From an uncultured Selenomonadaceae bacterium (GTDB lineage Bacteria; Bacillota; Negativicutes; Selenomonadales; Selenomonadaceae): a stretch of 64,000 nt of DNA. Both the position numbers and the translations under genes were made by a program. Positions within the stretch are counted from its first letter, which is position 1. The number at the start of each line of letters is the position of its first letter. The stretch lies in the NCBI GenBank assembly GCA_902778455.1, contig CACYXR010000014.1, positions 1 to 64,000 of the forward strand, in the 5' to 3' direction. A model generated the notes under the pieces. That model was not told the DNA's origin, ran no database searches, and saw nothing but the letters and a program-made list of their open reading frames with translations. Shown here one piece after another: positions 1-64,000 of this stretch.

Positions 1-90
1 CCTACAGCTATTGTATCACGGGCATCTCATAACCTGCTGATGAATTTTGTGCAGATGCAGATGCACGTTAAACGTTTCTGCAAATCTTAG
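1..90 (+). CDS. Possible 3' end of a gene entering from the left
   Basis: The first 90 bases are open in frame 1 and end with TAG, giving a 29-residue tail that finishes in Val-Lys-Arg-Phe-Cys-Lys-Ser. The next gene starts 21 bases later in the same direction, so an upstream member of the transporter operon is plausible. The stretch is short and its codons are more AT-rich than the neighbours, so it may be chance. No family is recognisable. Confidence 0.25.
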   Translation, partial: PTAIVSRASHNLLMNFVQMQMHVKRFCKS

Positions 91-110
91 TATACGAGGG
101 AGTTATTATC

Positions 111-1193
111 ATGAAAAAAGCAAGAAGTATTATTTTATTGGGAATTCTTTTGGTAAGCACGCTTTTGCTGTCCGGGTGCGGCAGCGGAAACAAGTCCGCC
201 GGCAAAGACGGCGCCGGAGAACCGCTGGAAGTCCAAATCAACACGAACCGCGTCAGCAGCGCGCTGACCGTTTTGGCCGAGAACGGCGGATTCAATAAGG
301 AAGAAAATATCAAAGTCAATCTTCATGTCATGAATGTCGCTTATGCGGATATTCTAAGCGCATTGACCTCCAACAAAGTCCATGTAACGACGGGCGGCGT
401 CGGCTCCACGGCGCCGCTCCGCATGATGGAAAACGGCGCTGATTTCGTCGTAATCGGCGGCCAGATGGGCGAAGGCGCGGATATCGTCACCCTGCCGGAA
501 CGCGCTTCCGAATGGGAGAATATCACCCCCGAGACGGTGAAGGGCAAGAAACTCGGCGTCGTCCGTACCGCCTCCGGCGATATCGCCCTCCGCGGCGCGC
601 TTTCCCGTATGGGAATCGACCTTTCCACGATTGAATTCGTAGAGTTGGGGAATGAACCGGCCATCATCGAGGCCATCAAAAAGGGCGAACTTGACGCCGG
701 CAACGTGCAGGCCAATCTTCGCGATACGGCACATCAGGCAGGGCTTGTCTCCGCGCTCCATGTCGACAAGATCTCACCGAATTTCATCTGCTGCCGTGTC
801 CTGACGCGCCCGGCCACGTTGAAAGCGCGCCGCGCCGATCTCGTGAAATTCCTCCGCGCCCAGCTCAAGGCATATCGTTTCCTGCACACCCATCCGGAAG
901 AAGCGCTGCCCCTTGTCAATAAATCCATCGAAGTCGACGAAAAAGTCCTTCGCAGCCAGCTCCTTGAAGATGAGCATCTGAAGCTCGAACCGGATCCGGC
1001 GGGCCTGCGCGTCGCAGAATTTTACGACAGCATGAAACGCGTCGGCTATATCGAAGGAAAAATCGACATCCAAAAACACCTGGATATATCGCTGTATCGC
1101 GAAGCGCTGGAGTCCCTCCTGAAGGAAGAACCGAACGACCCGACGTGGCTGAAATTCAAGGTGGACTACGAAAAGAACGACGGCGCATGGTAA
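111..1193 (+). CDS. ABC transporter substrate-binding lipoprotein (NMT1/SsuA/TauA-like)
   Basis: This 360-residue protein is the solute receptor of an importer. The N-terminus is a lipoprotein signal with lipobox Leu-Ser-Gly-Cys and the modified Cys at residue 23, so it should be membrane-tethered outside the cytoplasm. The body fits the type 2 periplasmic-binding fold of the nitrate/sulfonate/taurine/thiamine-precursor group, with an early hydrophobic Val-Ser-Ser-Ala-Leu-Thr strand and a Gly-Gly-Val-Gly-Ser-Thr-Ala ligand-loop region near residues 95-101. The ribosome site GAGGGAG lies just before the ATG. The ATPase gene follows after 28 bases. The substrate cannot be read from sequence: sulfonate, nitrate, bicarbonate and pyrimidine importers share this layout. 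Confidence is high for the family and low for the ligand. Confidence 0.9.
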
Positions 1194-1221
1194 CTATTGC
1201 TATGAAAGGGGCGACAGGGAA

Positions 1222-2022
1222 ATGCATAAAATAGAGATTTCCAATGTGTCGCTGACATACAATGATGACGGCACAGTGTACAACGCATTGGACCAAATGA
1301 ATTTTTCGGTGGACCCCGGGGAATTTGTCAGTATCATCGGTTCATCCGGGTGCGGAAAAAGCTCCACGCTCAGCATACTGGCCGGCCTGCGGGAGCCGAC
1401 GGAAGGCCAGTATCTGATCGACGGGCATGTCAGTCACGGGACAGGACGGAACCGAGGGGTTGTCTTCCAGCATTATTCCCTGTTCCCCTGGATGACGGCG
1501 GAACAGAATATCGCGTTCGGCATCCGTCAGGCTTTTCCCGACACGACGCAAAAAGAAGCCTCGGATATTGCCCGCGAATATCTGGAAAAAGTCGGCCTTG
1601 CCGGGTTCGAGGACAAATATCCCTATCAGCTTTCGGGCGGCATGCAGCAGCGGACAGCAATCGCAAGGACATTGGCCATGCAGCCGGAAATCCTGCTGCT
1701 CGACGAGCCCTTCGGCGCCATCGACGCGCGAAACCGGATTCTTTTGCAGGACTTGCTTTTGGACGTCCTGGGAAAAGAGAAACAGCAGAAAACGATTGTA
1801 TTCGTCACGCATGATGTGGACGAGGCAATCCTGCTGTCGGACCGAATCCTGTTTATGGACAAAAAACATATCCTCGAGGAATATGTCGTTCCGTTTTCCC
1901 GTCCGAGGAATCGGGAGCAGATTTTCCAGTCGCGGGAATACATCCAAATGCGGCAGGCCCTTTTGGGATGCTTCTTCCGTGGTCTGCAGGATAAAATCGG
2001 AGGAGAGGAGGTCGTCCTATGA
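1222..2022 (+). CDS. ABC transporter ATP-binding protein (SsuB/TauB-like)
   Basis: A 266-residue cytoplasmic ATPase that powers the importer encoded by the flanking genes. It carries Walker A Gly-Ser-Ser-Gly-Cys-Gly-Lys-Ser at residues 40-47, the signature Leu-Ser-Gly-Gly-Met-Gln-Gln-Arg near residue 136, Walker B Ile-Leu-Leu-Leu-Asp-Glu-Pro near residue 158, and the switch His in Val-Thr-His-Asp-Val. The signature variant GGMQQR is typical of the nitrate/sulfonate/taurine subfamily. Length is normal for a single nucleotide-binding domain with a short C-terminal tail. The last four bases overlap the permease start (ATGA), indicating translational coupling. Confidence 0.93.
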
Positions 2023-2987
2023 CGACGGCAGTTTTACAGGACGTACCAGACGTACAGGAGGTACAGTCAAAGAAAGGAACCGTTTTTTCTTGGCCGGCGG
2101 TCCGGTCGATTCAATGGTTCATTCCCCATGTGCTGTTTGTTGTGCTGCTCTGGCTGATTTTCACGCCTGGAGCCGACGATTCGACACCTAAGGGAGCCTT
2201 CCTGGCCGTGCTGGCCATCAGCGAAGCTGCCCTGCTCTTTCGCAGGAATTCCCGCTCCCTGAGCGATATCATGGCAATCCTGTATCTGCTTTTTATCGTT
2301 TGGGAAATCGGCACAACAAAGGTCGAGGATGTGAATCTGATTTTGTACCCTTCTCCCGCCAAGGTCTTTGCGATATTCGCCTCGGACTGGCAAAAGATTC
2401 TCGACGGGATTCGTTCTTCGATGTATCTTTTGGGCGTGGGCTTTTCATCGGCTTTAATTCTCGGCGTCCTGCTGGGAATCGTTACGGGCAGCGTGGCACG
2501 TCTCAGGGACTCGCTGCTGCCGCTGGCGAAAGTCATCAGCCCGATCCCGCCGATCATTTATACCCCGTATGCGGTAGCCGTACTACCCACCTTCGAGATT
2601 GCCTCGATCTTCGTCATCTTCAGCAGTATCTTTTGGCAGATTTATATTCAAGTAGCACTGAGCGTTTCAAATATCGACCAAAAGCTTCTGGATTCGGCGA
2701 AAACCATGAATCTGTCCGCCACGGCGATGTTTATCCATGTGCTGTGGCCCTACTGCCTGCCGAATATCATGAAGACGCTGCCTCTTTCCGTGGCGAACGC
2801 ATTCATGGTCCTGACCGCCGCCGAAATGATCGGCGCCACGTCGGGCCTCGGATATTTTGTGCGGTATTATGCGGATTTTGCAGACTATACACGCGTCATC
2901 GCCGGAATCTTCCTGATTGGCATTGTCGTCTCGGCTTTAAACTACGGAATTGCCGAACTCGAGCGAAAAGTCGTCCGTTGGCATTGA
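2019..2987 (+). CDS. ABC transporter permease (SsuC/TauC-like)
   Basis: A 322-residue inner-membrane channel subunit. After a roughly 30-residue polar leader there are several hydrophobic helices, with the binding-protein-dependent transport domain from about residue 130. The EAA-like coupling loop reads Asp-Ser-Ala-Lys-Thr-Met-Asn-Leu-Ser near residues 225-235. Two extra N-terminal helices (residues 31-95) make it longer than the usual 250-280 residues of SsuC. It starts inside the ATPase stop and is the last gene before a strong terminator, so the three genes form one unit. Confidence 0.9.
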
Positions 2988-2998
2988 GGAGCGACGTA

Positions 2999-3056
2999 GA
3001 AAGACTGATACACTTTAGCAAAATCAAAAGCTGAAGCGTATCAGTCTTTCTTTTTC
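2999..3056 (+). terminator. Intrinsic terminator of the ABC operon
   Basis: A 13-bp perfect stem (arms 2999-3011 and 3038-3050) is followed at once by a T-rich run. It starts 12 bases after the permease stop. Confidence 0.85.
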
Positions 3057-3073
3057 CCTGCCGTCTTGGATTA

Positions 3074-3082
3074 TGATATAAT
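3074..3082 (+). promoter_or_regulatory. Extended -10 promoter for the CBS-domain gene
   Basis: TG-A-TATAAT is a perfect extended -10 element. There is no good -35 box at 17 bases, as expected for extended -10 promoters. It lies about 34 bases before the ATG at 3116 and just after the preceding terminator. Confidence 0.6.
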
Positions 3083-3115
3083 AGGATTGCAGAAACGGAT
3101 TGGGAGGATGCGCGC

Positions 3116-3625
3116 ATGCTGGCAAAAGACTTGATGGAACCCAATGTCATCTCCATTCGGAAGGAAACTCCGGTGCAGGAAATCGCCAATTTAATGCTGA
3201 AGCACAACATTTCCGGGTTCCCGGTGGTGGACAGACTCGGCAATGTGCTTGGGGTTGTCAGCGAACTGGATTTGATGCACAAGGAAATAAAAGAGGACGA
3301 GCCGGGGCTGTGGGAAGTCCTGCTCGGCGGCATTCTCGATGCACAACAAGTGAAAGAACGCATGGACGCGGCGAAAAAATACATGGGTAGGACGGCGGGA
3401 GACATCATGACCTCGCCCGCGCTTACGGTGGACGAAATGGACAATGTAACCGAAGTCGGAAAGCTCATGTTCAGGAAGCGCATCAAGCGGGTATTTGTCA
3501 CCCGGAGGGGCTCGCTGTCCGGGGTCATCAGCCGTTCAGCCTTTATCCAACTGCTGTTCGGCGAAGAAAAGAAGAAGCCTGCCGGAAAAACTTCCACAAA
3601 GATACCCAAAATACAATTTTCGTGA
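3116..3625 (+). CDS. Tandem CBS-domain protein
   Basis: A 169-residue cytoplasmic protein made almost wholly of two CBS motifs (about residues 1-55 and 95-150). Each has the strand-helix pattern and a Gly-Val-(Val/Ile)-Ser ending: Leu-Gly-Val-Val-Ser-Glu-Leu-Asp near 45 and Ser-Gly-Val-Ile-Ser-Arg near 140. Stand-alone CBS pairs usually bind adenine nucleotides and modulate partners. The helix between the motifs (Lys-Glu-Arg-Met-Asp-Ala-Ala) is longer than usual, as in other Firmicute CBS proteins. The ribosome site GGGAGG precedes the ATG. It has its own promoter, and the small membrane protein follows. Confidence 0.88.
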   Translation: MLAKDLMEPNVISIRKETPVQEIANLMLKHNISGFPVVDRLGNVLGVVSELDLMHKEIKEDEPGLWEVLLGGILDAQQVKERMDAAKKYMGRTAGDIMTSPALTVDEMDNVTEVGKLMFRKRIKRVFVTRRGSLSGVISRSAFIQLLFGEEKKKPAGKTSTKIPKIQFS

Positions 3626-3669
3626 TACAATCAAGGCGGGTGGACAAGTCTCGAAAGGCGGTGGAAACC

Positions 3670-3864
3670 ATGTTGGAGGCTCTCCTGTTTCTCGTTGGCG
3701 CTCTTTTCGTTCTCCTTTTTGTTTGGTACCTCTTTTTGGTGGTTGTCGAAAACGTCGGACCTTTTATATTGTCCATGCTCCTTCTTTTCAAATGGCTTTT
3801 TTCCGCTGTCATTGCGTTGATTTGTTACCCGTTCCGTTCCAGGAAGAACTCCAGCCCCGCATAA
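3670..3864 (+). CDS. Small hydrophobic membrane protein
   Basis: This 64-residue peptide consists almost entirely of hydrophobic residues, with two predicted membrane helices (about 2-27 and 29-50) and a basic tail Arg-Ser-Arg-Lys. I chose the ATG at 3670 because AAAGGCGG sits seven bases upstream; the longer open frame from 3622 has no such site. It follows the CBS gene by 44 bases and ends inside the stem of its own terminator. No family is recognised. The basic C-terminus suggests a positive-inside orientation. Confidence 0.55.
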   Translation: MLEALLFLVGALFVLLFVWYLFLVVVENVGPFILSMLLLFKWLFSAVIALICYPFRSRKNSSPA

Positions 3865-3878
3865 GCGGGGCTTTTCTT
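3855..3878 (+). terminator. Intrinsic terminator after the small membrane protein gene
   Basis: CCCCGC-ATAA-GCGGGG followed by CTTTTCTT. The TAA stop of the small membrane protein lies in the loop. Confidence 0.8.
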
Positions 3879-3997
3879 ATCAATATCAATGCAGCCTTGT
3901 TCCTTCCGCAGCCAAGCCGCTGCCGAACATGACGGTTACGCCTTTCGTTGAGATATTGTAAATCGTTCCTTTCTTTTTTCTTTTCTTCTGCATAAAA

Positions 3998-4045
3998 GCA
4001 CGAGCCGGAAAATCCTGCTGGGATTTTCCGGCTCGTGCGCTTTTT
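3998..4045. terminator. Bidirectional terminator between convergent units
   Basis: An 18-bp perfect stem (3998-4015 with 4021-4038) and a 5-base loop. T-runs flank it on both strands: CTTTTTT on plus, and CTTTTATG read on minus. It ends the minus-strand unit that finishes at 4080. Confidence 0.85.
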
Positions 4046-4079
4046 TATAAATCCCATCAAGGCAGATGGGACTTGTTCA

Positions 4080-4529
4080 TCATTTTCTCAAGAGTCCCGA
4101 GCGCCTCATCATATTTGTGAAGTGCTCTCCCTTGTCGTCGAGATCGTCAGCCTCCCTTTCGTACTGTGCCCGTTGCGCGGGCGTCAGCCTGGCCGAGAGT
4201 TCCCTGTCGTCCTTGATGATGGAAGCGCACAGGGCGCGTCCCCAAACGATCCCGGCCTGCCGCAGCTCGGGATCCGTCTCCATGGCCTGAACGACGGCTT
4301 TCCCCTTGCCGTCTTTGTCTGCGCCGGCCATCATTGTCGTAAGGTCTTCCATACGGGAAATAATATACTGGTCCTGTTCCGCCTGTGTCATCTGCGTATA
4401 GCGGATCATATCCGGCGCGATCTTTTCCGTGTAAAGCTTATACCCCTTGAAAAGACCGTATCCGGCAATGCCGACGCCAATCGCCGCAAGCACCAGCACG
4501 CCAATCAAGATTTTCTTCCAAAGTTTCAT
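4080..4529 (-). CDS. Membrane-anchored hypothetical protein
   Basis: A 149-residue protein with a basic N-terminus (Met-Lys-Leu-Trp-Lys-Lys), one membrane helix at about residues 6-27 and a hydrophilic, mostly helical remainder. No lipobox or clear cleavage site is seen, so it is probably a signal-anchored protein with its C-terminal domain outside the cytoplasm. The tail is rich in Arg, Glu, Asp and Met. No family is recognised. It is the last gene of a minus-strand run and ends at a bidirectional terminator. Confidence 0.7.
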   Translation of the reverse strand: MKLWKKILIGVLVLAAIGVGIAGYGLFKGYKLYTEKIAPDMIRYTQMTQAEQDQYIISRMEDLTTMMAGADKDGKGKAVVQAMETDPELRQAGIVWGRALCASIIKDDRELSARLTPAQRAQYEREADDLDDKGEHFTNMMRRSGLLRK

Positions 4530-4556
4530 TGAAATCGCCTCTCCTTCCGGCGGCTG

Positions 4557-4808
4557 CTATTCCCTGCCTTTTTCAATCAATGCCTGTTTTTTCGCATGCG
4601 ACATTTTTTTCAGTGCGCATTCCCTCCGAAGCGCCTCGCTTTTGTCCTCGAACTCTTCATAGTACCGCAGCGTTACGGGACGGCGGGAGCGCGTGTATTT
4701 CGCTCCCTGCCCCGCGTTGTGCGCGGCAATGCGTTTTTCGAGGTCGTTGGTCCAGCCGGAATAAAGCGTGCCGTCCGCGCACTCTACGATATAGGCGTAG
4801 GCGGTCAC
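4557..4808 (-). CDS. GIY-YIG nuclease-fold protein (UPF0213 type)
   Basis: An 83-residue single GIY-YIG domain. The hallmark strands read Ala-Tyr-Ile-Val and Thr-Leu-Tyr-Ser-Gly-Trp-Thr. The conserved Arg follows in Leu-Glu-Lys-Arg-Ile-Ala-Ala-His-Asn, then Gly-Ala-Lys-Tyr-Thr-Arg and the catalytic-type Glu in Phe-Glu-Asp-Lys-Ser-Glu-Ala. Stand-alone members of this family are common in bacteria and their targets are largely unknown. It overlaps the upstream cyclophilin gene by four bases (ATGA), which fixes the start. Confidence 0.88.
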
Positions 4809-5404
4809 TTGCTTTCCTTCGCCTCGTCCGCCGTGAGGATCGTGATCTTCTGGATTTTCACATCCTCATAGGGCCTGTCGCGGAACGGGTCCGTTTCCAC
4901 CTTGCCGATGGCCTTGACGACGTCCATGCCTTTGATTACCTTGCCGAATACCGCGTGATGGCCGTCCAGCCACTCGGTCTTCGCCAGCGTGATGAAGAAC
5001 TGCGAGCCGCCGGTGTTCGGGCCTGCATTCGCCATCGAGAGGATGCCCTCTCCGCTGTGCCGAAGATCCGGATGGAACTCGTCGGGAATCGTATAGCCGG
5101 GACCGCCGGTGCCGTCGCCTTTCGGGCAGCCGCCCTGGATCATGAAGCCATCGATGACGCGATGGAAGATCAGGCCGTTGTAAAAGCCTTTCTCGACCAG
5201 CATGATGAAATTACCCGTGGTCTTCGGCGCTTTGTCCTCAAAAAGCTCAATGTCGAACGTCCCCTTGCTCGTCTCAAATCTCGCGATACGATTTCCCATC
5301 TTCTTATCTCCTCCGTTGCTGTTTTGTCCGCCCGCCGCGCATGCCGTGCTTAAAATCAGAAGCAGCAGCGACGCCGCGAGGCACAATACTTTTTTCATTT
5401 TCAT
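4805..5404 (-). CDS. Peptidyl-prolyl cis-trans isomerase, cyclophilin type, lipoprotein
   Basis: A 199-residue cyclophilin that speeds proline isomerisation during folding outside the cytoplasm. The N-terminal signal ends in a lipobox (Leu-Ser-Thr-Ala-Cys, Cys at about residue 22), so it is a lipoprotein. The catalytic segment [13 protein letters not shown] spans about residues 79-91. The later Gly-Ser-Gln-Phe-Phe-Ile-Thr and His-Ala-Val-Phe-Gly-Lys-Val motifs are intact. It is linked by four-base overlaps to the genes on both sides. Confidence 0.95.
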
Positions 5405-6141
5405 TCGGAAAACCCACTCCCTTTTTGATATATTCGCCGTTCGCCCGGCTCCGTGGGCGCCCAGACCGGAATCTCACGCCCCGGCGAGAAAAACTCGGCG
5501 CTGGGCACGAATCTCGGATAGCCGACGCTGTGCATCGTGACCAACGCCCGCGTGTCCGTGCGGCGGCAAAATTCCTTCGCGCCCCAGTCCCGCGCCTCTT
5601 CCAGCCGCCCGTCCGCCGGGAAGAACGCCAGATCGAACATCCTGCCGTCCAGCCGCTTCATTTGTTTCATGAAGCCGTTTTCCGCAAATTTGATGTTTTC
5701 CCGCGTATCCCCGGACCAATGCCACCAGTTGAAATCCCCCGCGTGGAAAATCCGCCAGCCGTCGACTTCCACCAGAAAAGACGTACCCTCGTCGGTGGAA
5801 TCGAAGCTCTCGACACGAAGCCCTTCGCCCTGCCAGCCGTCGTATTTCCCGAGCCATACGGTCTTTTCCGCCGGAAACCGTCTCGCCTCGGAAAGCGCGC
5901 GGATATCCTCGCTCAAAAAGAACTTCGCCGCTTTCTCATAGCGGGCAATGGCCGGGCTGAAATGGTCGAAATGCGCGTGGGACACAAAAAAATAAACCTG
6001 CGCCGCCGACGCCAATACACGCTCGACGTCGCCGCGCACGTCCCGGTAAGCGTCGAAAACGAGCGCCCATCGGCCCGCCCCGTCTTCGACGACAAAACCG
6101 CTGTTCAAAAGGTACGCGATGCGCACCGAATCACTCGTCAA
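5401..6141 (-). CDS. Metallo-beta-lactamase-fold hydrolase
   Basis: A 246-residue metal-dependent hydrolase of the UlaG/YtnP-like MBL superfamily. The metal motif reads Ser-His-Ala-His-Phe-Asp-His-Phe, followed by His-Ala-Gly-Asp-Phe-Asn and a late Met-His-Ser ligand region. I chose the TTG at 6141: AAGGAGG lies seven bases before it, and its frame opens inside the YitT gene, so the two overlap by 11 bases. The longer frame to 6174 has no ribosome site. The substrate is unknown. The stop overlaps the cyclophilin start by four bases. Confidence 0.85.
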
Positions 6142-7054
6142 CCTGTCCCCTCCTTGCTTTTTCTTTCCTGTCACGCTCGCGGAGCATTTTCTCGAGCTTC
6201 ACGCCGGGCAGCGTGAAGCCGCGCCCCATGACCTCGTTGGCGTCCATCACGATCATGAATGCCTGCGGATCGTAGTGGTCCGCCACGCGCTTGACCCGCG
6301 CCACCTGCGTCAGCGTCACGACGACGAAAATCACGCGTTTTTCCTGATGAGTGAACGCGCCCTCGCCGTCGAGGAACGTCACGCCGCGCCCGACGCCTCG
6401 GATGATCGCCTCAGCGATCTTCTCCGTCTTGTCCGAGATCAGGATGACAACCTTGCGATGATTGAAGCCGGCGATGACCCTGTCCGTCAGCGTCGCGCTC
6501 ATGAACATCGAGATCAGCGTATACATGGCCGGCATCACGCCGAACATGAACGCCGATATCGTCATGATCAGGCAGTTGAAGCCAAAAATCACGCCGCCCA
6601 TGTTCAGCGAATAATATTTTTTCACAATCGCGGCCACGATGTCAAGCCCTCCGGAGCTGCCGTCGTTCCGAAAAATGATCCCATAGCCGATGCCGTTGAA
6701 GACGCCGCCGAAGATCGCCGCCAGCATCGGGTCGGGCACCGGGGCGTAAGCGTTCAGGAAATGCGTGGCGTCGAGGCAGACGGAAAACATCACGGTGCCG
6801 AACAGCACGCCGACAAAATACTCGCGCCCCAGCACCCGGAGCGCGGCAATCAAAAGCGGCACGTTGTAAACGAGCACCTGCGCGCCCACTGGCAGCCCGG
6901 TCAGGAAATAGACGATCATACCGATGCCCGTGAGGCCGCCGGAAAGCAAATGATTCGGCAGCAGGAACAGGTTGATGGAACTGGAGCTGATCAGGCAGCC
7001 CAGCGTAATGGCCGCCGCCTCTGCGAGACGTCGCGAGGTACTTACCTTTTCCAC
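6131..7054 (-). CDS. YitT family membrane protein (DUF2179 C-terminal domain)
   Basis: A 307-residue protein with five to six membrane helices over about residues 10-190, including the typical Phe-Asn-Gly-Ile-Gly-Tyr-Gly-Ile-Ile and Gly-Ser-Ser-Gly-Gly-Leu-Asp-Ile segments. A cytoplasmic DUF2179 ferredoxin-like domain follows from about 220-290, with Gly-Arg-Gly-Val-Thr. The function of YitT proteins is not established. It overlaps the upstream gene by 13 bases and the downstream MBL gene by 11, so it belongs to the same packed minus-strand unit. Confidence 0.92.
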   Translation of the reverse strand: MEKVSTSRRLAEAAAITLGCLISSSSINLFLLPNHLLSGGLTGIGMIVYFLTGLPVGAQVLVYNVPLLIAALRVLGREYFVGVLFGTVMFSVCLDATHFLNAYAPVPDPMLAAIFGGVFNGIGYGIIFRNDGSSGGLDIVAAIVKKYYSLNMGGVIFGFNCLIMTISAFMFGVMPAMYTLISMFMSATLTDRVIAGFNHRKVVILISDKTEKIAEAIIRGVGRGVTFLDGEGAFTHQEKRVIFVVVTLTQVARVKRVADHYDPQAFMIVMDANEVMGRGFTLPGVKLEKMLRERDRKEKARRGQVDE

Positions 7055-7686
7055 GGCGGCGTCGCCCCCTGCTCCGTCTCGTCCCGATTCTTCAGCGCAC
7101 TCATATCAATATCCTTACCTTCCAAAATATGTGCGTTGAAGTCGGCGTTTTGCCAATCTTCTTCCTCGCCGCCTCCAAGATCGGCCTCCTCCTCGGTCAA
7201 CGGAAGGCTTGTCAGCCGCCACGAGACGAGAATCCATGTTCCCGGCTCAACCTCCAGCATCAGCTTTTGTCCGGGTTTTTCGGGATTCCTGTAGACGTTC
7301 CATGTAAGGCCGCCAATCTGTTCCCTATCGTTCTTGCCGTATACCGCAGCGATCCTGTGGGGCGTCGCCCCATAGCGGACATCGTCCCGCGCCGCGTAGT
7401 CATGATCCTCGATAACGATATCGACGACCTTGCCCGTCGAGACGGAAACGCCCACGGAAAATTTCTTCTTGAAGGTGTAATATTTGACGCGGATGCCGAA
7501 CACGCTCTTTTCCGTATCGAAAAGCGGCGTACCGAAAGCCTTGGCAATCGCGGCTTCATCCGCCGCCTCGCCCAGCGCCACGCCGCGCACGGCAAAATCC
7601 TCCGGCAAAACGCGCCCTTCCGCGCCCGCCGTCAACGGCAGGCCGAGGAATAAGACAAGCAAAAACACTTCCCATAATCGCCGCAC
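7042..7686 (-). CDS. Secreted hypothetical protein
   Basis: A 214-residue protein with a signal peptide (hydrophobic residues 6-21, likely cleavage after Ala-Glu or Ala-Gly-Ala). The mature part is compact, rich in beta strand, and ends in an acidic Glu-Glu-Glu-Asp stretch and a basic tail. The GTG at 7686 is preferred because GGGAGG lies seven bases upstream. No family is recognised. The repeated pattern of Gly-Asp/Lys-Val-Val-Asp-Ile strands resembles small exported stress or envelope proteins, but no function can be assigned. Confidence 0.65.
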   Translation of the reverse strand: MRRLWEVFLLVLFLGLPLTAGAEGRVLPEDFAVRGVALGEAADEAAIAKAFGTPLFDTEKSVFGIRVKYYTFKKKFSVGVSVSTGKVVDIVIEDHDYAARDDVRYGATPHRIAAVYGKNDREQIGGLTWNVYRNPEKPGQKLMLEVEPGTWILVSWRLTSLPLTEEEADLGGGEEEDWQNADFNAHILEGKDIDMSALKNRDETEQGATPPWKR

Positions 7687-7722
7687 GCTTCCGCCTCCCA
7701 AACCGCGCAAATATATCGCCCG

Positions 7723-8979
7723 TCAAAACTCGACGAAATTCCCGTCACGGAATACGGGAATCTCCCGGCCGTCCTTCGTCCTGCCCGTAATCGCGAGATC
7801 TCGGGAGCCGACCATGAAGTCTTCATGAAGCAGCGAATCATTGACGCCGTGCGAAAGCAGCGTCGCCGAATCCATGTCCGCGCCGCCGTCGAGACAAGTC
7901 GGGTACGCTTTCCCCAAAGCCAAATGGCACGAGGCGTTTTCGTCGAACAGCGTGTTATAGAACAGCACACCGCTGTTTGAAATCGGAGAATCATAGGGTA
8001 CCAGCGCCACCTCTCCGAGCCGCGGCGCCCCCTCGTCCGTTTCCAGCAACGTTTCGAGGTGCGCGCGGCCTTCCTTCGCCTCAAAGGAAACGACCTTGCC
8101 CGCCTCGAAGCACAGCTTTATTCCCGTGATCAGGTTTCCCTGGAAGACCAGCGGCTTCGTCGCGACCACCGTGCCGTCCACGCCGTCCCTGTGCGGCAGC
8201 GTGTAAATTTCCTCCGTCGGCAGGTTAGCGACAAAGATTCGACCGGCCTGCGTTTCCTCCGCGCCCCCCGCCCAGATATGCCCTTCGGGCAGCCGGATCG
8301 TCAGGTCGGTGCCGAGACCGTTCGTATAATGAAGGGACTCGAATGACCATCCGTTCATGAAATCCGACGCGCGGCGCAGAAAATCCGTATGCGCCGTCCA
8401 GCGTGCCTCGGCCTTCCCGTCGCCCGTAACCCGCACCGTCGAGAAAATGGCCGCCCAGAGCGCTTCGACAGCCTCCGCGGCGCTTTTATCCGCAAAAACC
8501 TTCCGCGCCCACGCCTCCGTCGGCACGGATACGACGCACCACGCGTTCTTGTTGCTCATAATGCGCGCGCGGTAATCAAGCAACGCCTCCCCCGCCGCCT
8601 GCTGGGCCGTCGCCAGACGCCCCGGCGCAACGCCGAGAAACGCCTCCGGATCTTCGGCGTGAATCGAGATCACCGCCGCGTCGTCCTCCGCGTTGTCCAT
8701 ATAGAGCCGCCGGCGCCAGTCGGGATAGCGTGAAAGCGCGTCCTCGGACGCCATCTCGAAACGGATGCGCGAGAGCCGCTCATCGTTCCAGACGACGGTC
8801 ACGTCCTTCGCGCCCGCTTGATACCCTTCCCGCGTCAGTCGACGCGCGAAATCCGCGCACTCGATCGGCGCATTGATCACGAGAGGCTGGCCCTCCCGCA
8901 GATTCACGCCCGTCCGTATGACGAGCCGCGCATATTCCGAAAGCCGCGCTTCCCTGCAATCCTTTTCCTGTGCCGTCAT
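7723..8979 (-). CDS. Aminopeptidase, M29 family (AmpS/PepS-like)
   Basis: A 418-residue cytoplasmic metallo-aminopeptidase that removes N-terminal residues from peptides. Family landmarks are Glu in Pro-Thr-Glu-Glu-Ile-Tyr-Thr-Leu-Pro-His-Arg-Asp, then Gly-Thr-Val, and the C-terminal metal region Asp-Ser-Ala-Thr-Leu-Leu-Ser-His-Gly-Val-Asn-Asp-Ser-Leu-Leu-His-Glu-Asp-Phe-Met with Gly-Ser. The start is fixed by an ATGA overlap with the M48 protease stop at 8976. A longer open frame upstream runs through that gene and is not credible. Confidence 0.93.
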   Translation of the reverse strand: MTAQEKDCREARLSEYARLVIRTGVNLREGQPLVINAPIECADFARRLTREGYQAGAKDVTVVWNDERLSRIRFEMASEDALSRYPDWRRRLYMDNAEDDAAVISIHAEDPEAFLGVAPGRLATAQQAAGEALLDYRARIMSNKNAWCVVSVPTEAWARKVFADKSAAEAVEALWAAIFSTVRVTGDGKAEARWTAHTDFLRRASDFMNGWSFESLHYTNGLGTDLTIRLPEGHIWAGGAEETQAGRIFVANLPTEEIYTLPHRDGVDGTVVATKPLVFQGNLITGIKLCFEAGKVVSFEAKEGRAHLETLLETDEGAPRLGEVALVPYDSPISNSGVLFYNTLFDENASCHLALGKAYPTCLDGGADMDSATLLSHGVNDSLLHEDFMVGSRDLAITGRTKDGREIPVFRDGNFVEF

Positions 8980-10022
8980 TTGATTGCGTTCAGCCGCGCC
9001 GCCATCTCCGAAGCCGACGGATCGCCGGAAGCCGCCTCCATGATCGGCTGGTCGCCGAGCATCAGTACATTGCCGTCCGCCCATGCCTCGCCGCCGTTAT
9101 GGCCGTTATGGTATGCGGTCGCAAGATTTCCCATCACGAAGTACGCGCGTTCCTGGCTGCTCATGTCGTCCGCCGGCGCAGGCACCAAAAAATCCTTGCC
9201 GTTAACCTGGATAAGCCCCGCGTCTCCGTCAATCTTCACATGACCGCCGCTGTACTCGGTCAAAGATTTCGCATAAGTATCCCTGCGGTCTTTATGGTCG
9301 GGGTGGTCAGAAAGGAAGCTGCCGCCGCTCGTCGACCGTTCCATCACACGCTGCCAGATGGCCGCGCAAGCGCCGGGATTGTAGTTTGAATGCGTGATAT
9401 ATTGGAACGCCAGCTTATCGGCCTCACGCTCTTTCGCACGCGGCATATGCACATTGCTCGCAAACTGCGCGGCCAACTGACCGATGGCCGAGTTGTTGGT
9501 CAGCACCGCCGCCCCCACTTGTGCAATCAAAGTATCCCTGACGCCCTTCTGCACATGCTTCTTCTGACCGTGCCCCATCTCGTGCCCCAGCACCACCGCG
9601 ACTTCGTCGTCATTCGCCACCATATTGAACATGCCCGTGTTCACGCTGATATTGTGCCCCAACGTACAAAAAGCGTTGAACGAAGTATCGTTGTTGACAA
9701 AATAATTGTAAGGCTTCTCATAGATAGTCGGATCGACCTCGGCAATCGCTGCGGTGAGAGTCCCCATGATGCTGTCGAGACGCGCGTTCAGATACGGATC
9801 GTCATTGACGCCGTATTTTTCCTGCATCTGCTGGAAGAGCTCATCGCGTCCCTCATTATCCAAATACGAAATCTGTTGGTTAAGCGCCGCGTATTGCACC
9901 CCTGCACCAATTACCGTTTCGAGAATCCCCGCGTCCGCCGTCGGCGTCGGGATCACGGAAAAAGTCAGCGTTCCTGCGACAACCACCGCCGCCAGTTTCT
10001 TACGCATTTTTTTCCATTCCAT
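8976..10022 (-). CDS. M48 family zinc metalloprotease, secreted
   Basis: A 348-residue exported peptidase. A signal peptide covers about residues 1-31, ending near Thr-Ala-Asp-Ala. The zinc motif His-Glu-Met-Gly-His is near residue 146 and the third ligand is in Lys-Glu-Arg-Glu-Ala-Asp near residue 197, as in the BepA/YfgC/LoiP group. A later His-Pro-Asp-His segment and an approximately 100-residue C-terminal extension are typical of soluble M48 proteins. The ATG at 10022 has GGAAGGAG eight bases upstream. It is probably the first gene of the run down to 4080. Envelope protein quality control is the likely role. Confidence 0.92.
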   Translation of the reverse strand: MEWKKMRKKLAAVVVAGTLTFSVIPTPTADAGILETVIGAGVQYAALNQQISYLDNEGRDELFQQMQEKYGVNDDPYLNARLDSIMGTLTAAIAEVDPTIYEKPYNYFVNNDTSFNAFCTLGHNISVNTGMFNMVANDDEVAVVLGHEMGHGQKKHVQKGVRDTLIAQVGAAVLTNNSAIGQLAAQFASNVHMPRAKEREADKLAFQYITHSNYNPGACAAIWQRVMERSTSGGSFLSDHPDHKDRRDTYAKSLTEYSGGHVKIDGDAGLIQVNGKDFLVPAPADDMSSQERAYFVMGNLATAYHNGHNGGEAWADGNVLMLGDQPIMEAASGDPSASEMAARLNAIK

Positions 10023-10188
10023 GCAAAACACTCCTTCCGATTTATAAAGGAACAAAAATTTATCATGTAGGTATTCGCCGCCCATCGCAAAAATCCTGCT
10101 AGCTATGGACAAATCGAAAACCTTGCGTCATAATAATAGTTATAATAAATCATGAATATGAAAATATGATTAGAGGTGATTTCCCGAT

Positions 10189-11211
10189 ATGTGGGCAACC
10201 CGCAAGACCTCCATCCTGCTCGGCGTCAGCTTCGTCGTGCTGCTGGGTTCATTTTGGATTCTGCCGCAGCTTGCCTTCGTCGTATTCATCGCGCTTCTGC
10301 TTCATCTGCTGCTCTGCCCGATGGTCGATTATCTGCATAAGTCCCGAATGATTCCGCGGGGACTCGCCGCCGCCATGACGCTGCTCCTTTTCCTCGTCGC
10401 CGTTTCGGTTCTCTTTGCCGTGCTGTCGACGCCGCTGGCGCGCTCCGCGCAGAAATTCTCCCAAGACCTTCCGGAGCTGACCGAAAACATGCGCGACCTG
10501 TTCGCCGCCTATCCGGTCATCGCGCAGGAAGTGGACAAATTCTGGCGGGAACTCGCCTCCATCGGCATCGACGCCCTTCGTTCCTCTTTGGACGTATTGT
10601 TCTCGTTTTTCTCAAAAATCTTCGACGTCGTCATTATTCTTTTCTCCGCGTTCTATCTGCTGAAGGACGGACGCGAAATCGAGGAATGGATTACGCGCCT
10701 CTTTCCGAAAAAAGATCACATGCGTGTTTTCAAGCTCTTCGACCGCATCTTGCTGTCGCTCCACACATACATCTGCAGCCAAATCGCCATTTGCTTCCTG
10801 ATGGGAATCCTCGTATTCCTCTATTTTACCGCCCGAGATATTCCTTACGCGGTGGTCTTTGCCGTGCTCTCCGGCGTCAGCGAGTTCATTCCCGTCATCG
10901 GCCCGACCGTCGCTTCGCTGTTCGGCGTGTCCGTTGCCGCCACCATTTCGCCGTGGATGGCGGTGCAGACACTTTTCTTCTATCTGCTGATCACGCAGGC
11001 CAACCACAATTTCATTTATCCCACGCTCATCGGGAAGACCCTTCATCTGCACCCGATCGCCATCCTGCTGGGGCTGCTCCTCGGCGGCTGTCTCCTCGAC
11101 GCGCCGGGCATGTTCCTCGCCGTGCCGCTGATGGTCATCATCCGCCTCGTCATCGAGGATATCCACCACGACGCCAACAAGGCGGAAGAAACTCCGCCGC
11201 CTGCGGAATAG
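10189..11211 (+). CDS. AI-2E family transporter (PerM/UPF0118)
   Basis: A 340-residue polytopic protein with the family's layout: paired N-terminal helices (about residues 7-60), a soluble helical insert (80-140), then four or five helices to residue 320. The family signature Leu-Ser-Gly-Val-Ser-Glu-Phe-Ile-Pro-Val-Ile-Gly-Pro sits near residues 223-235. Members include the autoinducer-2 exporter TqsA and Na/H antiporters, so the substrate is open. It is transcribed divergently from the M48 gene and ends at a bidirectional terminator. Confidence 0.9.
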   Translation: MWATRKTSILLGVSFVVLLGSFWILPQLAFVVFIALLLHLLLCPMVDYLHKSRMIPRGLAAAMTLLLFLVAVSVLFAVLSTPLARSAQKFSQDLPELTENMRDLFAAYPVIAQEVDKFWRELASIGIDALRSSLDVLFSFFSKIFDVVIILFSAFYLLKDGREIEEWITRLFPKKDHMRVFKLFDRILLSLHTYICSQIAICFLMGILVFLYFTARDIPYAVVFAVLSGVSEFIPVIGPTVASLFGVSVAATISPWMAVQTLFFYLLITQANHNFIYPTLIGKTLHLHPIAILLGLLLGGCLLDAPGMFLAVPLMVIIRLVIEDIHHDANKAEETPPPAE

Positions 11212-11221
11212 CCGAAAAGAA

Positions 11222-11270
11222 AACGCCTCTCCGTAAATCCGGTTGGATTCGCGAAGAGGCGTTATTTTTG
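11222..11270. terminator. Bidirectional terminator between the AI-2E gene and tyrS
   Basis: Arms AACGCCTCT (11222-11230) and AGAGGCGTT (11255-11263), with an inner AATCC/GGATT stem. A T-run follows on plus and a shorter one on minus. It separates the convergent plus-strand transporter and minus-strand tyrS. Confidence 0.75.
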
Positions 11271-11278
11271 TGTCCTTT

Positions 11279-12505
11279 TTACGCCAACGTCAGCCGCACG
11301 TAAGTCTTTTTTCCTTTTCGCACAATGGCCGTGCCGTCCTTGAAGTCCTGCTCCGTCAACGTCCTTTCGATATCCGTGACGCGCTCGTCGTTCAGGGAGA
11401 GGCCGTTCTGCTGGACAAGACGCTTGCCCTCGCCCTTTGAAGCGATTACCGCTTTTTTCGCCAATACATCGAGCAGCCGCATCCCCATCTCCGAAGCCGC
11501 TACCTCAGCCGTGGGCATAGAATCCGCATCGCCCGCTCCTCCGAAGAGAGCCTCCGCCGCCTTTCTCGCCTTTTCCGCCTCAGCCTCGCCATGCACGAGA
11601 CGCGTGACCTCGTAAGCGAGAATCTTCTTCGCGTTATTCATACGCTCGTCCCTATGCTCGGTGAGACGACGGATCTCGTCCATCGGCAGGAAAGTCAACC
11701 GCGCGAGACATTTTTCCACGTCGCCGTCATCGATGTTCCGCCAGTACTGGTAAAAATCATAGGGCGAGGTCTTTTCCGCGTCGAGCCAAAGAGCGCCCGA
11801 TGCTGTCTTTCCCATCTTCTTGCCGTCGCTCTTCGTCAAGAGCGAAAGCGTCAAGCCGTAAGCGGCTTTCCCTTCGCGGCGACGGATCAGCTCCACGCCC
11901 GCGATGATGTTCGACCATTGGTCGTCGCCGCCCATCTGGAGGACGCAGCCGTAACGACGGTTCAGCTCCATGAAGTCGTAAGCCTGCATCGTCATATAAT
12001 TGAACTCAAGGAAAGTCAACCCCTGCTCCATGCGGTTCTTATAGCACTCCGCCGCCAGCATCCGATTGACGGAAAAGCACGCGCCCACATCCCGCAGGAA
12101 CTCGATATGATTGAGCTTCCGCAACCATTCGCCGTTGTTGACCATCAGCGCCTTGCCCTCGGAAAAATCGATAAAACGCGCCATCTGCGTCTTGAACCGT
12201 TCACAGTTCGCCTCAATCTCGTCGTCGGTCATCACGCGGCGCATATCGGTACGTCCCGAAGGGTCGCCGACGGTGCCCGTGCCGCCGCCCACAAGGCAAA
12301 TCGGACGGTGCCCGGCGCGCTGGAGCCGTGCCATCGCCATCAATGCGAGAAAGTGCCCGACATGAAGGCTGTCCGCTGTCGGATCGAAGCCGATATAAAA
12401 CGTGATTTTTTCTTCGGAAAAGAGCTTCCTGACTTCCTCCTCATTCGTGCACTGCGCGATATATCCGCGTTCCTTCAATTCATCCCATACATTCCCCGGC
12501 ATCAA
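11279..12505 (-). CDS. tyrS: Tyrosine--tRNA ligase
   Basis: A 408-residue class I synthetase that charges tRNA-Tyr. The nucleotide-binding HIGH-type motif reads His-Val-Gly-His-Phe near residue 48 and the KMSKS-type loop reads Lys-Met-Gly-Lys-Thr near residue 229. Tyr-Ile-Gly-Phe-Asp-Pro-Thr near 37-43 is the usual active-site strand. A C-terminal S4-like RNA-binding domain covers about 340-408. No T-box leader fits in the 53-base gap after the upstream PBP gene, so it is probably cotranscribed with that gene. Confidence 0.97.
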
Positions 12506-12558
12506 TATATCCTCCCGAATATCAATAATAGACGTATATTATCTATGGGTTTTTACTT

Positions 12559-14781
12559 TCAGCGTCCTTTGCCCATGCCGCCCGACATACTCGGCGCGGT
12601 GGAAGGCGCTGTCGACGGCGCCGTCGGTTTCGTCGGCGGTGCCTCCGGCTCTCTTTCCGGTTCCGGCTCCGGCTCGGGAGGAGTTGGAACGCGCTCCGGC
12701 GCTTCTCCTGTCGACGGACGCGTCGGCTGCGGCGACGTCGAATCACGTCGCGGCGGCGTCGGATCGTCCCGCCTCGGCGACGTCTGCGGCCTCTGGGACG
12801 GCGGCTTCGCCTGCTGGTTCGGCTTTTGGCTCTGATCCCTTCTCTGATTGGAAGAACGTCCTTCTTCCTTCAACTCGTCCATACCGTCGCTCTTATAATT
12901 CGGCCCCGGCTCGAACTGGCGGACAGGCATATTCGCCGTCGCCTTTTCCATAAACGCCTGCCAGACGGACGCAGGCAGATTACCGCCTGTCATGCCGTCG
13001 AGATCGCTGTTGTCATCGCAGCCGATCCAAACCCCCGCCACAAGATCGGTGGTATAGCCGACAAACCAAGCGTCGCAATAATCGCTGGTCGTTCCCGTCT
13101 TGCCCGCCGCCGGACGGTCAAGCGCCGCGCCCGTACCGGTTCCGCGTGCGATGACGCCCTGCAGCATCGAGGTCAAGTCGTTGGCACTGGCCTCGCTGAT
13201 CACGTTTTTCTGTTTAGGCTTCGCCTGCTCCAATATTTTGCCGTTGCGGTCCAGCACTTTGATAACCGCCGTCGGTTCCACATGGATGCCTTGGTTCGCA
13301 AATGTCCCGTACGCACTGGTCAGCTCCAGCGGCGTCAGTCCGCGTGTCAGGCCGCCCAACGACGTCGCAAGTCCGCGATCGTTTGTCGGACCGTCCAGCA
13401 CAAAGGTCGTGATTCCCATTTCCTGCGCGTAATAAATAGCCTTGTCCATGCCGATCTTCTGCGCAATCTTGACCGTCGGCACGTTCAATGACTGCTCCGC
13501 CACATAACGAAGCGTCACCTTGCCGTTATAATTCCTGTTGTAATTTTCCGGCTCCCAATCGCCGACCATGATTGGACTGTCCTCGATAATCGTATTGGGC
13601 GTGAAACGGTTTTCCAGCGCCGCCGCGAACACGAACGGCTTGAAGGCCGAGCCCGGCTGCCGTTCCGCCATCGTCGCACGGTTGAACTGGTCGGTACCGC
13701 GCCCGCCGACCATCGCCTTGATTTGCCCGGTATGCGGATCGATGGCCACCAATGCGCCCTGCGGCTGCGCCAACCCGTTCTTATCCGTCTCAAAGGTCGG
13801 CAGCATCTTCATCGCGGCTTCCGCGGCCCTCTGCATATCCATGTCGATCGTCGTATAAATTTTCAGCCCGCTCTTATAAACAGCGTCCGCGCCGTACTTG
13901 TCGATCAGTCCCTGCACCACATAATCAATGAAATACGCGGCCTCCGTATTCTCCCCCGCTGCCGGACGGGCAAGCTTCAAATCTTCCCTCTTCAAGCGGC
14001 TTGCTTCGGAATCGCTGATATAATGGTACTTCGCCATTTGCTCCAGCACCGTCGCCCGACGCGCGCGTGCCGCTTCCAGATTGTTGAACGGCGAATAATA
14101 ATTCGGGCTCTTCGGGATGCCCGCCAGCATCGCGCACTCGTTCAGCGTCAGCGCACTGACGTCCTTGCCGAAATACGTCTTCGCCGCAGCCTCGACGCCG
14201 TACGCGCCCTGCCCGAAATAAATCTGGTTCAGATAAAACTCCAGGATTTCCTGCTTCGTATACTCGCGCTCAAGCTGCAGCGCAAGGAACATTTCCTGTA
14301 TCTTGCGCTTCATCGTGCGCTCCGGCGTCAAATACGCGTTCTTCGCCAGCTGCTGCGTAATCGTCGAGCCGCCCTCTGTCACGCCGCCGCCGGTGATATT
14401 TGCCCAAGCCGCGCGCAAAATCCCTCGGGGGTCGATGCCCGAGTGCTCATAAAAACGCGCGTCCTCTACCGCGATAAAAGCGTTCTGCAAATCCCTCGGG
14501 ATCTGTGAAATTTTCACAGGCATACGATTTTCCGTCGCGTGGATATTCGCGATCTCATTGCCGTTGATATCGTAAATCTGCGACGACGCCGACGGCGTAA
14601 GATCCTCCGCGAGATTCGGCCGCGTGTTCATGCTCGCCGTCAAAAAACCGCAGCCAATACCGGTAATCATCACCAGCACTACGAGAATAAAACCGCCGAG
14701 AATCCGCCAAAAGTGACCGCCGCTCTTTTTTGAGGAACGGGACTTCTTCGCGTGCGCCGCCTTCGCCGGTTGCTTTGACAT
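12559..14781 (-). CDS. mrcA: Class A penicillin-binding protein (PBP1A type)
   Basis: A 740-residue bifunctional peptidoglycan synthase. A basic cytoplasmic tail and one membrane helix (about residues 25-47) precede the GT51 glycosyltransferase domain: Glu-Asp-Ala-Arg-Phe-Tyr-Glu-His-Ser-Gly near 105, then Gly-Gly-Ser-Thr-Ile-Thr-Gln-Gln. The transpeptidase domain has Ser-x-x-Lys as Ser-Ala-Phe-Lys, Ser-x-Asn as Ser-Leu-Asn, and Lys-Thr-Gly-Thr near residue 560. The last 90 residues are a Pro/Ser/Thr/Glu-rich disordered tail. The ATG at 14781 has AGAGGAGG upstream; the longer frame is not supported. Confidence 0.95.
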   Translation of the reverse strand: MSKQPAKAAHAKKSRSSKKSGGHFWRILGGFILVVLVMITGIGCGFLTASMNTRPNLAEDLTPSASSQIYDINGNEIANIHATENRMPVKISQIPRDLQNAFIAVEDARFYEHSGIDPRGILRAAWANITGGGVTEGGSTITQQLAKNAYLTPERTMKRKIQEMFLALQLEREYTKQEILEFYLNQIYFGQGAYGVEAAAKTYFGKDVSALTLNECAMLAGIPKSPNYYSPFNNLEAARARRATVLEQMAKYHYISDSEASRLKREDLKLARPAAGENTEAAYFIDYVVQGLIDKYGADAVYKSGLKIYTTIDMDMQRAAEAAMKMLPTFETDKNGLAQPQGALVAIDPHTGQIKAMVGGRGTDQFNRATMAERQPGSAFKPFVFAAALENRFTPNTIIEDSPIMVGDWEPENYNRNYNGKVTLRYVAEQSLNVPTVKIAQKIGMDKAIYYAQEMGITTFVLDGPTNDRGLATSLGGLTRGLTPLELTSAYGTFANQGIHVEPTAVIKVLDRNGKILEQAKPKQKNVISEASANDLTSMLQGVIARGTGTGAALDRPAAGKTGTTSDYCDAWFVGYTTDLVAGVWIGCDDNSDLDGMTGGNLPASVWQAFMEKATANMPVRQFEPGPNYKSDGMDELKEEGRSSNQRRDQSQKPNQQAKPPSQRPQTSPRRDDPTPPRRDSTSPQPTRPSTGEAPERVPTPPEPEPEPEREPEAPPTKPTAPSTAPSTAPSMSGGMGKGR

Positions 14782-14913
14782 GAAAATCCTCCTCTGCCCG
14801 CTTCGGGGCAAGACACTTGCGTCTATAAACCAATAACATAAAAATCCATAGTAAAGATTCTAAGCCTTATTCGCCCGTATGTCAAATAATGCAAAGAAAA
14901 ATTAACATCCCTA

Positions 14914-14943
14914 TTGACAGAACCCCATCGGCTGAGATATACT
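14914..14943 (+). promoter_or_regulatory. tRNA-Thr promoter
   Basis: TTGACA at 14914-14919 and TATACT at 14938-14943 with an 18-base spacer, about 17 bases before the tRNA. It is a near-consensus sigma-A promoter. Confidence 0.8.
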
Positions 14944-14960
14944 AGTTGTTGTCAGTCAAC

Positions 14961-15036
14961 GCTAGCTTAGCTCAGTTGGTAGAGCAGCGCATTCGTAATG
15001 CGCAGGTCGTAGGTTCAAGTCCTATAGCTAGCTCCA
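14961..15036 (+). tRNA. tRNA-Thr (anticodon CGT)
   Basis: A 76-base cloverleaf. The acceptor arms are GCTAGCT (14961-14967) and AGCTAGC (15026-15032). The anticodon stem GCGCA/TGCGC has loop TTCGTAA, so the anticodon is CGT, reading ACG. The T-loop is TTCAAGT. The discriminator is T, and the CCA end is encoded. Confidence 0.97.
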
Positions 15037-15047
15037 TAGAGAAATCA

Positions 15048-15080
15048 AGGCTTCCGGGGATATCCCCGGAAGCCTTTTTC
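15048..15080. terminator. Bidirectional terminator between tRNA-Thr and aroC
   Basis: A 13-bp perfect stem (15048-15060 with 15063-15075) is followed by TTTTTC on plus. On minus it lies just beyond the aroC stop codon. Confidence 0.82.
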
Positions 15081-15082
15081 AT

Positions 15083-16228
15083 TTAGTCTTGTTTCTGCAA
15101 ACGCCCATGATAATCGGCCATCACATGCAAAAGGTCGCCCATGGCGTCACAGCCGAATTTTTCCGTGACGGCAGCAGCGATTGTCAGTGCCGTCATGGCT
15201 TCGCCGACGACGGAAGCCGCCGACACCGCGCAGACGTCACTCCTTTCCTTCGACGCCAGCACCGGCTGTTTTGTCGCGATATCCACTGAATGAAGCGGCT
15301 TCATCAATGTCGGGATTGGTTTCATGACCGCGCGGATCACAATCGGCTCGCCGTTCGTCATGCCGCCCTCGAGACCGCCCGCGTGATTTGTCTTCCGCAC
15401 GATATGACCCGCTTCATCAAAAAACATCTCGTCATGGGCGAGACTGCCGGGAAGCTCCGCGTAACCGAAGCCTTCACCGAACTCAACGCCCTTAATTGCC
15501 TGAATTGACGTCATCGCCGCCGCCAGCCGCGCGTCAAGTCTCATATCCCACTGGATATGGCTGCCGAGCCCCACCGGTGCGCCCGTCACCGTGACCTCGA
15601 AAACGCCTCCCAGCGTGTCCCCCGCTTCCTTCGCCTCGCGGATTTTCGTTTTCATACGCTCCTCCGCCTCGGCGTCCCGGCAGTTCAATTCCGAGCCTTC
15701 GTTTCCCTGCCTTTTATCCGCGTCGGCACGTACGCCGCCGATATTCAGCACGCGGGACGAGATTTCGATTCCCAGCGCCGCAAGGAATTGCTTCGCCACC
15801 GCGCCCGCCGCGACGCGCATGGTCGTTTCCCGTGCGCTGGAGCGCTCGAGGATGTCGCGGATATCCTCCCGGTCATATTTTTTGACGCCCACGAGATCGG
15901 CGTGACCGGGGCGCGCCGCCGTGACCTTTTCCCCGGCGGGATCGCCAAAGGCCGCCATGCGGTCGGTCCAGTTCGCGAAATCCTTGTTCCTGACCTGTAT
16001 CGTGATTGGGCTGCCGATGGTCTCGCCGAAACGCACACCGGACAAAATCTCCGCTTTGTCCGTTTCGATTTTCATACGGCCGCCGCGCCCGTAGCCCTGC
16101 TGCCTTCGCGCAAGGTCGCGATTGATTTTTTCCAGATCGAGCCGAAGCCCCGCCGGGATTCCCTCCAATAGTGCCGTCAACGCCGGCCCATGGGACTCCC
16201 CCGCCGTCAAAAAACGAAAATGTGCCAT
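15083..16228 (-). CDS. aroC: Chorismate synthase
   Basis: A 381-residue enzyme for the last common step of aromatic amino acid synthesis, converting EPSP to chorismate with reduced FMN. Family signatures are present: Gly-Glu-Ser-His-Gly-Pro-Ala-Leu near residue 10, Gly-Tyr-Gly-Arg-Gly-Gly-Arg-Met near 45, and Arg-Ser-Ser-Ala-Arg-Glu-Thr near 130. The start at 16228 gives the canonical Met-Ala-His-Phe-Arg-Phe opening, with AAGGAAAG upstream. It lies 26 bases after a pilus gene on the same strand, so pilus and aroC transcripts may be joined. Confidence 0.96.
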   Translation of the reverse strand: MAHFRFLTAGESHGPALTALLEGIPAGLRLDLEKINRDLARRQQGYGRGGRMKIETDKAEILSGVRFGETIGSPITIQVRNKDFANWTDRMAAFGDPAGEKVTAARPGHADLVGVKKYDREDIRDILERSSARETTMRVAAGAVAKQFLAALGIEISSRVLNIGGVRADADKRQGNEGSELNCRDAEAEERMKTKIREAKEAGDTLGGVFEVTVTGAPVGLGSHIQWDMRLDARLAAAMTSIQAIKGVEFGEGFGYAELPGSLAHDEMFFDEAGHIVRKTNHAGGLEGGMTNGEPIVIRAVMKPIPTLMKPLHSVDIATKQPVLASKERSDVCAVSAASVVGEAMTALTIAAAVTEKFGCDAMGDLLHVMADYHGRLQKQD

Positions 16229-16254
16229 ACTTTCTTTCCTTCTTTCTCTATCCT

Positions 16255-16785
16255 TTATATCGCCCGTGCGTAAATCCAAAGCTCTATCGTCCCATTGAAT
16301 ATGCCGTCTTCGGTCTTGCCGCGCACTGCGTCGATTTTCACAAAACGTCCCCGCTGTTCCAACGCGTACAGAAAATCCATCAACGCGAAATAGTCGCCTC
16401 GTACGGAAAACCGCAGCTTTTCCGCCGCGAAACCGCCCGCCGTTCCCGGCTCCTCCGGCACGACGCCGAGCAGAGTGACGCCGGATTCCGCCGCACGTTT
16501 CTCCGCCCCGGCCAAAAACGCGCCCGCTTCGAGCCGCGCCGGAAGCATAGCGTCCAAATAACGCTTCCGTTCAGCTGCCGACTTCGCCTCTTTCGCAGGA
16601 TCGGGATGCGCGCGCCGGAATGCCGCCGCCGACTCGATTTCCCGCCGAAGCGAGACCGCCTCCGATTCCTTCGCGCGAAGGGCGTTTCTCTGCGGCTCAT
16701 AGGACAGCAGATAAAACGAAGCGCCCAAAACCGCTGCCAAAACAGCCATGACGCAAAATCGCAGCCGTGCCTTTTTTGCTCCCAT
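16255..16785 (-). CDS. Type IV pilus alignment protein, PilO-like
   Basis: A 176-residue bitopic protein with one N-terminal membrane helix (about residues 9-28), a coiled-coil stretch with Glu-Ser-Glu-Ala-Val-Ser-Leu-Arg-Arg-Glu near 40-50, and a small alpha/beta domain. The segment Phe-Ala-Leu-Met-Asp-Phe-Leu-Tyr-Ala-Leu-Glu near 130-145 is the characteristic PilO/GspM helix. It should pair with the PilN-like periplasmic part of the upstream protein. It starts 14 bases after that gene. Between this gene and aroC, where a secretin gene might be expected, there are only 26 bases. Confidence 0.75.
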   Translation of the reverse strand: MGAKKARLRFCVMAVLAAVLGASFYLLSYEPQRNALRAKESEAVSLRREIESAAAFRRAHPDPAKEAKSAAERKRYLDAMLPARLEAGAFLAGAEKRAAESGVTLLGVVPEEPGTAGGFAAEKLRFSVRGDYFALMDFLYALEQRGRFVKIDAVRGKTEDGIFNGTIELWIYARAI

Positions 16786-16799
16786 GCCGCCTCTTCCCC

Positions 16800-17981
16800 T
16801 TAAAATTTCAACCGAAGCTTGAACCGAAGCTCGCCTTGCTCATCAGCCAATGACTCCTTCAAAAGCGGCTTTTCCCGAAGCTCCGCCGCTTCATTTCCCA
16901 ACCGTTCCAAGTATGTGATGAGATGCCCGTGATCCGTCGCGCGTCCGACGCAAAGCAACGAGCCGTCCTCCTGCACATCCAATTCCGTCAGGTACACGCC
17001 GTCCACGCCCACCGTACCGAGCGCGCTCATAACGGCATACCACGAGCGTCGCTCCGCCGACAGCTTTCGCAGCGCTTTTTCCGTCCCCTCGACCTCCGCC
17101 TGTCCGCCCGCAAAGCCTTCCATCTTTTCCCGTTCCCGCGCTTCCATCGCATATTCCTGCCGCAAGTTGTCCACCTGCGTGTCCGCCGCCGAAAGCAGCC
17201 AAAGATTCCGCGCAAAAAGTATGGAAATCAGAAGCAGTGACCCGGCAAGCATGATATTTCCCGACGTTTGCCAAAGACGCACGCGTTCAGCTTTTTCCTC
17301 CCGCGGCAAAAATTCGACTCCGAACGACGGATAATGAACGCGAAGCGCCGCGTAAAGCGCCATTGATAAATCCCATGTCCATTTTTCCCGACGGGCGGGC
17401 GCGGAAAGTTCCACCGCCGCGTCGCGCCAGAGCAAGCGACTGTCTTCGCGCCGACAAGAAAAATGCAGGGGCGCCATCGTCATCCCCGAAACGCCGAGTC
17501 CCGCTGCCGTCATCGCGTTGACCAGATCGCGCCCGTACTCCGAGGGCAACGCCGCAAGCTCCAGCCGTTCCTCATGTCTTCCAAAACCCGGCCAGTAGGC
17601 TCCCTCGTCAAACGGCACGTTCGTCTCGATGTCCCAGCGCACAGCCGTTTCCAACTCCTCACGCTCCAACGGCGGAAATTCCCGCTCGTAAACGAAAAAC
17701 AGCTCCCGCGGCAGGCACAGGCTGATATGATCATAAGAAAGCCCGTATGTCACGCAAAGGCGCATCAGATTTTCCGGGAACGCCGCCCTGTTCTCCCACG
17801 GTGCCTCCATCCCCCGCCATTTTTCCTCCCGCGCCTGCCGCACGCGAAAACGGTCCGCTTCCCCTGTCTGTTCCAGCTCGACCAGAAACAGCGCGTCCGC
17901 CGAGACAAACACGCCCAAAACACGGTTCGGCTTCGCGCCGAAGAATGGCATAAACTCCGACAACTGCATGAACGTCAACAC
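16800..17981 (-). CDS. PilM-PilN fusion (GspL-like) pilus assembly protein
   Basis: A 393-residue protein that joins two normally separate parts. Residues 1-215 resemble the front half of the actin-like PilM/GspL cytoplasmic domain: Val-Leu-Gly-Val-Phe-Val-Ser, Leu-Pro-Arg-Glu-Leu-Phe-Phe-Val, then Leu-Glu-Arg-Glu-Glu-Leu-Glu-Thr-Ala-Val-Arg-Trp-Asp-Ile-Glu. One membrane helix lies at about 232-254, then a coiled coil (260-305) and a PilN-type ferredoxin-like periplasmic domain. The back half of the actin fold is missing, as in GspL of type II secretion. The start is uncertain: TTG at 17978 or ATG at 17969 fit the AAAGG site as well as the GTG used here. Confidence 0.72.
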   Translation of the reverse strand: MLTFMQLSEFMPFFGAKPNRVLGVFVSADALFLVELEQTGEADRFRVRQAREEKWRGMEAPWENRAAFPENLMRLCVTYGLSYDHISLCLPRELFFVYEREFPPLEREELETAVRWDIETNVPFDEGAYWPGFGRHEERLELAALPSEYGRDLVNAMTAAGLGVSGMTMAPLHFSCRREDSRLLWRDAAVELSAPARREKWTWDLSMALYAALRVHYPSFGVEFLPREEKAERVRLWQTSGNIMLAGSLLLISILFARNLWLLSAADTQVDNLRQEYAMEAREREKMEGFAGGQAEVEGTEKALRKLSAERRSWYAVMSALGTVGVDGVYLTELDVQEDGSLLCVGRATDHGHLITYLERLGNEAAELREKPLLKESLADEQGELRFKLRLKF

Positions 17982-18041
17982 ACGCCTTTCCGAAATTCAC
18001 ATACATTCCGTATTTTACACGAAGTCTGCGCTTCCCGCAAC

Positions 18042-18077
18042 AAAAAAGCCGCACGACAAACGCCGTGCAGCTTTTTA
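18042..18077 (-). terminator. Terminator of sucCD
   Basis: An imperfect stem of AAAAAGC-CGCACG against CGTGCA-GCTTTTT, directly downstream of the sucD stop on minus, with T-runs on either strand. Confidence 0.7.
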
Positions 18078-18091
18078 CACTCAAATTTTAT

Positions 18092-18997
18092 TCAGCAGGT
18101 GTGGCACTTTTCGTAGAGTCCCGCCTCTTTCAGCACGCGCACTGCCATCTCGCCCATGCTGGCCACAGTGTCCGCGACCTCGATACCCGCGTCGTTCAGC
18201 GCCTTGATCTTGTCCGCCGCCGTGCCCTTGCCGCCGCTGATGATGGCTCCGGCATGCCCCATGCGTTTGCCCGGAGGCGCCTGACGCCCGCTGATGAAGC
18301 CGACAACGGGCTTCTTCATGTTCTCCTTGATCCACGCGGCGGCCTCTTCCTCCGCCGTGCCGCCGATCTCGCCGATCATCATCACCGCCAACGTTTCGTC
18401 ATCCTGATTGAATGCGTCCAACACGTCGATGAAGTCGAGCCCTTTAACCGGGTCGCCGCCGATGCCGATGCAGGTCGTCTGGCCGATGCCTGCCATCGTG
18501 AGCTGATAAGTGACCTCATAGGTCAGGGTGCCGGAGCGCGAAATGACGCCGACATGTCCTTTCTTGTGGATGTACGTCGGCAAGAGTCCGAGACGGCACT
18601 CGTCGACGGTCAGGATGCCCGGGCAATTCGGCCCGATGAGCTTCGTCTTGCGCGTTTTCAGATAATGGCGCACCTTGACCATATCCAGCACCGGGATGTG
18701 CTCGGTAATGCAGCAGACGAGATCCATGCCCGCGTCCGCCGCCTCCATGATCGCGTCCGCCGCGAACCGCGCCGGGACATAGATAACCGAGACGTTCGCG
18801 CCGGTCTCGCGTGCGGCGTCCGAAACCGTATTGAAAACCGGAATCGTATCCAGCACGGTTTCACCGGCTTTTCCCGGCGACACGCCCGCCACCACGTTCG
18901 TACCGTATTCCTTCATGATATTCGTATGAAACATCGCCTGCTTGCCGGTAACGCCCTGCACGACGACGCGGCTGTCTTTTCCAACAAAAATTCCCAT
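18092..18997 (-). CDS. sucD: Succinate--CoA ligase, alpha subunit
   Basis: A 301-residue subunit that binds CoA and carries the phosphohistidine. Landmarks are the N-terminal Gln-Gly-Val-Thr-Gly-Lys-Gln-Ala, Gly-Pro-Asn-Cys-Pro-Gly-Ile near 123-129, and the active-site region Gly-His-Ala-Gly-Ala-Ile near 246 that holds the phosphorylated His. It catalyses interconversion of succinyl-CoA and succinate with nucleotide, probably within succinate/propionate metabolism in this anaerobe (inference). It starts 45 bases after sucC. Confidence 0.97.
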
Positions 18998-19042
18998 ATT
19001 GTCTGCCTCCTCTATATAAAGCGTATTCCGCTATCGCCGTTT

Positions 19043-20236
<1,194 letters not shown>

Positions 20237-20396
20237 AGACTTGCCTCCCCCATAAAATTGCCCGCCGCGCTCTCGGTGTGCTGGCACGATGATTCTTGCC
20301 ATATAACGGCGATTGCATATAATCTATTTTAGCGGATTTTACGTCCCGCGTCTACCGGGAAAGTGGAAAATTTCGGAAAATATTGCCGATTGGCTG

Positions 20397-21224
20397 TCAG
20401 CCGTTTTCCTTTCCCTGCAAATAGCAATACCAATACACGCAGCCCACAAAAACCGCACCGCCGATGATATTGCCCAGCGTCACCGGCAGCAAATTGCCGA
20501 CCAGGAAGCCGTCCATCGTCACCGCGCCGACATTCACCCCGGCGGCAGCAGCCGCGTCCAGATACGCGGGCACCGACTTCGCGAAAAGCCCCGCGCTGAT
20601 AAAATACATATTCGCGACGCTGTGCTCAAATCCGCAAAGCACAAACATCATAATCGGAAAAAACACCCCCGCGATCTTCCCCACCGCGTCTTTTGCGGCG
20701 AAAGAAATCCAGACCGCGATACAGACGAGGAAATTGCAGAGGATCCCGCGTACCAGCGCGTCGCCGAAAGGCATCGCGCACTTCCCTGCGGCGGTGGAAA
20801 GCACGGACACCGCCAGCCCGTTCCCGAACAGGCTTGGCTGATGGCTGAACACCACGCCTGCGGCGACAAGGCACGCGCCGATCAAATTCCCCAAATAAAC
20901 GAAGCCCCAGTTCCGCAGCATTTCAGCGACGGAAATCTTTTTTTCCAACAGAGGAATCACCAAAAGACAATTTCCCGTAAACAGCTCACTCCCCGCCAGC
21001 AGCACCATGATCAGGCCGCCGGGAAAGACACAGGCGCCGAGGAACTTTGCCAGAGACGCAAAAGGCACCGACACCGCGACAGTCGTTGAGCCGACGCCGC
21101 CCATAGCGATGAACGCCCCCGCCAAAACGGAAAGCAGGAGCATTCGCAGAACCGGCGTGCGTGCCTTCGCCGTCCCCGTCGAAACATAATTTTTCGCAAC
21201 CTCCGCCGGAGAAAAGAAATTCAC
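20397..21224 (-). CDS. Formate/nitrite transporter family channel
   Basis: A 275-residue channel with six membrane helices and the FNT fold that assembles as a pentamer. Typical pieces are Phe-Thr-Gly-Asn-Cys-Leu-Leu-Val-Ile-Pro in the helix-3 break, Asn-Phe-Leu-Val-Cys-Ile-Ala-Val-Trp before the central helix, and Gly-Phe-Glu-His-Ser-Val-Ala-Asn-Met-Tyr with the gating His near residue 200. The GTG at 21224 has AAAGGAGG seven bases upstream. Formate is the likeliest substrate in a fermenter, but nitrite or hydrosulfide channels look alike. Confidence 0.9.
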   Translation of the reverse strand: MNFFSPAEVAKNYVSTGTAKARTPVLRMLLLSVLAGAFIAMGGVGSTTVAVSVPFASLAKFLGACVFPGGLIMVLLAGSELFTGNCLLVIPLLEKKISVAEMLRNWGFVYLGNLIGACLVAAGVVFSHQPSLFGNGLAVSVLSTAAGKCAMPFGDALVRGILCNFLVCIAVWISFAAKDAVGKIAGVFFPIMMFVLCGFEHSVANMYFISAGLFAKSVPAYLDAAAAAGVNVGAVTMDGFLVGNLLPVTLGNIIGGAVFVGCVYWYCYLQGKENG

Positions 21225-21441
21225 GACGATTCCTCCTTTGCACAAACGGGAAACATTTTTGATTTTATTATTGTAACGGATTGTGTGCTTCCAGTCTACG
21301 GAAATTCCCGGAAAATGATTGTATACATTTTCCCGATTGATTACTGTAAACATAATGCTGCACCGATTATCAAATCCCTTTCAAATACGCAATGCCGACT
21401 CCCCTCCACGGCTTCTGCATTCCGCTGCAAAAGCATACAGG

Positions 21442-21488
21442 AACGCCCGCACCGTCTGTCTTTCCGCAAACGGTGCGGGCGTTTCATT
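21442..21488 (-). terminator. Possible terminator of the two-component operon
   Basis: A 14-bp perfect inverted repeat (21442-21455 and 21470-21483) lies 20 bases beyond the kinase stop. The T-run is poor on minus, so it may act mainly as a stabilising hairpin. Confidence 0.45.
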
Positions 21489-21504
21489 CCGCACAATATA
21501 TTTG

Positions 21505-22785
21505 TTAACCCTTCAACGTCACAATAAACTTCGTTCCTTTTCCCAGTTCGCTTTCCACGTTGATCCTGCCGCTGTGCAGGTTCACGATTTCCTGCGCGAT
21601 GGCCAGGCCGAGGCCGTTGCCTCCCATTTCTCTTGACCGCGCCTTGTCCACGCGGAAAAAGCGGTCGAAAATCCGCTCCTTGTCCTCCTTCGAGATACCG
21701 ATGCCGGTGTCCTCCACTTCCAGGCGGATTTTCCCTGCGGCGGGAGCCATGACTCGTACAGTGACCTTGCCGCCCTCCAGCGTGTATTTGACCGCGTTGT
21801 CCACCAGAATCAGCAAAAGCTGCTTCATCTTCTGCTCGTCCAGCTTTGCTGTCAGCGCAGCCTCGCCCTCACGGAGCAGGGAAATCCTTTTCTTGTCCGC
21901 CAACGGCTGCATGAGCCGGATGGTCTGATCGGCGGCGGCTGCAAGGTCGACCTTCGAAAGCTTGACCTTCAACGCCTGATTGTCACTGCGCGCGACAAAC
22001 AAGAGGTCGCTGACCAACTTCGTCATTTTCTTGACCTCGTCCCGTACGTCGGCGATGACCTGCTTCAGGAACGGCGAGGAAATCGACGGATCGTTTTCCA
22101 AAAGGTCCGCCGATGCCATGACGACGGAAAGCGGCGTCCGCAGCTCGTGGGACGCGTCCGCGGCGAACTGCCGCTGCTTCTCGTAGGCTTCGACCAGCGG
22201 CACGATGGCCTTGCCAGCGAGAAAATGCCCGACGCCCGCCGCCACCGCCAGGGCCAGTACAGCCAACGCCGCCAGCGAGTAAGTCGCCTTTTGGAGACCA
22301 TTGTACATCGCGGTGACATCCTTGCCGACATAGACGACGGCAATCTGCTCGCCGTCCTCCATCATCGGCTGCGCGGTCATCATCACACGCACATTGCGGC
22401 GCTTCCCCTGATCAGACACGACGGCGACTTCCCCCGGCTCCTTGTCCCACGCGCTGATAATGTCCATCACGAACGGCTCAAGCTGGCTCGAAGCGCGGGA
22501 AAAATTGACCGGCTCGCCGGAGATATCGAACACGTAGAAGAAGAGTCTGTCGCTCTCTCCGATCCGCCAATCCTCCGCGTCCTCCATGAGTTCCGGATGC
22601 TGCATCAGGTACTCCTGCCCGCCCGCAATACGTCCCGCCGTCTCGACGAGCTCCCGCGCCTGCTCGGACTCCATTGACCACTCCATGCTCTGGTGCACGA
22701 AGAAAATCAGGACGACCAGGAACGCCGCCATGATCAGCGAATAATAGAGCGTAAGCTGACGGCGGCTTTGCTGGAATACATTCAT
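21505..22785 (-). CDS. Sensor histidine kinase
   Basis: A 426-residue membrane kinase. The first helix is at about residues 12-32. An extracytoplasmic sensor domain of roughly 125 residues follows, and the second helix is at about 168-190 with no clear HAMP domain. The phosphoacceptor H-box is Ala-Ser-His-Glu-Leu-Arg-Thr-Pro near residue 213. The N box is Asp-Asn-Ala-Val-Lys-Tyr-Thr, with G1 Asp-Thr-Gly-Ile-Gly-Ile and G2 Gly-Asn-Gly-Leu-Gly-Leu. It follows the response regulator by ten bases, so the two are cotranscribed. The signal is unknown. Confidence 0.93.
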   Translation of the reverse strand: MNVFQQSRRQLTLYYSLIMAAFLVVLIFFVHQSMEWSMESEQARELVETAGRIAGGQEYLMQHPELMEDAEDWRIGESDRLFFYVFDISGEPVNFSRASSQLEPFVMDIISAWDKEPGEVAVVSDQGKRRNVRVMMTAQPMMEDGEQIAVVYVGKDVTAMYNGLQKATYSLAALAVLALAVAAGVGHFLAGKAIVPLVEAYEKQRQFAADASHELRTPLSVVMASADLLENDPSISSPFLKQVIADVRDEVKKMTKLVSDLLFVARSDNQALKVKLSKVDLAAAADQTIRLMQPLADKKRISLLREGEAALTAKLDEQKMKQLLLILVDNAVKYTLEGGKVTVRVMAPAAGKIRLEVEDTGIGISKEDKERIFDRFFRVDKARSREMGGNGLGLAIAQEIVNLHSGRINVESELGKGTKFIVTLKG

Positions 22786-22795
22786 CGAACCGCAC

Positions 22796-23470
22796 TCACT
22801 CCGCTTCCAGCTTGTAGCCGACGCCGCGGATGGTCTGAATCATCGTCGAGCCGTCGCCGAGATCAAGCTTCTTGCGAATCAGCTTCACATAGGAATCAAT
22901 ATTGTTCGAGCTGACCTCGGATTCCAGTCCCCAGATGCGGTCGAGGATAATCTCCCGCGGCACAACGATGCCAAGATTCTGCGCCAATAAATCGAAGATC
23001 TGGAACTCCCGCGGCGAAAGCTGGATGACCTGATCCTTCTTTTTCAACACCTTCGCGGTGCGATTCAGCGTGAAGTCGCCGACCTTCACCACATCCTGCT
23101 GGATTTTCTGGCTGCTGCGGCGGCCAAGCGCACGAAGACGAGCGAGAAGCTCGGCGAACTCGAAAGGCTTCACGAGATAATCGTCCGCCCCCGCGTCCAA
23201 TCCCGTCACGCGATCGGCCACATCGTCCCGAGCCGTCAGGATCAGAATTGCCTTCTCGTAGCCGTTCTCCCGAAGCCGCTTGCAGGCATCGACGCCGCTC
23301 TCCCCCGGCATCATCCAGTCCAGCACCAGCACGTCGTAGTCGTCGTAGTTCGCATACTCGACAATCTCGTCGCCGCGCTTCACCCATTCCACCTGAATGC
23401 CGTTCTGCTCCATCATGTATTTCGTCAGCTTCCCGAGCCGGGCGTCGTCCTCCGCCAAAAGTACCCGCAT
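22796..23470 (-). CDS. OmpR-family response regulator
   Basis: A 224-residue DNA-binding regulator. The receiver domain has the acidic pair Glu-Asp-Asp at 7-9, the phosphorylated Asp in Leu-Val-Leu-Asp-Trp-Met-Met-Pro near 51, Thr in Leu-Thr-Ala-Arg near 79, and Lys in Val-Lys-Pro-Phe near 101. A winged-helix domain follows (about 125-224), ending Thr-Ile-Arg-Gly-Val-Gly-Tyr-Lys. The ATG at 23470 has AAAGGAGG upstream. A longer frame reaches 23626 only by reading through a repeat element. Confidence 0.95.
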   Translation of the reverse strand: MRVLLAEDDARLGKLTKYMMEQNGIQVEWVKRGDEIVEYANYDDYDVLVLDWMMPGESGVDACKRLRENGYEKAILILTARDDVADRVTGLDAGADDYLVKPFEFAELLARLRALGRRSSQKIQQDVVKVGDFTLNRTAKVLKKKDQVIQLSPREFQIFDLLAQNLGIVVPREIILDRIWGLESEVSSNNIDSYVKLIRKKLDLGDGSTMIQTIRGVGYKLEAE

Positions 23471-23492
23471 GAAAACTCCTCCTTTATATTTA

Positions 23493-23612
23493 GCCTTCCC
23501 CTTTTGGGAAGGTGGCAGCCGAAGGCTGACGGATGAGGTTATGACACGAATCGCAACGTTGCAAAACCTCCCCCACCGTCTTCGACGGTCCCCCCTCCCC
23601 AGCGGGGAGGGC
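23493..23612. repeat. Intergenic foldback repeat (CCTTCCCC-ended), full copy
   Basis: This 120-base element lies between the response regulator start and holA stop. It begins GCCTTCCCCTTTTGGGAAGG and ends CCTCCCCAGCGGGGAGGGC, so both ends carry similar inverted motifs. Inside are GGCAGCCGAAGGCTG, GGATGAGG, and a CACCGTCTTCGACGGT hairpin. A shorter relative lies at 36315-36368. It codes for nothing evident and looks like a miniature mobile or REP-like unit. Confidence 0.7.
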
Positions 23613-23680
23613 AAAATCAATTCCATATATATTATCCACGCACTTTATGAAAAAAGGCAGGGCGAATCCATCTCCGCCCG

Positions 23681-24748
23681 TCACTTCGTCGCTGTCGAGC
23701 CCCGCCCGCAAAGGGAAATCACCGCGTGTTCCAGAAGCTCCGGCCCCGCCTGCCCCGTTTTCAGCAGATAATCGGCGTCGGCAAGTTCCAAAAAAGCCGC
23801 GCGGAGCGTGTTTTCTTCAAAAGCTTGTGACGCACGCCCAAGTTTTTCCGCAATATATGGATTTTTTTCCAACCCCAACGGTTGTGCCAATGCCTTGCCC
23901 CGCACGCCCCGCGCCATCAATCTCTTCGCCTGCCAAAGCTGGCGAACATGACGCACCAAACCCGCAAGAATCAAAGGCTGATAAACGCCGTCTGAAAGCT
24001 CCCGTTCCAAAATAGACAGTGCCTTTTTCACATTCCGCTCGCTGATCGCGTCTTTGATTGCGAAGCCGGACACCTCCGGCACCGACGAGAACGCGTGCTC
24101 CAAGTCGGCTCGGGTGAACCGCTTTGCGTCGGTATAAAGCGCCAACTTTGAAAGCTCTTGGTCAAGAAAACCTAGCGAAACCGGATCCATCGCCGAAATC
24201 ACGTTCATAAAATACACTGTCGCCTCGCGATCGAAGGACCGCCCCATCTCCGCCAGTTTTCCACGAAGCCACGGCTCGATAGTCCACGGCCGTTCCGGCT
24301 CGGCGTCGAGCACCGCGCCCGCCTTCTCCACCGCCTTGGTGAGCTTTTTCCGCTTGTCCGCCTTCGCGCCGGTCTCAAAAATCACATAGTTCGTCTCCGG
24401 CATATCGGCAATCGCCGCCAGCAGCCGCTCCGTCTCTTTGTCCTTCGCCTTTCCCTTCGGCACGTCCTCCTCCGCGCCCTTTTTCTCGCGGAAAAAATTC
24501 GTCCCCCGGAGTACCAGCACAGATTTCTCCGACAAGAACGGCACCGTCTCCAGCATGCCCGCAAGGTCGTAGGGCGACGGATCGCGCTCCAGGACCTGCA
24601 CCGACGCCGCGCGCTCCGCTTCGTCGGGAAGCAGCGCAGCGAGAATCGCCGCCTCCGCTTTTCCGATATAATACGGCTCCTCTCCCGCCAACAGCGTCAC
24701 ATGGGGAACGCCCGCGCGAAGCTTCGCCATGAACTCCCCGTACTTCAT
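23681..24748 (-). CDS. holA: DNA polymerase III delta subunit
   Basis: A 355-residue clamp-loader subunit that opens the sliding clamp. The N-terminal fold shows Val-Thr-Leu-Leu-Ala-Gly-Glu-Glu-Pro-Tyr-Tyr-Ile-Gly near 18-30 in place of a working P-loop, as normal for delta. Later landmarks are Tyr-Val-Ile-Phe-Glu, Leu-Gly-Phe-Leu-Asp-Gln-Glu-Leu-Ser-Lys-Leu-Ala-Leu-Tyr near 180-193, and Phe-Ala-Ile-Lys-Asp-Ala-Ile near 215. The start at 24748 follows an AAGGGG site. It is a single minus-strand gene between ilvE and the repeat. Confidence 0.92.
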   Translation of the reverse strand: MKYGEFMAKLRAGVPHVTLLAGEEPYYIGKAEAAILAALLPDEAERAASVQVLERDPSPYDLAGMLETVPFLSEKSVLVLRGTNFFREKKGAEEDVPKGKAKDKETERLLAAIADMPETNYVIFETGAKADKRKKLTKAVEKAGAVLDAEPERPWTIEPWLRGKLAEMGRSFDREATVYFMNVISAMDPVSLGFLDQELSKLALYTDAKRFTRADLEHAFSSVPEVSGFAIKDAISERNVKKALSILERELSDGVYQPLILAGLVRHVRQLWQAKRLMARGVRGKALAQPLGLEKNPYIAEKLGRASQAFEENTLRAAFLELADADYLLKTGQAGPELLEHAVISLCGRGSTATK

Positions 24749-24814
24749 CGCGCCGCCCCTTTCCGTTTTCTGCATTTATCCATAATATTACAATACCGTG
24801 CCGCGTTTGTCATC

Positions 24815-24852
24815 AAAAAATCCTCGGCAGAAACCGCTTCCCGCCGAGGATT
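24815..24852 (-). terminator. Terminator of ilvE
   Basis: AATCCTCGGC/GCCGAGGATT stem (24819-24828 and 24843-24852) followed on minus by TTTTTTG. It lies 21 bases past the ilvE stop. Confidence 0.85.
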
Positions 24853-24873
24853 TTCTATTTCCTTATTTCTTTT

Positions 24874-25944
24874 TCAGTATTCCGCCACCGTCTCGATGAA
24901 GCCGTACTTGTCCTCGACCTCGCCGACGTGCAGTCCCTCGATATAGTCATACATCTTCTGTGCGAAGGGTCCGATCTTGCCGCCGCCGATGACCATATCA
25001 TGGCCCTTGTAGCCGAGCACGCCCACCGGGGAAATGACCGCCGCCGTGCCGGAGCCGAAGACTTCTTCCAGCGCGCCGCTCTTGTAGCCGTCGATAATCT
25101 CGTCGATAGAAATCTTGCGCTCCTCCGTCGGAACGCCCCACTCCTTCGCCACCGCCAGCACCGTACGGCGCGTGACGCCGTTCAGGATGCTGCCGTCCAG
25201 CTCCGGCGTGACCACCTTGCCGCCGATCTTGAACAGAATATTCATCGAGCCGACTTCCTCGATATACTTACGCTCGACGCCGTCCAGCCACAGGGTCTGG
25301 TCATAGCCCTTCTGATGGGCGACAAGACCGGCGTGCAGACTCGCCGCGTAGTTCGCCGGTGTCTTCGCCTCGCCGAGGCCGCCGCGCACCGCGCGGACAT
25401 AAGTGTCCTCGACCATGATCTTGACCGGCGCGAAGCCGTGGGCGTAATACGCCGCAACCGGCGAAAGGATAATCAGGAGCTTGTAGGAGCCGCTGACGCT
25501 GACGCCGAGATACGGATCGTCGGCGAAAATGAACGGACGGATATAAAGGCTCTGACCGCGCTCCGTCGGAATCCAGTCCTTTTCCAACGCGACGAGCTGT
25601 TTCAGCCCTTCATGCACCGTCTCCATCGGGAACTCCGGAATGTCCAGGAGGCGGCAGGAATTTTCCATGCGCTCGAGGTGCGTCTTCGGGCGGAAAATCA
25701 CCGCGCGCTTGCCCTGCCGGTACGCCTTCAATCCCTCGAAAATCGCCTGCCCGTAATGCAATGTCGTATTCGCCGGGCTGACCGCGATATCGCCATACGG
25801 AATGATTCTGGCGTCATGCCAGCCGTCCTTTTCCGTATAGTCCATCTCAAACATGTAATCCGTGAAGTGCGTGCCGAAGCCGATCTTCGAAACGTCCGGC
25901 TTCTCTTTCAAAGCCTCCGCCTTCACAATTCTGATTTCCGCCAT
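24874..25944 (-). CDS. ilvE: Branched-chain amino acid aminotransferase
   Basis: A 356-residue fold-type IV PLP enzyme making Leu, Ile and Val from their keto acids. It has the long-form Firmicute layout: Leu-His-Tyr-Gly-Gln-Ala-Ile-Phe-Glu-Gly-Leu-Lys-Ala-Tyr near 61-74, the PLP Lys in Gly-Glu-Ala-Lys-Thr-Pro-Ala-Asn-Tyr-Ala near 195, and Glu-Glu-Val-Gly-Ser-Met-Asn near 232. A GGGGATGG site precedes the ATG. Two tandem near-consensus promoters lie upstream, which suggests strong or layered expression. ilvD and leuCD are elsewhere in the window. Confidence 0.96.
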   Translation of the reverse strand: MAEIRIVKAEALKEKPDVSKIGFGTHFTDYMFEMDYTEKDGWHDARIIPYGDIAVSPANTTLHYGQAIFEGLKAYRQGKRAVIFRPKTHLERMENSCRLLDIPEFPMETVHEGLKQLVALEKDWIPTERGQSLYIRPFIFADDPYLGVSVSGSYKLLIILSPVAAYYAHGFAPVKIMVEDTYVRAVRGGLGEAKTPANYAASLHAGLVAHQKGYDQTLWLDGVERKYIEEVGSMNILFKIGGKVVTPELDGSILNGVTRRTVLAVAKEWGVPTEERKISIDEIIDGYKSGALEEVFGSGTAAVISPVGVLGYKGHDMVIGGGKIGPFAQKMYDYIEGLHVGEVEDKYGFIETVAEY

Positions 25945-25997
25945 GAAAACCCATCCCCTTGCAAACTTTATCTTAAAATATATACGACGATTTATAT

Positions 25998-26027
25998 ATT
26001 ATAATGCCTTAGTTCAGAGTTTGTCAA
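25998..26027 (-). promoter_or_regulatory. Proximal ilvE promoter
   Basis: Read on minus: TTGACA, an 18-base spacer, TATAAT. The boxes are at 26022-26027 and 25998-26003. The -35 box lies in a 10-bp hairpin palindrome (AGAGTTTGTC/GACAAACTCT) that could be an operator. The expected transcript leader is about 45 bases. Confidence 0.75.
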
Positions 26028-26116
26028 AGACAAACTCTCCTTGACAGCATTTCAACGAGTATCAACGAGTTATAATGCCTTAGTTCAGAGTTTGTCAAAG
26101 ACAAACTCTCCTTGAC
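25999..26116. repeat. Tandem 47-base direct repeat carrying promoters
   Basis: Two identical 47-base units at 25999-26045 and 26070-26116 are separated by 24 bases that themselves hold a doubled CAACGAGT. Each unit contains a palindrome and a complete minus-strand promoter. Confidence 0.9.
26069..26098 (-). promoter_or_regulatory. Distal ilvE promoter copy
   Basis: This is the second copy of the repeat: TTGACA at 26093-26098, an 18-base spacer, and TATAAC at 26069-26074 on minus. The -10 differs at its last base because the repeat boundary falls there. Confidence 0.65.
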
Positions 26117-26121
26117 TGCGT

Positions 26122-27885
26122 TTATCTTGCTGATCCTGCTTCTCCACGCATGACTGCCGGATAAAGCTCTGAAATACTCATAGTCTTGTCAAGTTGCAGC
26201 TTGTCCAGCCCGTAATAATCGCGAACAGGATCGCGGGTCAATCCCGTATCGAAATCATCATACGCGATATGGCGAAGAATCCTCCGCCGTTCCGGAATCT
26301 CACTGCACGGTACAAAAACGGTTTTTTCTCCCGCTTCCGCTTTCTGCGCGATAAACGCAAGCCGAAGCGCGTCCTCCCGCCAAATGCTGTACAACACTGC
26401 CATCGTCGCGATTACGATGAACCCCAGCACGCAAGCGCCGCCCCTGCGCCAATTCCTGCCTTCCAAACGGTCAAGCAGCGGCGCTCGTACCTCGGGAATC
26501 CGAAGAACCGCCACGGCGCCGATAATCAGCATCACCGACGAACTGAACAACGCGCGTCCCGGAAAGGACGGAGCCCCCACCATCATAAAATTGTTGAAAA
26601 AACACAGTCCGACGCAAAAAGCCGCATAGCGAAGCTCGGGATAATCCTCCGCCAGCATCCGCCATGAAATTCGATCTTTCAGCGCCTTGACGCTTTCCTT
26701 GGAAACGTCAAGAGAACGGACACTGGAAAAATAAACATAAGCGACGCCTAAAAGATAAATCAAAGCTTCCTCGAAGCCCTGCATCGTGTTGTTGAAACGC
26801 GCATGCAGCGCGGCGTCCGTAAGGCCCAGCGGCAAGAAGATCCCGTGAACGACGGCCATCTCGACAGCCCGCCAAAAAAATCCCGTAGTGAAAAAGGAAA
26901 TCGTGCTCACGAGAAGAACGCCAAGCAGGATGTAATGACGACCGTACTGCGGTGCGGATGCGACGGCGATTCCGCGCCGCTGCGCCGATTCCAGATAGAG
27001 AAGCCGGATGGCAAGCACAAGGGTCAGCAGGATCGGCGTCATGTACAGGATCATTTCCAGATTGCCTGAAATCACATTGGGAATATGGAACAGCCATCCG
27101 CGGTCCCGGTCTTCATCAATACGGACAAAATTCCCCGGCGCGATAATGCAGACCACGCTGCCGAGAAGCGAACCGATTGCTCCCGTTCCCATCCATGGAG
27201 CGAAAACGCCTTGTCGATATGCGCGCCAAACACACCAAAAGACAAGCAGTGTCGTCGTCACAGTCAGGTTTTCCACGGAACAGGCGGCCACCGCTCCCAA
27301 CGGAAGCATCACCGCCGTCAGCCACGGACGGCGCGTAACCGTCCCTTCCGTCAACGCGAGATTATACGGCAGCAGGAACACAGCCGTCAACAGCCCCGTC
27401 CACAGATAAACCGCGGAGCCGCAAAGCCAAATCGCCACCTCTCCAAAGTGGGACAGGCCGAACCATAGAAACGCCCCGGCCACAGCGAGCATCTTCGGCT
27501 CGTCGAGACAGGCCGCCTTTCGCCGCGCGTGCATCACAATGACCGCGCACATCGCGGAAAAAACGGCAGCGTTCGCGATGTTGAACCAAAATTTCCCCCA
27601 AAGCATGAACACGAACTGGATAAAAAAGCTGACCAGTCGGCCCCCATGCATCATATAATATCTCTCCAACGAAAGAAATACATCTCCCATGGACTGCAAA
27701 TGATCCCCTGTAAGCCAGACAAGGCCTGCCCAGTAGTCATCCCGGTACAGCGGCATCCAAGCGTTCGCCACATACATCAGGACGAACCATCCAAACAAAA
27801 CAGCCAGCCCCTTGGCTTTTTCCCTGCTTCCGTTAATCTTTGCTTCCCCCTCATCTTGACGGTTCCACTGTAAAGAGCCAGCCAT
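26122..27885 (-). CDS. Polytopic membrane protein, DUF6056-like
   Basis: A 587-residue protein with about ten to twelve membrane helices. The first extracytoplasmic loop carries Tyr-Arg-Asp-Asp-Tyr-Trp-Ala-Gly near residues 47-54, then His-Gly-Gly-Arg-Leu near 80. An acidic pair followed by Gly-Gly-Arg is the pattern of GT-C-fold glycosyltransferases and of DUF6056 proteins, so a lipid-linked sugar transferase role is possible but unproven. A soluble C-terminal segment of about 70 residues ends the protein. The ATG at 27885 lies in the presumed budA terminator hairpin and lacks a good ribosome site, so the real start may be a downstream codon such as TTG at 27798. Confidence 0.7.
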   Translation of the reverse strand: MAGSLQWNRQDEGEAKINGSREKAKGLAVLFGWFVLMYVANAWMPLYRDDYWAGLVWLTGDHLQSMGDVFLSLERYYMMHGGRLVSFFIQFVFMLWGKFWFNIANAAVFSAMCAVIVMHARRKAACLDEPKMLAVAGAFLWFGLSHFGEVAIWLCGSAVYLWTGLLTAVFLLPYNLALTEGTVTRRPWLTAVMLPLGAVAACSVENLTVTTTLLVFWCVWRAYRQGVFAPWMGTGAIGSLLGSVVCIIAPGNFVRIDEDRDRGWLFHIPNVISGNLEMILYMTPILLTLVLAIRLLYLESAQRRGIAVASAPQYGRHYILLGVLLVSTISFFTTGFFWRAVEMAVVHGIFLPLGLTDAALHARFNNTMQGFEEALIYLLGVAYVYFSSVRSLDVSKESVKALKDRISWRMLAEDYPELRYAAFCVGLCFFNNFMMVGAPSFPGRALFSSSVMLIIGAVAVLRIPEVRAPLLDRLEGRNWRRGGACVLGFIVIATMAVLYSIWREDALRLAFIAQKAEAGEKTVFVPCSEIPERRRILRHIAYDDFDTGLTRDPVRDYYGLDKLQLDKTMSISELYPAVMRGEAGSAR

Positions 27886-27926
27886 AAATCAGGAAAAACT
27901 CCGATTTGGGGCCGGCTCTTTTTATC
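27872..27926 (-). terminator. Hairpin after the acetolactate decarboxylase gene
   Basis: On minus, AGAGCCGGCC pairs imperfectly with GGCTGGCTCTTT. It sits 15-70 bases beyond the decarboxylase stop and overlaps the annotated start of the next gene. The T-run is short, so it may leak. Confidence 0.5.
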
Positions 27927-27941
27927 AGCGTTTCATCCGCC

Positions 27942-28769
27942 CTATTTGTTCATATCCGACTGGGTATCATGCTCCGCGCTTTGTATGTCCTTGCTCATAT
28001 CCTTGGCCAGGTTCATCTCATGGAACTGCTTGTCATTATGGAGTATCATAGCAAATTTATCTGTCTTGTCAAGCTCTACGACGCCTTTCTTCAGGGAAAG
28101 CTCCAGAATATGGCCGCCCTGCTGCTTGTCGTCGGAAATGAAATGGAAATGCCAGCCGGGCGTGTTCAGTCCGCCCATATAATTGGGGCAGTACAATCCC
28201 ACTAAAGTACCCTTGATATTCTGGGCCGTAAACTCCGTCTGCTTTCCCTTGAGAGCTTCCACCAAAGTTGGATAGGGCTTCTGGCTGCCATACTCGCTGC
28301 GGAACAGGACCGAGGAAAATTCCGTATGCAGCTTAATCATGTAAAAACTATTTTCCCCGCACTTTTTGACTTCCTCGTTCAGAATCTGTTCAAAGGCTTC
28401 CTTATCCTTGACGTCCTTCATCTCAACGGCAATATCATTGTCAAAATACGTCACGGTAGCATAGGGAACGGCAACCTTGTCGTCGGCCACCACAACCCGG
28501 CCGTCGCCCAGAGCTTGGTAGACCGTGCCGTCCAGCATGATCATCTCCCCGTTCAGCCCCTCAAAGGTGCCGATGCCCGTATCGCCCAGGGAGCGCATAT
28601 CCTTCACTTTAACCGTGCCGCCAAAATACCCCTGCGCCAGAGACTGCAAAAGCGCCACCTGATTCAGGCTCTCGCGCTCTTCCAGGGCAGGAGTGGCATA
28701 GCCCACACTGCCCGTCAAAAGGCCGGCGACCATGGCCAAAGCAAGTTTCTTTTTGAGGTTCGTGTTCAT
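27942..28769 (-). CDS. Alpha-acetolactate decarboxylase with signal peptide
   Basis: A 275-residue enzyme that converts 2-acetolactate to acetoin. The C-terminal zinc site reads Pro-Gly-Trp-His-Phe-His-Phe, then Gly-Gly-His-Ile-Leu-Glu, giving the His-x-His and His ligands. Gly-Thr-Val-Gly-type and Leu-Asp-Gly-Thr-Val-Tyr-Gln motifs lie near 75-90. The first 25 residues form a signal peptide ending Gly-Tyr-Ala-Thr, so the protein should be exported, as in some Bacillales. The final 30 residues are polar and rich in Met, Asp and Lys. The start was set at 28769 by a ten-base spacing from AAAGGG; 28775 and 28778 are alternatives. Confidence 0.9.
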   Translation of the reverse strand: MNTNLKKKLALAMVAGLLTGSVGYATPALEERESLNQVALLQSLAQGYFGGTVKVKDMRSLGDTGIGTFEGLNGEMIMLDGTVYQALGDGRVVVADDKVAVPYATVTYFDNDIAVEMKDVKDKEAFEQILNEEVKKCGENSFYMIKLHTEFSSVLFRSEYGSQKPYPTLVEALKGKQTEFTAQNIKGTLVGLYCPNYMGGLNTPGWHFHFISDDKQQGGHILELSLKKGVVELDKTDKFAMILHNDKQFHEMNLAKDMSKDIQSAEHDTQSDMNK

Positions 28770-28866
28770 AATCATCATTCCCTTTCTTTTTTCTAAAACG
28801 CTTCTTGCGACAGCCGCATTCTTCCTTTGCGCTTACATGCGTCAAATATTGCTGGTTAGACTGTTT

Positions 28867-30294
28867 TCATACGGCTTTCGAGCCGCTCCAGAATGTGGAT
28901 TTCAGATACAGCAACAGGAAAATCACGGCAAACACCACGCCGGCAGGATAGCTCACGCTTACGGGGAGCTTTAGTCCTTCCCCGGCTTGAAGGATATAGG
29001 TGGTAGTGACTACCGACATGAATGTGGCCGGGATAGCCGCGACGAGCGAGACCATTTTGTTGTCCATCTTGCGATAGAGATACACGGCGCCCGTCCAGAG
29101 CACGATCATGGCAAGCGTCTGGTTTGTCCATGAGAAATAACGCCATACGATATTGAAATTGATCTGCGAAAGCGCGCCGCCGACAGCGAGAAGGGGAATC
29201 GCGAAGGCAAGCCGTTTGCTCCATTCTTTCTGCTGCACCCCGAACCAGTCCGCCAGCGTTAGTCGCGCGGAACGAAAAGCCGTATCGCCGGAAGTGATCG
29301 GGCAGGCGATGACGCCCAGCATCGCAAGGGTCGCACCGACGCCCGTTCCGAGGAATCCGACGCAGATGTCATAGACCGCTCCGCCGGGACCGCCCTTCGC
29401 AAGCCCTGCCGCAAGGCCCGCCGTCCCGTCGTAGAAGGTAATGCCGGCCGCCGCCCAAATCAACGCGATGATTCCCTCGGCGACCATAGCGCCGTAAAAT
29501 ACGGGACGCCCCAACCGCTCATCCTTCAGGCAACGCGCCATGATAGGAGATTGGGTGGAATGAAAACCCGAGATCGCGCCGCAGGCAACGGTGATAAACA
29601 TCAACGGCCAAATTGGCATCGACGCCCCCTTCGGGTGGAGATTTTCCAGCGCCATCTCCGGCATCACATGACCGCCCACGCCCGTGAACATTCCCACCAT
29701 GATCCCGAGAGCCATAACGATGAGGCAGACGCCGAAGAGCGGATAAAACCGCGCGATGATCGTGTCAATCGGAAGCAGCGTCGCGAGAAAATAATACGCG
29801 AGCACGACGAGGAGCCATATCTTGAAATCTATCGCCGTAAGCTTCGCGAGGAGCATCGCCGGCCCCGTCATGAACACCGTGCCGACCAGCACCAGCAGCA
29901 CGACGGAAAACACGCGCATGACGGTAAGCATCGTCGACCCCATATAAATGCCGACCACTTCGGAAATGCTCTTGCCGTCCTCCCGTATGGAAATCATGCC
30001 CGAAAGATAATCATGGACGCCGCCCGCGAAAATCGTCCCGAGCACAATCCAGAAATATACGCTCGGCCCCCAGAGGGCACCGCCCAAAGCCCCGAATATA
30101 GGGCCGAGTCCCGCGATATTGAGGAGCTGGATCATAAAGACCTTCCATGTCGGCAGAGGCATATAATCCACGCCGTCATTGAGCCGGATCGCCGGGGTCG
30201 TCCTGTCCGTCGGCCCGAACACGGAATCAACGATTTTGCCGTAAACCGCATACCCGATCACAAGAGCTGCGAGAGATATCAAAAAAGCTGTCAT
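28867..30294 (-). CDS. CstA family carbon starvation/pyruvate or peptide transporter
   Basis: A 475-residue protein with about twelve to thirteen membrane helices. Family blocks are intact: Gly-Pro-Ile-Phe-Gly-Ala-Leu-Gly-Gly-Ala-Leu-Trp-Gly-Pro near 63-76, Gly-Gly-Val-His-Asp-Tyr-Leu near 92, Phe-His-Ser-Thr-Gln-Ser-Pro near 245, and Gly-Asp-Thr-Ala-Phe-Arg-Ser-Ala-Arg-Leu near 340. It is shorter than the roughly 700 residues of E. coli CstA and matches the short form seen in many anaerobes. Family members move pyruvate or peptides; which applies here is not known. The ribosome site is AAGAAGG. Confidence 0.92.
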   Translation of the reverse strand: MTAFLISLAALVIGYAVYGKIVDSVFGPTDRTTPAIRLNDGVDYMPLPTWKVFMIQLLNIAGLGPIFGALGGALWGPSVYFWIVLGTIFAGGVHDYLSGMISIREDGKSISEVVGIYMGSTMLTVMRVFSVVLLVLVGTVFMTGPAMLLAKLTAIDFKIWLLVVLAYYFLATLLPIDTIIARFYPLFGVCLIVMALGIMVGMFTGVGGHVMPEMALENLHPKGASMPIWPLMFITVACGAISGFHSTQSPIMARCLKDERLGRPVFYGAMVAEGIIALIWAAAGITFYDGTAGLAAGLAKGGPGGAVYDICVGFLGTGVGATLAMLGVIACPITSGDTAFRSARLTLADWFGVQQKEWSKRLAFAIPLLAVGGALSQINFNIVWRYFSWTNQTLAMIVLWTGAVYLYRKMDNKMVSLVAAIPATFMSVVTTTYILQAGEGLKLPVSVSYPAGVVFAVIFLLLYLKSTFWSGSKAV

Positions 30295-30397
30295 ATAAAA
30301 CGCCTTCTTTCATAGAATTGTTTCGCCCGGAAAACCGCTTATTCCTCGCCCCCTCAAGCAGTTCCCTTGCTTCTTGCCTATTTTCGCCGTCATACGT

Positions 30398-30510
30398 TTA
30401 AGGAAACACTGATTAAGTCAATTCGTGCATCTGTCGAGGGATTTTTTCGACTGTCTAGGAAAAGCCCTCGAAGGCGTAGCATCGCTACGTCGAGATCAGT
30501 GTTTCCTTAA
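30398..30510 (+). repeat. MITE-like foldback repeat, copy A (short form)
   Basis: 113 bases with 16-bp perfect terminal inverted repeats: TTAAGGAAACACTGAT and its complement. Between them are GTCGAGGGATTTTTTCGAC and a CGTAGC-ATC-GCTACG hairpin. Relative to copies B and C the right arm is deleted, so the right end joins directly after the central hairpin. It lies between cstA and the SYLF gene. Confidence 0.85.
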
Positions 30511-30547
30511 GGTTACATGCGCTTGATCTTGCCCTTGATCCGGATTG

Positions 30548-31153
30548 CTATTCCTCTTGCTCCTCGTATGTATTCAGTTTCTTGTCCGGGTAGATCTTCG
30601 TTCCCTTGATGGACGCATCCAAAGTCAAACCCTTTTTCGTGATTTGATAGACCCAAATTCCCTTCGCGGCAATGGAGGCGCCCTCGATGGAATCACCCGT
30701 TACGCCGTCGTTGGCCGCCGCTTCCGCTGAAGTGGCAAACTTGATATCGCCGGAAATAAAGGAATCCCAAGCAGTTTCCGTTCCAATGACGAAAATCAGA
30801 TCATACTCCTTCACACCAAGGCCAAGGCCGACTCCCATTTCCTTCATGCGCATATAGAGGCGTTCGCCCGTCTCATTGTTCACCGCCAGTCCTCGTCCGT
30901 GCGCGTCCCCGAAGATTCCCAGCTTGATCCCCGTATTGCTCAGCGTAGCATAGGCGTAACAATTCTCTATGACATTCTGGGCCGACGGGACTTTCTCATA
31001 CAGATTCTCAAGCGCTTTATCGGACAATTCTTCAATCTTCTCCCGTTCCTTCACGATTTTGTCCGCATCGGCCGCCAGGGCGACAGTCGACAGCAGGCAC
31101 AGCACAAGCGCCGTCATCAAACATGCTGCCAATTTGTTGATAAACTTGTTCAT
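30548..31153 (-). CDS. SYLF-domain (YSC84-like) exported protein
   Basis: A 201-residue protein with a signal peptide (about residues 1-28, ending Ala-Leu-Ala-Ala). The rest is a SYLF/Ysc84 lipid-binding domain: Ala-Tyr-Ala-Thr-Leu, Gly-Ile-Phe-Gly-Asp-Ala-His-Gly-Arg-Gly, Gly-Val-Gly-Leu-Gly-Leu-Gly-Val-Lys-Glu-Tyr, and Ser-Ile-Glu-Gly-Ala-Ser-Ile. Members bind phosphoinositides in eukaryotes; the bacterial role is unclear. The ATG at 31153 has GGGAGG upstream. Repeat copies A and B flank the gene. Confidence 0.88.
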   Translation of the reverse strand: MNKFINKLAACLMTALVLCLLSTVALAADADKIVKEREKIEELSDKALENLYEKVPSAQNVIENCYAYATLSNTGIKLGIFGDAHGRGLAVNNETGERLYMRMKEMGVGLGLGVKEYDLIFVIGTETAWDSFISGDIKFATSAEAAANDGVTGDSIEGASIAAKGIWVYQITKKGLTLDASIKGTKIYPDKKLNTYEEQEE

Positions 31154-31268
31154 TGTGGTATCCTCCCTTTTCCTTCGAATCATGTATACTTTCCCTTTCT
31201 TATTTTATCCCCTCTCTGCGCTTAAATCAATGGAAAGTTCCGGATTGAGACAGCTTTGTATTGTGCCT

Positions 31269-31476
31269 TATAGGAAACACTGATTAAGTCAATTCGTACA
31301 TCTGTCGAGGGATTTTTTCGACTGTCTAGGACGTGACATGCCAGTGGCATATCACGCCTCGAAGGCGTAGCATCGCTACGTCGAGAGGGATTTGACGACG
31401 ACAGGCGGAAAAAGCCCCGGTAGCGAAATAGTCCAGTGGACTGTTTCGCGGAGGGACTTATTCAGTGGTTCCTATA
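31269..31476 (+). repeat. MITE-like foldback repeat, copy B (long form)
   Basis: 208 bases. The 22-base ends TATAGGAAACACTGATTAAGTC and GACTTATTCAGTGGTTCCTATA are inverted with two mismatches. Interior modules are GTCGA-hairpins, a CATGCCA-GTGGCATA-type hairpin, the shared CGTAGC-ATC-GCTACG hairpin, and GCGAAA-TAGTCC/GGACT-GTTTCGC. It lies upstream of the SYLF gene and downstream of the amidase module. Confidence 0.88.
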
Positions 31477-31572
31477 GGTAATCACACATCCGATAAGTAC
31501 GGGAGGGAGGGGCGAACCCCTCCCTCCCTGCTCGATTCGACTCTGTCAGCTTCAAGGGGGACACAATGAATT

Positions 31573-31732
31573 TCACTCGTCCAGCTTGAAGTCGTAATGC
31601 CTGGAATAATCCTCCTGAATGTTCAAGCGGAACGTCCTGTTCGCCAGGTCGCAAACCGCTGTGTGCCATGTATTCCAGAAATTATTGGGGTGGATTTCCT
31701 GTCATGCAGCTTGCATGTATCCATACAGGCCC
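31573..31732 (-). pseudogene. Remnant 3' end of a second linear-amide hydrolase gene
   Basis: About 160 bases match the last 50 codons of the hydrolase gene at 33400-34575 (tail Ser-Arg-His-Tyr-Asp-Phe-Lys-Leu-Asp). One base is lost after Asp-Arg-Lys, shifting the frame, and the rest of the gene is absent. The homology also continues about 40 bases beyond the stop, matching the hydrolase-amidase intergenic sequence (CTCTGTCAGCTTCAA). It begins right at the amidase stop, so it is the scar of a tandem duplication. Confidence 0.85.
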
Positions 31733-31739
31733 CATCGTA

Positions 31740-33338
31740 CTATTTTTCATTCCTGAAATCCGGGAAACGTCCATCCTGATAGAAAGGAGCAACGACGTTT
31801 GACAGGGCGTATGCCACACGGAAGGCACTCAGGTCATCATAGGTGTTGCCGACAATCTGCACGCCGACGGGAACGTTTTTGTCGGACAGTTCAATCGGCA
31901 TCGCCACAACCGGATATCTGCTGGCAAGATTCCAAATCGGCGTCAGCATAAGGTTGGTGCTGGGATAGGTTTCCCCGCGTACCTGGGCAGCTTTATCAGG
32001 CGTCGCATCAAGATCGGCGGGGAAATGCGGCGTTGCCAGCGTGGGCATGACCAGAGCGATGCAGCCCTTCTCGAAGACCTTCTGCTGGACGTCCCGGTGC
32101 AGCTTCACCAGCATCATTTCTGCGTTCACCTGATCCTGCGGAGTCAGCTTGCCCGCATACGTCTCCAGATTCCTCACGTACGAGCTGAATTTGTCGCGAT
32201 GCTGCTCCAAACCGTCGAAAATGGCGTACATGCTTGTCGACATGAGCCCCTTGAAATAGGTCGGCATGAAGCTTTCGGCGCTGAGGTCGAGCTCTATCAC
32301 TTCAACCTGCGCTCCGGCCTCCTCTAGCGCCGCCACTGCGGCGTCTATGGCATGGTCGGATTCCTGGCTCAGGCCGCCCTGGAGCCAGTTCTTGAAGTAA
32401 GCGACGGCGACCTTCTGCCCCTGGATTGGAGCGTATTCCTGGGGATAGTCCAGCTTGGGACGAATCGAGGCATGAATCAGCGGACTGGGACCGGCAATGA
32501 CGTCCTGCATGAGCGCCATGTCGGCAAAAGTGCGGGCCATCGGGCCTAAGGTTTCGTAGGTGTTGTCCGACGTAGCTACACGGCCGTACGGCGGCTTGAA
32601 GCCGTACACCCCGTTCATGGAGGAGGGAATGCGGATGGAGCCGCCCATGTCGGAACCGGTGGCCAGCGTGCAGAAGCCCGCGGCCAGCGCCGCGCCCGAA
32701 CCGCCGGACGATCCGCCGGTGCCGTAATAGAGGTTCCACGGATTGCGGCTGACGCCGTAGAGGCGCGACCATGTCATGGGGCTGAGGTACTGCTCGGGTA
32801 CCGTCGTCTGGAAGACAAATATTGCGCCCTCATTACGGAGTTTCTGAATCATGGCGCCGTCGTCGGCGCACACCTCGCGGTCCTTCAGGAGAAGGGACGC
32901 GGCGTCGACGCGCCATCCCTTAACTTCATTCTCGTCCTTGACGCCGACGGTAATCCCTTCCAGCCTGCGTGCAGTGCCGTTCCGGTAGCGTTCGTCGGCC
33001 TCCTTTGCCAGCTTCCTGGCCTCGTCAAAGTTGTCGAAGGTGATGGCATTGACCTTGCCGGCATTGAACGTGTCCAGCTCGTTTACCAAATCCCGACGCG
33101 ATACGTTGTATTCGCCGTTGTACTTCTTTACACGGCTGATTTGTGCTTCCAGCACTTCGCTGGGCGTTACCTCGCCTTTTTCAAACAGTTCTATGAGCTG
33201 TACGGCAGGCATGTATGCCAGCTCTTCCTCCGAATACTTCGACTCGGCAAAAACTGCATTTGCGCCTGATGCAAAAAACGTAATCAGCACTGCTGCCATG
33301 AACGCGAATAGTGCTTTCCTGAAAAAATACCTGTTCAT
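31740..33338 (-). CDS. Secreted amidase (amidase signature family)
   Basis: A 532-residue hydrolase with a signal peptide (about residues 1-31, ending Ala-Val-Phe-Ala). The Ser-cisSer-Lys triad is visible: Lys in Ile-Thr-Val-Gly-Val-Lys-Asp near 133, then Gly-Gly-Ser-Ser-Gly-Gly-Ser-Gly-Ala-Ala near 208-217, and the nucleophile Ser in Asp-Met-Gly-Gly-Ser-Ile-Arg-Ile-Pro near 233. Such enzymes cleave carboxamide bonds; the substrate is unknown. It follows the linear-amide hydrolase by 61 bases on the same strand, with GGGAGG before the ATG, so the two probably work together outside the cytoplasm. Confidence 0.92.
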   Translation of the reverse strand: MNRYFFRKALFAFMAAVLITFFASGANAVFAESKYSEEELAYMPAVQLIELFEKGEVTPSEVLEAQISRVKKYNGEYNVSRRDLVNELDTFNAGKVNAITFDNFDEARKLAKEADERYRNGTARRLEGITVGVKDENEVKGWRVDAASLLLKDREVCADDGAMIQKLRNEGAIFVFQTTVPEQYLSPMTWSRLYGVSRNPWNLYYGTGGSSGGSGAALAAGFCTLATGSDMGGSIRIPSSMNGVYGFKPPYGRVATSDNTYETLGPMARTFADMALMQDVIAGPSPLIHASIRPKLDYPQEYAPIQGQKVAVAYFKNWLQGGLSQESDHAIDAAVAALEEAGAQVEVIELDLSAESFMPTYFKGLMSTSMYAIFDGLEQHRDKFSSYVRNLETYAGKLTPQDQVNAEMMLVKLHRDVQQKVFEKGCIALVMPTLATPHFPADLDATPDKAAQVRGETYPSTNLMLTPIWNLASRYPVVAMPIELSDKNVPVGVQIVGNTYDDLSAFRVAYALSNVVAPFYQDGRFPDFRNEK

Positions 33339-33399
33339 TCACTATACCTCCCATTACGATTCGGCTCTGTCAGCTTCAAAGGGGACACAATGAATTTCA

Positions 33400-34575
33400 T
33401 TAATCCAGCTTGAAGTCGTAATGCCTGGAATAATCCTCCTGGATGTTCAAGCGGAGCGTCCTGTTCGCCAGGTCGTAAACCGCCGTGTGCCATGTCTGCC
33501 AGAAGTTATTGGGCTGGATGTTCCTGTCGTGCATCTTGTAGGTATCAATGCAGGCCTGAATAACCGGGGTGAAATCCATCGGCGCGCTTGCGATTGTCAG
33601 ATTTCCGTCGGTAAACTCCGTGTACCAGAACGGATTTGTATCAGATTCATAAGCCTGGGTATATTTCACACGCTCCATCAAGCGGGCCATGCCTTCAGCG
33701 GATTCTCCGCCCTCCGCGTAATGTTCCTTCAGGATGGCGTAACGCTCAACTCCGCAGGCATGAGGCGTAAGGACGGGGAAGTTCTCATAGGTTTTGCCCG
33801 CTGCTGTCTGCCCTTTCTGCGCCGCGAACTTGGAGTACCTGGAGTAGCTGCCGTAGTTGACATAGAAATTGGTCATGATTTTGTCCGTGTCGTTTCTGGC
33901 AACAAGCTCGCCGTCAATGCATTCAATGATATACGTCTCTTTCTCGTCGGAGAGCATCCAGTGAAGCCCCCAGGTGCCATAGCCGCCGTAAATGTCCATA
34001 TTCTTCAGCAGCTCTACGCCATGAGCGGCGGATGTTGCGTGATCCAGAACGTAGCGGACTACGGAGACGGCATGGATGCGCGGTTTTCCGTAATTGGTGG
34101 AGCGAAGCGTGGCGAAGTCCAGATCGACGGCGGGACAAACGTTGCAGTTCATGGCCACGCCGTTTTCATTGATGCCGTCAAAAGTCAGGTTCGGCAATGC
34201 GAGCAGCTGAGATTCCGAAACCTTGTCAACTTCATTGGATTTCAGCGTGAGAATCGCGGCCAGTCCTATGCTTGCATAACGTCCTTCTTTTGCGGCAACC
34301 TTGATCACGAATTCCGGCACGTCTGCGTAATCCAGATCCAAATTGCGGCCGTAGAAGTTTCCGTTGCGTACGGCGGAGCATGCGAAGCCGGTTTTGACCT
34401 GCTCGCCTGTCGAGAGGTCAACCGGATAGTCGGTGTACTCCATGTAGTACAAGTAATTATCCAACTTCTTCGGAGCCGTGAATGAGGCCGCCTGCGCCGC
34501 TGAAACGCAAACGGCGAAACTGAACGCCATAAGCGCTGTCAAAAAGAGCCGGAACGCTTTTTTAGAGATAGTCAT
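33400..34575 (-). CDS. Secreted linear amide C-N hydrolase (choloylglycine hydrolase superfamily)
   Basis: A 391-residue Ntn-type hydrolase, with bile salt and penicillin V hydrolases and acylase-like enzymes as relatives. A signal peptide covers residues 1-29. The nucleophile is probably Cys near residue 66 in Gly-Phe-Ala-Cys-Ser-Ala-Val, with Arg-Asn-Leu-Asp 14 residues later and Asn-Glu-Asn-Gly-Val-Ala-Met-Asn near 137-144. If so, about 36 residues must be removed by maturation to expose Cys. GAGGAGG precedes the ATG. It is the first gene of a two-gene unit with the amidase, and a decayed partial copy lies downstream. Confidence 0.85.
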   Translation of the reverse strand: MTISKKAFRLFLTALMAFSFAVCVSAAQAASFTAPKKLDNYLYYMEYTDYPVDLSTGEQVKTGFACSAVRNGNFYGRNLDLDYADVPEFVIKVAAKEGRYASIGLAAILTLKSNEVDKVSESQLLALPNLTFDGINENGVAMNCNVCPAVDLDFATLRSTNYGKPRIHAVSVVRYVLDHATSAAHGVELLKNMDIYGGYGTWGLHWMLSDEKETYIIECIDGELVARNDTDKIMTNFYVNYGSYSRYSKFAAQKGQTAAGKTYENFPVLTPHACGVERYAILKEHYAEGGESAEGMARLMERVKYTQAYESDTNPFWYTEFTDGNLTIASAPMDFTPVIQACIDTYKMHDRNIQPNNFWQTWHTAVYDLANRTLRLNIQEDYSRHYDFKLD

Positions 34576-34770
34576 TGGATCTCCTCCTCGTATAGAATTT
34601 TAACCCTGCGCGGGCTCAATACCAGTTTATTTTTGTTTGATATTTTAGTCAACGGGGGTTCCAGATTGTCACACCTTACTATTATTTAATGAACAGATCC
34701 AAAACATGGGACGGCGTAAAAGCGGCAGAACGGTTGAATCCGTGATACGCACCTGAACCATGATGATAAA

Positions 34771-34812
34771 ATAAACGAGCCATACAGACATGGAATGTAT
34801 GACCCGTTTATT
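34771..34812 (-). terminator. Terminator-like hairpin beyond larA
   Basis: An imperfect stem from ATAAACG to CGTTTAT with an inner CATAC/GTATG pair. On minus it is followed by TTTTATC. It would stop transcripts leaving larA through repeat copy C. Confidence 0.5.
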
Positions 34813-34827
34813 TCCTCAACTTATCCT

Positions 34828-34995
34828 TTAGGAATCACTGATTAAGTCAATTCGTGCATCTGGCGAGAGATTTTTTCGACTGTCTAGGAAAAGACCTCGA
34901 AGGCGTAGCATCGCTACGTCGAGAGGGGATTTGACGACGGCAGTCGGAAAAAGATCCGTCAGAGGCGCGGAGGGACTTATTCAGTGGTTCCTTTA
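34828..34995 (+). repeat. MITE-like foldback repeat, copy C (long form)
   Basis: 168 bases in the same orientation as copies A and B. The left end is GGAATCACTGATTAAGTC and the right end is GACTTATTCAGTGGTTCC. The right end overlaps the last codons and stop of larA (34977-34995). Confidence 0.87.
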
Positions 34996-36260
34996 TACAG
35001 CGGCACAGTCAGGCTGCCCGTCGGCATCAGCGTTACCGTGTAGTCCTTGCCGACATACTGCTCCGCGAGCTTCAGCGCCTCGTCCACCTCGTCCACCGCC
35101 GCCGTGAACAGCATATCCTTCGCAAGCTGCTTGTCGAGCGCCGTCACGAGGATGAATTTCGCCTTCTTCATCAGGCGAGTGACCGCATACGCCTTGTTCG
35201 CGCCGATCACGAAGCGTTTTTCCAGTTCCTTTTCGATGGCCTCCGGCGAACCGAGGCGCTTGCACGTCTCTTCGAGGACCTTGCTGCCGCTGCCCTCTTC
35301 GCACTCGGCGAGCAGGATGACCACGCCGCCCTCGCGCACCGCCAGCGACGCGTTGTCCATCGTCTTCTGCATCTGATAGACGTTGATATCCTTCGGATAA
35401 CCGCCGCAGCTGACGATGACCACATCGGCCTCCTTCTCGATCGGCACGCCGTAGGTCGCGTCGACGAACTTGCAGGCCTCGATATGCGCTTTCACATAGT
35501 CGCCCGCGAACATTTTCAGGAAACGATGCTCGGCGTCGAGCACCGCGTTGAACAGGAACACGCTGCGCCCTTTCGCCCAAAGCGCGACGCCCTCCAATTG
35601 ATCGTCATAGACGGGATTACCCGCCGCCTTGCCGAGGCCGGCACGCGGATCCATCATGAAACTGTGGTTGTGGCGCACCGTCTCCATCGCCGCGCAGCCC
35701 GGGAGCACCGCTTTGCGTCCGCCGCCGTAGCCGCTGAAATAATGATGGACGATAGTGCCGGTCAGGATCACATGATCGCTGTGACAGATACGCTTATTGA
35801 TCAGCACCGGCGTGAAAAAGCTCGTCGTGCCGAAATACTCGAAATCCTCGGGGATGTTGCAGTCGCTGTTGAACATCTTGATCCGCGAAGCAACCTCTTC
35901 GCCGACGCCCTCTTTCATTTCTTCTTCGGTCATCAGGCGGTGCGTGCCGAGGGAAAAGACGATCTGCATGTTCTCGTCGGGCACGCCGAGGCGGTTCATC
36001 TCGTTGACCAACACCGGCATGAAATCGAAGCTGTTCGCCACGCGGGTCGGGTCGTTGCAGATAAACGTGACCGTATCGCCGGGCTTGACGATTTGGGAAA
36101 GCGGCGGCGTGCCGATCGGATGCTCGATGGCGTCCAGCACCGCCGCCTTGACGTCGGTCAGAAGCGGCTGCTTCGGCATTACGATTTCCTTGAGCACACG
36201 GCTTTCGTCGAGAGAAAATTTCTTCGTCCCCCGCCCGTAATGAAAAGTGTACTCCTTCAT
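34977..36260 (-). CDS. larA: Nickel-dependent lactate racemase family protein
   Basis: A 427-residue protein of the LarA family, which interconverts hydroxy-acid enantiomers with a nickel pincer cofactor. Key residues are visible: Gly-Thr-His-Arg near 106-109, His-His-Tyr-Phe-Ser-Gly-Tyr-Gly-Gly-Gly-Arg-Lys near 177-188 with the cofactor-bearing Lys, and Gly-Gly-Tyr-Pro-Lys-Asp-Ile-Asn near 285-292. No larB, larC or larE cofactor genes are in the window. The last residues Gly-Thr-Thr-Glu and the stop are read from a mobile repeat end. Many LarA homologues act on substrates other than lactate, so specificity is open. Confidence 0.88.
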   Translation of the reverse strand: MKEYTFHYGRGTKKFSLDESRVLKEIVMPKQPLLTDVKAAVLDAIEHPIGTPPLSQIVKPGDTVTFICNDPTRVANSFDFMPVLVNEMNRLGVPDENMQIVFSLGTHRLMTEEEMKEGVGEEVASRIKMFNSDCNIPEDFEYFGTTSFFTPVLINKRICHSDHVILTGTIVHHYFSGYGGGRKAVLPGCAAMETVRHNHSFMMDPRAGLGKAAGNPVYDDQLEGVALWAKGRSVFLFNAVLDAEHRFLKMFAGDYVKAHIEACKFVDATYGVPIEKEADVVIVSCGGYPKDINVYQMQKTMDNASLAVREGGVVILLAECEEGSGSKVLEETCKRLGSPEAIEKELEKRFVIGANKAYAVTRLMKKAKFILVTALDKQLAKDMLFTAAVDEVDEALKLAEQYVGKDYTVTLMPTGSLTVPLYKGTTE

Positions 36261-36314
36261 CAGATCATCTCCTTTGTGTAGTGTAAAATAATTGAGTTTG
36301 CGGCAATCGTCACG

Positions 36315-36368
36315 TCACAAAAACCTCATCCACCGCTAAAGCGGTCCCCCTTCCCCAGAGGGGAAGGC
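36315..36368. repeat. Partial copy of the CCTTCCCC-ended intergenic repeat
   Basis: AAAACCTCATCCACCG, a GCTAAAGC hairpin and CCTTCCCCAGAGGGGAAGG match the right half of the element at 23493-23612. The left half is missing. It lies between nnr and larA. Confidence 0.65.
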
Positions 36369-36373
36369 CAATA

Positions 36374-37924
36374 TTATTCCCCGTTCTTCAGCCGCAGCCG
36401 CGCTCCCGGAAGGTTGTCGAGGATATCGCCCGCTACCAGTCCTTCCGCTTTTTCCTCCGCCGCCATGTCCCCGGCCAGGCCGTGCAGATAAACGCCGAGG
36501 ACAGCCGCCGATTCCGCCCCCGCTTCATGGACCAGCCCTGCAATCGCGCCCGCCAGCACGTCGCCTGCGCCCGCCGTCGCCATCGACGGATTGCCCTTCG
36601 AAGTGAAGCAGACGCGCCCGTCGGGAAACGCCACAATCGTGCATTCGCTCTTGACGACCAGGATAGCCTGCCATTCGGCTGCCGCCTTGCGGGCGTAAGC
36701 GACAAGATTTTCCCGAAGCTGCGGCACCTTGATATCCAAAAGCTCCGCCAACTCGCCGAGGTGCGGCGTCATCAAAAGCGGCGCCCCCAGCTTCCTGAGT
36801 TCCTCCGTGTGCCCATGGAACGCATAGAGCGCGTCGGCGTCCAGTACCAACGGCATCTGCACGCGCGCGGAGATCTGCCGCACCATCGCGCAGGTCTCCG
36901 AGTCGCGGCCCAAACCAGGCCCGATCAGCACCACGTCGAATTTCGGCAGCAGCACGGAAAGCGCATCCACCGCCGACGTCCCCAGCACGCCGGGACGCAG
37001 CTCCGGCAGCGGACTCGTCATGACCTCGGTCGTTTTAGACGCCAAAATATCCGCTACCCCGTCCGCCGCAGCCACTGTGGAAATACCGGCTCCGGCCCGC
37101 AGCACCGCCGTCGAAGCCATTGCCGCCGCTCCCGTCATACCGCGCGAACCGGCCACCACCAGCACGCGCCCGCAGACGCCCTTGTGCACATCCGCCGCGC
37201 GCACCGGCAAAAGGTTTCGCACCGATGCATCGTCCATGTATTCCTGCATGATGCTCTTGTCATCCAAAAGCGCCTGCGGCAGGCTGATCGGATCGACGAC
37301 GATCTTGCCCGCGCACGCCGCGCCGGGGCAGAAAAAGAGTCCCGCCTTCGGCAATCCGAATGTGGCCGTCGTCTCCGCAATGATCGCCGCTCCATGCGCC
37401 GCGCCCGTGTTCGCGTCTACGCCGCTGGGAATGTCGATGGCGACTACATGGCGAGCCTCTTCGTTCACCATGCGAATCAGCCGCTCCTCCGTCTCCCGGA
37501 GCGGCCCTTTGACGCCCGTGCCGAGGATGCCGTCGAGCACGCCGTCCGAAAGCCGCAAATAAATCCTGAGCTTCTCCCAGTCCCGTTCCTCCGCCAGAGG
37601 ACGAACGAGAATCCCCAGCTTTTTGCAAATCGCCAGGTTTTTCCGCGTCGCATCCTTGGAATGCTCGGCATTGCCAACGGTGTAAATCGCGAGCTTCGCG
37701 CCCCGGCTGAAAAGATGCCGCGCCGCCGCGAAGGCGTCACCGCCGTTGTTGCCGCTGCCCGCCAACACGCAGACCGTCCGCCCCTGCACCTCTCCCAAAA
37801 GCCCGGTCAGAGCGTCCGCCGCCGCGCGGCCCGCGTTCTCCATCAAAAGCGATTCGTCAATACCGTACATTTCTGCCGCCATCTTATCGATGCGCCGCAT
37901 TTCCTCAACCAAGGCAATTTTCAT
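36374..37924 (-). CDS. nnr: Bifunctional NAD(P)H-hydrate epimerase/dehydratase
   Basis: A 516-residue metabolite-repair enzyme that restores damaged NADH and NADPH hydrates. The N-terminal YjeF epimerase domain (about 1-215) has Gly-Ser-Gly-Asn-Asn-Gly-Gly-Asp-Ala near 56-64. The C-terminal ribokinase-like dehydratase domain (about 225-510) has Gly-Pro-Gly-Leu-Gly-Arg near 345, Thr-Pro-His-Leu-Gly-Glu near 400 and Gly-Ala-Gly-Asp-Val-Leu-Ala-Gly near 455. The ATG at 37924 follows GGAGG. It lies downstream of motAB on the same strand. Confidence 0.95.
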   Translation of the reverse strand: MKIALVEEMRRIDKMAAEMYGIDESLLMENAGRAAADALTGLLGEVQGRTVCVLAGSGNNGGDAFAAARHLFSRGAKLAIYTVGNAEHSKDATRKNLAICKKLGILVRPLAEERDWEKLRIYLRLSDGVLDGILGTGVKGPLRETEERLIRMVNEEARHVVAIDIPSGVDANTGAAHGAAIIAETTATFGLPKAGLFFCPGAACAGKIVVDPISLPQALLDDKSIMQEYMDDASVRNLLPVRAADVHKGVCGRVLVVAGSRGMTGAAAMASTAVLRAGAGISTVAAADGVADILASKTTEVMTSPLPELRPGVLGTSAVDALSVLLPKFDVVLIGPGLGRDSETCAMVRQISARVQMPLVLDADALYAFHGHTEELRKLGAPLLMTPHLGELAELLDIKVPQLRENLVAYARKAAAEWQAILVVKSECTIVAFPDGRVCFTSKGNPSMATAGAGDVLAGAIAGLVHEAGAESAAVLGVYLHGLAGDMAAEEKAEGLVAGDILDNLPGARLRLKNGE

Positions 37925-37982
37925 GCTTTTTCCTCCAGTTCCTTGCAAAAAGGGCTGCCGCGCAACACGACAGCCCGTAGTT

Positions 37983-38780
37983 TTACTGTTTTGCGACCAG
38001 CGTGCCTTCCGCCATCTTGAAGGAACGCGCAATCATGATCTCGACGCGGCGGTTCCGCCTGCGCCCTTCCTCGGTATCGTTCGGCGCCACCGGACGGTAC
38101 TCGCTGTAACCGATTGCGCTGAACCGCGCCGGATTCAACGTCGAATTCGCAGCGAACAAGGCCTTCATGAACGTCATCGCGCGCGCCGACGAAAGCTCCC
38201 AATTCGACGGATACTGCGCCGTCGCAATCGGCACATTATCCGTGTGCCCGGAAATAATCACGCGCTCCGGAATCGCCGCGAGCAGTCCCGCCACCACCGG
38301 CACGATCATCTGCGACTCGCTGACCAGCTCCGCAGAACCGGACGGAAAAAGTGCCGTTTCCTTAATGCGGATCATCAGCCCTTCCTCGGTCAGCGTCGTC
38401 CGAAGCTCGTCCTTCAGATGGTTCGTCACAATGTACGAGTCCATCGTTTCCTTCAAATGTTCCAGCGTTTCGTTCTCTGCGAGATACGCACGGTTGCCGT
38501 CGTCAGCGCCGTCGCCGGTTCCGTCGCCGCTGCCGTTGCCTGCCTGCGGATACGTCATAAGGCCAAGTCCGGGCAGCAGTCCTCCGCCGCCCATACCGAT
38601 ACCGAACGCCTTTCCGAACGCGGCGCCCATCGCCTGCGCCTTGCCGCCGTCAACCTTCGACATACAGAACAGGCAAAGGAACAATGCCAAAAGCAGCGTC
38701 ATCAAGTCGGAATAAGGGAGCAGCCAAGCCTCGCCCGCTTCTTCTTCGTGAGGCGGGCCGTGTTTTTTCTTCTTCGCCAT
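37983..38780 (-). CDS. motB: Flagellar motor stator protein MotB
   Basis: A 265-residue stator subunit. A basic start (Lys-Lys-Lys-His-Gly) precedes the single membrane helix (about 17-38), which holds the proton-carrying Asp in Pro-Tyr-Ser-Asp-Leu-Met-Thr-Leu-Leu. A Gly/Asp-rich linker (about 55-95) leads to an OmpA-like peptidoglycan-binding domain, with Ile-Ser-Gly-His-Thr-Asp-Asn-Val-Pro-Ile near 175 and Asn-Arg-Arg-Val-Glu-Ile near 245. Its ribosome site GGAGGG overlaps the last codons of motA. Confidence 0.96.
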   Translation of the reverse strand: MAKKKKHGPPHEEEAGEAWLLPYSDLMTLLLALFLCLFCMSKVDGGKAQAMGAAFGKAFGIGMGGGGLLPGLGLMTYPQAGNGSGDGTGDGADDGNRAYLAENETLEHLKETMDSYIVTNHLKDELRTTLTEEGLMIRIKETALFPSGSAELVSESQMIVPVVAGLLAAIPERVIISGHTDNVPIATAQYPSNWELSSARAMTFMKALFAANSTLNPARFSAIGYSEYRPVAPNDTEEGRRRNRRVEIMIARSFKMAEGTLVAKQ

Positions 38781-38783
38781 TGA

Positions 38784-39560
38784 TTAACCCTCCGTCTTCA
38801 AACCTTCGCGCGCGGACTGCGGGATGAATACCATCAGCTTCGCCTCGATCGCCGTCGGCGAATCGCCCGCCTGGAGCGAAAGGATTCCTTCAATAATCAT
38901 ACGCTTCTGGCTGATTTCCATTTCCGAGAACACCTTCAGCTTGTTCTCGAACGGAAGCCAAAGCACGTAGCCCGTATAGATACCGAGAATCGTCGCAACG
39001 AACGCAGCCGCGATCGCGTGGCCGAGCTTGTCGATATCGTTCATGTTGCCGAGAGCCGCGATCAGACCGACCACGGCGCCCAAAACGCCCAGCGTCGGCG
39101 CGTAAGTACCGGCCTGCTTGAACACCGAGCGGCCTTCGGCGTGACGCGCCTGCATGACCGTCAGCTCCGCGTCCATGACGTCCGAAACGAACTCAGGATC
39201 CATACCGTCGATGACCATGCCGAGTCCGGAGCGGAAGAACGGATCCTCGATCTCCTGCACCTTGCTTTCCAGGGCCAGAATACCTTCGCGGCGCGCAATC
39301 TGCGAAAGCTCAACGAAGGTCTTCAGGAGCTCGCCCGGCTCCTTGAGCTGCGGACGATTGATAACCTTCTTGAAAAGGTTGGGAATATTTTTCATGTTCT
39401 CCATCGGGAAACCCGTGAAGAGACAGGAAATCGTGCCGCAAATGATGATCAGGAACGCCGCCGGATTATTCAAAGCCGACAAAGGAGCGCCCTTGATGAC
39501 CATACCGACGAAGATTGAAATCAAGCCCATGATAAGACCGACAATTGTTGATGTTTCCAA
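38784..39560 (-). CDS. motA: Flagellar motor stator protein MotA
   Basis: A 258-residue four-helix stator subunit. It has the MotA/ExbB core with Ala-Pro-Thr-Leu-Gly-Val-Leu-Gly-Ala-Val-Val-Gly-Leu near 160-175, and a large cytoplasmic loop with Arg-Arg-Glu-Gly-Ile-Leu-Ala-Leu-Glu near 90. The start is a TTG placed after GGAGAGG; no ATG fits better. It is cotranscribed with motB three bases downstream, and the LysR gene is divergent. No other flagellar structural genes occur here. Confidence 0.95.
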   Translation of the reverse strand: METSTIVGLIMGLISIFVGMVIKGAPLSALNNPAAFLIIICGTISCLFTGFPMENMKNIPNLFKKVINRPQLKEPGELLKTFVELSQIARREGILALESKVQEIEDPFFRSGLGMVIDGMDPEFVSDVMDAELTVMQARHAEGRSVFKQAGTYAPTLGVLGAVVGLIAALGNMNDIDKLGHAIAAAFVATILGIYTGYVLWLPFENKLKVFSEMEISQKRMIIEGILSLQAGDSPTAIEAKLMVFIPQSAREGLKTEG

Positions 39561-39847
39561 AACAAGTCCTCTCCTTTTCGCTCAAAGAGCGCGGAAAATC
39601 ATGCGGCGCGGCTCCCTGCGCCCTGCCGCTTTAAAATAATCATTTCTTTACAGTCTATAGTGTAGCACAATCCTATTGATTATGCTAGGGGTTGTTGATT
39701 TATTTTCGCAGAAACAAAAAAATCGAACGCTCCAAAAAAAATTATGGATTCCCAAAAGCGTATATGTTATAATTATAATCGAATAGATAAATGCTTCCTA
39801 TGAACTCATAGAGAAGTATAAGCAAAAAAGAAAGTGTGTGAGCAAAA

Positions 39848-40738
39848 ATGACCAAAATCCCAATGGAGCTTCGGCAGCTTGAGTATTTCTGCATGGCCGC
39901 GAAGCTGCGGAACTTGACCCGCGCCGCCGCCGAGCTGAAAGTCTCCCAGCCGAACATCACCGTCGCCATCCAGAAGCTGGAATCGAGCCTCGGACTGCGG
40001 CTCTTTGACCGCAGCCAAAAGCAGTTCCTGCTGACAGCGGAAGGCGAAATCTTCCTGCGCCGCGTTGAGGACGCCCTCGACATCCTGCACGACGCTATGC
40101 GCGAGCTCGACGATTACAAGAACCTCGAAAAGGGCAACATCCGCATCGGCATTCCGCCGATGATCGGCGCCTATCTTTTCCCGCGCATTTGCTCGGACTT
40201 CCAGAAAATCTATCCCAATCTCTCCATCTGCCTTTACGAGGAAGGCTCGATGGCCATCCGGGAAAACCTCGAAGCCGGGGAACTGGACTTCGGCATCATC
40301 ATCCTGTCGGACATCCCCGCCGCGCTGAACACCTTCCCGATGTGCAGCTCCGAGCTGGTCACCTGCGTACCGAAGGACTCGCCGCTGGCCGCACGTTCAT
40401 CGCTGCGTCTTTCGGACTTCGACGGGCAAAACCTGATTGTCATGAAGCACGGCTCCTTCATCCGCCGTATGCTCTCCGACAAATTCGCCACCGAAGGCAT
40501 CTCGCCGAATATCGTCCTCGAATCGAACCAGATTGAAATCATCAAGCACTTGGTCGAAAACGGCATCGGCCTCGCGTGCCTGCTGGACTGTGTAACCCAG
40601 GACGCGCAAAATTTCCGCGTCCTGCCCTTCGAGCCCTCAAAGCGCTTCGACATCGGCCTGGCGTGGAAAAAGAGCCGCTACCTGTCAAAAGCCGCTTCCG
40701 CCTTCATGGATTTCTGCAAGGAAGCGTTGATCGAATAA
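39848..40738 (+). CDS. LysR family transcriptional regulator
   Basis: A 296-residue regulator. The N-terminal winged helix is typical: Glu-Leu-Arg-Gln-Leu-Glu-Tyr-Phe near 7-14, Ala-Ala-Ala-Glu-Leu-Lys-Val-Ser-Gln-Pro, and Gly-Leu-Arg-Leu-Phe-Asp-Arg. A periplasmic-binding-like effector domain covers about 90-290. The closest functional type seems to be the CynR/CidR-like group, but the effector is unknown. It is divergent from motA across a 287-base AT-rich gap with several TATAAT-like hexamers near 39768, and ends in a strong terminator. The target genes cannot be named. Confidence 0.93.
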   Translation: MTKIPMELRQLEYFCMAAKLRNLTRAAAELKVSQPNITVAIQKLESSLGLRLFDRSQKQFLLTAEGEIFLRRVEDALDILHDAMRELDDYKNLEKGNIRIGIPPMIGAYLFPRICSDFQKIYPNLSICLYEEGSMAIRENLEAGELDFGIIILSDIPAALNTFPMCSSELVTCVPKDSPLAARSSLRLSDFDGQNLIVMKHGSFIRRMLSDKFATEGISPNIVLESNQIEIIKHLVENGIGLACLLDCVTQDAQNFRVLPFEPSKRFDIGLAWKKSRYLSKAASAFMDFCKEALIE

Positions 40739-40752
40739 GATACAAAAAGCGC

Positions 40753-40790
40753 AACTTCCGCATGCCGCAACGGCGTGCGGAAGTTTTTCA
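40753..40790 (+). terminator. Terminator of the LysR gene
   Basis: AACTTCCGCA/TGCGGAAGTT stem with inner GCCG-CAA-CGGC, then TTTTTCATTTT. Confidence 0.87.
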
Positions 40791-40814
40791 TTTTATTTTC
40801 AGGTTATGTTCCAT

Positions 40815-40830
40815 TGTTTCACGTGAAACA
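40815..40830. promoter_or_regulatory. parS site 1 (ParB-binding)
   Basis: TGTTTCACGTGAAACA, a 16-bp perfect palindrome identical to the Bacillus/Firmicute parS consensus. It lies in the non-coding gap between the LysR terminator and pth. Confidence 0.9.
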
Positions 40831-40946
40831 TTTTTTCGGAAATTATTTTCCTCTTGCAGCTAATTTTTATATAACCAGGAACCTGAAATAGTTGTGATTT
40901 CAAGGGTTTATATAAATTGTGCAAAAATTTTCAGGTTATGTTCGAA

Positions 40947-40962
40947 TGTTTCACGTGAAACA
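40947..40962. promoter_or_regulatory. parS site 2 (ParB-binding)
   Basis: A second exact TGTTTCACGTGAAACA, 132 bases from the first. Both are preceded by TTTTCAGGTTATGTT, so the surrounding unit was duplicated. Confidence 0.9.
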
Positions 40963-41046
40963 TTGCGTAAACATTTTTGCGCAAAACGCCTTATCCTCTG
41001 CTCAACTTCATGGTACAATATATATGGAAAACAGGAGGTTGAATGT

Positions 41047-41727
41047 ATGAAAATGTTTGCCGGGCTCGGGAATCCGGGCGCGGAGTATGCGGCTACACGG
41101 CACAATGTCGGGTTCATGCTGGCGGACGCGTTGGCGGCGCGATGGGACGCGGCGGGCTGGCGCACGAAGCAGGACGCGCTTGTAGCGGAGGCGCGGCTCG
41201 GCGCGGAAAAGATCTTGCTGGTGAAGCCGCTTACCTATATGAATGAAAGCGGGCGCGCCATCGGCCCTTTGCTTTCCTGGTACAAGCTCGCCCCTGAGGA
41301 CCTGATCGTCGCCCACGACGATATGGATTTGCCCGTCGGCATGATACGGCTGCGGAAGAAAGGAAGCGCGGGCGGACACAACGGCATGAAGTCGATCCTC
41401 TACCATGTGCAGGACGAGAATTTTCCCCGCGTGCGCATCGGCGTCGGCCATCCCGTCCACGGGCGCGACCAGGTCATCCGCCACGTGCTTTCGCCGTTTT
41501 CCGCCGAGGACGCGCAAAAAATCCGCGAGGCGATAGAATATCTTTTGCCCGCTGTCGAATGTATCATAGCAGAGGGCATCGACCTCGCGATGAACAAATA
41601 CAACCCGAAAAAGGAAAAAACGCCGAAGCCGCCGAAAAACGCCGGGGAACAGAACGAAGCAAACGCCTCCGGCGAACCGGACGGAAACGCGAGGCAAACG
41701 GAAAGGTCTGGGAATTCCGATGGCTAA
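41047..41727 (+). CDS. pth: Peptidyl-tRNA hydrolase
   Basis: A 226-residue enzyme that recycles peptidyl-tRNA. It has Gly-Leu-Gly-Asn-Pro-Gly near 6-11, Thr-Arg-His-Asn-Val-Gly-Phe with the catalytic His near 20, His-Asp-Asp-Met-Asp-Leu-Pro near 92-98, and Gly-Ser-Ala-Gly-Gly-His-Asn-Gly near 108. The last 40 residues are a Lys/Pro/Glu/Asn-rich extension beyond the normal end. The ATG at 41047 follows AGGAGG, and an extended -10 (TG-G-TACAAT, 41011-41019) lies upstream. It overlaps the radical SAM gene by eight bases. Confidence 0.96.
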   Translation: MKMFAGLGNPGAEYAATRHNVGFMLADALAARWDAAGWRTKQDALVAEARLGAEKILLVKPLTYMNESGRAIGPLLSWYKLAPEDLIVAHDDMDLPVGMIRLRKKGSAGGHNGMKSILYHVQDENFPRVRIGVGHPVHGRDQVIRHVLSPFSAEDAQKIREAIEYLLPAVECIIAEGIDLAMNKYNPKKEKTPKPPKNAGEQNEANASGEPDGNARQTERSGNSDG

Positions 41728-42955
41728 GATTACAGCGCTTTACGCGGACGAGAACGGTGAGATTTTCTTCGCGGCGGGCATGACAGCTGCGGCACGGATC
41801 GGCGGCGAGACTGTCCCGCTGACCGAGGATATGCTGATTCCGCTGCCAGACTCCGCCGACCTGATGTTCCTGCCGGAACGGAGCGCCGTCGGCTATGACA
41901 GGCAAGGGAACCTGACGACGCTGCCGGGGCGCGCGGTATCGGCAATCCTGCCGGCAGGGTATACGCGCCTGCTGCTGCCCGCGTTCAAAAAGGAAAAGGA
42001 CGCGTCGATGCTGCCGCTTTTCGGCTATACGGCGGTGGCGCTCCGCAAGGGCAGAATGTACGCGGCGGCACTCTACACCGACAAGAACGACAAATGGGAT
42101 CCGATGAAGTACAACACCCGTTCGTTGAAGCGCCATGTCCGCGACATGAAAAAAAGATTCCCGGGCAATCGGCTCGTCGCCCATCTGGCGAACTGTTCGC
42201 TGGAATGGCATTGCTGCACCGCGCAGAATCTTTTTTACCACCGCTGGGAGGCCGGTATCCCCGTCTCTCCCGTCTGCAACGCGAACTGCCTGGGCTGCAT
42301 TTCGCTGCAGCCCGCCGAGTGCTGCCCGTCGCCCCAAAGCCGCATCACCTTCCGCCCGACGGTGGAGGAAGTCACGGAACTTTCTGTCTATCACCTGTCG
42401 GAGGCTCCCGACGCCATCGTCAGCTTCGGGCAGGGCTGCGAGGGCGAACCGTCGCTGGCGGCGGATGTGATCGCGGAAAGTATCCGGGCCGTCCGCGCGA
42501 AGACAAAGCGCGGGCAAATCAATATCAACACGAACGCGGGATTCACCAAGGGCATAAAAAAAATCGTCGACGCGGGACTTGACACCATGCGCGTCAGCAT
42601 CATCAGCGCGCGGGAGGAAAGCTACCAATCTTATTACCGCGCGGGCTATCCGTTGGAAAACGTCAAAGCGTCGATCCGATACGCATTGGACCACGGCGTC
42701 TACGTCTCGCTGAACCTGCTGTACTTCCCCGGCTTCAACGACCGCCCGGAGGAGCTGGACGCCTGGAAGGATTTTTTCCGCGAATTGCACGTACAGATGA
42801 TCCAAATGCGGAACCTGAACTTAGACCCGGACGTTTTTCTCATTGCAGTCCCTTCGTCCCATAATAAGCCCCTCGGCACGAAGGCTTTCCTCCAGGCGCT
42901 GCACGAATCATTTCCCACCTTAACAATCGGCAGTTTCAGCCATTTTGTAAAGTGA
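41720..42955 (+). CDS. Radical SAM protein of unknown substrate, cysteine-rich
   Basis: A 411-residue protein. The cluster motif Cys-Asn-Ala-Asn-Cys-Leu-Gly-Cys (Cys-x3-Cys-x2-Cys) lies near 189-196. It is followed by Gly-Gln-Gly-Cys-Glu-Gly-Glu-Pro, the GGEP-like SAM motif, near 236-243. Before the core is a domain of about 180 residues with a Cys-x5-Cys-Cys near 164-171, and Cys-Cys-Pro lies just after the cluster. These extra Cys could hold a second cluster or metal. There is no SPASM-type Cys tail. It is translationally coupled to pth, which hints at a translation or tRNA-related role, but no function is known to me. Confidence 0.85.
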   Translation: MAKITALYADENGEIFFAAGMTAAARIGGETVPLTEDMLIPLPDSADLMFLPERSAVGYDRQGNLTTLPGRAVSAILPAGYTRLLLPAFKKEKDASMLPLFGYTAVALRKGRMYAAALYTDKNDKWDPMKYNTRSLKRHVRDMKKRFPGNRLVAHLANCSLEWHCCTAQNLFYHRWEAGIPVSPVCNANCLGCISLQPAECCPSPQSRITFRPTVEEVTELSVYHLSEAPDAIVSFGQGCEGEPSLAADVIAESIRAVRAKTKRGQININTNAGFTKGIKKIVDAGLDTMRVSIISAREESYQSYYRAGYPLENVKASIRYALDHGVYVSLNLLYFPGFNDRPEELDAWKDFFRELHVQMIQMRNLNLDPDVFLIAVPSSHNKPLGTKAFLQALHESFPTLTIGSFSHFVK

Positions 42956-43060
42956 CAAAAAAATATTTCTCCGTAAAAAGAGGATTTTTCCGTTTTAGGT
43001 AGAAGTTACTACAGATAGAAAGACCGATTCCATATTTATGGCCAGAAGGAGAGATTTCCT

Positions 43061-43846
43061 ATGATGGACGAAAGAGATTGGGCAGCCTTTAAGCAAAAGC
43101 TGAAAGCAAAGACAGAAATCGATCTTGACCTTTACAAGGAAGCGCAGATGAGACGCCGGATCGGCAATCTTGTAACGCGCGGCGGATTCGATTCCTATGC
43201 GGCGTATTTTGACCATGTATCAAAGACCAAGGAAGAATTCGCAGCCTTCATCGAGTACCTGACCATCAACGTATCCGAGTTCTACCGTACGCCGGACAAG
43301 TTCAGCCAGCTCGAGAAAGAGGTCATCCCGGAGCTTCTGACCCGGTCGCCGAAGCTCAATATCTGGAGCGCGGGCTGCTCCATCGGCGCTGAGGTCTATT
43401 CCCTGACGATGATTTTGAAGGAACTGACTCCGACCACAAAGCACCGCCTGCTCGCCACCGACCTCGATATCGAGATCATCGCGAAGGCCAAAGCCGGCAT
43501 TTACACCGCGAACGAGCTGAAGGCCCTCGACCCGAAGCGCAAGGAAAAATACTTCACGAAAACCGACGACGACAGATACGCGATCAAGAGCGAAATCAAG
43601 CAGTGCGTTGAATTCAAGCGTCATAATCTGCTGAAAGACCCGTTCGAGAAGGGCTTCGACCTAATCCTCTGCCGCAACGTGGTCATTTATTTCACCGAGG
43701 AAGCGAAGGACAAGCTGTACAGAAACTTCTTCGCATCGCTGAAACCGGGCGGAGTCCTGTTCGTCGGCGCAACCGAGGCCATCCTGAACTCCCGCAGCAT
43801 GGGCTATGAAAACTATAAGCCTTTCTTCTATCGGCACCCGTTGTAA
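43061..43846 (+). CDS. cheR: Chemotaxis protein methyltransferase CheR
   Basis: A 261-residue SAM-dependent enzyme that methylates glutamates on chemoreceptors. The N-terminal helical domain includes Thr-Glu-Ile-Asp-Leu-Asp-Leu-Tyr-Lys near 20-28 and Arg-Arg-Ile-Gly-Asn near 33. The SAM-binding core has Asn-Ile-Trp-Ser-Ala-Gly-Cys-Ser-Ile-Gly-Ala-Glu-Val-Tyr-Ser near 98-112, and Leu-Ile-Leu-Cys-Arg-Asn-Val-Val-Ile-Tyr-Phe near 200. Length is normal. No other che genes are adjacent. The ribosome site is AAGGAGAG. Confidence 0.95.
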   Translation: MMDERDWAAFKQKLKAKTEIDLDLYKEAQMRRRIGNLVTRGGFDSYAAYFDHVSKTKEEFAAFIEYLTINVSEFYRTPDKFSQLEKEVIPELLTRSPKLNIWSAGCSIGAEVYSLTMILKELTPTTKHRLLATDLDIEIIAKAKAGIYTANELKALDPKRKEKYFTKTDDDRYAIKSEIKQCVEFKRHNLLKDPFEKGFDLILCRNVVIYFTEEAKDKLYRNFFASLKPGGVLFVGATEAILNSRSMGYENYKPFFYRHPL

Positions 43847-43891
43847 TGCCGTTATATTATCAGAAACAAACCCGAAAAGGGCGGTGATTGG

Positions 43892-44866
43892 ATGTTCGCA
43901 AACCCGCAGCTGGAGCAAATGTCGAGAGATGAGCTTCGGTCGCTCCAGCTCCAGCGTCTGAAAAAAATAGTGGCCTGGGCCTACGAAAAGAGCGGCATCT
44001 ATCGCCGAAAATTCGACGCCGCGGGCGTGAAGCCTGAAGACATCCGTTCTCTGGATGACATTGAAAAACTGCCGTTCACGACAGAACGGGAAGTTGAAGA
44101 ACATTCGGCTCATGAATTTCTCACACTCCCCTTCAGCGCGATTTCCCGCGTCAGCCTTTGGGAGCATCCCCGGCATTTGATTCGAATGTACACGGCGCGC
44201 GACATCGCCTGCAACGTGGAAATGATGACGCGCGCATTGGCGGCGGCGGACATCTCACGTGCCTCGGTGGTCGGCATTCTCGGCGATCTCGCCGACAGCG
44301 GACTGATGGATACGCAATACGCGCTGGAAGTCCTCGGTACCACCGTAGTCCCCCTCGGCACGGAATACGAGCGCGCCATCAAGCTTCTTGACGCCACCTA
44401 TCTCGGCATCATCGTCGGCTCTGCCCGCCGCGTGCTGCGCCTGATTATCCAGGCCCAGGCCATGGGCCGGGAAATGAAGGAATTCAATCTCGCGACGATA
44501 CTCTGCTTCAACGAGAATCTGCAGAATCCACTGAAAATGCATATGCGGAACCGCACGGGCACGCAGGTTTACAATTTCTTCGCGTCGTCGTCCTTCGGCA
44601 CCAGCGGCATGTTCTATCAATGCCCGGAACACGCGGGCCATCATTTGCAGGAAGATTATTACTACGCCGAAATAGCGGCCTTCGGCCAGGACGTCGTTGT
44701 CAACGATCCGAACTGCATGGGCGAACTGGTACTGACGTCGCTGACGGCGGAAGCGCTGCCGCTGATTCGCTATCGGACCGGTCAGACCGTCATGCGGATA
44801 GACGAACCCTGTCCCTGCGGACGAAGCTTCTCCCGTTTCATGACGCCCTTCGGCGCATTCAACTGA
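43892..44866 (+). CDS. PaaK-like adenylate-forming enzyme homologue, truncated and lacking the ATP loop
   Basis: A 324-residue relative of phenylacetate-CoA ligase, which normally has about 430 residues. The N-terminal part is typical (Tyr-Arg-Arg-Lys-Phe near 38, Leu-Pro-Phe-Thr-Thr-Glu near 63). Where PaaK has the Ser-Ser-Gly-Thr-Thr-Gly-Lys ATP loop, this protein reads Leu-Trp-Glu-His-Pro-Arg-His-Leu-Ile-Arg before the matching Met-Tyr-Thr-Ala-Arg-Asp. Later pieces survive: Gly-Glu-Leu-Val-Leu-Thr-Ser and Arg-Tyr-Arg-Thr-Gly-Gln. The C-terminal lid domain after Pro-Cys-Pro-Cys-Gly-Arg is absent. It starts 45 bases after cheR. It may be a binding or regulatory protein, not a ligase. Confidence 0.75.
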   Translation: MFANPQLEQMSRDELRSLQLQRLKKIVAWAYEKSGIYRRKFDAAGVKPEDIRSLDDIEKLPFTTEREVEEHSAHEFLTLPFSAISRVSLWEHPRHLIRMYTARDIACNVEMMTRALAAADISRASVVGILGDLADSGLMDTQYALEVLGTTVVPLGTEYERAIKLLDATYLGIIVGSARRVLRLIIQAQAMGREMKEFNLATILCFNENLQNPLKMHMRNRTGTQVYNFFASSSFGTSGMFYQCPEHAGHHLQEDYYYAEIAAFGQDVVVNDPNCMGELVLTSLTAEALPLIRYRTGQTVMRIDEPCPCGRSFSRFMTPFGAFN

Positions 44867-44888
44867 CCGCCGGCCAATCAGCCAATTC

Positions 44889-44922
44889 AAAAAGCGGAAC
44901 GCAATACGCGTTCCGCTTTTTT
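44889..44922. terminator. Bidirectional terminator between the PaaK-like and EAL genes
   Basis: AAAAGCGGAACGC-AATAC-GCGTTCCGCTTTT, a 13-bp perfect stem with T-runs on both strands, between convergent genes. Confidence 0.88.
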
Positions 44923-44929
44923 CAATTCC

Positions 44930-47869
44930 CTACCGTGCTTTCACGGCCGCGAACAATTTAAGCTCTTTCCCCTCCTTGAACGGCGCGATCCTGAGCTCGA
45001 CGGGCTTTGGCACGCCGTCAATCATGAGGCGGTATTGGACGGTAAAGCTTCCCTTCTCCCGGATCTCCCGCATGATGTTCTCTTTTGAAAACCGCTGCAG
45101 GAATTCGTTTTGATCATCGGGATATAAAACCTTCGGGACATTCTCGATCGACTGCCCGAAGAAATCGTCGCCTTCCTTCGGCGTACCGAGAGTGGCGTAC
45201 GAACGCGTATATTCCAGGAAATGGCCTGTTTCCGGATCGACCGTAAAAAGGCTGAGATAGCCGTCGGAGAGCGCCATGACCCTGACCAGCATCGCACGCT
45301 CGTTTTGCAGCTTCTCATAACGCTCATTTTGCTTCATCTGCGCGTCGATGATGCTGACGCCCAGGATGATCTTGCTGCTGCCCGGCTGCATCCGCGTGAC
45401 TTTCATGTTGACATATACCGGGACGCCGGTGTCCACCAGACGGTAGGTTGCCGTGAAAACCCCCTGCGCGTCCAGCGCCTTTATAATCTGCTCCTTGGAA
45501 AAAGCGGCATAGAAGATTTCCCTGTCTTCCTCATAAATACGATGGGCGTCCCGCTTGCTCGACTCGAAAAAGTCCTCCCCGTGCCGTTCCACAGCCATTT
45601 CCTGCCCGCCGACAAGGGAACTGTACTCGACAAACTTATCCGTTTCCAGATCCACGACATAGATATTGTAATAGTCGGTGGCCAGCGCCCTCGCAATATC
45701 CACATAGGTCGCTTCCTCGTTCGGGCTGGAAATGAACAGCACCGCCACGGCCACCGCGACAGTCCCCGTAACCGGGTTCACGCCGATCCGCCGGGCAAAA
45801 GAATGAACCACGGAACCGTCGGGCATCTTCTCGTCGAAGAACGAGCGAAGCCCCTGCTCGCAGCAGGTCTGCACAATATTGCGCAGGAACTCTCCCGTAT
45901 TTTTCGCAAAGGAAGAGCCCTGGCTGGACAAATCGTAATGCAGGAACCGCTTGACGAAATCCCGATAGGACGGATTGCTCCTGACAAAGCGGGAAGAATC
46001 GCCGCGGAACTCGAGGACGGCAATCGGGATCGTATTGAACGCCTTTTGAAAGGCATCCTCCTCTTCGTTTGCGATAGCGGAAAAATCGAAAAGGTTGATG
46101 CGGCCCACCGATTCATAATAGGACGATTCCTCGGGATTTTCGTACCCGTCCGACCGATGGGCTGTTTGCCATTCCAGCACCTGCGCGAAGGGAAGCGGCT
46201 TGCTGAAATAATAGCCCTGCAGCTTGGAGCAGCCGCTTTCCTGCAGGAACCGCATCTGTTCCTCGGTTTCCACACCTTCGCAGATGGTGTCCACGCCCAG
46301 CGCGATGGCCATTTTGATCAACTCGGAAAGAAGCACCCTGCCGTTGTGGCTTTCGTCCATCTTCCGCAGGAAGCCCATGTCGAATTTGATCAAATCGAAC
46401 CGGATGCTCCGCAGCACATCCAGCGAGGAATAGCCGCTGCCGAAATCGTCCATCCATACGGGGAACCCCAGCGCCTGAAAACGCTCGATCTGCGTTTTCA
46501 TGAACTCGAAATCGCGTCCCACCACGCTTTCCGTGATCTCGACACTGATCCTGTCGCGGCTGACCCCCGCCGCGTCCACGCGTTTCCTGACTTCCTCCAC
46601 GATGTCGCAGGCAACAAAGTCGGAGCGGGACAGGTTGATGGACTGCGGGACGATATAAAGCCCCGCCGCTTCCCTCGCCTTGATGTCCTCCAGGATCCGT
46701 TCCAGCACATACAAATCCAGCTTGTAGATAATCCCGGCGTCTTCCAGATACGGGATGAAATCCAGCGGCGGCAGGAAGCCCTTGACCGGGTCGATCCATC
46801 GCGCCAGCGCTTCCTCGTCGCAGGCCGTGCCGCTGACCGCCCGGATAATCGGCTGGTAATAGACCTGGATCCATTTTTCCGAAAGCGCCCTGTCAAAATT
46901 CTCCAGGATGTACCGCTGCTTTTTCAGGTCATCCCCCAGGGACTGGCTGTAATAATTGAAGCCCGAGGCATAAGTGCCCTTGATCGCGTCGCAGGCAATC
47001 TTGGCTCTGTCATAGGCCAGGCTGATCGACGCTTCTTCCGTCTGGCCGATATAGATGCCGACGCAGACGGGCGGAAGCTTGCCCCCATTCATCTCCCGCC
47101 ATTCCTCGAACAGGCAGCCGAGGATTTCCTCAATATCCTTTGCCTCCGTCAGCACCGTGAAATGATCGGCGCCGATATGGCAGCAGTTCTCGTTGTGGAA
47201 AATCCGGCTCAACAGCTTGGCGAAGGAACGCAGCAGTCTGTCGCCCTCCGTGAAGCCATACTTGTGGTTGAAAAACTTCATCCCGAGGATATTGATATAC
47301 AGGAGCGCGGGAGTCCTTCCATCCTCCCGGATGGCTTTCCGCTCCGCCTCGGCCAGCTCGAAGAAATACGTCATGCTGGGGAGCCCGGTCAGGTAGTCGT
47401 AACGGTTCTCCTTCAGGATGCTTTCCTCGTGGAGCGCGTTGTAAAGCCGCCGATTCAGCCCCGAGCCGCTGCCGTCCCTGTACTCCCCTTCCTCCGTATA
47501 CCAGACATGGGCAATCTGCGCCCCCGTCTCGGTGATCTCGTGCTCGCCGATGGCGTGGACGACAATGTAGTCTTTGCTCCCCTTTTTCTGCGTCCGGTAG
47601 ATGACGTCATACTCGCCGCCCTTGGTGGCAAACCGCACGGCTTCGTTGGCCACGCGCGCGGCGTCGTCCGGGTGCACTTCCTTGTACATATCGTGATCCA
47701 TGTCGTAATACGCCTGCACCCGATCCTTATCGTACCCGAACAATTTGCAAAACCCATCCGAAAGGGCAAGGGTGACGACCTTTTTGTCCACAAACTGATA
47801 GACAGCATACGGCTGCTTCAATCCTTCAAGGAAGAATTGCTGTTCTTGTGTGAATTCGTATCTTTCCAT
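44930..47869 (-). CDS. PAS - degenerate GGDEF - EAL - PAS - PAS cyclic-di-GMP phosphodiesterase
   Basis: A 979-residue soluble signalling protein. Order: PAS (about 15-125), GGDEF-like (165-320) with Gly-Ala-Asp-His-Phe in place of Gly-Gly-Asp-Glu-Phe, then EAL (340-590). After that come a variable region and two PAS-like domains (735-850 and 870-975). The EAL domain keeps the catalytic set: Glu-Glu-Ala-Leu-Ala-Arg-Trp, Glu-Ile-Thr-Glu-Ser, Asp-Asp-Phe-Gly-Ser-Gly-Tyr-Ser-Ser-Leu, and Cys-Glu-Gly-Val-Glu-Thr. So it probably degrades c-di-GMP and cannot make it. C-terminal PAS domains after EAL are uncommon. The start at 47869 follows GAGGGCGG; a longer frame runs to 47989. Confidence 0.9.
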   Translation of the reverse strand: MERYEFTQEQQFFLEGLKQPYAVYQFVDKKVVTLALSDGFCKLFGYDKDRVQAYYDMDHDMYKEVHPDDAARVANEAVRFATKGGEYDVIYRTQKKGSKDYIVVHAIGEHEITETGAQIAHVWYTEEGEYRDGSGSGLNRRLYNALHEESILKENRYDYLTGLPSMTYFFELAEAERKAIREDGRTPALLYINILGMKFFNHKYGFTEGDRLLRSFAKLLSRIFHNENCCHIGADHFTVLTEAKDIEEILGCLFEEWREMNGGKLPPVCVGIYIGQTEEASISLAYDRAKIACDAIKGTYASGFNYYSQSLGDDLKKQRYILENFDRALSEKWIQVYYQPIIRAVSGTACDEEALARWIDPVKGFLPPLDFIPYLEDAGIIYKLDLYVLERILEDIKAREAAGLYIVPQSINLSRSDFVACDIVEEVRKRVDAAGVSRDRISVEITESVVGRDFEFMKTQIERFQALGFPVWMDDFGSGYSSLDVLRSIRFDLIKFDMGFLRKMDESHNGRVLLSELIKMAIALGVDTICEGVETEEQMRFLQESGCSKLQGYYFSKPLPFAQVLEWQTAHRSDGYENPEESSYYESVGRINLFDFSAIANEEEDAFQKAFNTIPIAVLEFRGDSSRFVRSNPSYRDFVKRFLHYDLSSQGSSFAKNTGEFLRNIVQTCCEQGLRSFFDEKMPDGSVVHSFARRIGVNPVTGTVAVAVAVLFISSPNEEATYVDIARALATDYYNIYVVDLETDKFVEYSSLVGGQEMAVERHGEDFFESSKRDAHRIYEEDREIFYAAFSKEQIIKALDAQGVFTATYRLVDTGVPVYVNMKVTRMQPGSSKIILGVSIIDAQMKQNERYEKLQNERAMLVRVMALSDGYLSLFTVDPETGHFLEYTRSYATLGTPKEGDDFFGQSIENVPKVLYPDDQNEFLQRFSKENIMREIREKGSFTVQYRLMIDGVPKPVELRIAPFKEGKELKLFAAVKAR

Positions 47870-48143
47870 ACGCAAAACGCCGCCCTCTCTTGTGGCTATC
47901 CGTCCCTGCCGCCGCAAGCAAATTTTGGTTCCTTTGAAATTATTATCACTTTGTATCTTTATATTATATATAATGTGTCGATTCGCCACAAGTTTATTTT
48001 TTCGTCTGCTATTTTTTCTGTCCCAGTCAAAATTTTTATCGGCTGCCGCAAAACAGGATGTATTTTGCCGGCTTTTGTGATATGATGAAAAAAGTTATTC
48101 GCATAGGGATAATTGAAATTGAATAATCAAGGGGAGAATGAAA

Positions 48144-49796
48144 ATGAAAAGTGACGTTGTAAAGAAAGGACCGACACGCTGCGCGCATCGGTCGTTGTTC
48201 TATGCCCTCGGCTTCGGGCCGGAGGAGCTTGAGAAGCCGCTGATCGGCATTTGCAATTCCTTCAATGAGGTCATCCCGGGCCATATGCATCTGCGGGAAA
48301 TCACCGAAGCTGCGAAGCTGGGCGTCGCAGCGGCCGGCGGCACGCCGATGGAGTTTCCGGCCATCGGCGTCTGCGACGGCATCGCCATGGGACACACCGG
48401 CATGAAATTCTCGCTGGCAAGTCGCGAACTGATTGCCGACTCCATCGAAGCTGTGGCGACGGCCAGCGGCTTCGACGGACTGGTATTGATCCCGAACTGC
48501 GACAAGGTCGTTCCCGGTATGCTGATGGCGGCGGCGCGGCTCAATATCCCGTCGGTAGTCGTCAGCGGCGGCGCGATGCTCGCCGGACGCTTCCACGGGC
48601 AGGACGTCAGCGTCAGCCAGTGTTTCGAAGCGGCGGGCAAGTTCGCCGCGGGCAAGATCAGCGCCGAGGAAATGGCGGATCTTGAGGCCCACGCCTGCCC
48701 GAGCTGCGGCTCCTGCGCAGGGCTTTTCACCGCGAACACGATGAATTCCCTGACCGAGGCTCTCGGCATGGGGCTTCCGGGCAACGGCACGATTCCCGCC
48801 GCCCACACCGGCGCGCGCCGACTGCTGGCGAAGCGCGCGGGTGCGGTCGTCATGGACCTCGTCAAGAAAAATATCTGCCCGCGGGACATCATGACCCGCG
48901 AAGCGTTTGAGAACGCGATTACGACGGATATGGGCATCGGCGGCTCGTCGAACACGGTGCTGCATCTGACCGCCATTGCCCACGAAGCGGGCATCGAGAT
49001 TCCCGCGCCGCTTTTCGACGAGATCAGCCGCCGCACGCCGTACATCACGAAGCTCAGCCCGGGCGGCAAACACCATATGCAGGACCTCGACGAGGCCGGC
49101 GGCATTTCCGCCGTCATGCACGAGCTGGCGAAAAAGGACCTGCTGCACCTCGACGCGCTGACCGTCACCGGCAAGCTCGGCGACCGCATCAAGGACGCGA
49201 AAATCCTGCGTCCCGACGTCATCCACAGTGTGGACGACCCGTACCGCAAGGAAGGCGGCATCGCCATCCTCAGCGGAAACCTCTGCCCGGACTACGCCGT
49301 GGTCAAAGCCTCGGCGGTCAGCGAGGATATGCTGGTATATGAAGGAAAAGCAAAATGTTACGACTCCGAGACGGCGGCCATCGACGCGATCATGGGCGGC
49401 GAGATCCACGACGGCGACGTTGTCGTCATCCGCTATGAGGGACCGAAGGGCGGCCCCGGCATGCAGGAAATGCTGAATCCGACGGCAGCCATCACCGGCG
49501 CCGGCCTCAAGGTCGGCCTGATTACCGACGGACGCTTCAGCGGCGCCAGCCAGGGCGCCTGCATCGGCCATATCTCGCCGGAGGCGATGGAAGGCGGCCC
49601 GATTGCGCTGATCCGGGACGGCGACATCATCTCCATCGACATCCCGAACCGCAAGCTGGAGCTCAAGATCAGCGACGACGAAATGGCGAAGCGCAAAGCG
49701 GCATGGAAAAAGCCCGAACCGAAAATCAAGACCGGCTACCTCGCCCGTTACGCGAAGATGACCACCTCGGCCAGCACCGGCGCCGTCGTGCAGTAA
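48144..49796 (+). CDS. ilvD: Dihydroxy-acid dehydratase
   Basis: A 550-residue iron-sulfur enzyme for the third step of branched-chain amino acid synthesis. Cluster and metal residues are visible: Cys-Asn-Ser-Phe-Asn near 36, [10 protein letters not shown] near 113-122, and [12 protein letters not shown] near 183-194. The C-terminal Thr-Asp-Gly-Arg-Phe-Ser-Gly-Ala-Ser is near 456. The start was moved to the second ATG (48144), seven bases from AAGGGGAG; 48138 would be too close. An extended -10 (TG-A-TATGAT) lies near 48079. Confidence 0.97.
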
Positions 49797-49853
49797 AAGT
49801 ACATAAAAAATACTCTGCTTGGATTCAAGCAGAGTATTTTTTATGTACTTTTA
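49796..49853. terminator. Bidirectional terminator shared by ilvD and leuD
   Basis: A 26-bp perfect stem (49796-49821 with 49826-49851) and a four-base loop. It spans exactly from the ilvD stop codon to the leuD stop codon, so each arm end lies in a stop codon. Confidence 0.9.
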
Positions 49854-50342
49854 CTTCCGTTTCTCTTTGATATATGGGATCAAGCCGCCCGCCTTCGCGA
49901 TGTCCTGCACAAAGCCGGGCAGCGGATGCGCCTTGAAGGTGTCGCCCGTCGTCAAATCCTCGATGGTTCCCTCCGACGTGTCGATGCGCAGCACATCGTT
50001 CGCCTTGATCTTCTCCACGTCGTCGCCGATCTCGAGCAGCGGCAGTCCGATATTGATGCCGTTCCGGTAGAAGATGCGCGCGAAGCTGGCCGCCACCACC
50101 ACGGGAACGCCCGAAGCCTTGATGGCGATCGGTGCGTGCTCGCGGGAGGAGCCGCAGCCAAAATTCTTGCCGCCGACCATGATGTCCCCCGCTTTGACCT
50201 CCTTCGCGAAAGTTTCGTCAATATCCACCATGCAGTGGGACGCCAGCTCCTTCGGGTCGAAGGAGTTCAGATAGCGCGCGGGAATGATGACGTCGGTATC
50301 CACGTTGTCGCCGTAGCGCCAGACCTTTCCTTCCGCTTTCAT
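49851..50342 (-). CDS. leuD: 3-isopropylmalate dehydratase, small subunit
   Basis: A 163-residue swivelling-domain subunit of isopropylmalate isomerase in leucine synthesis. It opens Gly-Lys-Val-Trp-Arg-Tyr-Gly-Asp-Asn-Val-Asp-Thr-Asp-Val-Ile and holds Gly-Lys-Asn-Phe-Gly-Cys-Gly-Ser-Ser-Arg-Glu-His-Ala near 58-70. This is the short form that works with the LeuC encoded immediately upstream. Its ATG abuts the leuC TAA, and its ribosome site GGAGGTGG lies within leuC. Confidence 0.97.
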   Translation of the reverse strand: MKAEGKVWRYGDNVDTDVIIPARYLNSFDPKELASHCMVDIDETFAKEVKAGDIMVGGKNFGCGSSREHAPIAIKASGVPVVVAASFARIFYRNGINIGLPLLEIGDDVEKIKANDVLRIDTSEGTIEDLTTGDTFKAHPLPGFVQDIAKAGGLIPYIKEKRK

Positions 50343-51605
50343 TTACTCCACCTCCTTCGGCTCGGCAATGCGGCCGAGAATCGCGCTGGCTGCCGCCACC
50401 TGCGGCCCCGCCAGATAAATCTCGCTTGTCGTGTCGCCCATGCGCCCGACGAAATTGCGGTTCGTCGTCGAAACGCAGCGCTCGCCCTTCGTCAGGATGC
50501 CCATATGGCCGCCCATGCACGGCCCGCAGGTCGGCGTCGAAACGGCGCAGCCCGCGTTAATGAACGTGCGGATGTAGCCGCACTCCATCGCTTCAAGATA
50601 GACGCGCTGGCTGCCCGGGATCACGATGCAGCGGACGTCAGGATGAACCTTGTGCATAGAGAAGACCTCCGCCGCCACGGCGAGATCCTCGATACGCCCG
50701 TTCGTGCAGGAGCCGAGAACCACCTGCTGGATCGGAATCGGCTCTTTGATATCCTCGATGCGCTTCGTGTTCCCCGGCAGATGCGGGAACGCCACCACGG
50801 GACGAAGCGCCGAAAGATCGATCTCCACCGTGCGCGCATATTTCGCGTCCGAGTCGGAGAACACCGGCTCATAATCTTTGATGCGCTCTTCGAGATAGAC
50901 CCGCGTCTTGTCGTCAAACGGGAAAATGCCGTTCTTCGCGCCCGCTTCGATGGCCATGTTCGCGATCGTGAAGCGGTCGTCCATGCCCAGCGACGAAACG
51001 CCGTCCCCCGTGAACTCCAGCGTCTGGTACAGTGCGCCGTCTACGCCGATCATGCCGATCAGCGTCAGGATCACATCCTTGCCGCAGACGTCCTTCGGTT
51101 TCTCGCCGCGCAGCACCACGCGGATGGCCGGCGGCACCTTGAACCACGCCTCGCCCGTCGCCAGCGCCACCGCAAGGTCTGTCGTGCCGACGCCGGTGGA
51201 AAAGCCGTTCACCGCGCCGTAGGTGCAGGTGTGGGAGTCGGCGCCGATGGTCAGCATGCCCGGCCCGACAAGCCCCTGCTCCGGCAGGATCACATGCTCG
51301 ATGCCCGCGTCGTGGCCGACCTCGAAATAATGGACGATCTTCTGCTCCCGCGCGAAATCCCGCACGATCTTCGTCAGCTCGGCGGTCTTCATATCCTTGT
51401 TCGGCGTGAAATGGTCCGGTACCAGCGCGATTTTAGCGGGATCGAACACGTTTCCTCCGATTTTCTCAAACTCTTTGATCGCGGGCGGCGCGGTGATGTC
51501 GTTCGCCAGCACCATGTCGAGCTTGCAGGTAATCAGCTGCCCCGCCTCGACGGATTCCAGCCCCGCGTGCCGCGCCAGAATCTTCTCGCTCATATTCATG
51601 CCCAT
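50343..51605 (-). CDS. leuC: 3-isopropylmalate dehydratase, large subunit
   Basis: A 420-residue aconitase-family subunit carrying a 4Fe-4S cluster. Cluster ligands are in Gly-Ser-Cys-Thr-Asn-Gly-Arg near 300 and Cys-Gly-Pro-Cys-Met-Gly-Gly-His near 360. [11 protein letters not shown] near 125 is also typical, and the length fits the prokaryotic two-subunit form. The ATG at 51605 follows AGGGGGG. Neither leuA nor leuB is in the window, so the leucine genes are split. Confidence 0.97.
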
Positions 51606-51787
51606 ATAATTCCCCCCTGAAATCCGCAAATATCGCGGAACCAATCTTTCACCGTAAAACGGCTACAAATGAAATTTTATTATGAAGCAAAGGTTTTGTC
51701 AATTTTTATGCCTTATCCTTGTTTCCCCCGAACATTCACGTTATCATTCGATTTGGAAAGGTGCTTGCCACTCAATGGTAGGCGTGC

Positions 51788-51821
51788 AGAGGCTCTTGGC
51801 GATTTATCGCTTAGAGCCTCT
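51788..51821 (+). other. Leader hairpin upstream of the holin-like small gene
   Basis: AGAGGCTCT (51788-51796) pairs with AGAGCCTCT (51813-51821), and an inner GCGA-TTTA-TCGC stem stacks within. No T-run follows, so it is a structured leader or RNA element and not a terminator. Such leaders are common before type I toxin genes. Confidence 0.5.
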
Positions 51822-51864
51822 AATATACAGGAGTCAAATCACGCCCCTGAAAGGGGACGAGCCT

Positions 51865-52005
51865 ATGACGGCGTATGATTTTTTCGCGTTTTTGGTACTC
51901 CTGATCGCGTTTTCTTTTACGTTTTTCTTCGAAGGGGCGAAAGTGTTTGGCAACGGGGACACAGGGGGTTTTCCAAAGAGAATTGCGCCCCGTTCCGTTT
52001 TATGA
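51865..52005 (+). CDS. Small holin-like membrane peptide, possible type I toxin
   Basis: A 46-residue peptide: a short polar start (Met-Thr-Ala-Tyr-Asp), one hydrophobic helix (about 6-24), then a polar tail with Pro-Lys-Arg. The opening Met-Thr-x-Tyr followed by a helix resembles the putative holin-like toxin group of Firmicutes, which includes TxpA-like peptides. AAAGGGG lies eight bases before the ATG. A stable leader hairpin lies 44 bases upstream. No antisense antitoxin RNA has been shown. A longer overlapping frame from 51682 lacks a ribosome site. Confidence 0.45.
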   Translation: MTAYDFFAFLVLLIAFSFTFFFEGAKVFGNGDTGGFPKRIAPRSVL

Positions 52006-52011
52006 TACGAT
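51983..52011 (+). promoter_or_regulatory. Promoter of the DUF4160/DUF2442 pair
   Basis: TTGCGC (51983-51988), a 17-base spacer and TACGAT (52006-52011), 27 bases before the ATG. The -35 lies inside the end of the holin-like gene. Confidence 0.55.
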
Positions 52012-52037
52012 AGAAAAAACAGAAAGGATGATGTTGG

Positions 52038-52304
52038 ATGCCTGTTATTTCCATGTTTTACGGAATCAAAATTTACATTTACGTGGAAAAAAGCGGAAAG
52101 CACAAAGTGCCGCATATTCACGCCTTTTATGGAGAAGATGCGATTTCAGTTGATTTTGACGGAAATGTTTTGGACGGCAGCCTGCCGCGAAAAAAACAGG
52201 CGATGGTTATCGCATGGGTAATGATGCACGAGGAAGAGCTGAAAGCAAACTACGAGCTGATGCTTGATGGGCAGACACCCTTCCGCATTGAGCCGCTGAG
52301 ATAG
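52038..52304 (+). CDS. DUF4160 domain protein, putative toxin of a TA pair
   Basis: An 88-residue protein with the DUF4160 pattern: Met-Pro-x-Ile-Ser-x-Phe-Tyr-Gly-Ile at the start, His-Lys-Val-Pro-His-Ile-His-Ala near 27-34, and a helix with Ala-Trp-Val-Met-Met-His-Glu-Glu-Glu-Leu near 60-70. Families of this pattern sit beside DUF2442 genes in many genomes and are often viewed as toxin-antitoxin modules; biochemical proof is limited. The partner starts 13 bases downstream. Confidence 0.82.
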   Translation: MPVISMFYGIKIYIYVEKSGKHKVPHIHAFYGEDAISVDFDGNVLDGSLPRKKQAMVIAWVMMHEEELKANYELMLDGQTPFRIEPLR

Positions 52305-52316
52305 GAGGGATTTGGG

Positions 52317-52559
52317 ATGATTCGCCCCACAGCTGTCAAACCAACATCGGATTACAAACTGCTCCTGACGTTCTCCACCGGAGAGCAGAGGCTATTCGAT
52401 GTGCGCCCTTATCTCGATATGCCCTTCTTTGCCAAACTGAAGGATAAGGACGTTTTCAATCAAGTTTTTGTCAACGAATACACGGTAGAATGGAAAAACG
52501 GCTGCGACATTGCGCCGCATGAACTGTATGATGACAGTGTCCCCGTCGGTACGGCATAA
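52317..52559 (+). CDS. DUF2442 domain protein, putative partner of DUF4160
   Basis: An 80-residue protein with the DUF2442 layout: Pro-Thr-Ser-Asp-Tyr-Lys-Leu-Leu-Leu-Thr-Phe near 10-20, Arg-Leu-Phe-Asp-Val-Arg-Pro-Tyr-Leu near 27-35, Val-Phe-Asn-Gln-Val near 46, and Val-Glu-Trp-Lys-Asn-Gly-Cys-Asp-Ile-Ala-Pro-His-Glu-Leu-Tyr near 57-71. It would act as the antitoxin or DNA-binding partner. GGAGGGA precedes the ATG. A bidirectional terminator follows. Confidence 0.85.
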   Translation: MIRPTAVKPTSDYKLLLTFSTGEQRLFDVRPYLDMPFFAKLKDKDVFNQVFVNEYTVEWKNGCDIAPHELYDDSVPVGTA

Positions 52560-52583
52560 CCGAAAACATTTCCATAGATAGGT

Positions 52584-52618
52584 AATCGCCGCGATGTTTT
52601 TTCATCGCGGCGATTTTG
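52584..52618. terminator. Bidirectional terminator between the DUF2442 gene and radA
   Basis: AATCGCCGCGATG-TTTTTT-CATCGCGGCGATT, a 13-bp perfect stem with T-rich flanks, between convergent genes. Confidence 0.85.
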
Positions 52619-52634
52619 CATATAGCCTTCCTCT

Positions 52635-54023
52635 TTATTCCTTTTCTTCCCTCGGCAGCGCCAGCTTCAGCGCGTCGCCGACAGTCGCCGCGGGCAGCAG
52701 CTTGATTCCTGTCTTCGTGCCCTTCAGCGCGCGGGCGTTTTTCTCCGGCAGCACGGCTGCCTCAAAGCCGAGCCTTGCCGCCTCGCGGAGCCGCGTCTCC
52801 GCCTGCCCCACCGCGCGCACCTCGCCGGACAGCCCGACCTCGCCGAAAACGATCGTTTTCGGGCGCGGACGACGGTTCGCGAAGCTCGACGCCATCGCCA
52901 CGCAAAGGCCGAGATCGGCGGCGGGCTCGTCGATGCGGATGCCGCCCGCCGCCTTGACATAGACGTCGGAATTACCCAGCGGCAGTCGAACTCTTTTTTC
53001 CAGAACCGCGAGGAGCAGCTGGAGCCGTTTCAAATCCACCGCGTCGGAAGTACGGCGCGGCGGCACATAGGGCGTCTGCGCGACAAGCGCCTGCACCTCG
53101 ACCAGCAGCGGCCTCGTCCCCTCGACAGTCGGAATGACTGCCGTGCCGGAATCCGCCTCCCGCTCCGAAAGGAAAAACTTAGAGATGTCCGGCACGTCGC
53201 AAAGCCCCGTGTCCCGCATCTCGAACAAACCGATCTCGTTCGTGCTGCCGAAGCGGTTCTTGATGGCGCGGAGCACGCGATAGCCCGCGTTCTTCTCCCC
53301 CTCGAAGAAAAGCACGGTGTCAACGATATGCTCCAGGACACGCGGCCCCGCGAGGCTGCCGTCCTTCGTGACATGGCCGATAACGAACGCCGCGATGCCG
53401 CCCGCCTTCGCGATACGAAGAATCTCGACGCTGGACTCCCGCACTTGGCTGACGCTGCCCGACGCGCTCTCCAGCTCCGGCCGGAAAATCGTCTGGATTG
53501 AGTCGATGACGAGCAGCTCCGGCTTTATGTTTTCGATATGCAGGGAAATGGTGTCGAGATTCGTTTCGCTGACGACAAAAAGCCCGTCGGCAACCGCGTT
53601 GAGACGGTCGGCGCGCATCCGAATCTGCCGCGTCGATTCCTCGCCCGTCACATACAGCACCCGCCGCCCGAGCCGCGCCACATCGGCGGACACGCGAAGC
53701 GTCAGGCTCGACTTGCCCACGCCGGGATCGCCGACGATCAGCACCATCGAGCCGGGAATCACGCCGCCGCCCAGCACCCGGTCCAGTTCCTCCGAGCCCG
53801 TCGGAAAACGAGGCAAATCCTCCGTCTCCACTTCACCGATCAGCCGGGGCGGCACGGTGTCAGACAGCCCAAGCCGAAGTCCCTTCCCTGTCGACTCCGA
53901 CACGGCAACCTCCTCCGCCATCGTATTCCAGGCCCCGCACCCGGGACATTTCCCCATCCACTTCGCCGACTCCGCCCCGCAGGACTGGCAAACATAAACC
54001 GTCTTCCGCTTCTTCCCCGCCAT
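52635..54023 (-). CDS. radA: DNA repair protein RadA
   Basis: A 462-residue helicase-like protein that aids recombination branch migration. It starts with a zinc finger (Cys-x2-Cys then Cys-Pro-Gly-Cys-Gly-Ala-Trp-Asn near 11-32). The RecA-like core has Walker A Gly-Asp-Pro-Gly-Val-Gly-Lys-Ser near 100, Leu-Leu-Val-Ile-Asp-Ser-Ile-Gln near 170, and the RadA motif Lys-Asn-Arg-Phe-Gly-Ser-Thr-Asn-Glu near 262. A Lon-like domain ends the protein. The ATG at 54023 follows AAGGAG. Confidence 0.97.
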   Translation of the reverse strand: MAGKKRKTVYVCQSCGAESAKWMGKCPGCGAWNTMAEEVAVSESTGKGLRLGLSDTVPPRLIGEVETEDLPRFPTGSEELDRVLGGGVIPGSMVLIVGDPGVGKSSLTLRVSADVARLGRRVLYVTGEESTRQIRMRADRLNAVADGLFVVSETNLDTISLHIENIKPELLVIDSIQTIFRPELESASGSVSQVRESSVEILRIAKAGGIAAFVIGHVTKDGSLAGPRVLEHIVDTVLFFEGEKNAGYRVLRAIKNRFGSTNEIGLFEMRDTGLCDVPDISKFFLSEREADSGTAVIPTVEGTRPLLVEVQALVAQTPYVPPRRTSDAVDLKRLQLLLAVLEKRVRLPLGNSDVYVKAAGGIRIDEPAADLGLCVAMASSFANRRPRPKTIVFGEVGLSGEVRAVGQAETRLREAARLGFEAAVLPEKNARALKGTKTGIKLLPAATVGDALKLALPREEKE

Positions 54024-54119
54024 CGAAATTCTCCTTTTCAGTTTATCTTGTCTATTGTCGCAGAAAAAAGGCGCATTGTCCACTGCCGGCAACGCGCATT
54101 CTATAATTCGTGCAGTATA

Positions 54120-54148
54120 TTGTTTTTTTCGTGCAAATCATTTACAAT
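54120..54148 (+). promoter_or_regulatory. Promoter of the RelB/YafQ module
   Basis: TTGTTT (54120-54125), a 17-base spacer and TACAAT (54143-54148). A doubled TCGTGCA (about 54108 and 54129) overlaps it and could be the autoregulatory operator. Confidence 0.55.
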
Positions 54149-54177
54149 AACACCATAAAAACAAAGGAGATGATACT

Positions 54178-54465
54178 ATGGCAACCGCAACGACCAACAT
54201 CAGCATCCGCATGGATCGCGAGCTGAAAGAACGTGCCGACGAATTTTTCAGCGAAATCGGTATGAGCATGTCGACAGCGTTCAACGTATTCATCCGCCAA
54301 ACCCTGCGCGAAGGGCGCATCCCTTTCCATATCTCCGTCGACCGCCCCAACGAGGAAACCATCGCCGCCATGCTGGAAAGCGAACGCATCGCACGCGATC
54401 CTTCTGTGAAGGGTTATACGGATTTGGACGAATTCTTCGAGGATCTGAAACATGGCGAAGACTAA
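54178..54465 (+). CDS. RelB/DinJ-type antitoxin
   Basis: A 95-residue antitoxin. The N-terminal ribbon-helix-helix reads Asn-Ile-Ser-Ile-Arg-Met-Asp near 7-13, then Ala-Asp-Glu-Phe-Phe-Ser-Glu-Ile-Gly-Met-Ser-Met-Ser-Thr-Ala-Phe-Asn-Val-Phe. The C-terminal half is acidic and would wrap the toxin. AAAGGAG lies before the ATG. It overlaps the toxin gene by 14 bases, the usual order for a type II module. Confidence 0.92.
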   Translation: MATATTNISIRMDRELKERADEFFSEIGMSMSTAFNVFIRQTLREGRIPFHISVDRPNEETIAAMLESERIARDPSVKGYTDLDEFFEDLKHGED

Positions 54466-54745
54466 ATACATCTTAAAATCAACGGCTGAATTCCGCAAAA
54501 ATTACCGCACGATGGAAAAACGCGGCCTGCCTATGCAATTATTGGACGAGGCAATCAGGCAATTAGTTATGGGAGAGAGCCTGCCGCCCCAAAACAAAGA
54601 CCACGCGCTCAAAGGCAAATGGAAAAACTTTCGCGAATGCCACATCCAGCCCGATTGGTTGTTGGTCTATCAAATCATCAAAGACACATTGGTATTGACT
54701 CTTTCGCGCACCGGCACGCATAGCGACATCTTCGGAAACGAATAA
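54452..54745 (+). CDS. YafQ family mRNA interferase toxin
   Basis: A 97-residue ribosome-dependent RNase of the RelE superfamily. The YafQ active-site pattern is present: His in Lys-Asp-His-Ala-Leu-Lys-Gly near 50, His and Asp in Cys-His-Ile-Gln-Pro-Asp-Trp-Leu-Leu-Val-Tyr near 62-72, and a late Arg-Thr-Gly-Thr-His-Ser-Asp near 85-91. Nothing suggests inactivation. It is translationally coupled to the antitoxin. Confidence 0.92.
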   Translation: MAKTKYILKSTAEFRKNYRTMEKRGLPMQLLDEAIRQLVMGESLPPQNKDHALKGKWKNFRECHIQPDWLLVYQIIKDTLVLTLSRTGTHSDIFGNE

Positions 54746-54891
54746 AGATTGCCGTACAAAAATTATATGCGGTAAGAAAATATGATTTTCTGATTTTCCT
54801 GTTTTTTACGCAAAAATTTTTGATGAACATGCATCGAGCGAAAGCTCTTGCAACGCAACGGTTCCCTAAATAGGCAGAAACTTTTGGTTTG
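54746..54891. other. AT-rich gap with no recognisable gene
   Basis: The sequence after the YafQ gene has a small GAGCGAAAGCTC hairpin near 54836 and AT-rich patches. I see no ribosome site with a credible frame here. Confidence 0.5.
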
Positions 54892-54943
54892 CAAAAAAGC
54901 GGCTGCCGCAGGAAGAATTCCCTCCTTCCTGCGGCAGCCGCTT
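54892..54943 (-). terminator. Terminator of the pilus-linked minus-strand run
   Basis: A 19-bp perfect stem (54897-54915 with 54925-54943), followed on minus by TTTTTTGC. It lies 49 bases past the stop of the HExxH protein gene. Confidence 0.88.
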
Positions 54944-54991
54944 GCGCATTTCCGGCGCAGCCGACGAAAGCATATCGCATCACAGCAGCCT

Positions 54992-55852
54992 CTATTCTCC
55001 CATGCCTTCTAATCTCTCCGCGATGCTCTTCCTCGCCAGCGCTGACAGCAGCTCCATATCTCCCGAGTTTCGCGCCTGCAGTTTATTGAGTTCCTCGGCG
55101 ACTGCGTCCAATACCCGATCCACGGCGCGATAGACCTTCGGTCTTTCCTCTTCCGCCACATCCTGACAATAAAAGGACAAGCGCCCCGTGCAGGTGTCTT
55201 TTCCTTTCGTGAGGCCGAAATAAACGCGCTGCCGATCCGCGTCGAATTTTCCGAAGGCGGCGATCTGCCCCAATGCGTCGGCCATGATCTCGTCCAACGC
55301 GTGGTTTTGCATTCCGCCGAAAATCCGGAGCGTCTCGTAATGGGCACATTCATGGCGCAGGCGCAGACGATGGGATCGTATCAGCCAATCCTCTTCGGAA
55401 AGCCCCATCGCCTCAGCGGGAATGTTGCTGTACGGCGCATAGTTCAAAAGCAGCACGCGATGACGATAGATCGGTTTTGCCCGCGTCTGCATCGTGAACG
55501 CGTTCACCGTCGGCGGATATTCCTGCGGCTTCTTTCTCCCGTTCAGCAACGCTTCCATAGCCCGAAAATCCGGATGGCTTTGCGTGGCGATCACGGGAAG
55601 CCGCCCGCCCAAACTCTCGGCAAAAGAGATGTTCAGCGCACCTATATTTTCCCATGGAAAACCGGAAACAGGAAGCTCAAAATCCTTCGAAAGGAAATCA
55701 AGAACTTCCTGCCCCTCTGTTTCCCGCCACGATGCGACGAAGGGTTCGTCCGCCAGGGGCAGCTCCGGCATTTTTTCCGGGATTTCATAACGGTGCTTCA
55801 GATAGGCCTCGGCGGATATGTTTTCGGGCGCAAAAAATCCTGCCATGTCCAT
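54992..55852 (-). CDS. HExxH-containing hypothetical protein (DUF7005-like)
   Basis: A 286-residue soluble protein with no signal or membrane helix. Residues about 174-200 read Arg-His-Glu-Cys-Ala-His-Tyr-Glu-Thr, then His-Ala-Leu-Asp-Glu-Ile-Met-Ala-Asp-Ala-Leu-Gly. His-Glu-x-x-His with a downstream Glu-x-x-x-Asp fits a zincin metalloprotease. It is reminiscent of DUF7005 proteins, with which I am only loosely familiar. The ATG at 55852 is used because the longer frame starts at a TTG; AAAGGGG lies 11 bases upstream. It is the last gene of the pilus run, 33 bases after the 63-residue protein. The function is unknown. Confidence 0.7.
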   Translation of the reverse strand: MDMAGFFAPENISAEAYLKHRYEIPEKMPELPLADEPFVASWRETEGQEVLDFLSKDFELPVSGFPWENIGALNISFAESLGGRLPVIATQSHPDFRAMEALLNGRKKPQEYPPTVNAFTMQTRAKPIYRHRVLLLNYAPYSNIPAEAMGLSEEDWLIRSHRLRLRHECAHYETLRIFGGMQNHALDEIMADALGQIAAFGKFDADRQRVYFGLTKGKDTCTGRLSFYCQDVAEEERPKVYRAVDRVLDAVAEELNKLQARNSGDMELLSALARKSIAERLEGMGE

Positions 55853-55885
55853 AAAGCTGTTTTCCCCTTTCTCCCCCTGCAAGCG

Positions 55886-56062
55886 TCAGCAGGTACACGA
55901 ATCTTCCGCCGGCGCTCCCTCCATTTGCTTCAGGTCGTAAAGAAGCCCCGTCAAAGCCCGCTTCGCGATCGCGATCGGGCAATCCGGCGAGCAGACCGCG
56001 CAATGCCCGCAGGCGTCCTCCACCGCATCCAATGCCTTTTTCACTTTTTCCGACTGCATCAT
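55886..56062 (-). CDS. Small cysteine-rich protein
   Basis: A 58-residue protein with Cys-Gly-His-Cys-Ala-Val-Cys-x4-Cys-Pro near 19-29, and a C-terminal Cys-Thr-Cys. The spacing Cys-x2-Cys-x2-Cys-x4-Cys-Pro recalls a half ferredoxin or a metal-binding knuckle. GGGAGG precedes the tandem ATGs, and the first of these, at 56062, was chosen. It sits between the minor pilin genes and the HExxH gene on the same strand. No family assignment is possible beyond a small metal- or cluster-binding protein. Confidence 0.6.
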   Translation of the reverse strand: MMQSEKVKKALDAVEDACGHCAVCSPDCPIAIAKRALTGLLYDLKQMEGAPAEDSCTC

Positions 56063-56128
56063 AAGATTCCCTCCCAATCTTCATTGTTTACCAGCATCAT
56101 AGCAAAACCGAACCCAAAAGTAAACTTT

Positions 56129-56566
56129 CTATCTCTCCCAATGCTCGATGACGTACTTTCCCTCTTTTTCCTTCACCACCCCGACAGTTCGGGCGCGGTC
56201 CTCGTCTTTTTCTTTCTCTCCTTTATGGCCGACGCCCAAGAGCAGGATCTCATTTTCTTTTTTTCGCGCGAAAACCTCAACCAAAGCGTCGTCCGCCTTG
56301 GTCGTAAGCAGCAGCTCTTTTTTATTTCTCGCTCCGTTCGCCTTCGCCGCCGTTGCCGCATCCTCGTTCATCCGTGCGACCGCCAGCCGCACGCCGTCCT
56401 CCGCCGCGTTCCTGATCGCGTCCCTCGCCAGGAAACGGCGCGTCGACGAGATATGATTTTTGCTCACCGTGTACATGGTCGCGGAAACGACCATCAAAAT
56501 CCCGAGCGCGCACAGCCCGAAAATCGAGACCATGCCCCGCTCCCCGCGCAAAAGCTTGTTCATCAC
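56129..56566 (-). CDS. PilX-like minor pilus assembly protein
   Basis: A 145-residue protein with a short basic start and one N-terminal helix (about 11-33), in the PilX arrangement Arg-Gly-Met-Val-Ser-Ile-Phe-Gly-Leu. There is no Glu at position 5 after the Gly, as often seen in PilX/GspK-type pseudopilins. The body is charged, with Lys/Glu stretches near 75-85 and 120-135. Its start overlaps the PilW-like gene by four bases, placing it in the minor-pilin set that primes pilus assembly. Confidence 0.65.
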   Translation of the reverse strand: MMNKLLRGERGMVSIFGLCALGILMVVSATMYTVSKNHISSTRRFLARDAIRNAAEDGVRLAVARMNEDAATAAKANGARNKKELLLTTKADDALVEVFARKKENEILLLGVGHKGEKEKDEDRARTVGVVKEKEGKYVIEHWER

Positions 56567-57054
56567 GGCGTCTTCCCCATCATGGTTACCATCGTTTCCA
56601 GCGTATAGGTCTGATCCGTCAGCGTATTTTTCCCTACAAGGCGCAAAAAAACAGCCTGTTCCCGCGAATCGAAAAAGGTTGCTTCAAATTCTTCCATTGC
56701 GATTTTCCCCAACGTGCTCTGCCCGGTCAACGGCTGGCTGTCGCAGCGGATACGCGGGACCGTTTCGTTCGTCCGCTCGTAAACGACCGACCGGACGGAG
56801 CCGCCCACTCCACGGCAATAAATCCTGAGACGTTTGCCTTCGATCTGCGCTTTCTCCGCGTACCGAAGATCCATCACCATACGCTCCATCGCATAGCCCA
56901 CCTGTTCCTGGAGCGCCCAGTCGCTCATCAGGAAAATGTACGCGCGAACGCCGAATATGAACGCCGTTCCCAGCGCCACGGAAAGGGCTGCAATCATCGG
57001 CATCGACGCGGCCAGCTCCAAAAGCGCCGCGCCCTTTTGTCGCCCGTCACTCAT
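56563..57054 (-). CDS. PilW-like minor pseudopilin
   Basis: A 163-residue protein with a prepilin-like N-terminus: Gln-Lys-Gly-Ala-Ala-Leu-Leu-Glu-Leu-Ala-Ala. The cleavage site is after Gly near residue 8 and Glu lies at mature position 5, then a helix runs to about 38. The C-terminal part is beta-rich, with Tyr-Cys-Arg and Arg-Cys-Asp that could form a disulfide. It overlaps the PilV-like gene by eight bases and the PilX-like gene by four. Confidence 0.7.
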   Translation of the reverse strand: MSDGRQKGAALLELAASMPMIAALSVALGTAFIFGVRAYIFLMSDWALQEQVGYAMERMVMDLRYAEKAQIEGKRLRIYCRGVGGSVRSVVYERTNETVPRIRCDSQPLTGQSTLGKIAMEEFEATFFDSREQAVFLRLVGKNTLTDQTYTLETMVTMMGKTP

Positions 57055-57490
57055 GATACGCCACGAGCTTTCTGTATGTTTCTTCCCGCTGCCGCCCGCG
57101 GATCTGCCATCGGACGTGGGTCTCTACAACCGCCAGGGCAGCCGTTTCCGAGTGCTGTGAAACCGAGGACGAAATATCAAATTGCGTCCCGTTTCTCTCC
57201 GGAGCCGCCGACTCTCCGCCGCGCCATGAAATCGTCCCGTGTGCATGAAGATACGACGCCTGCTGTCCCTCAATCCACGCGACCTGCTCCTGCGCGAGAT
57301 ACGCCGCCGTGATTTCCGCTCCCGCCGCGGCACGGCTTTCCGCCATCGCGCGGTACGCGACGACCAAAGCGCCGTAGCCGAGCACGAGAAAAGAAAGGAC
57401 AAGTGCTTCCAAAAGGAAAAAGCCCCGCTGGTTACTCCTGCGGCGGCGTAAGCGAGACCCGCACCCTGCCCACAACGTCGATAATGACAT
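57047..57490 (-). CDS. PilV-like minor pseudopilin
   Basis: A 147-residue protein. A long, basic leader ends Asn-Gln-Arg-Gly, then Phe-Phe-Leu-Leu-Glu-Ala-Leu-Val, with Phe at +1 and Glu at +5 of the mature form and a helix to about 45. The ATG at 57490 has AGAGG seven bases upstream and lies inside the GspH-like gene, giving an overlap of 59 bases. That overlap is unusual but the prepilin leader has no closer start codon. Confidence 0.68.
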   Translation of the reverse strand: MSLSTLWAGCGSRLRRRRSNQRGFFLLEALVLSFLVLGYGALVVAYRAMAESRAAAGAEITAAYLAQEQVAWIEGQQASYLHAHGTISWRGGESAAPERNGTQFDISSSVSQHSETAALAVVETHVRWQIRGRQREETYRKLVAYHE

Positions 57491-57902
57491 ATCGTACCTC
57501 TTTCCCCGCCTGCAGCATGATCGTCATCGGCTGCGCGTCTCCCGTCATGCGGAAATCCACGTCACTGTTGCAAATCAGCTCGACATCTTTCGGCAGCGGA
57601 TGCCAAAAAACATCTTTTCCGTTCTCTCGCGTTCCGTATCCGTCCGCGTTCAGCTCGAATTTCGGCTGCGCCTCTTCCCCTGCGCCCGGAAAGTCTCTGT
57701 GTATCGGCTGGCGCGTAATAACCGTTTCCCTGTAGCGCATAAGTTCCGAGGCAAGCTGCGCCGCTTCCCCGTCCAGCCGGAGCGCCGTCCCGAAGCCCCA
57801 CAGGCGCGGCACGGCAAACGCCGCGAAAACGGAAACGATCAGCAGCGCAATCAGAAGCTCCGCCACCCCTTCGCCGCGCTTATCCAAAACAATTCGCCCC
57901 AT
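57432..57902 (-). CDS. GspH/FimT-like pseudopilin
   Basis: A 156-residue protein starting Met-Gly-Arg-Ile-Val-Leu-Asp-Lys-Arg-Gly. The presumed cleavage is after that Gly, and mature residue 5 is Glu (Glu-Gly-Val-Ala-Glu-Leu-Leu-Ile-Ala-Leu). The +1 residue is Glu instead of the usual Phe or Met. A GspH-like domain follows (Ala-Ser-Glu-Leu-Met-Arg-Tyr-Arg-Glu near 50; Asp-Val-Val-Gly-Arg-Val near 145). The ATG at 57902 lies within the prepilin peptidase gene, overlapping by 23 bases. A longer frame upstream is an artefact of the overlap. Confidence 0.7.
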   Translation of the reverse strand: MGRIVLDKRGEGVAELLIALLIVSVFAAFAVPRLWGFGTALRLDGEAAQLASELMRYRETVITRQPIHRDFPGAGEEAQPKFELNADGYGTRENGKDVFWHPLPKDVELICNSDVDFRMTGDAQPMTIMLQAGKEVRYVIIDVVGRVRVSLTPPQE

Positions 57903-58458
57903 AAGCCGCAAGCAGCCGATGACCGAAGAAAAACGCCGTCCAAATCCCGATGGAAAGAAAAGGGCCGAACACCATCGCTTCTTTTCTTTTCCTACGCCCC
58001 GACACGAGCAGGAAAATCGCCGCCAGCCCGCCGAACCAGGAGGCAATCGCCAGCGCGAGAAGCGCGCCCTGCCATCCGAGCCAGATACCGCCCGCCGCTA
58101 GCAGCTTCACATCGCCGCCGCCCATCCCGCCGTTCGTCAAGATCGCCAAAACCAAAAGCGGAACGCCGCCAGCCAAAGCCCCGAGCAGCAAATCGGGCGC
58201 GTCCATGATCCCATGGAAACGAAAACATACCGCCAAAAGTGCCATCGGGAACGTCAGCCGATCGAAAATCAGCCCGTAATAATAATCAAACACGGCCGCC
58301 GTCCAAAGAAACGCGGTCAGCACGACGCTTTCCAGAAGCCGCCCGTTTTCCCGCCCCAGGAAAACGCATAAAAAAAACAGCGGAACGCCGCCCGCCAGAA
58401 GCACGCGGCGATGACGGCGAAAAAGCGCGCCCGTCAGCGTCAAGTTTTCGTCCATCAT
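57880..58458 (-). CDS. Prepilin peptidase, A24 domain only
   Basis: A 192-residue aspartic membrane peptidase that trims pilin leaders. Catalytic aspartates lie in Val-Phe-Asp-Tyr-Tyr-Tyr-Gly-Leu-Ile near 57 and in the Gly-Gly-Gly-Asp-Val-Lys-Leu-Leu signature near 118. Phe-Gly-Pro-Phe-Leu near 165 is also typical. The N-terminal methyltransferase domain with its four Cys, present in standard PilD, is absent, so leaders may be cut but not N-methylated by this enzyme. It lies within the pilin genes it probably serves. Confidence 0.88.
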   Translation of the reverse strand: MMDENLTLTGALFRRHRRVLLAGGVPLFFLCVFLGRENGRLLESVVLTAFLWTAAVFDYYYGLIFDRLTFPMALLAVCFRFHGIMDAPDLLLGALAGGVPLLVLAILTNGGMGGGDVKLLAAGGIWLGWQGALLALAIASWFGGLAAIFLLVSGRRKRKEAMVFGPFLSIGIWTAFFFGHRLLAAYGANCFG

Positions 58459-58908
58459 CTATTCCTTCCGCCAAAATTCACTGAGTTTTTTCCCTTCGCA
58501 GGTCGCCTGCATTCCGTCCTTTTCATCCGAGACCAGACCGTAAGAGGCCGCCGTAACGGTAAGAGATTTGCCGTCCTTGAGCCTGCATTCCCCTTTCGGC
58601 GGCTTCACGTTGGAAATATCCAGCACATAATCGCCCAAGTCCTCGATTTTCGTCGGGTTCGTCCCCTTTTCCGTCTGATACATCACGACGGCGGCATTCA
58701 ATACCTGCAGGTCGGATTGTATACGCGCCGTGTTCGCCAGCGCCACCGCATTCGTGAACCGCGGCACGGCAACCGCCGCAAGCACGCCGACAATGCTGAT
58801 GACGATCAGCATTTCCAGCAATGTGAACCCCCGCTGATTTTTCAAACTCCTTTCGACAGAAAAACGCAAAGCCTTTCCCTCCCGTCTGCGAAACATAAAC
58901 GATTCCAT
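58459..58908 (-). CDS. Major type IV pilin / GspG-ComGC-like prepilin
   Basis: A 149-residue prepilin with a long leader (about 27 residues) ending Asn-Gln-Arg-Gly. The canonical mature start is Phe-Thr-Leu-Leu-Glu-Met-Leu-Ile-Val-Ile-Ser-Ile-Val-Gly-Val-Leu. The globular part has Gln-Thr-Glu-Lys-Gly-Thr-Asn-Pro and two Cys (Glu-Cys-Arg and Thr-Cys-Glu) that probably pair. It directly follows pilC and precedes the peptidase by one base, so it is the likely main fibre subunit. The start could also be the Met at 58896; no strong ribosome site is visible. Confidence 0.88.
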   Translation of the reverse strand: MESFMFRRREGKALRFSVERSLKNQRGFTLLEMLIVISIVGVLAAVAVPRFTNAVALANTARIQSDLQVLNAAVVMYQTEKGTNPTKIEDLGDYVLDISNVKPPKGECRLKDGKSLTVTAASYGLVSDEKDGMQATCEGKKLSEFWRKE

Positions 58909-58919
58909 CTATATCTATT

Positions 58920-60131
58920 CTACATAAACGCCGTCATGCTGTCCAGAAGCGGCAGCACCGTCGAGAAAATGATGAAGCCTACGACGCTGCCGAGGATCAG
59001 CAGTGCCAGCGGCGGCATCAGCACGCGGACGCGCTCCGCGCGGGTGTCCAGATCGAGACGGCAATAGGCGGCAATCTTCGCCAGCATGCCCTCCAATTCC
59101 CCCGCCGTTTCCCCTGTCGCCAAAAGCTCCAAATGCATCGGCGAGAAAATTTTGCTCCCGCGCAGAGCCGTCGAAAGCGGATAACCTTTCTGCACCTCGG
59201 AATGGGCCCGCCGGAGCCCCTGCCGGAGAAACGCGTTTTCCGTGACGCCCTGCACGATCGAAAGCGCCTGATCGATAACCATTCCGCTGGAGAGCAGCAC
59301 GGAAAGCGTACCCGCGAGGCTCGTCCGTTCGGCGGAAAGAATCAGATCCCCGAAAACCGGACAGTGCACCAGCCCCCGATCGGCTCGGACGCGGAACGCG
59401 TCTTTTCGTCGGTATAGCCAAATCACACACCCCACCGACGCGGCTGCCGCGAGCAAAAGCAACAGGCCATAGTCGCCAAGGAAATCGCAGGCGCCGAGCA
59501 AGAAACGCGTCGGAAGCGGAAGCTCAATCGAAAGGGAGCGGAACATCGACACGAACACGGGAAACACGAACATCAGCAAAAAACCCGCGGCCATCGCCAC
59601 CGCCGCCGCCAAAACGCACGGATACATCATCAGCGTCAACATTTTTTCCCTTGCGGCGTAATCCGATTCCAGCGAATCCGCCAACCGCTCCAAGAGAATA
59701 TCGAGGCTGCCGCTCCTTTCCCCGGCGTCGACAAGTGCCGTAATCCTCGGCGCGAAAACCTGCGGCCATTGCCCCATCGCCTCGGACAGCCGCTCGCCGT
59801 CGGACACCGCGCGATAAAGCCCCTTCAGGACTTGCCCTCCCGCGCCCTTTGTCTCCTGCTCCGAAAGCACGCGAAGCGCCTCGCCGATAGTCACGCCCGC
59901 CGAAAGCATCACCGCGAGCCGGCGGCAGAGCAGCACCGGAAACCTGCGGTCCGGCAATGCCTCTAAATGCCACGTCATACGCGCGGGCCGAAGCCGTACC
60001 ACAAAAAGACCGCCCTCGGAAAGCCGCTTTGCGGCTTCCCGCTTCGAAGCTGCCCGAAGCCTTCCCCGGCGCATACGTCCGGCGGCGTCGCGCGCCTTGT
60101 AGTCGTATTCGGTCATCGTGCTCGCGCTCAT
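58920..60131 (-). CDS. pilC: Type IV pilus platform protein PilC (GspF family)
   Basis: A 403-residue inner-membrane platform protein. After Tyr-Asp-Tyr-Lys-Ala-Arg-Asp-Ala-Ala-Gly come two GspF domains (about 65-190 and 265-390), each followed by a hydrophobic helix pair. Typical blocks are Phe-Ala-Pro-Arg-Ile-Thr-Ala-Leu-Val-Asp-Ala-Gly-Glu-Arg-Ser-Gly near 122-137 and Leu-Ala-Thr-Gly-Glu-Thr-Ala-Gly-Glu-Leu near 335-345. Its start overlaps the pilT stop (ATGA). It anchors both motor ATPases. Confidence 0.93.
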   Translation of the reverse strand: MSASTMTEYDYKARDAAGRMRRGRLRAASKREAAKRLSEGGLFVVRLRPARMTWHLEALPDRRFPVLLCRRLAVMLSAGVTIGEALRVLSEQETKGAGGQVLKGLYRAVSDGERLSEAMGQWPQVFAPRITALVDAGERSGSLDILLERLADSLESDYAAREKMLTLMMYPCVLAAAVAMAAGFLLMFVFPVFVSMFRSLSIELPLPTRFLLGACDFLGDYGLLLLLAAAASVGCVIWLYRRKDAFRVRADRGLVHCPVFGDLILSAERTSLAGTLSVLLSSGMVIDQALSIVQGVTENAFLRQGLRRAHSEVQKGYPLSTALRGSKIFSPMHLELLATGETAGELEGMLAKIAAYCRLDLDTRAERVRVLMPPLALLILGSVVGFIIFSTVLPLLDSMTAFM

Positions 60132-61180
60132 CGCAATTTCTCAAACCGGCGCGCCGTTTCCGCGTCGATTTTCCCCGCCGCCCGCAATCGCTCGACGTCC
60201 TGCCCCATCGTCTGCATCCCGCAGGACGCGCCGGACATGATGCAGGACGCCAACTGCTCCGGCTTGCCCGCGCGAATCAGATGGCGCACCGCGTCTGTCG
60301 CGACGAGTACCTCCGACGCCAGGACGCGCCCGCCGTTCACCGCCGGCAAAAGCTCCTGCGAAATCATCGCCTCCAAAACGGCGGCAAGCTGCGCGCGGAT
60401 TTCCTGCTGCTGCGCCGCAGGGAAAAAGCTCTCGATCCGATGCACAGCCTCGGCGGCGGAACGCGTATGAAGACTGGCCAACACCAGCTGTCCCGTCTCC
60501 GCCGCGCTGAGAGCCGCCTGTACCGCATCCGCGTCGCGCAGCTCCCCTACCAGCAAGATATCGGGATCCTCCCGAAGCGCGCTTCGGATCGCGCCGCCGA
60601 AGGACACGAAATGCGTGCCGATTTCCCGTTGACTGATCAGGCTTTTCCCCGACGCATAGACATACTCGATAGGGTCTTCCAGCGAAATCACGCGCGCCGC
60701 GCGCATTTGGGAAATCTGATTGAGAAACGCCGCCAGCGTCGTCGTCTTCCCGGCGCCCGTCTTTCCCGAGACGAGCACCAGGCCGGAGCGGAGCGGCAAA
60801 AGCCGCCGAAAGACAGGGGGGACGCCCAGCGACTCCAGCGAAGGTATGCGCTCCGGCACAAGCCGTATCGAAAGCGCCGTACCGCCCCGCGCCGCAAAAC
60901 CGTGGACGCGCAGCCGCAGCCGAAGCGCCGCATCCTCCCGCGCGAAATCAATCTCTCCCCGCGTCCGGAACTTTTCCCCTTGCTCTGTCGTCATCCACGA
61001 CGAAAGGAGCAGCGAGATTTCCCGTTCCGTCGGCGCGTTTTCCGTTTCCGCAGCATGCATGAGAGCGCCGTTCACACGAAAAAAGGCAGGCGCGCCCGGC
61101 GCAAGATGGATATCCGACGCGCCCTCCTGAACCGCACGATCGAGAAGTCCGCGCCACGCCTGTTCGTCAAAGCCCCCCAT
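60128..61180 (-). CDS. pilT: Type IV pilus retraction ATPase PilT
   Basis: A 350-residue hexameric ATPase that pulls pili back. It has Gly-Ala-Ser-Asp-Ile-His-Leu near 19-25, Walker A Gly-Lys-Thr-Gly-Ala-Gly-Lys-Thr-Thr near 138, the Asp box Ser-Leu-Glu-Asp-Pro-Ile-Glu-Tyr, Walker B Leu-Val-Gly-Glu-Leu-Arg-Asp near 208, and His box Leu-Ala-Ser-Leu-His-Thr. The PilT-specific segment Ala-Ala-Val-Leu-Glu-Ala-Met-Ile-Ser-Gln-Glu-Leu-Leu-Pro is present near 265. The ATG lies within the end of pilB. The longer frame to 61468 is a read-through artefact. Confidence 0.93.
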   Translation of the reverse strand: MGGFDEQAWRGLLDRAVQEGASDIHLAPGAPAFFRVNGALMHAAETENAPTEREISLLLSSWMTTEQGEKFRTRGEIDFAREDAALRLRLRVHGFAARGGTALSIRLVPERIPSLESLGVPPVFRRLLPLRSGLVLVSGKTGAGKTTTLAAFLNQISQMRAARVISLEDPIEYVYASGKSLISQREIGTHFVSFGGAIRSALREDPDILLVGELRDADAVQAALSAAETGQLVLASLHTRSAAEAVHRIESFFPAAQQQEIRAQLAAVLEAMISQELLPAVNGGRVLASEVLVATDAVRHLIRAGKPEQLASCIMSGASCGMQTMGQDVERLRAAGKIDAETARRFEKLR

Positions 61181-62429
61181 ACACCACTCTCCTGACTTCG
61201 GCAAGGGATGTGTGCCCCGCCGCCGCTTTTTGGATGCCGTCCTCTGCCAAGGAAACCATCCCCGCCTGTTTCGCCAGCGCTTCCATATTGTCGCTCCCCT
61301 GCGCAATAGCGCGCTGGATAGAGACATCCACCGGCAGCAGCTCATGGATCGCCATGCGTCCCTGATAGCCGCTGCCGAGGCATGCTTTGCAGCCCCGCGC
61401 CCGGAAGAAACGCCGCTTTTCGTAACCGTGCGCCGCGAGGAACCGCGATTCCTCCTCATCCGCGTCATATTCTTCCCTGCACTCGGGACAAAGCCGCCGC
61501 ACCAATCGCTGCGCCATGATGCCGAGCAATGACGCCGCCAAAAGATACGGCTTCACCCCCATGTCGATCATACGGTAGATCGCGCCCGTCGCGCTTCCCG
61601 TATGCAGCGTCGAGAACAGCAGCCGTCCCGTCATCGCCGCGCGAACCGCGATTTCCGCCGTCTCCTCGTCGCGAATCTCCCCTACCATGCCGACGTCAAA
61701 ATCCTGCCGCATCAGCGAACGGACGCCCCGGGCAAAGGTCATCTTCGTCTCGGCGCTCACCTGGATCTGGTTGACGCCGGGCAGGAAATACTCGACGGGA
61801 TCTTCGATTGTCACAATGTTTTTCTCGGCCGAATTCAACTCACTCAACGCCGCATAAAGCGAAGTGGTTTTCCCTGAATTTACCGGCCCGGTTGTAAGGA
61901 CAAGGCCTGACGGGCGATGCATCCATTCGTCGAACAGGCGGCGATTCTTCGGCGAGAATGCGAGCTCATCCAAATGCAGGAGTCGCCGCGCGCCGCTCAA
62001 AAGCCTGAGCACCGCCGTCTCTCCCAACAGCACCGGCATCGTCGAGACACGGATGTCGACCGCAGAATCCCCTTCCCCGAAAGCAATCCTTCCGTCCTGG
62101 GGCAGTCTTCGCTCCGTCGTGTCCAGCTTCGCCATGATCTTGATCCGCGAAAGCAGGACGTCCTTCAGCCGGAGCGGCAATCCGCCGTACATATCGCGGA
62201 GCACGCCGTCGATCCGATAACGGACGCGCAGACGTTCCTTCATCGGCTCGATATGGACGTCGCTGGCATTCTGCAAAATTGCCTGATGAATGATCTTGTC
62301 CGCCAGCGCCACCACCGGCGCCGCCTTTACCGACGGAAGCGCCGTCTCCGCGCCGCGCCCGTTCTGCGACAATCCGCGCACAGCCTGTTCCGCCAAAGCC
62401 GCGATTGTGTTTTCTTCCGCCCGTCCCAT
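61167..62429 (-). CDS. pilB: Type IV pilus extension ATPase PilB (GspE family), short form
   Basis: A 420-residue assembly ATPase, shorter than the usual 550 or so residues because the N-terminal MshEN regulatory domain is missing. The core is complete: Ala-Ser-Asp-Val-His-Ile-Glu near 54, Walker A Gly-Pro-Val-Asn-Ser-Gly-Lys-Thr-Thr near 182, Thr-Ile-Glu-Asp-Pro-Val-Glu-Tyr near 210, and Val-Gly-Glu-Ile-Arg-Asp-Glu-Glu-Thr near 250. The zinc Cys set Cys-Pro-Glu-Cys then Cys-Lys-Ala-Cys lies near 318-350. It starts at the aroE stop (TGATG). Confidence 0.92.
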   Translation of the reverse strand: MGRAEENTIAALAEQAVRGLSQNGRGAETALPSVKAAPVVALADKIIHQAILQNASDVHIEPMKERLRVRYRIDGVLRDMYGGLPLRLKDVLLSRIKIMAKLDTTERRLPQDGRIAFGEGDSAVDIRVSTMPVLLGETAVLRLLSGARRLLHLDELAFSPKNRRLFDEWMHRPSGLVLTTGPVNSGKTTSLYAALSELNSAEKNIVTIEDPVEYFLPGVNQIQVSAETKMTFARGVRSLMRQDFDVGMVGEIRDEETAEIAVRAAMTGRLLFSTLHTGSATGAIYRMIDMGVKPYLLAASLLGIMAQRLVRRLCPECREEYDADEEESRFLAAHGYEKRRFFRARGCKACLGSGYQGRMAIHELLPVDVSIQRAIAQGSDNMEALAKQAGMVSLAEDGIQKAAAGHTSLAEVRRVVYGGL

Positions 62430-63274
62430 CAACGCGCCAGCGCCTCCAGAAGCGCCTGTTCCATCGCGCCTTCGTCCGGCCGGACGCCCGTCCAAAGCGA
62501 AAGCGCTTCCGCGCCCTGCCCTACCAGCATCGCCACGCCGTTCGTCACGCGATGGCCGTGCGCTTTCGCTTCGCGCAAGAACCGCGTGCAGCCCGGCGTA
62601 TAGATAATATCGTAAACGAAAGCTTCATCGCGAACGCGCTCCCAGTCCACCGGCGGCATTTCTTCCGTCTTCGGGGTCATGCCGAGGGGCGTCGTATTCA
62701 CGAGGATATCCGCGGCCGCCAGCGCTCCCGCAAAAGCGTCGCAGTCCCACGGCAGGATCTCTGCGTCCCCCGCAAAATCCGAAAGTGCTTCTTTCGCCTT
62801 CGGCGCGTTTCGCACGCCGACGACGACATCGGACGCGCCTTCCCGGAGCAGCCCCCAAAGCACCGCCCGTGCCGCGCCTCCCGCGCCGAGGACAACCGCA
62901 CGGTTCCCCCGCACGGCCACTCCGTGCCGCGAGAGACCGCGCAAAAATCCGGTCACGTCGGTATTGTGCCCCGACAGCCGCCCGTTGTCATTGACCACGG
63001 TATTGACCGCGCCGATCCGCCGCGCGTCCTCGTCCACCTCGTCGAGCAATTCCATAACGGCGGACTTGTGCGGGATTGTCACGTTGAAGCCCCGAAAGCC
63101 GAGACTGCGAAGCCCCTCCGCCGCCGCTGGGAGCGCCTCCGGGCGCACGGGCATCGCGATATAGGCGTAGTCCAGCCCCGCCGCACGGATAGCCGCCGCC
63201 TGCATCGCGGGCGAAAGCGAATGGGCAATCGGCCAGCCGATGACGCCCAGATTTTTCGTCGTTCCCGAAACCAT
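62429..63274 (-). CDS. aroE: Shikimate dehydrogenase
   Basis: A 281-residue NADPH enzyme reducing 3-dehydroshikimate. The substrate end has Gly-Trp-Pro-Ile-Ala-His-Ser-Leu-Ser-Pro near 13-22 and Asn-Val-Thr-Ile-Pro-His-Lys near 64-70, with the catalytic Lys. The cofactor loop is Val-Leu-Gly-Ala-Gly-Gly-Ala-Ala-Arg-Ala near 127-136. It overlaps pilB by one base, so an aromatic-pathway gene leads the pilus operon, mirroring aroC behind pilMN/pilO at the other locus. Confidence 0.95.
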   Translation of the reverse strand: MVSGTTKNLGVIGWPIAHSLSPAMQAAAIRAAGLDYAYIAMPVRPEALPAAAEGLRSLGFRGFNVTIPHKSAVMELLDEVDEDARRIGAVNTVVNDNGRLSGHNTDVTGFLRGLSRHGVAVRGNRAVVLGAGGAARAVLWGLLREGASDVVVGVRNAPKAKEALSDFAGDAEILPWDCDAFAGALAAADILVNTTPLGMTPKTEEMPPVDWERVRDEAFVYDIIYTPGCTRFLREAKAHGHRVTNGVAMLVGQGAEALSLWTGVRPDEGAMEQALLEALAR

Positions 63275-63309
63275 GTTACCGTCCTTTCATTATCCCAATT
63301 CTCGCGCCG

Positions 63310-64000
63310 TCATTCCGCGCTCATCCCCACGTCGTTCCGCATCTGGATGGCCTCGCCGACGTGCTTTGCCCCTATATCTTTCGCGCCCTCCAAATCGGCA
63401 ATCGTCCGTGCCACCTTGATAATCCTGTCATAGGAACGCGCCGACAAGCCCATTTTCCTGAACGCCATTTCCAAAAGGCTCTGCGCATCGTTTCCCAGCG
63501 GGCATTGCTCTTTCAGCATGGCATGGTTCATCTGGGAATTGGTGAAAATGCCGGTTCCCCTGAAACGCGCAAGCTGGACATTTCTCGCCGCGACTACCCG
63601 CTTCCGAATGGATTCGGAGCTTTCCGCCTTGCTTTGGGAACTCAGATCCTTGTACTCCACTTGCGGGACGCGAATATGTATATCAATGCGATCCAGGAGC
63701 GGCCCGGAGATTTTGCTTTGATACCGTTTTATCTCCTGCGGCGTGCATGTGCACTTGTGAACGCCGTCCGAAATCCCGAGATTTCCGCACGGGCAGCTGT
63801 TCGCGGCTGTCAGGAGGATGAAGTTCGCAGGAAACGTCAATGTGGCGTTCACCCTGGAAATGGTCACCTTCCTGTCCTCCAGCGGCTGGCGCAATACCTC
63901 CAGCGTCGCCTTGTTGAACTCCGGCACTTCGTCCAGGAACAATACCCCGTGCTGCGCCAGCGTAACCTCCCCCGGGCGCGGATATGTGCCGCCGCCGATG
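63310..64000 (-). CDS. comM: YifB/ComM family Mg-chelatase-like AAA ATPase, 5' part outside the window
   Basis: The C-terminal 229 residues of a protein that in other species acts in natural transformation as a branch-migration helicase. The frame is open to the window edge. It shows the end of Walker B and beyond (Gly-Val-Leu-Phe-Leu-Asp-Glu-Val-Pro-Glu-Phe), Ala-Ala-Asn-Ser-Cys-Pro-Cys-Gly with the family's Cys set, and Leu-Leu-Asp-Arg-Ile-Asp-Ile. The C-terminal Mg-chelatase lid domain includes Gly-Leu-Ser-Ala-Arg-Ser-Tyr-Asp-Arg-Ile. Its position ahead of a pilus cluster fits a DNA-uptake link. The start lies beyond base 64000. Confidence 0.93.
   Translation of the reverse strand, partial: IGGGTYPRPGEVTLAQHGVLFLDEVPEFNKATLEVLRQPLEDRKVTISRVNATLTFPANFILLTAANSCPCGNLGISDGVHKCTCTPQEIKRYQSKISGPLLDRIDIHIRVPQVEYKDLSSQSKAESSESIRKRVVAARNVQLARFRGTGIFTNSQMNHAMLKEQCPLGNDAQSLLEMAFRKMGLSARSYDRIIKVARTIADLEGAKDIGAKHVGEAIQMRNDVGMSAE

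Follow-up and report, generated by a model that had tools for sequence, protein, structure and literature searches.

The two putatively exported hydrolase genes hyd and amid, found side by side in a window of 64,000 nucleotides (the whole stretch of DNA analysed) from an uncultured rumen Selenomonadaceae bacterium, are probably what deletions have left of a longer cluster of exported esterases and amidases, beside which mobile repeats (MITEs) inserted independently. The picture is one of ordinary mobile repeats next to a transferred, shrinking gene cluster, and it removes a false lead, the repeat-bracketed mobile module proposed in an earlier note on this DNA. Coordinates (Table 1) and Pfam matches confirm what that note had described, namely that same-orientation repeats B and C bracket a hydrolase/amidase pair; its “duplicate scar” is also real, and repeats, domain matches and scar are all far beyond chance.

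Table 1. Features at the hyd-amid locus, by position in the window.
Feature	Position	Strand	Remarks
MITE copy A	30402-30506	+	short form, 11-bp right inverted end (read by eye); TSD TTAA (30398-30401, 30507-30510)
SYLF-domain protein	30548-31183	-	PF04366; directly after amid in G055
MITE copy B	31273-31472	+	200 bp; TSD TATA (31269-31272, 31473-31476)
GC-rich hairpin after scar	31501-31529	-	read by eye
Scar, 3' remnant of second hyd copy (putative)	31533-31731	-	some 39 codons with an altered stop, plus 43 bp of 3' flank
amid (532 aa), putatively exported protein of the amidase signature family	31740-33338	-	PF01425; signal peptide by eye
Junction of hyd 3' flank (...GAATCG) and amid leader (TAATGGGAGG...)	33352-33357	-	3-bp microhomology TCG; position by eye
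hyd (391 aa), putatively exported Ntn hydrolase resembling C45 and choloylglycine hydrolases	33400-34575	-	PF02275, PF03417; signal peptide by eye
hyd promoter, predicted	34624-34671	-	TGACAATCTGGAAC box, then TTGACT-17-TAAACT
MITE copy C	34831-34991	+	161 bp; TSD TTTA (34827-34830, 34992-34995)

The hyd product resembles the choloylglycine hydrolase and C45 (AAT) Ntn hydrolases: it scores above the cut-offs of the CBAH and AAT families of Pfam (PF02275, 32.7 bits, cut-off 20.4; PF03417, 25.4 bits, cut-off 23.2), and Cys66, which we infer to be the candidate nucleophile, is invariant together with the following GRNLDLDY in all 16 sequences of alignment A1, hand-picked from those available. A phmmer comparison with bile salt hydrolase structures gave an E value of 5e-5. 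Unlike these families, hyd falls far below the NCBIfam cut-offs (44.3 against 85 bits for the C45 proenzyme, 28.4 against 350 for the bile salt hydrolase equivalog) and has an apparent signal peptide; its AlphaFold model (mean pLDDT 34) is too low in confidence for reading the fold. A sigma-54 promoter was considered for the shared box and discarded, as its distance to TTGA is not constant but ranges between 4 and 6. The amid product matches PF01425 at 243 bits (cut-off 27), which places it in the Amidase signature family, and its nearest solved structures are GatA and an aryl acylamidase.

The earlier note had also seen in the pair a small exported amide-hydrolase system. Both proteins do look exported, but in relatives they belong to a larger set made up mostly of predicted esterases. 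Gene orders, taken from the neighbourhoods fetched for a subset of genomes, run hyd, three carboxylesterases (COe1 to COe3), DUF3089, Amidohydro_3 and amid in the relative G006, hyd, Amidohydro_3 and amid in G090, and hyd and amid in the genome under study; “p123”, once taken for a separate cluster gene, reads as the amidohydrolase N terminus, the two forming a single frame in L050 and L104. The segment does vary between relatives, as the note had suggested it might: hyd is present in five of 11 genomes of the genus and amid in seven, many of them incomplete bins in which absences are weak, and related genes occur across phyla. The cultured relative Schwartzia succinivorans also carries hyd. 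Internal losses are seen elsewhere as well, with hyd residues 10-104 joined to 319-391 in L110 and a gutted amid before an intact hyd in G002. Members of the DUF3089 family have repeatedly been cloned by activity from bovine rumen libraries (PMC4431682 and PMC4464377). The relatives' cluster is like rumen esterases of this family (family XV), such as Est10, in holding DUF3089 proteins; unlike those esterases, DUF3089 is here a neighbour in relatives, the likeness to Est10 being one of family, and no match to it was found among the Pfam-scanned proteins of the window.

Relatives of hyd in ruminant Synergistota are 79-86% identical to it (match set of 33 sequences of at least 330 aa, the window's own included), whereas AlaS is just 47-48% identical, a disparity which indicates transfer of the hydrolases between Selenomonadaceae and Synergistota. 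Plasmids and viral contigs were also searched, and no relative of hyd was found there. What results is a testable picture, in which a cluster of exported hydrolases would have moved between two phyla of the ruminant gut, with a different pruning in every species. Should the enzymes have a substrate in common, several rumen lineages would compete for it. A broader conjecture, to which we give little credence, is that rumen Selenomonadaceae and Synergistota share an exported esterase/amidase set whose genes are swapped and trimmed one at a time, the hyd 3' end serving as a recurrent join and a conserved promoter box upstream, TGACAATCYGGAA, marking its members; it would then amount to a community-wide, cassette-like set of enzymes acting on a single class of rumen substrate. 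The titles and opening lines of open-licence PMC papers yielded no description of the cluster, of its transfer between these families, or of the MITE.

In the history that we favor, the ancestral cluster on the minus strand would have comprised hyd1, esterases, amidohydrolase, amid and hyd2; the block between the hyd1 3' flank and the amid leader would have been lost, with the junction at a 3-bp match, and the body of hyd2 would have been lost in a separate event that left its 3' end as the scar. Copies B and C would have transposed into the outer spacers, each with its own 4-bp TSD. As a working model, the exported enzymes may hydrolyse small molecules beyond the cytoplasm at their ester and linear amide bonds. 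That deletion and not insertion joined hyd to amid is what we infer, as are the order of events and the function. Support for deletion comes from the graded gene series within one genus (G006, G090 and the present genome), from the junction, and from remnants in relatives, where amid is followed by a hyd pseudogene (G046) or by a hyd 3' remnant (G032 and G084); the internal losses in L110 and G002 are similar cases. Compared with the hyd 3' flank of G006 and the amid leader of G055, the junction here follows the former up to GAATCG and continues with the latter from TAATGGG; G006 has each flank whole.

The scar is 90% identical to the hyd gene over the last ~157 bp and the 43 bp past the stop, with four amino-acid-changing and four silent codon differences, and seems to be the tail of another hyd copy that lay behind amid. 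Since the intact hyd of G006 and of G035 is followed by a hairpin of the same kind, the one after the scar probably represents the native hyd 3' flank. Counter to an old hyd2, the non-coding 43 bp past the stop are closer between hyd and scar of this genome than either is to G006, which points instead to a recent within-lineage duplication or gene conversion; G035 shows a similar resemblance of its hyd to its scar, and there 3' flank and hairpin are duplicated too. None of the genomes examined, most of them incomplete bins, has the ancestral cluster in the complete form proposed here, intact hyd2 included.

This within-lineage closeness of hyd and scar, similarly found in G035, would also fit a cassette-like insertion, in which amid, trailed by 200 bp of hyd 3' end, would have entered the hyd 3' flank by recombination through that tail, so that the scar would be the second of two direct repeats. 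We consider such an insertion unlikely, even though the native 3' flank and hairpin are kept by the scar and not by the intact hyd, and G032 has amid and a hyd tail without an intact hyd. It leaves unexplained both the graded gene series and the arrangement in G046, where the pseudogene behind amid retains N- and C-terminal parts of hyd, and the left junction matches over just 3 bp, a length at which homologous recombination does not make it. As to the outcome, amid and a hyd tail inserted beside hyd would give the identical final arrangement.

A third reading, very improbable in our estimation, makes the hyd 3' end a functional DNA or RNA element (a recombination site or small RNA) retained after gene loss. 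In a whole-protein search, seven of nine partial hyd copies were C-terminal only and none N-terminal only, and synonymous conservation at codons 381-391 reached 0.886 against 0.725 overall in 12 non-Synergistota sequences, 14 of 381 windows of the test being as high. However, the 20 Synergistota sequences carry no such signal (0.667 versus 0.645) and pooling all 32 leaves it weak, with 71 of 381 windows equally high; there is no Rfam match between positions 27000 and 38000; and it is nothing unusual for deletions to leave behind the terminator-proximal end of an operon's last gene. We abandoned a functional tail when the synonymous signal of nine genomes, from an earlier test of nine hyd and 13 amid sequences (length limits 330 and 450 aa), faded with 32 sequences (at least 330 aa, L105 left out).

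The repeats themselves, copy A at 30398, copy B at 31269 and copy C at 34827 before their ends were defined as in Table 1, are in direct orientation, and the family is that of a MITE: it is short (122-240 bp, with no stop-free frame longer than 65 codons) and without a transposase gene, has imperfect inverted ends, GGAA(A/T/C/G)CACTGA(T/A)TAAGTC, and a TSD that is mostly TTAA, and is present in at least 40 copies in the genome (43 matches to a MITE probe, 103 to the inverted end). A survey of 23 sites, two of them without an end pair by script, found an identical 4-bp TSD in 20 of the 21 end-paired copies, B and C among them. The MITE occurs in all 11 genomes of the genus, with or without hyd; the repeats flanking hyd and amid are not peculiar to the locus and are mini-transposons scattered genome-wide. 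Contig ends 78-99 bp inside the repeat had hinted at collapsed full-length IS copies, an idea we dropped; such ends are equally accounted for if the assembly broke where MITE stretches are identical.

The note's suggestion that B and C delimit a transposable or recombining unit carrying hyd and amid is scarcely credible: same-orientation copies do stand at both ends, related elements are widely scattered in the genome and a relative (G106) has an element with similar ends and a transposase, but each copy has an intact TSD of its own (TATA for B, TTTA for C) where a composite transposon would have one shared outer TSD, so that B and C inserted independently; PF01609 and PF13751 transposases were not found in the genome; and in none of the relatives' neighbourhoods examined is the pair bracketed by such repeats, hyd and amid being separated, or having other genes in between, and free of these repeats on their flanks. 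Recombination between B and C that deletes or amplifies the 3.56 kb is possible in principle.

The element in G106 (L162) is 1225 bp long, with a PF01609 (DDE_Tnp_1) frame of 341 aa, similar 18-bp ends and TSD TAAA; it appears to be an autonomous relative of the MITE, as a single example whose likeness is confined to the ends. Two transposase profiles were tried on the present genome and neither had a match there, and on these two profiles a resident parent IS (PF01609) and an IS1182-type parent (PF13751) were set aside. Imperfect inverted ends, 4-bp TSDs, non-coding sequence, dozens of copies and a transposase-bearing relative are features shared with IS5-type elements and their MITEs, and the MITE ends presumably resemble IS5 ends; a tentative assignment to the IS5 type draws on PF01609, TSD length and this presumed likeness of the ends. 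Copies A, B and C share a stretch of about 4.4 kb, a mildly unusual clustering, with P about 0.11-0.29 under random placement of 45-65 copies. The right end of copy C supplies the last codons and the stop of the larA-like frame.

The locus of interest lies on contig C14 of a 2.60 Mb genome in 34 contigs, where the minus-strand order reads larA-like gene, MITE C, hyd (an exported C45/choloylglycine-hydrolase-like gene), amid (an exported amidase-signature gene), a scar of hyd, MITE B, SYLF gene, MITE A, cstA-like gene and acetolactate decarboxylase gene. The earlier note was right in observing repeats around the hyd-amid pair with its scar; its proposal that repeats B and C could make the pair mobile is unsupported, as each carries its own flanks, the mark of a separate insertion, and no bracketed pair was found in the relatives examined.

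Features of the hyd-amid locus, the rest of the window and related loci
Sequence	Positions	Strand	Feature
Window	25999-26123		54-bp direct repeat, two copies (96%), between ilvE-like gene and next gene; GTTTGTC/GACAAAC palindrome in each
Window	30402-30506		MITE A
Window	31230-31250		second, weaker TGACAATCYGGAAC box, upstream of SYLF
Window	31273-31472		MITE B
Window	31533-31731	-	hyd scar
Window	31740-33338	-	amid
Window	33400-34575	-	hyd
Window	34649-34671		TGACAATCYGGAAC box upstream of hyd
Window	34831-34991		MITE C
Window	34977-34991		right end of MITE C, GGAACCACTGAATAA
Window	40795-40964		two 38-bp copies near pth gene; TTTCACGTGAAA palindrome in each, which we take to resemble a ParB/Noc-like site
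Window	49792-49855		perfect 30-bp inverted repeat, 4-nt loop, at ilvD-like gene end
L101 (Synergistota bin)	10001-12324		tandem pair of hyd genes
G000, contig C17	69085		amidohydrolase-like gene with box + TTGA ahead of it
L080	7720 and downstream		box ahead of 93-aa frame

A, B and C are copies of one short element with imperfect inverted repeats at its ends, GGAANCACTGATTAAGTC on one side and GGAACCACTGAATAAGTC (inverted) on the other. Copy C as probe gave 43 matches across the window's genome, and the end pattern, with up to two mismatches, gave 103. End pairs were found in 21 of 23 sampled sites (20 fetched, plus A, B and C), and 20 of these 21 have identical 4-bp flanks, mostly TTAA; at the L154 site the flanks differ (TTAA and TTAG). 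The script found no pair at the L142 site or for copy A; inspection by eye gave A a right end of 11 bp and a TTAA flank on either side. The flanks are TATA/TATA for B and TTTA/TTTA for C, hence two separate insertions. The larA-like frame takes its last codons (GTTE) and stop from the right end of C, which places this insertion right at the gene's end. Copies measure 122-240 bp, varying because short internal palindromic blocks come and go, and B and C are each predicted to form a long hairpin of about -93 kcal/mol (RNA parameters). The element is present in 11/11 genus genomes and 16/189 family genomes; its likeliest kind of parent is a 1225-bp element in relative G106 with a PF01609 transposase, similar ends and the target site duplication TAAA. 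Neither PF01609 nor PF13751 transposases had a match in the window's genome.

Among the family genomes, hyd was matched in 15 of 121 (full-length in 9) and amid, at E 1e-100, in 16; within the genus the counts are 5/11 and 7/11. The closest hyd relatives come from ruminant bins whose titles read Selenomonadales, Schwartzia or Selenomonadaceae, and that of Schwartzia succinivorans DSM 10502 stands at 79% to the window's hyd. In the Selenomonadaceae neighbourhoods examined, an intact hyd adjoins amid only in the window's genome: six reading frames separate the two in G006 and one amidohydrolase in G090, they lie on different contigs in G053 and G020, and in G055 amid is immediately followed by SYLF and acetolactate decarboxylase genes, the amid-SYLF gap being free of hyd, scar and MITE. 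In two Synergistota bins, L086 and L092, amid comes after hyd. Two-repeat bracketing occurs in none of these; G006 has a MITE directly behind amid, inserted at another base than B.

The G006 cluster comprises, in this order, hyd, three PF00135 carboxylesterases, a DUF3089 protein, a PF07969 amidohydrolase broken into two frames, and amid; G090 has hyd, amidohydrolase and amid, and the window's genome hyd and amid. There, the junction follows a G006-like hyd 3' flank up to GAATCG, and from TAATGGG on it follows the amid leader, TCG being common to both. The best reading of these sequences is loss of the intervening block, a deletion between hyd 3' flank and amid leader that would have left hyd adjoining amid. 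Carboxylesterase matches in the window's genome are confined to contig C11, with a MITE copy just behind them.

The scar corresponds to the last part of hyd with the stop altered, differing from it by four amino-acid-changing and four silent codon differences. It is probably the residue of a hyd copy once behind amid, because relatives have hyd remains in that position (a pseudogene in G046, a 3' remnant in G032, the last codons in G084). Against this old-copy reading, the 43 bp past the stop are more alike between the window's own hyd and scar than either is to G006, suggesting duplication or gene conversion within its own lineage. The tandem hyd genes of L101 show that hyd is able to duplicate in place. 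A protein search of 121 genomes gave nine partial hyd copies, seven of them C-terminal only (G000, G002, G026, G029, G032, G035, G053), one with both ends (G046), one internal (G072) and none N-terminal only; G009, a distant relative with a long open frame, was left out. Later searches, one of which used the hyd tail itself as probe, added G182 (C-terminal), G183 (both ends) and a weak C-terminal match in G075. The excess of 3' ends is notable; the cases are non-independent.

Of 38 named loci with hyd relatives, 21 are titled Synergistota (Synergistaceae, Synergistales, Fretibacterium, Pyramidobacter) and the other 17 mainly Selenomonadaceae or Selenomonadales, Oscillospiraceae and Bacteroidales appearing once each. 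The aligned Synergistota sequences share 79-86% identity with the window's hyd, and in the hyd tree, where few branches are well supported, the two phyla do not form one branch each. The control was AlaS encoded on the L094 contig, on which hyd comes right after alaS and a ruvX-like frame (gene names by eye): its identity is 83-89% to matches in five other Synergistota bins and 47-48% to those in four Selenomonadaceae, making contamination of this contig unlikely and transfer likely. No hyd relative was found on plasmids or viral contigs. What remains of the case, an exported-hydrolase cluster probably transferred across phyla and pruned, is moderately interesting.

The hyd product (391 aa) scores above the Pfam cut-offs for CBAH and AAT and below the NCBIfam cut-offs for C45 proenzyme and bile salt hydrolase; the amid product (532 aa) is an amidase-signature protein nearest in PDB to GatA and aryl acylamidase. 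Both have an apparent N-terminal signal peptide, judged by eye. Two papers describe DUF3089 esterases cloned from bovine rumen libraries via activity on esters (PMC4431682, PMC4464377). We infer that the exported Ntn hydrolase and amidase, with the relatives' esterases and amidohydrolase, would jointly cleave ester and linear amide bonds extracytoplasmically.

The TGACAATCYGGAAC box lies 3-8 bp ahead of a TTGA -35-like hexamer at both hyd and SYLF. Box and TTGA together occur at 12 places in 8/20 genomes, against one for the reversed control, including sites ahead of hyd in five genus genomes, SYLF in G055 and amid in G032; in the Synergistota locus L083, looser matches stand ahead of hyd and of an acetolactate decarboxylase-like gene. 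The box is a possible site of a shared regulator. The frame behind the box at locus L080 resembles, by eye, a Nif11-type RiPP leader peptide.

Follow-up and report, generated by a model that had tools for sequence, protein, structure and literature searches.

Two parS copies in the LysR-pth gap

Do two parS sites in a single intergenic gap mark an origin-proximal centromere, or do they belong to something else? This question is raised by the 64,000-nucleotide stretch analyzed here (the window), which lies on contig C14 of a Schwartzia-like Selenomonadaceae genome (G000; 2,604,903 bp in 34 contigs). The exact 16-mer TGTTTCACGTGAAACA was found at 40815-40830 and again at 40947-40962, with a start-to-start distance of 132 bp, and a scan of the window with up to three mismatches returned no match beyond these two. 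Since shuffled sequences are expected to give only 0.20 matches in the window even when three mismatches are allowed, the two exact copies are not due to chance. Both positions carry the complete 16-bp parS palindrome. An initial annotation of this DNA had placed two exact 16-mers, 132 bp apart, between the terminator of a LysR-family gene and pth, and the sequence scan, the 15-bp stem of the terminator and the TIGR00447 assignment of pth bore this out. The upstream sequence that it described as common to both sites is also real, with TTTTCAGGTTATGTTC present at 40796-40811 and 40928-40943. The features of the locus are as follows.

39848-40738, plus strand: LysR-family regulator gene, upstream of the element and outside it (context only)
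40752-40785, plus strand: Rho-independent terminator of the LysR-family gene, with a 15-bp stem; its T-run runs on into the TTTCAT with which the module opens
40786-40838, plus strand: left parS module, with TTTCAT at 40786-40791, TTTTCA at 40796-40801, TGTTC at 40807-40811, parS at 40815-40830 and TTTTTTCG at 40831-40838
40815-40830, no strand assigned: parS copy 1, exact TGTTTCACGTGAAACA
40879-40909, plus strand: internal hairpin of the long two-parS element, with a stem that partly covaries between copies
40928-40962, plus strand: right parS module, with TTTTCA at 40928-40933, TGTTC at 40939-40943 and parS copy 2
40947-40962, no strand assigned: parS copy 2, exact TGTTTCACGTGAAACA
41047-41727, plus strand: pth, aminoacyl-tRNA hydrolase, downstream (context only; TIGR00447 over cut-off)

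The columns of the left module are those conserved across about 47 copies and between species. In the long elements, the hairpin between the two parS copies (40879-40909 in the window) has a conserved, GCTTGTG-like loop on its partly covarying stem.

A dispersed, genus-specific parS module

A scan of the whole genome for the 16-mer returned 52 exact copies (56 when up to two mismatches were allowed), which fall into about 35 loci (sites merged at 5 kb) on 22 of the 34 contigs. The initial annotation had proposed a centromere role, which it held to be unlikely if the 16-mer were scattered around the chromosome; the copies are scattered, and the centromere part of its reading falls. A BLAST search with the element from the pth locus recovered the same sequence at the scattered parS places. 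A single dispersed module that is specific to the genus, TTTCAT-N4-TTTTCAKGTTATGTTC-NNN-parS, accounts for most parS copies; its full alignment in fixed orientation reads TTTCAT-N4-TTTTCA-K-GTTATGTTC-NNN-parS-TTTTTTCG. The module occurs as a single unit of about 55 bp, as a long form of ~180 bp in which two modules are spaced by 131-133 bp (at the pth locus and seven or so others), and as a head-to-head pair 56-57 bp apart (C1:187112, C3:18034, and C24:72791). The internal hairpin of the long form has 11 consensus pairs, five of which are changed on both sides in some copy. The suggestion that the parS unit had been duplicated locally at pth was abandoned in favor of a copy of the genome-wide two-parS element, since the shared 5' flank belongs to a module found at many places in the genome and the layout of two copies at 131-133 bp recurs at other loci. 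On the sequence evidence, we consider it likely that the window pair is one member of a dispersed family of short, genus-specific repeats with the extended parS TTTTCAKGTTATGTTC-NNN-TGTTTCACGTGAAACA as their core, and that these repeats act as ParB-loading modules rather than as a centromere. Within the module, TTTTCA, TGTTC and the left half of parS are spaced about one helical turn from one another, and TTTTCA and TGTTC may be ParB half-sites.

The module sites are intergenic and often lie near promoters, as they might if the palindrome were the operator of another regulator that matches parS by coincidence. However, all 16 bases are those of universal parS, the flanking genes are functionally unrelated, and the origin-proximal parS of the genus and family has the identical 16-bp sequence, making an operator highly improbable. 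Adjacency to a terminator was also considered as a rule and rejected: 6 of 34 modules passed a simple test for it, and at least two of these score on the internal hairpin of the long element.

Overall, the distribution of parS over the contigs did not depart significantly from evenness (chi-square p=0.51; empty length p=0.10). However, C2 (258,984 bp) and C4 (204,300 bp), which rank second and third in length, are without parS (P about 0.001, post hoc). The few markers that these contigs carry, ATP synthase among them, map to 0.13-0.49 of the ori-ter distance in genome G045.

Position relative to the origin and the terminus

Sites of this kind are described as lying almost exclusively near ori (PMC5815017), and the initial annotation had placed the window near oriC. 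The genes for DnaA and DnaN are on another contig (C31:8.9-10.6 kb), which has its own parS pair at 23.9 kb, 13 kb from dnaA. This pair and those on contig C27 are of a different build, parS-NNN-GAACA-NN-TGTTC-NNN-parS, with the two sites 34 bp apart, and pairs of this type are retained near metH-type genes in the congeners G009 and G007. Because of this different build and retention, the C27 and C31 pairs are likely the ancestral, origin-proximal sites. Within the ancestral pairs at C9:145486 and C27:1553-1602 lie GAACATATGTTC-like palindromes similar to the SOS (LexA) box of Gram-positive bacteria; this likeness may be the mere symmetry of two facing TGTTC motifs.

In three complete genomes from another genus of the family, pth and the radical-SAM gene downstream of it lie at 0.88-0.97 of the ori-to-ter distance, and the skew over the window has a constant sign except in its first 4 kb. 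The sites are thus not clustered near dnaA/oriC, and the placement of the window near oriC could not be upheld, given the separate dnaA contig with its differently built pairs, the terminus-side position of pth in the three complete relatives, and the spread of parS over 22 of 34 contigs. An ordinary origin-proximal centromere, with the window near oriC and its sites two of a small parS cluster, would fit the exact parS sequence, the presence of ParAB and the usual position of parS near the origin (PMC7333895). It has very little to recommend it against dozens of copies on most contigs, a dnaA on a different contig with parS pairs of its own, a pth that is terminus-side in complete relatives, and a window skew of constant sign beyond the first 4 kb.

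The genes flanking the modules lie in the terminus (outer) half of complete relatives at 14 of 17 loci (KS p=0.013), a test that leans on synteny between genera in which adjacent G000 genes map to different ori distances. Because gene order is so poorly conserved, a terminus bias of the dispersed modules is only suggestive. On contig C9 (143.6-150 kb), parAB adjoins gyrA, apart from the contig of dnaA and dnaN (C31:8.9 kb), and mnmA, which is terminus-side in relatives, is 55 kb from parAB. These two observations indicate that the genus is heavily rearranged.

One ParB of parS specificity

The genome encodes one ParB-family protein over the TIGR00180 cut-off, and no second ParB or Noc paralogue was found in a protein-family search of the genome. 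The parB gene follows and overlaps parA, with a parS just upstream of parA (C9:145486), and ScpA is also encoded. The CTP motifs of ParB, GERRLRA and ENVQRENLN, are intact, and its N-terminus reads GLGGQGLGALI. In an alignment to Caulobacter ParB, it has R, F, R and G at the four positions that discriminate ParB from Noc, including the equivalents of R173 and G201 (Caulobacter numbering). The absence of parB would have spoken against the first reading of the locus, but one ParB and a ParA are present. The description of the sites as perfect parS stands as well, with ParA, a canonical ParB with parS-type residues, and ScpA all encoded in the same genome. Because perfect sites coincide with this machinery, ParB nucleation at the window pair is likely, and recruitment of SMC there is possible.

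About 35 loci scattered over the chromosome recall the Noc sites of B. subtilis (about 70), and the lack of a second paralogue would suit a system in which the single ParB, or a co-factor that reads TTTTCA and TGTTC, brings about nucleoid occlusion or membrane tethering through scattered sites. However, the Noc residues Q, K, K and R are absent from this ParB, which has parS-type residues and a ParB-type N-terminus and scores below the cut-off of the Noc model. The sites are parS rather than the Noc-binding sequence, and if anything they are enriched toward the terminus (on weak synteny), where Noc sites are absent. We therefore regard a Noc-like system as unlikely.

Distribution among genomes

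Among named genome contigs, the exact extended motif was found only in rumen-type Selenomonadaceae/Selenomonadales metagenome-assembled genomes, several of them named Schwartzia. With one mismatch allowed, 9 of the 11 congeneric genomes (G000 included) had the motif, against 0 of 20 relatives from other genera. TGTTC as a family-wide extension of parS was dropped, as it was not seen in other genera.

The number of exact parS sites is also out of the ordinary. Nearly all of 107 genomes of the family have 0-7; G000 has 52, two congeners have 20 and 31, another congener has 4, and G085, from another genus of the family (g27), has 40. All of 398 genomes of the phylum have at most 8, except G000 (52) and two genomes of genus g211 (69 and 30). 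The high end of published counts is 20-23 sites, near the origin (PMC7333895). In G085 (L121-L135), the 40 sites form tandem arrays of 2-9 at several loci, with spacers of 19-60 bp that are unrelated in sequence. In G352, a g211 genome from another family, parS lies inside a dispersed repeat of its own, TTTGGTTAATAAC-parS ... GTTTGTTGCCTGC. In the other g211 genome, G485, the sites are clustered on one contig, with scattered singles elsewhere and unrelated flanks. Because of these differences in layout, repeat and flanks, the expansions in this genus, in G085 and in g211 are apparently independent, as judged from their sequences.

Turnover of positions and constraint on the core

Of the loci at which both flanking genes lie side by side, 10 of 11 lack the module in G009, which belongs to the same genus, and 4 of 5 lack it in G007. 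The clearest case is the corrinoid-protein locus, with a gap of 30 bp in G009, 76 bp and one parS in G007, and 204 bp and two parS in G000. In G009 and G007, LysR and pth are on separate contigs and without the element. Closer species have many module positions in common with G000, among them the LysR-module-pth arrangement (L095). Since the flanking genes are kept while the module is missing in a species of the same genus, copies have been gained or lost recently. In L077, from the close relative G002, a gene resembling that at 18.1 kb of contig C3 lies between the LysR-parS element and pth.

Presence and absence at orthologous loci is the behavior of a mobile, MITE-like repeat; neither terminal inverted repeats nor a target-site duplication was evident in comparisons of filled and empty sites, in which the ends of the element are not fixed exactly. 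An IS200/IS605 or REP element with parS as its hairpins was considered, as TTTCAT precedes the copies that come after terminators and the long form has a palindrome on either side. This candidate was rejected, since the Y1 transposase model (PF01797) found no match in G000 while it did match control genomes.

To what extent is the module preserved where it has been retained? In 25 cross-species pairs of retained copies, chosen as the best-matching pairs, mismatches numbered 1/150 in TTTTCA, which was unconditioned, and 0/125 in TGTTC and 2/400 in parS, for which the counts test the G000 side only, as copies in relatives were picked with an exact GTTATGTTC-NNN-parS. In the same pairs, the NNN spacer differed at 12/75 positions, column -13 at 7/25, and columns beyond the module at about 45%. 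A gapped alignment of retained copies gave 1.4% for parS and 1.0% for TTTTCA plus TGTTC, against 16% for the rest of the module and 25% for the flanks. Near-invariance of these three elements beside flanks that diverge by about 40% implies, at the level of sequence, that TTTTCA, TGTTC and parS are under selection, as expected of a bound site.

These data also bear on the possibility that the module is a selfish or neutral MITE/REP-like repeat that contains parS and is bound by ParB with no chromosomal role, its palindrome being kept through a young master copy or ParB-aided spread. Its presence and absence at orthologous loci, copies beside terminators, long and short forms at the same site, the covarying internal hairpin, and an unrelated genus that carries parS in a different repeat of its own would all be in line with this. 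In contrast, retained sites have diverged interleaved columns and flanks around unchanged TTTTCA, TGTTC and parS, unlike a decaying neutral repeat, and G000 is without a transposase of the type searched for (Y1). A selfish repeat is therefore a possibility to be taken seriously, though not the reading we favor.

A model for the proposed ParB-loading module

If the module loads ParB, the single ParB would bind each exact parS, close as a CTP-dependent clamp and slide into the neighboring few kilobases, with the in-phase, half-site-like TTTTCA and TGTTC strengthening or orienting its loading. ParB at the modules could recruit SMC-ScpAB, giving dozens of small ParB domains per chromosome instead of one, and the dispersed modules may also titrate ParB. 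ParA-driven segregation would probably still be led by the separate C27 and C31 parS pairs near dnaA. The module probably multiplied as a mobile or duplicating repeat, and its copies then persisted because binding of ParB was useful or tolerated.

In Caulobacter, additional parS sites outside the native cluster are harmful or disfavored, and the same holds for ter-proximal sites in B. subtilis and P. aeruginosa (PMC5815017). Given this known cost, either the genus tolerates dispersed sites or the sites are weaker in vivo than their sequence suggests. In Caulobacter, extra parS is tolerated near the native parS, weakly near ter, and not mid-arm (PMC5815017), a pattern that is compatible with the terminus bias suggested here but is not proof of it. 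More speculatively, a centromere site may have turned into a dispersed, selectively maintained repeat. One ParB (with SMC) acting at dozens of places might then form a natural whole-chromosome loading system, a living intermediate of a kind that could precede a Noc-like, dispersed-site paralogue; we put this forward as a tentative idea that may well prove wrong.

Comparison with known systems

Like REP and MITE repeats, the module is short, non-coding, intergenic and hairpin-containing, and it is present or absent at orthologous sites. In contrast to them, it has a constrained centromere sequence at its core, neither terminal inverted repeats nor a target duplication could be recognized, and G000 has no Y1 transposase. 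The parS arrays of G085 and of G352 and G485 resemble it in number, with 30-69 exact parS per genome; however, those of G085 are tandem with unrelated spacers, and those of G352 lie in a repeat of their own (TTTGGTTAATAAC-parS). Binding to half-parS sites in Pseudomonas aeruginosa likewise disperses ParB contacts along the genome (PMC10419367), but these are isolated heptamers, whereas here full palindromes are accompanied by two in-phase, half-site-like motifs. The Noc-binding sites of Bacillus, of which B. subtilis has about 70 with none in the terminus region (PMC4331003), share with the module the use of tens of scattered 16-bp palindromes for a ParB-family CTPase (PMC4331003). They differ in that here the sequence is parS, the residues are of ParB type, the search returned no separate Noc, and the sites do not seem to avoid the terminus.

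Chromosomal parS clusters have the identical 16-bp consensus, encoded ParB, ParA and ScpA, and several sites per chromosome in common with this system. B. subtilis has eight parS over ~0.75 Mb, and Streptomyces coelicolor and Listeria innocua have about 20-23 sites (PMC8357415, PMC7333895). Unlike these clusters, which are near the origin, the 52 exact sites described here lie in about 35 loci, form part of a repeat that carries a 5' extension specific to the genus, and turn over between species. A review has raised the reasons for the variation in parS number and for the clustering of sites as open questions (PMC7333895). Models of ParB-parS and SMC action assume one origin-proximal parS zone, and engineered extra sites lead to SMC collisions or to defects in segregation and fitness. 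A rumen genus with about 35 dispersed parS loci, in which the site is under selection while its positions turn over, is a natural breach of this one-zone rule, and it could serve as a direct test of how SMC traffic, ParA-driven segregation and the clustering of sites proceed on a chromosome with loading points throughout. The dispersed extended-parS repeat is real and unusual, and it contrasts with the single origin cluster of almost all bacteria.
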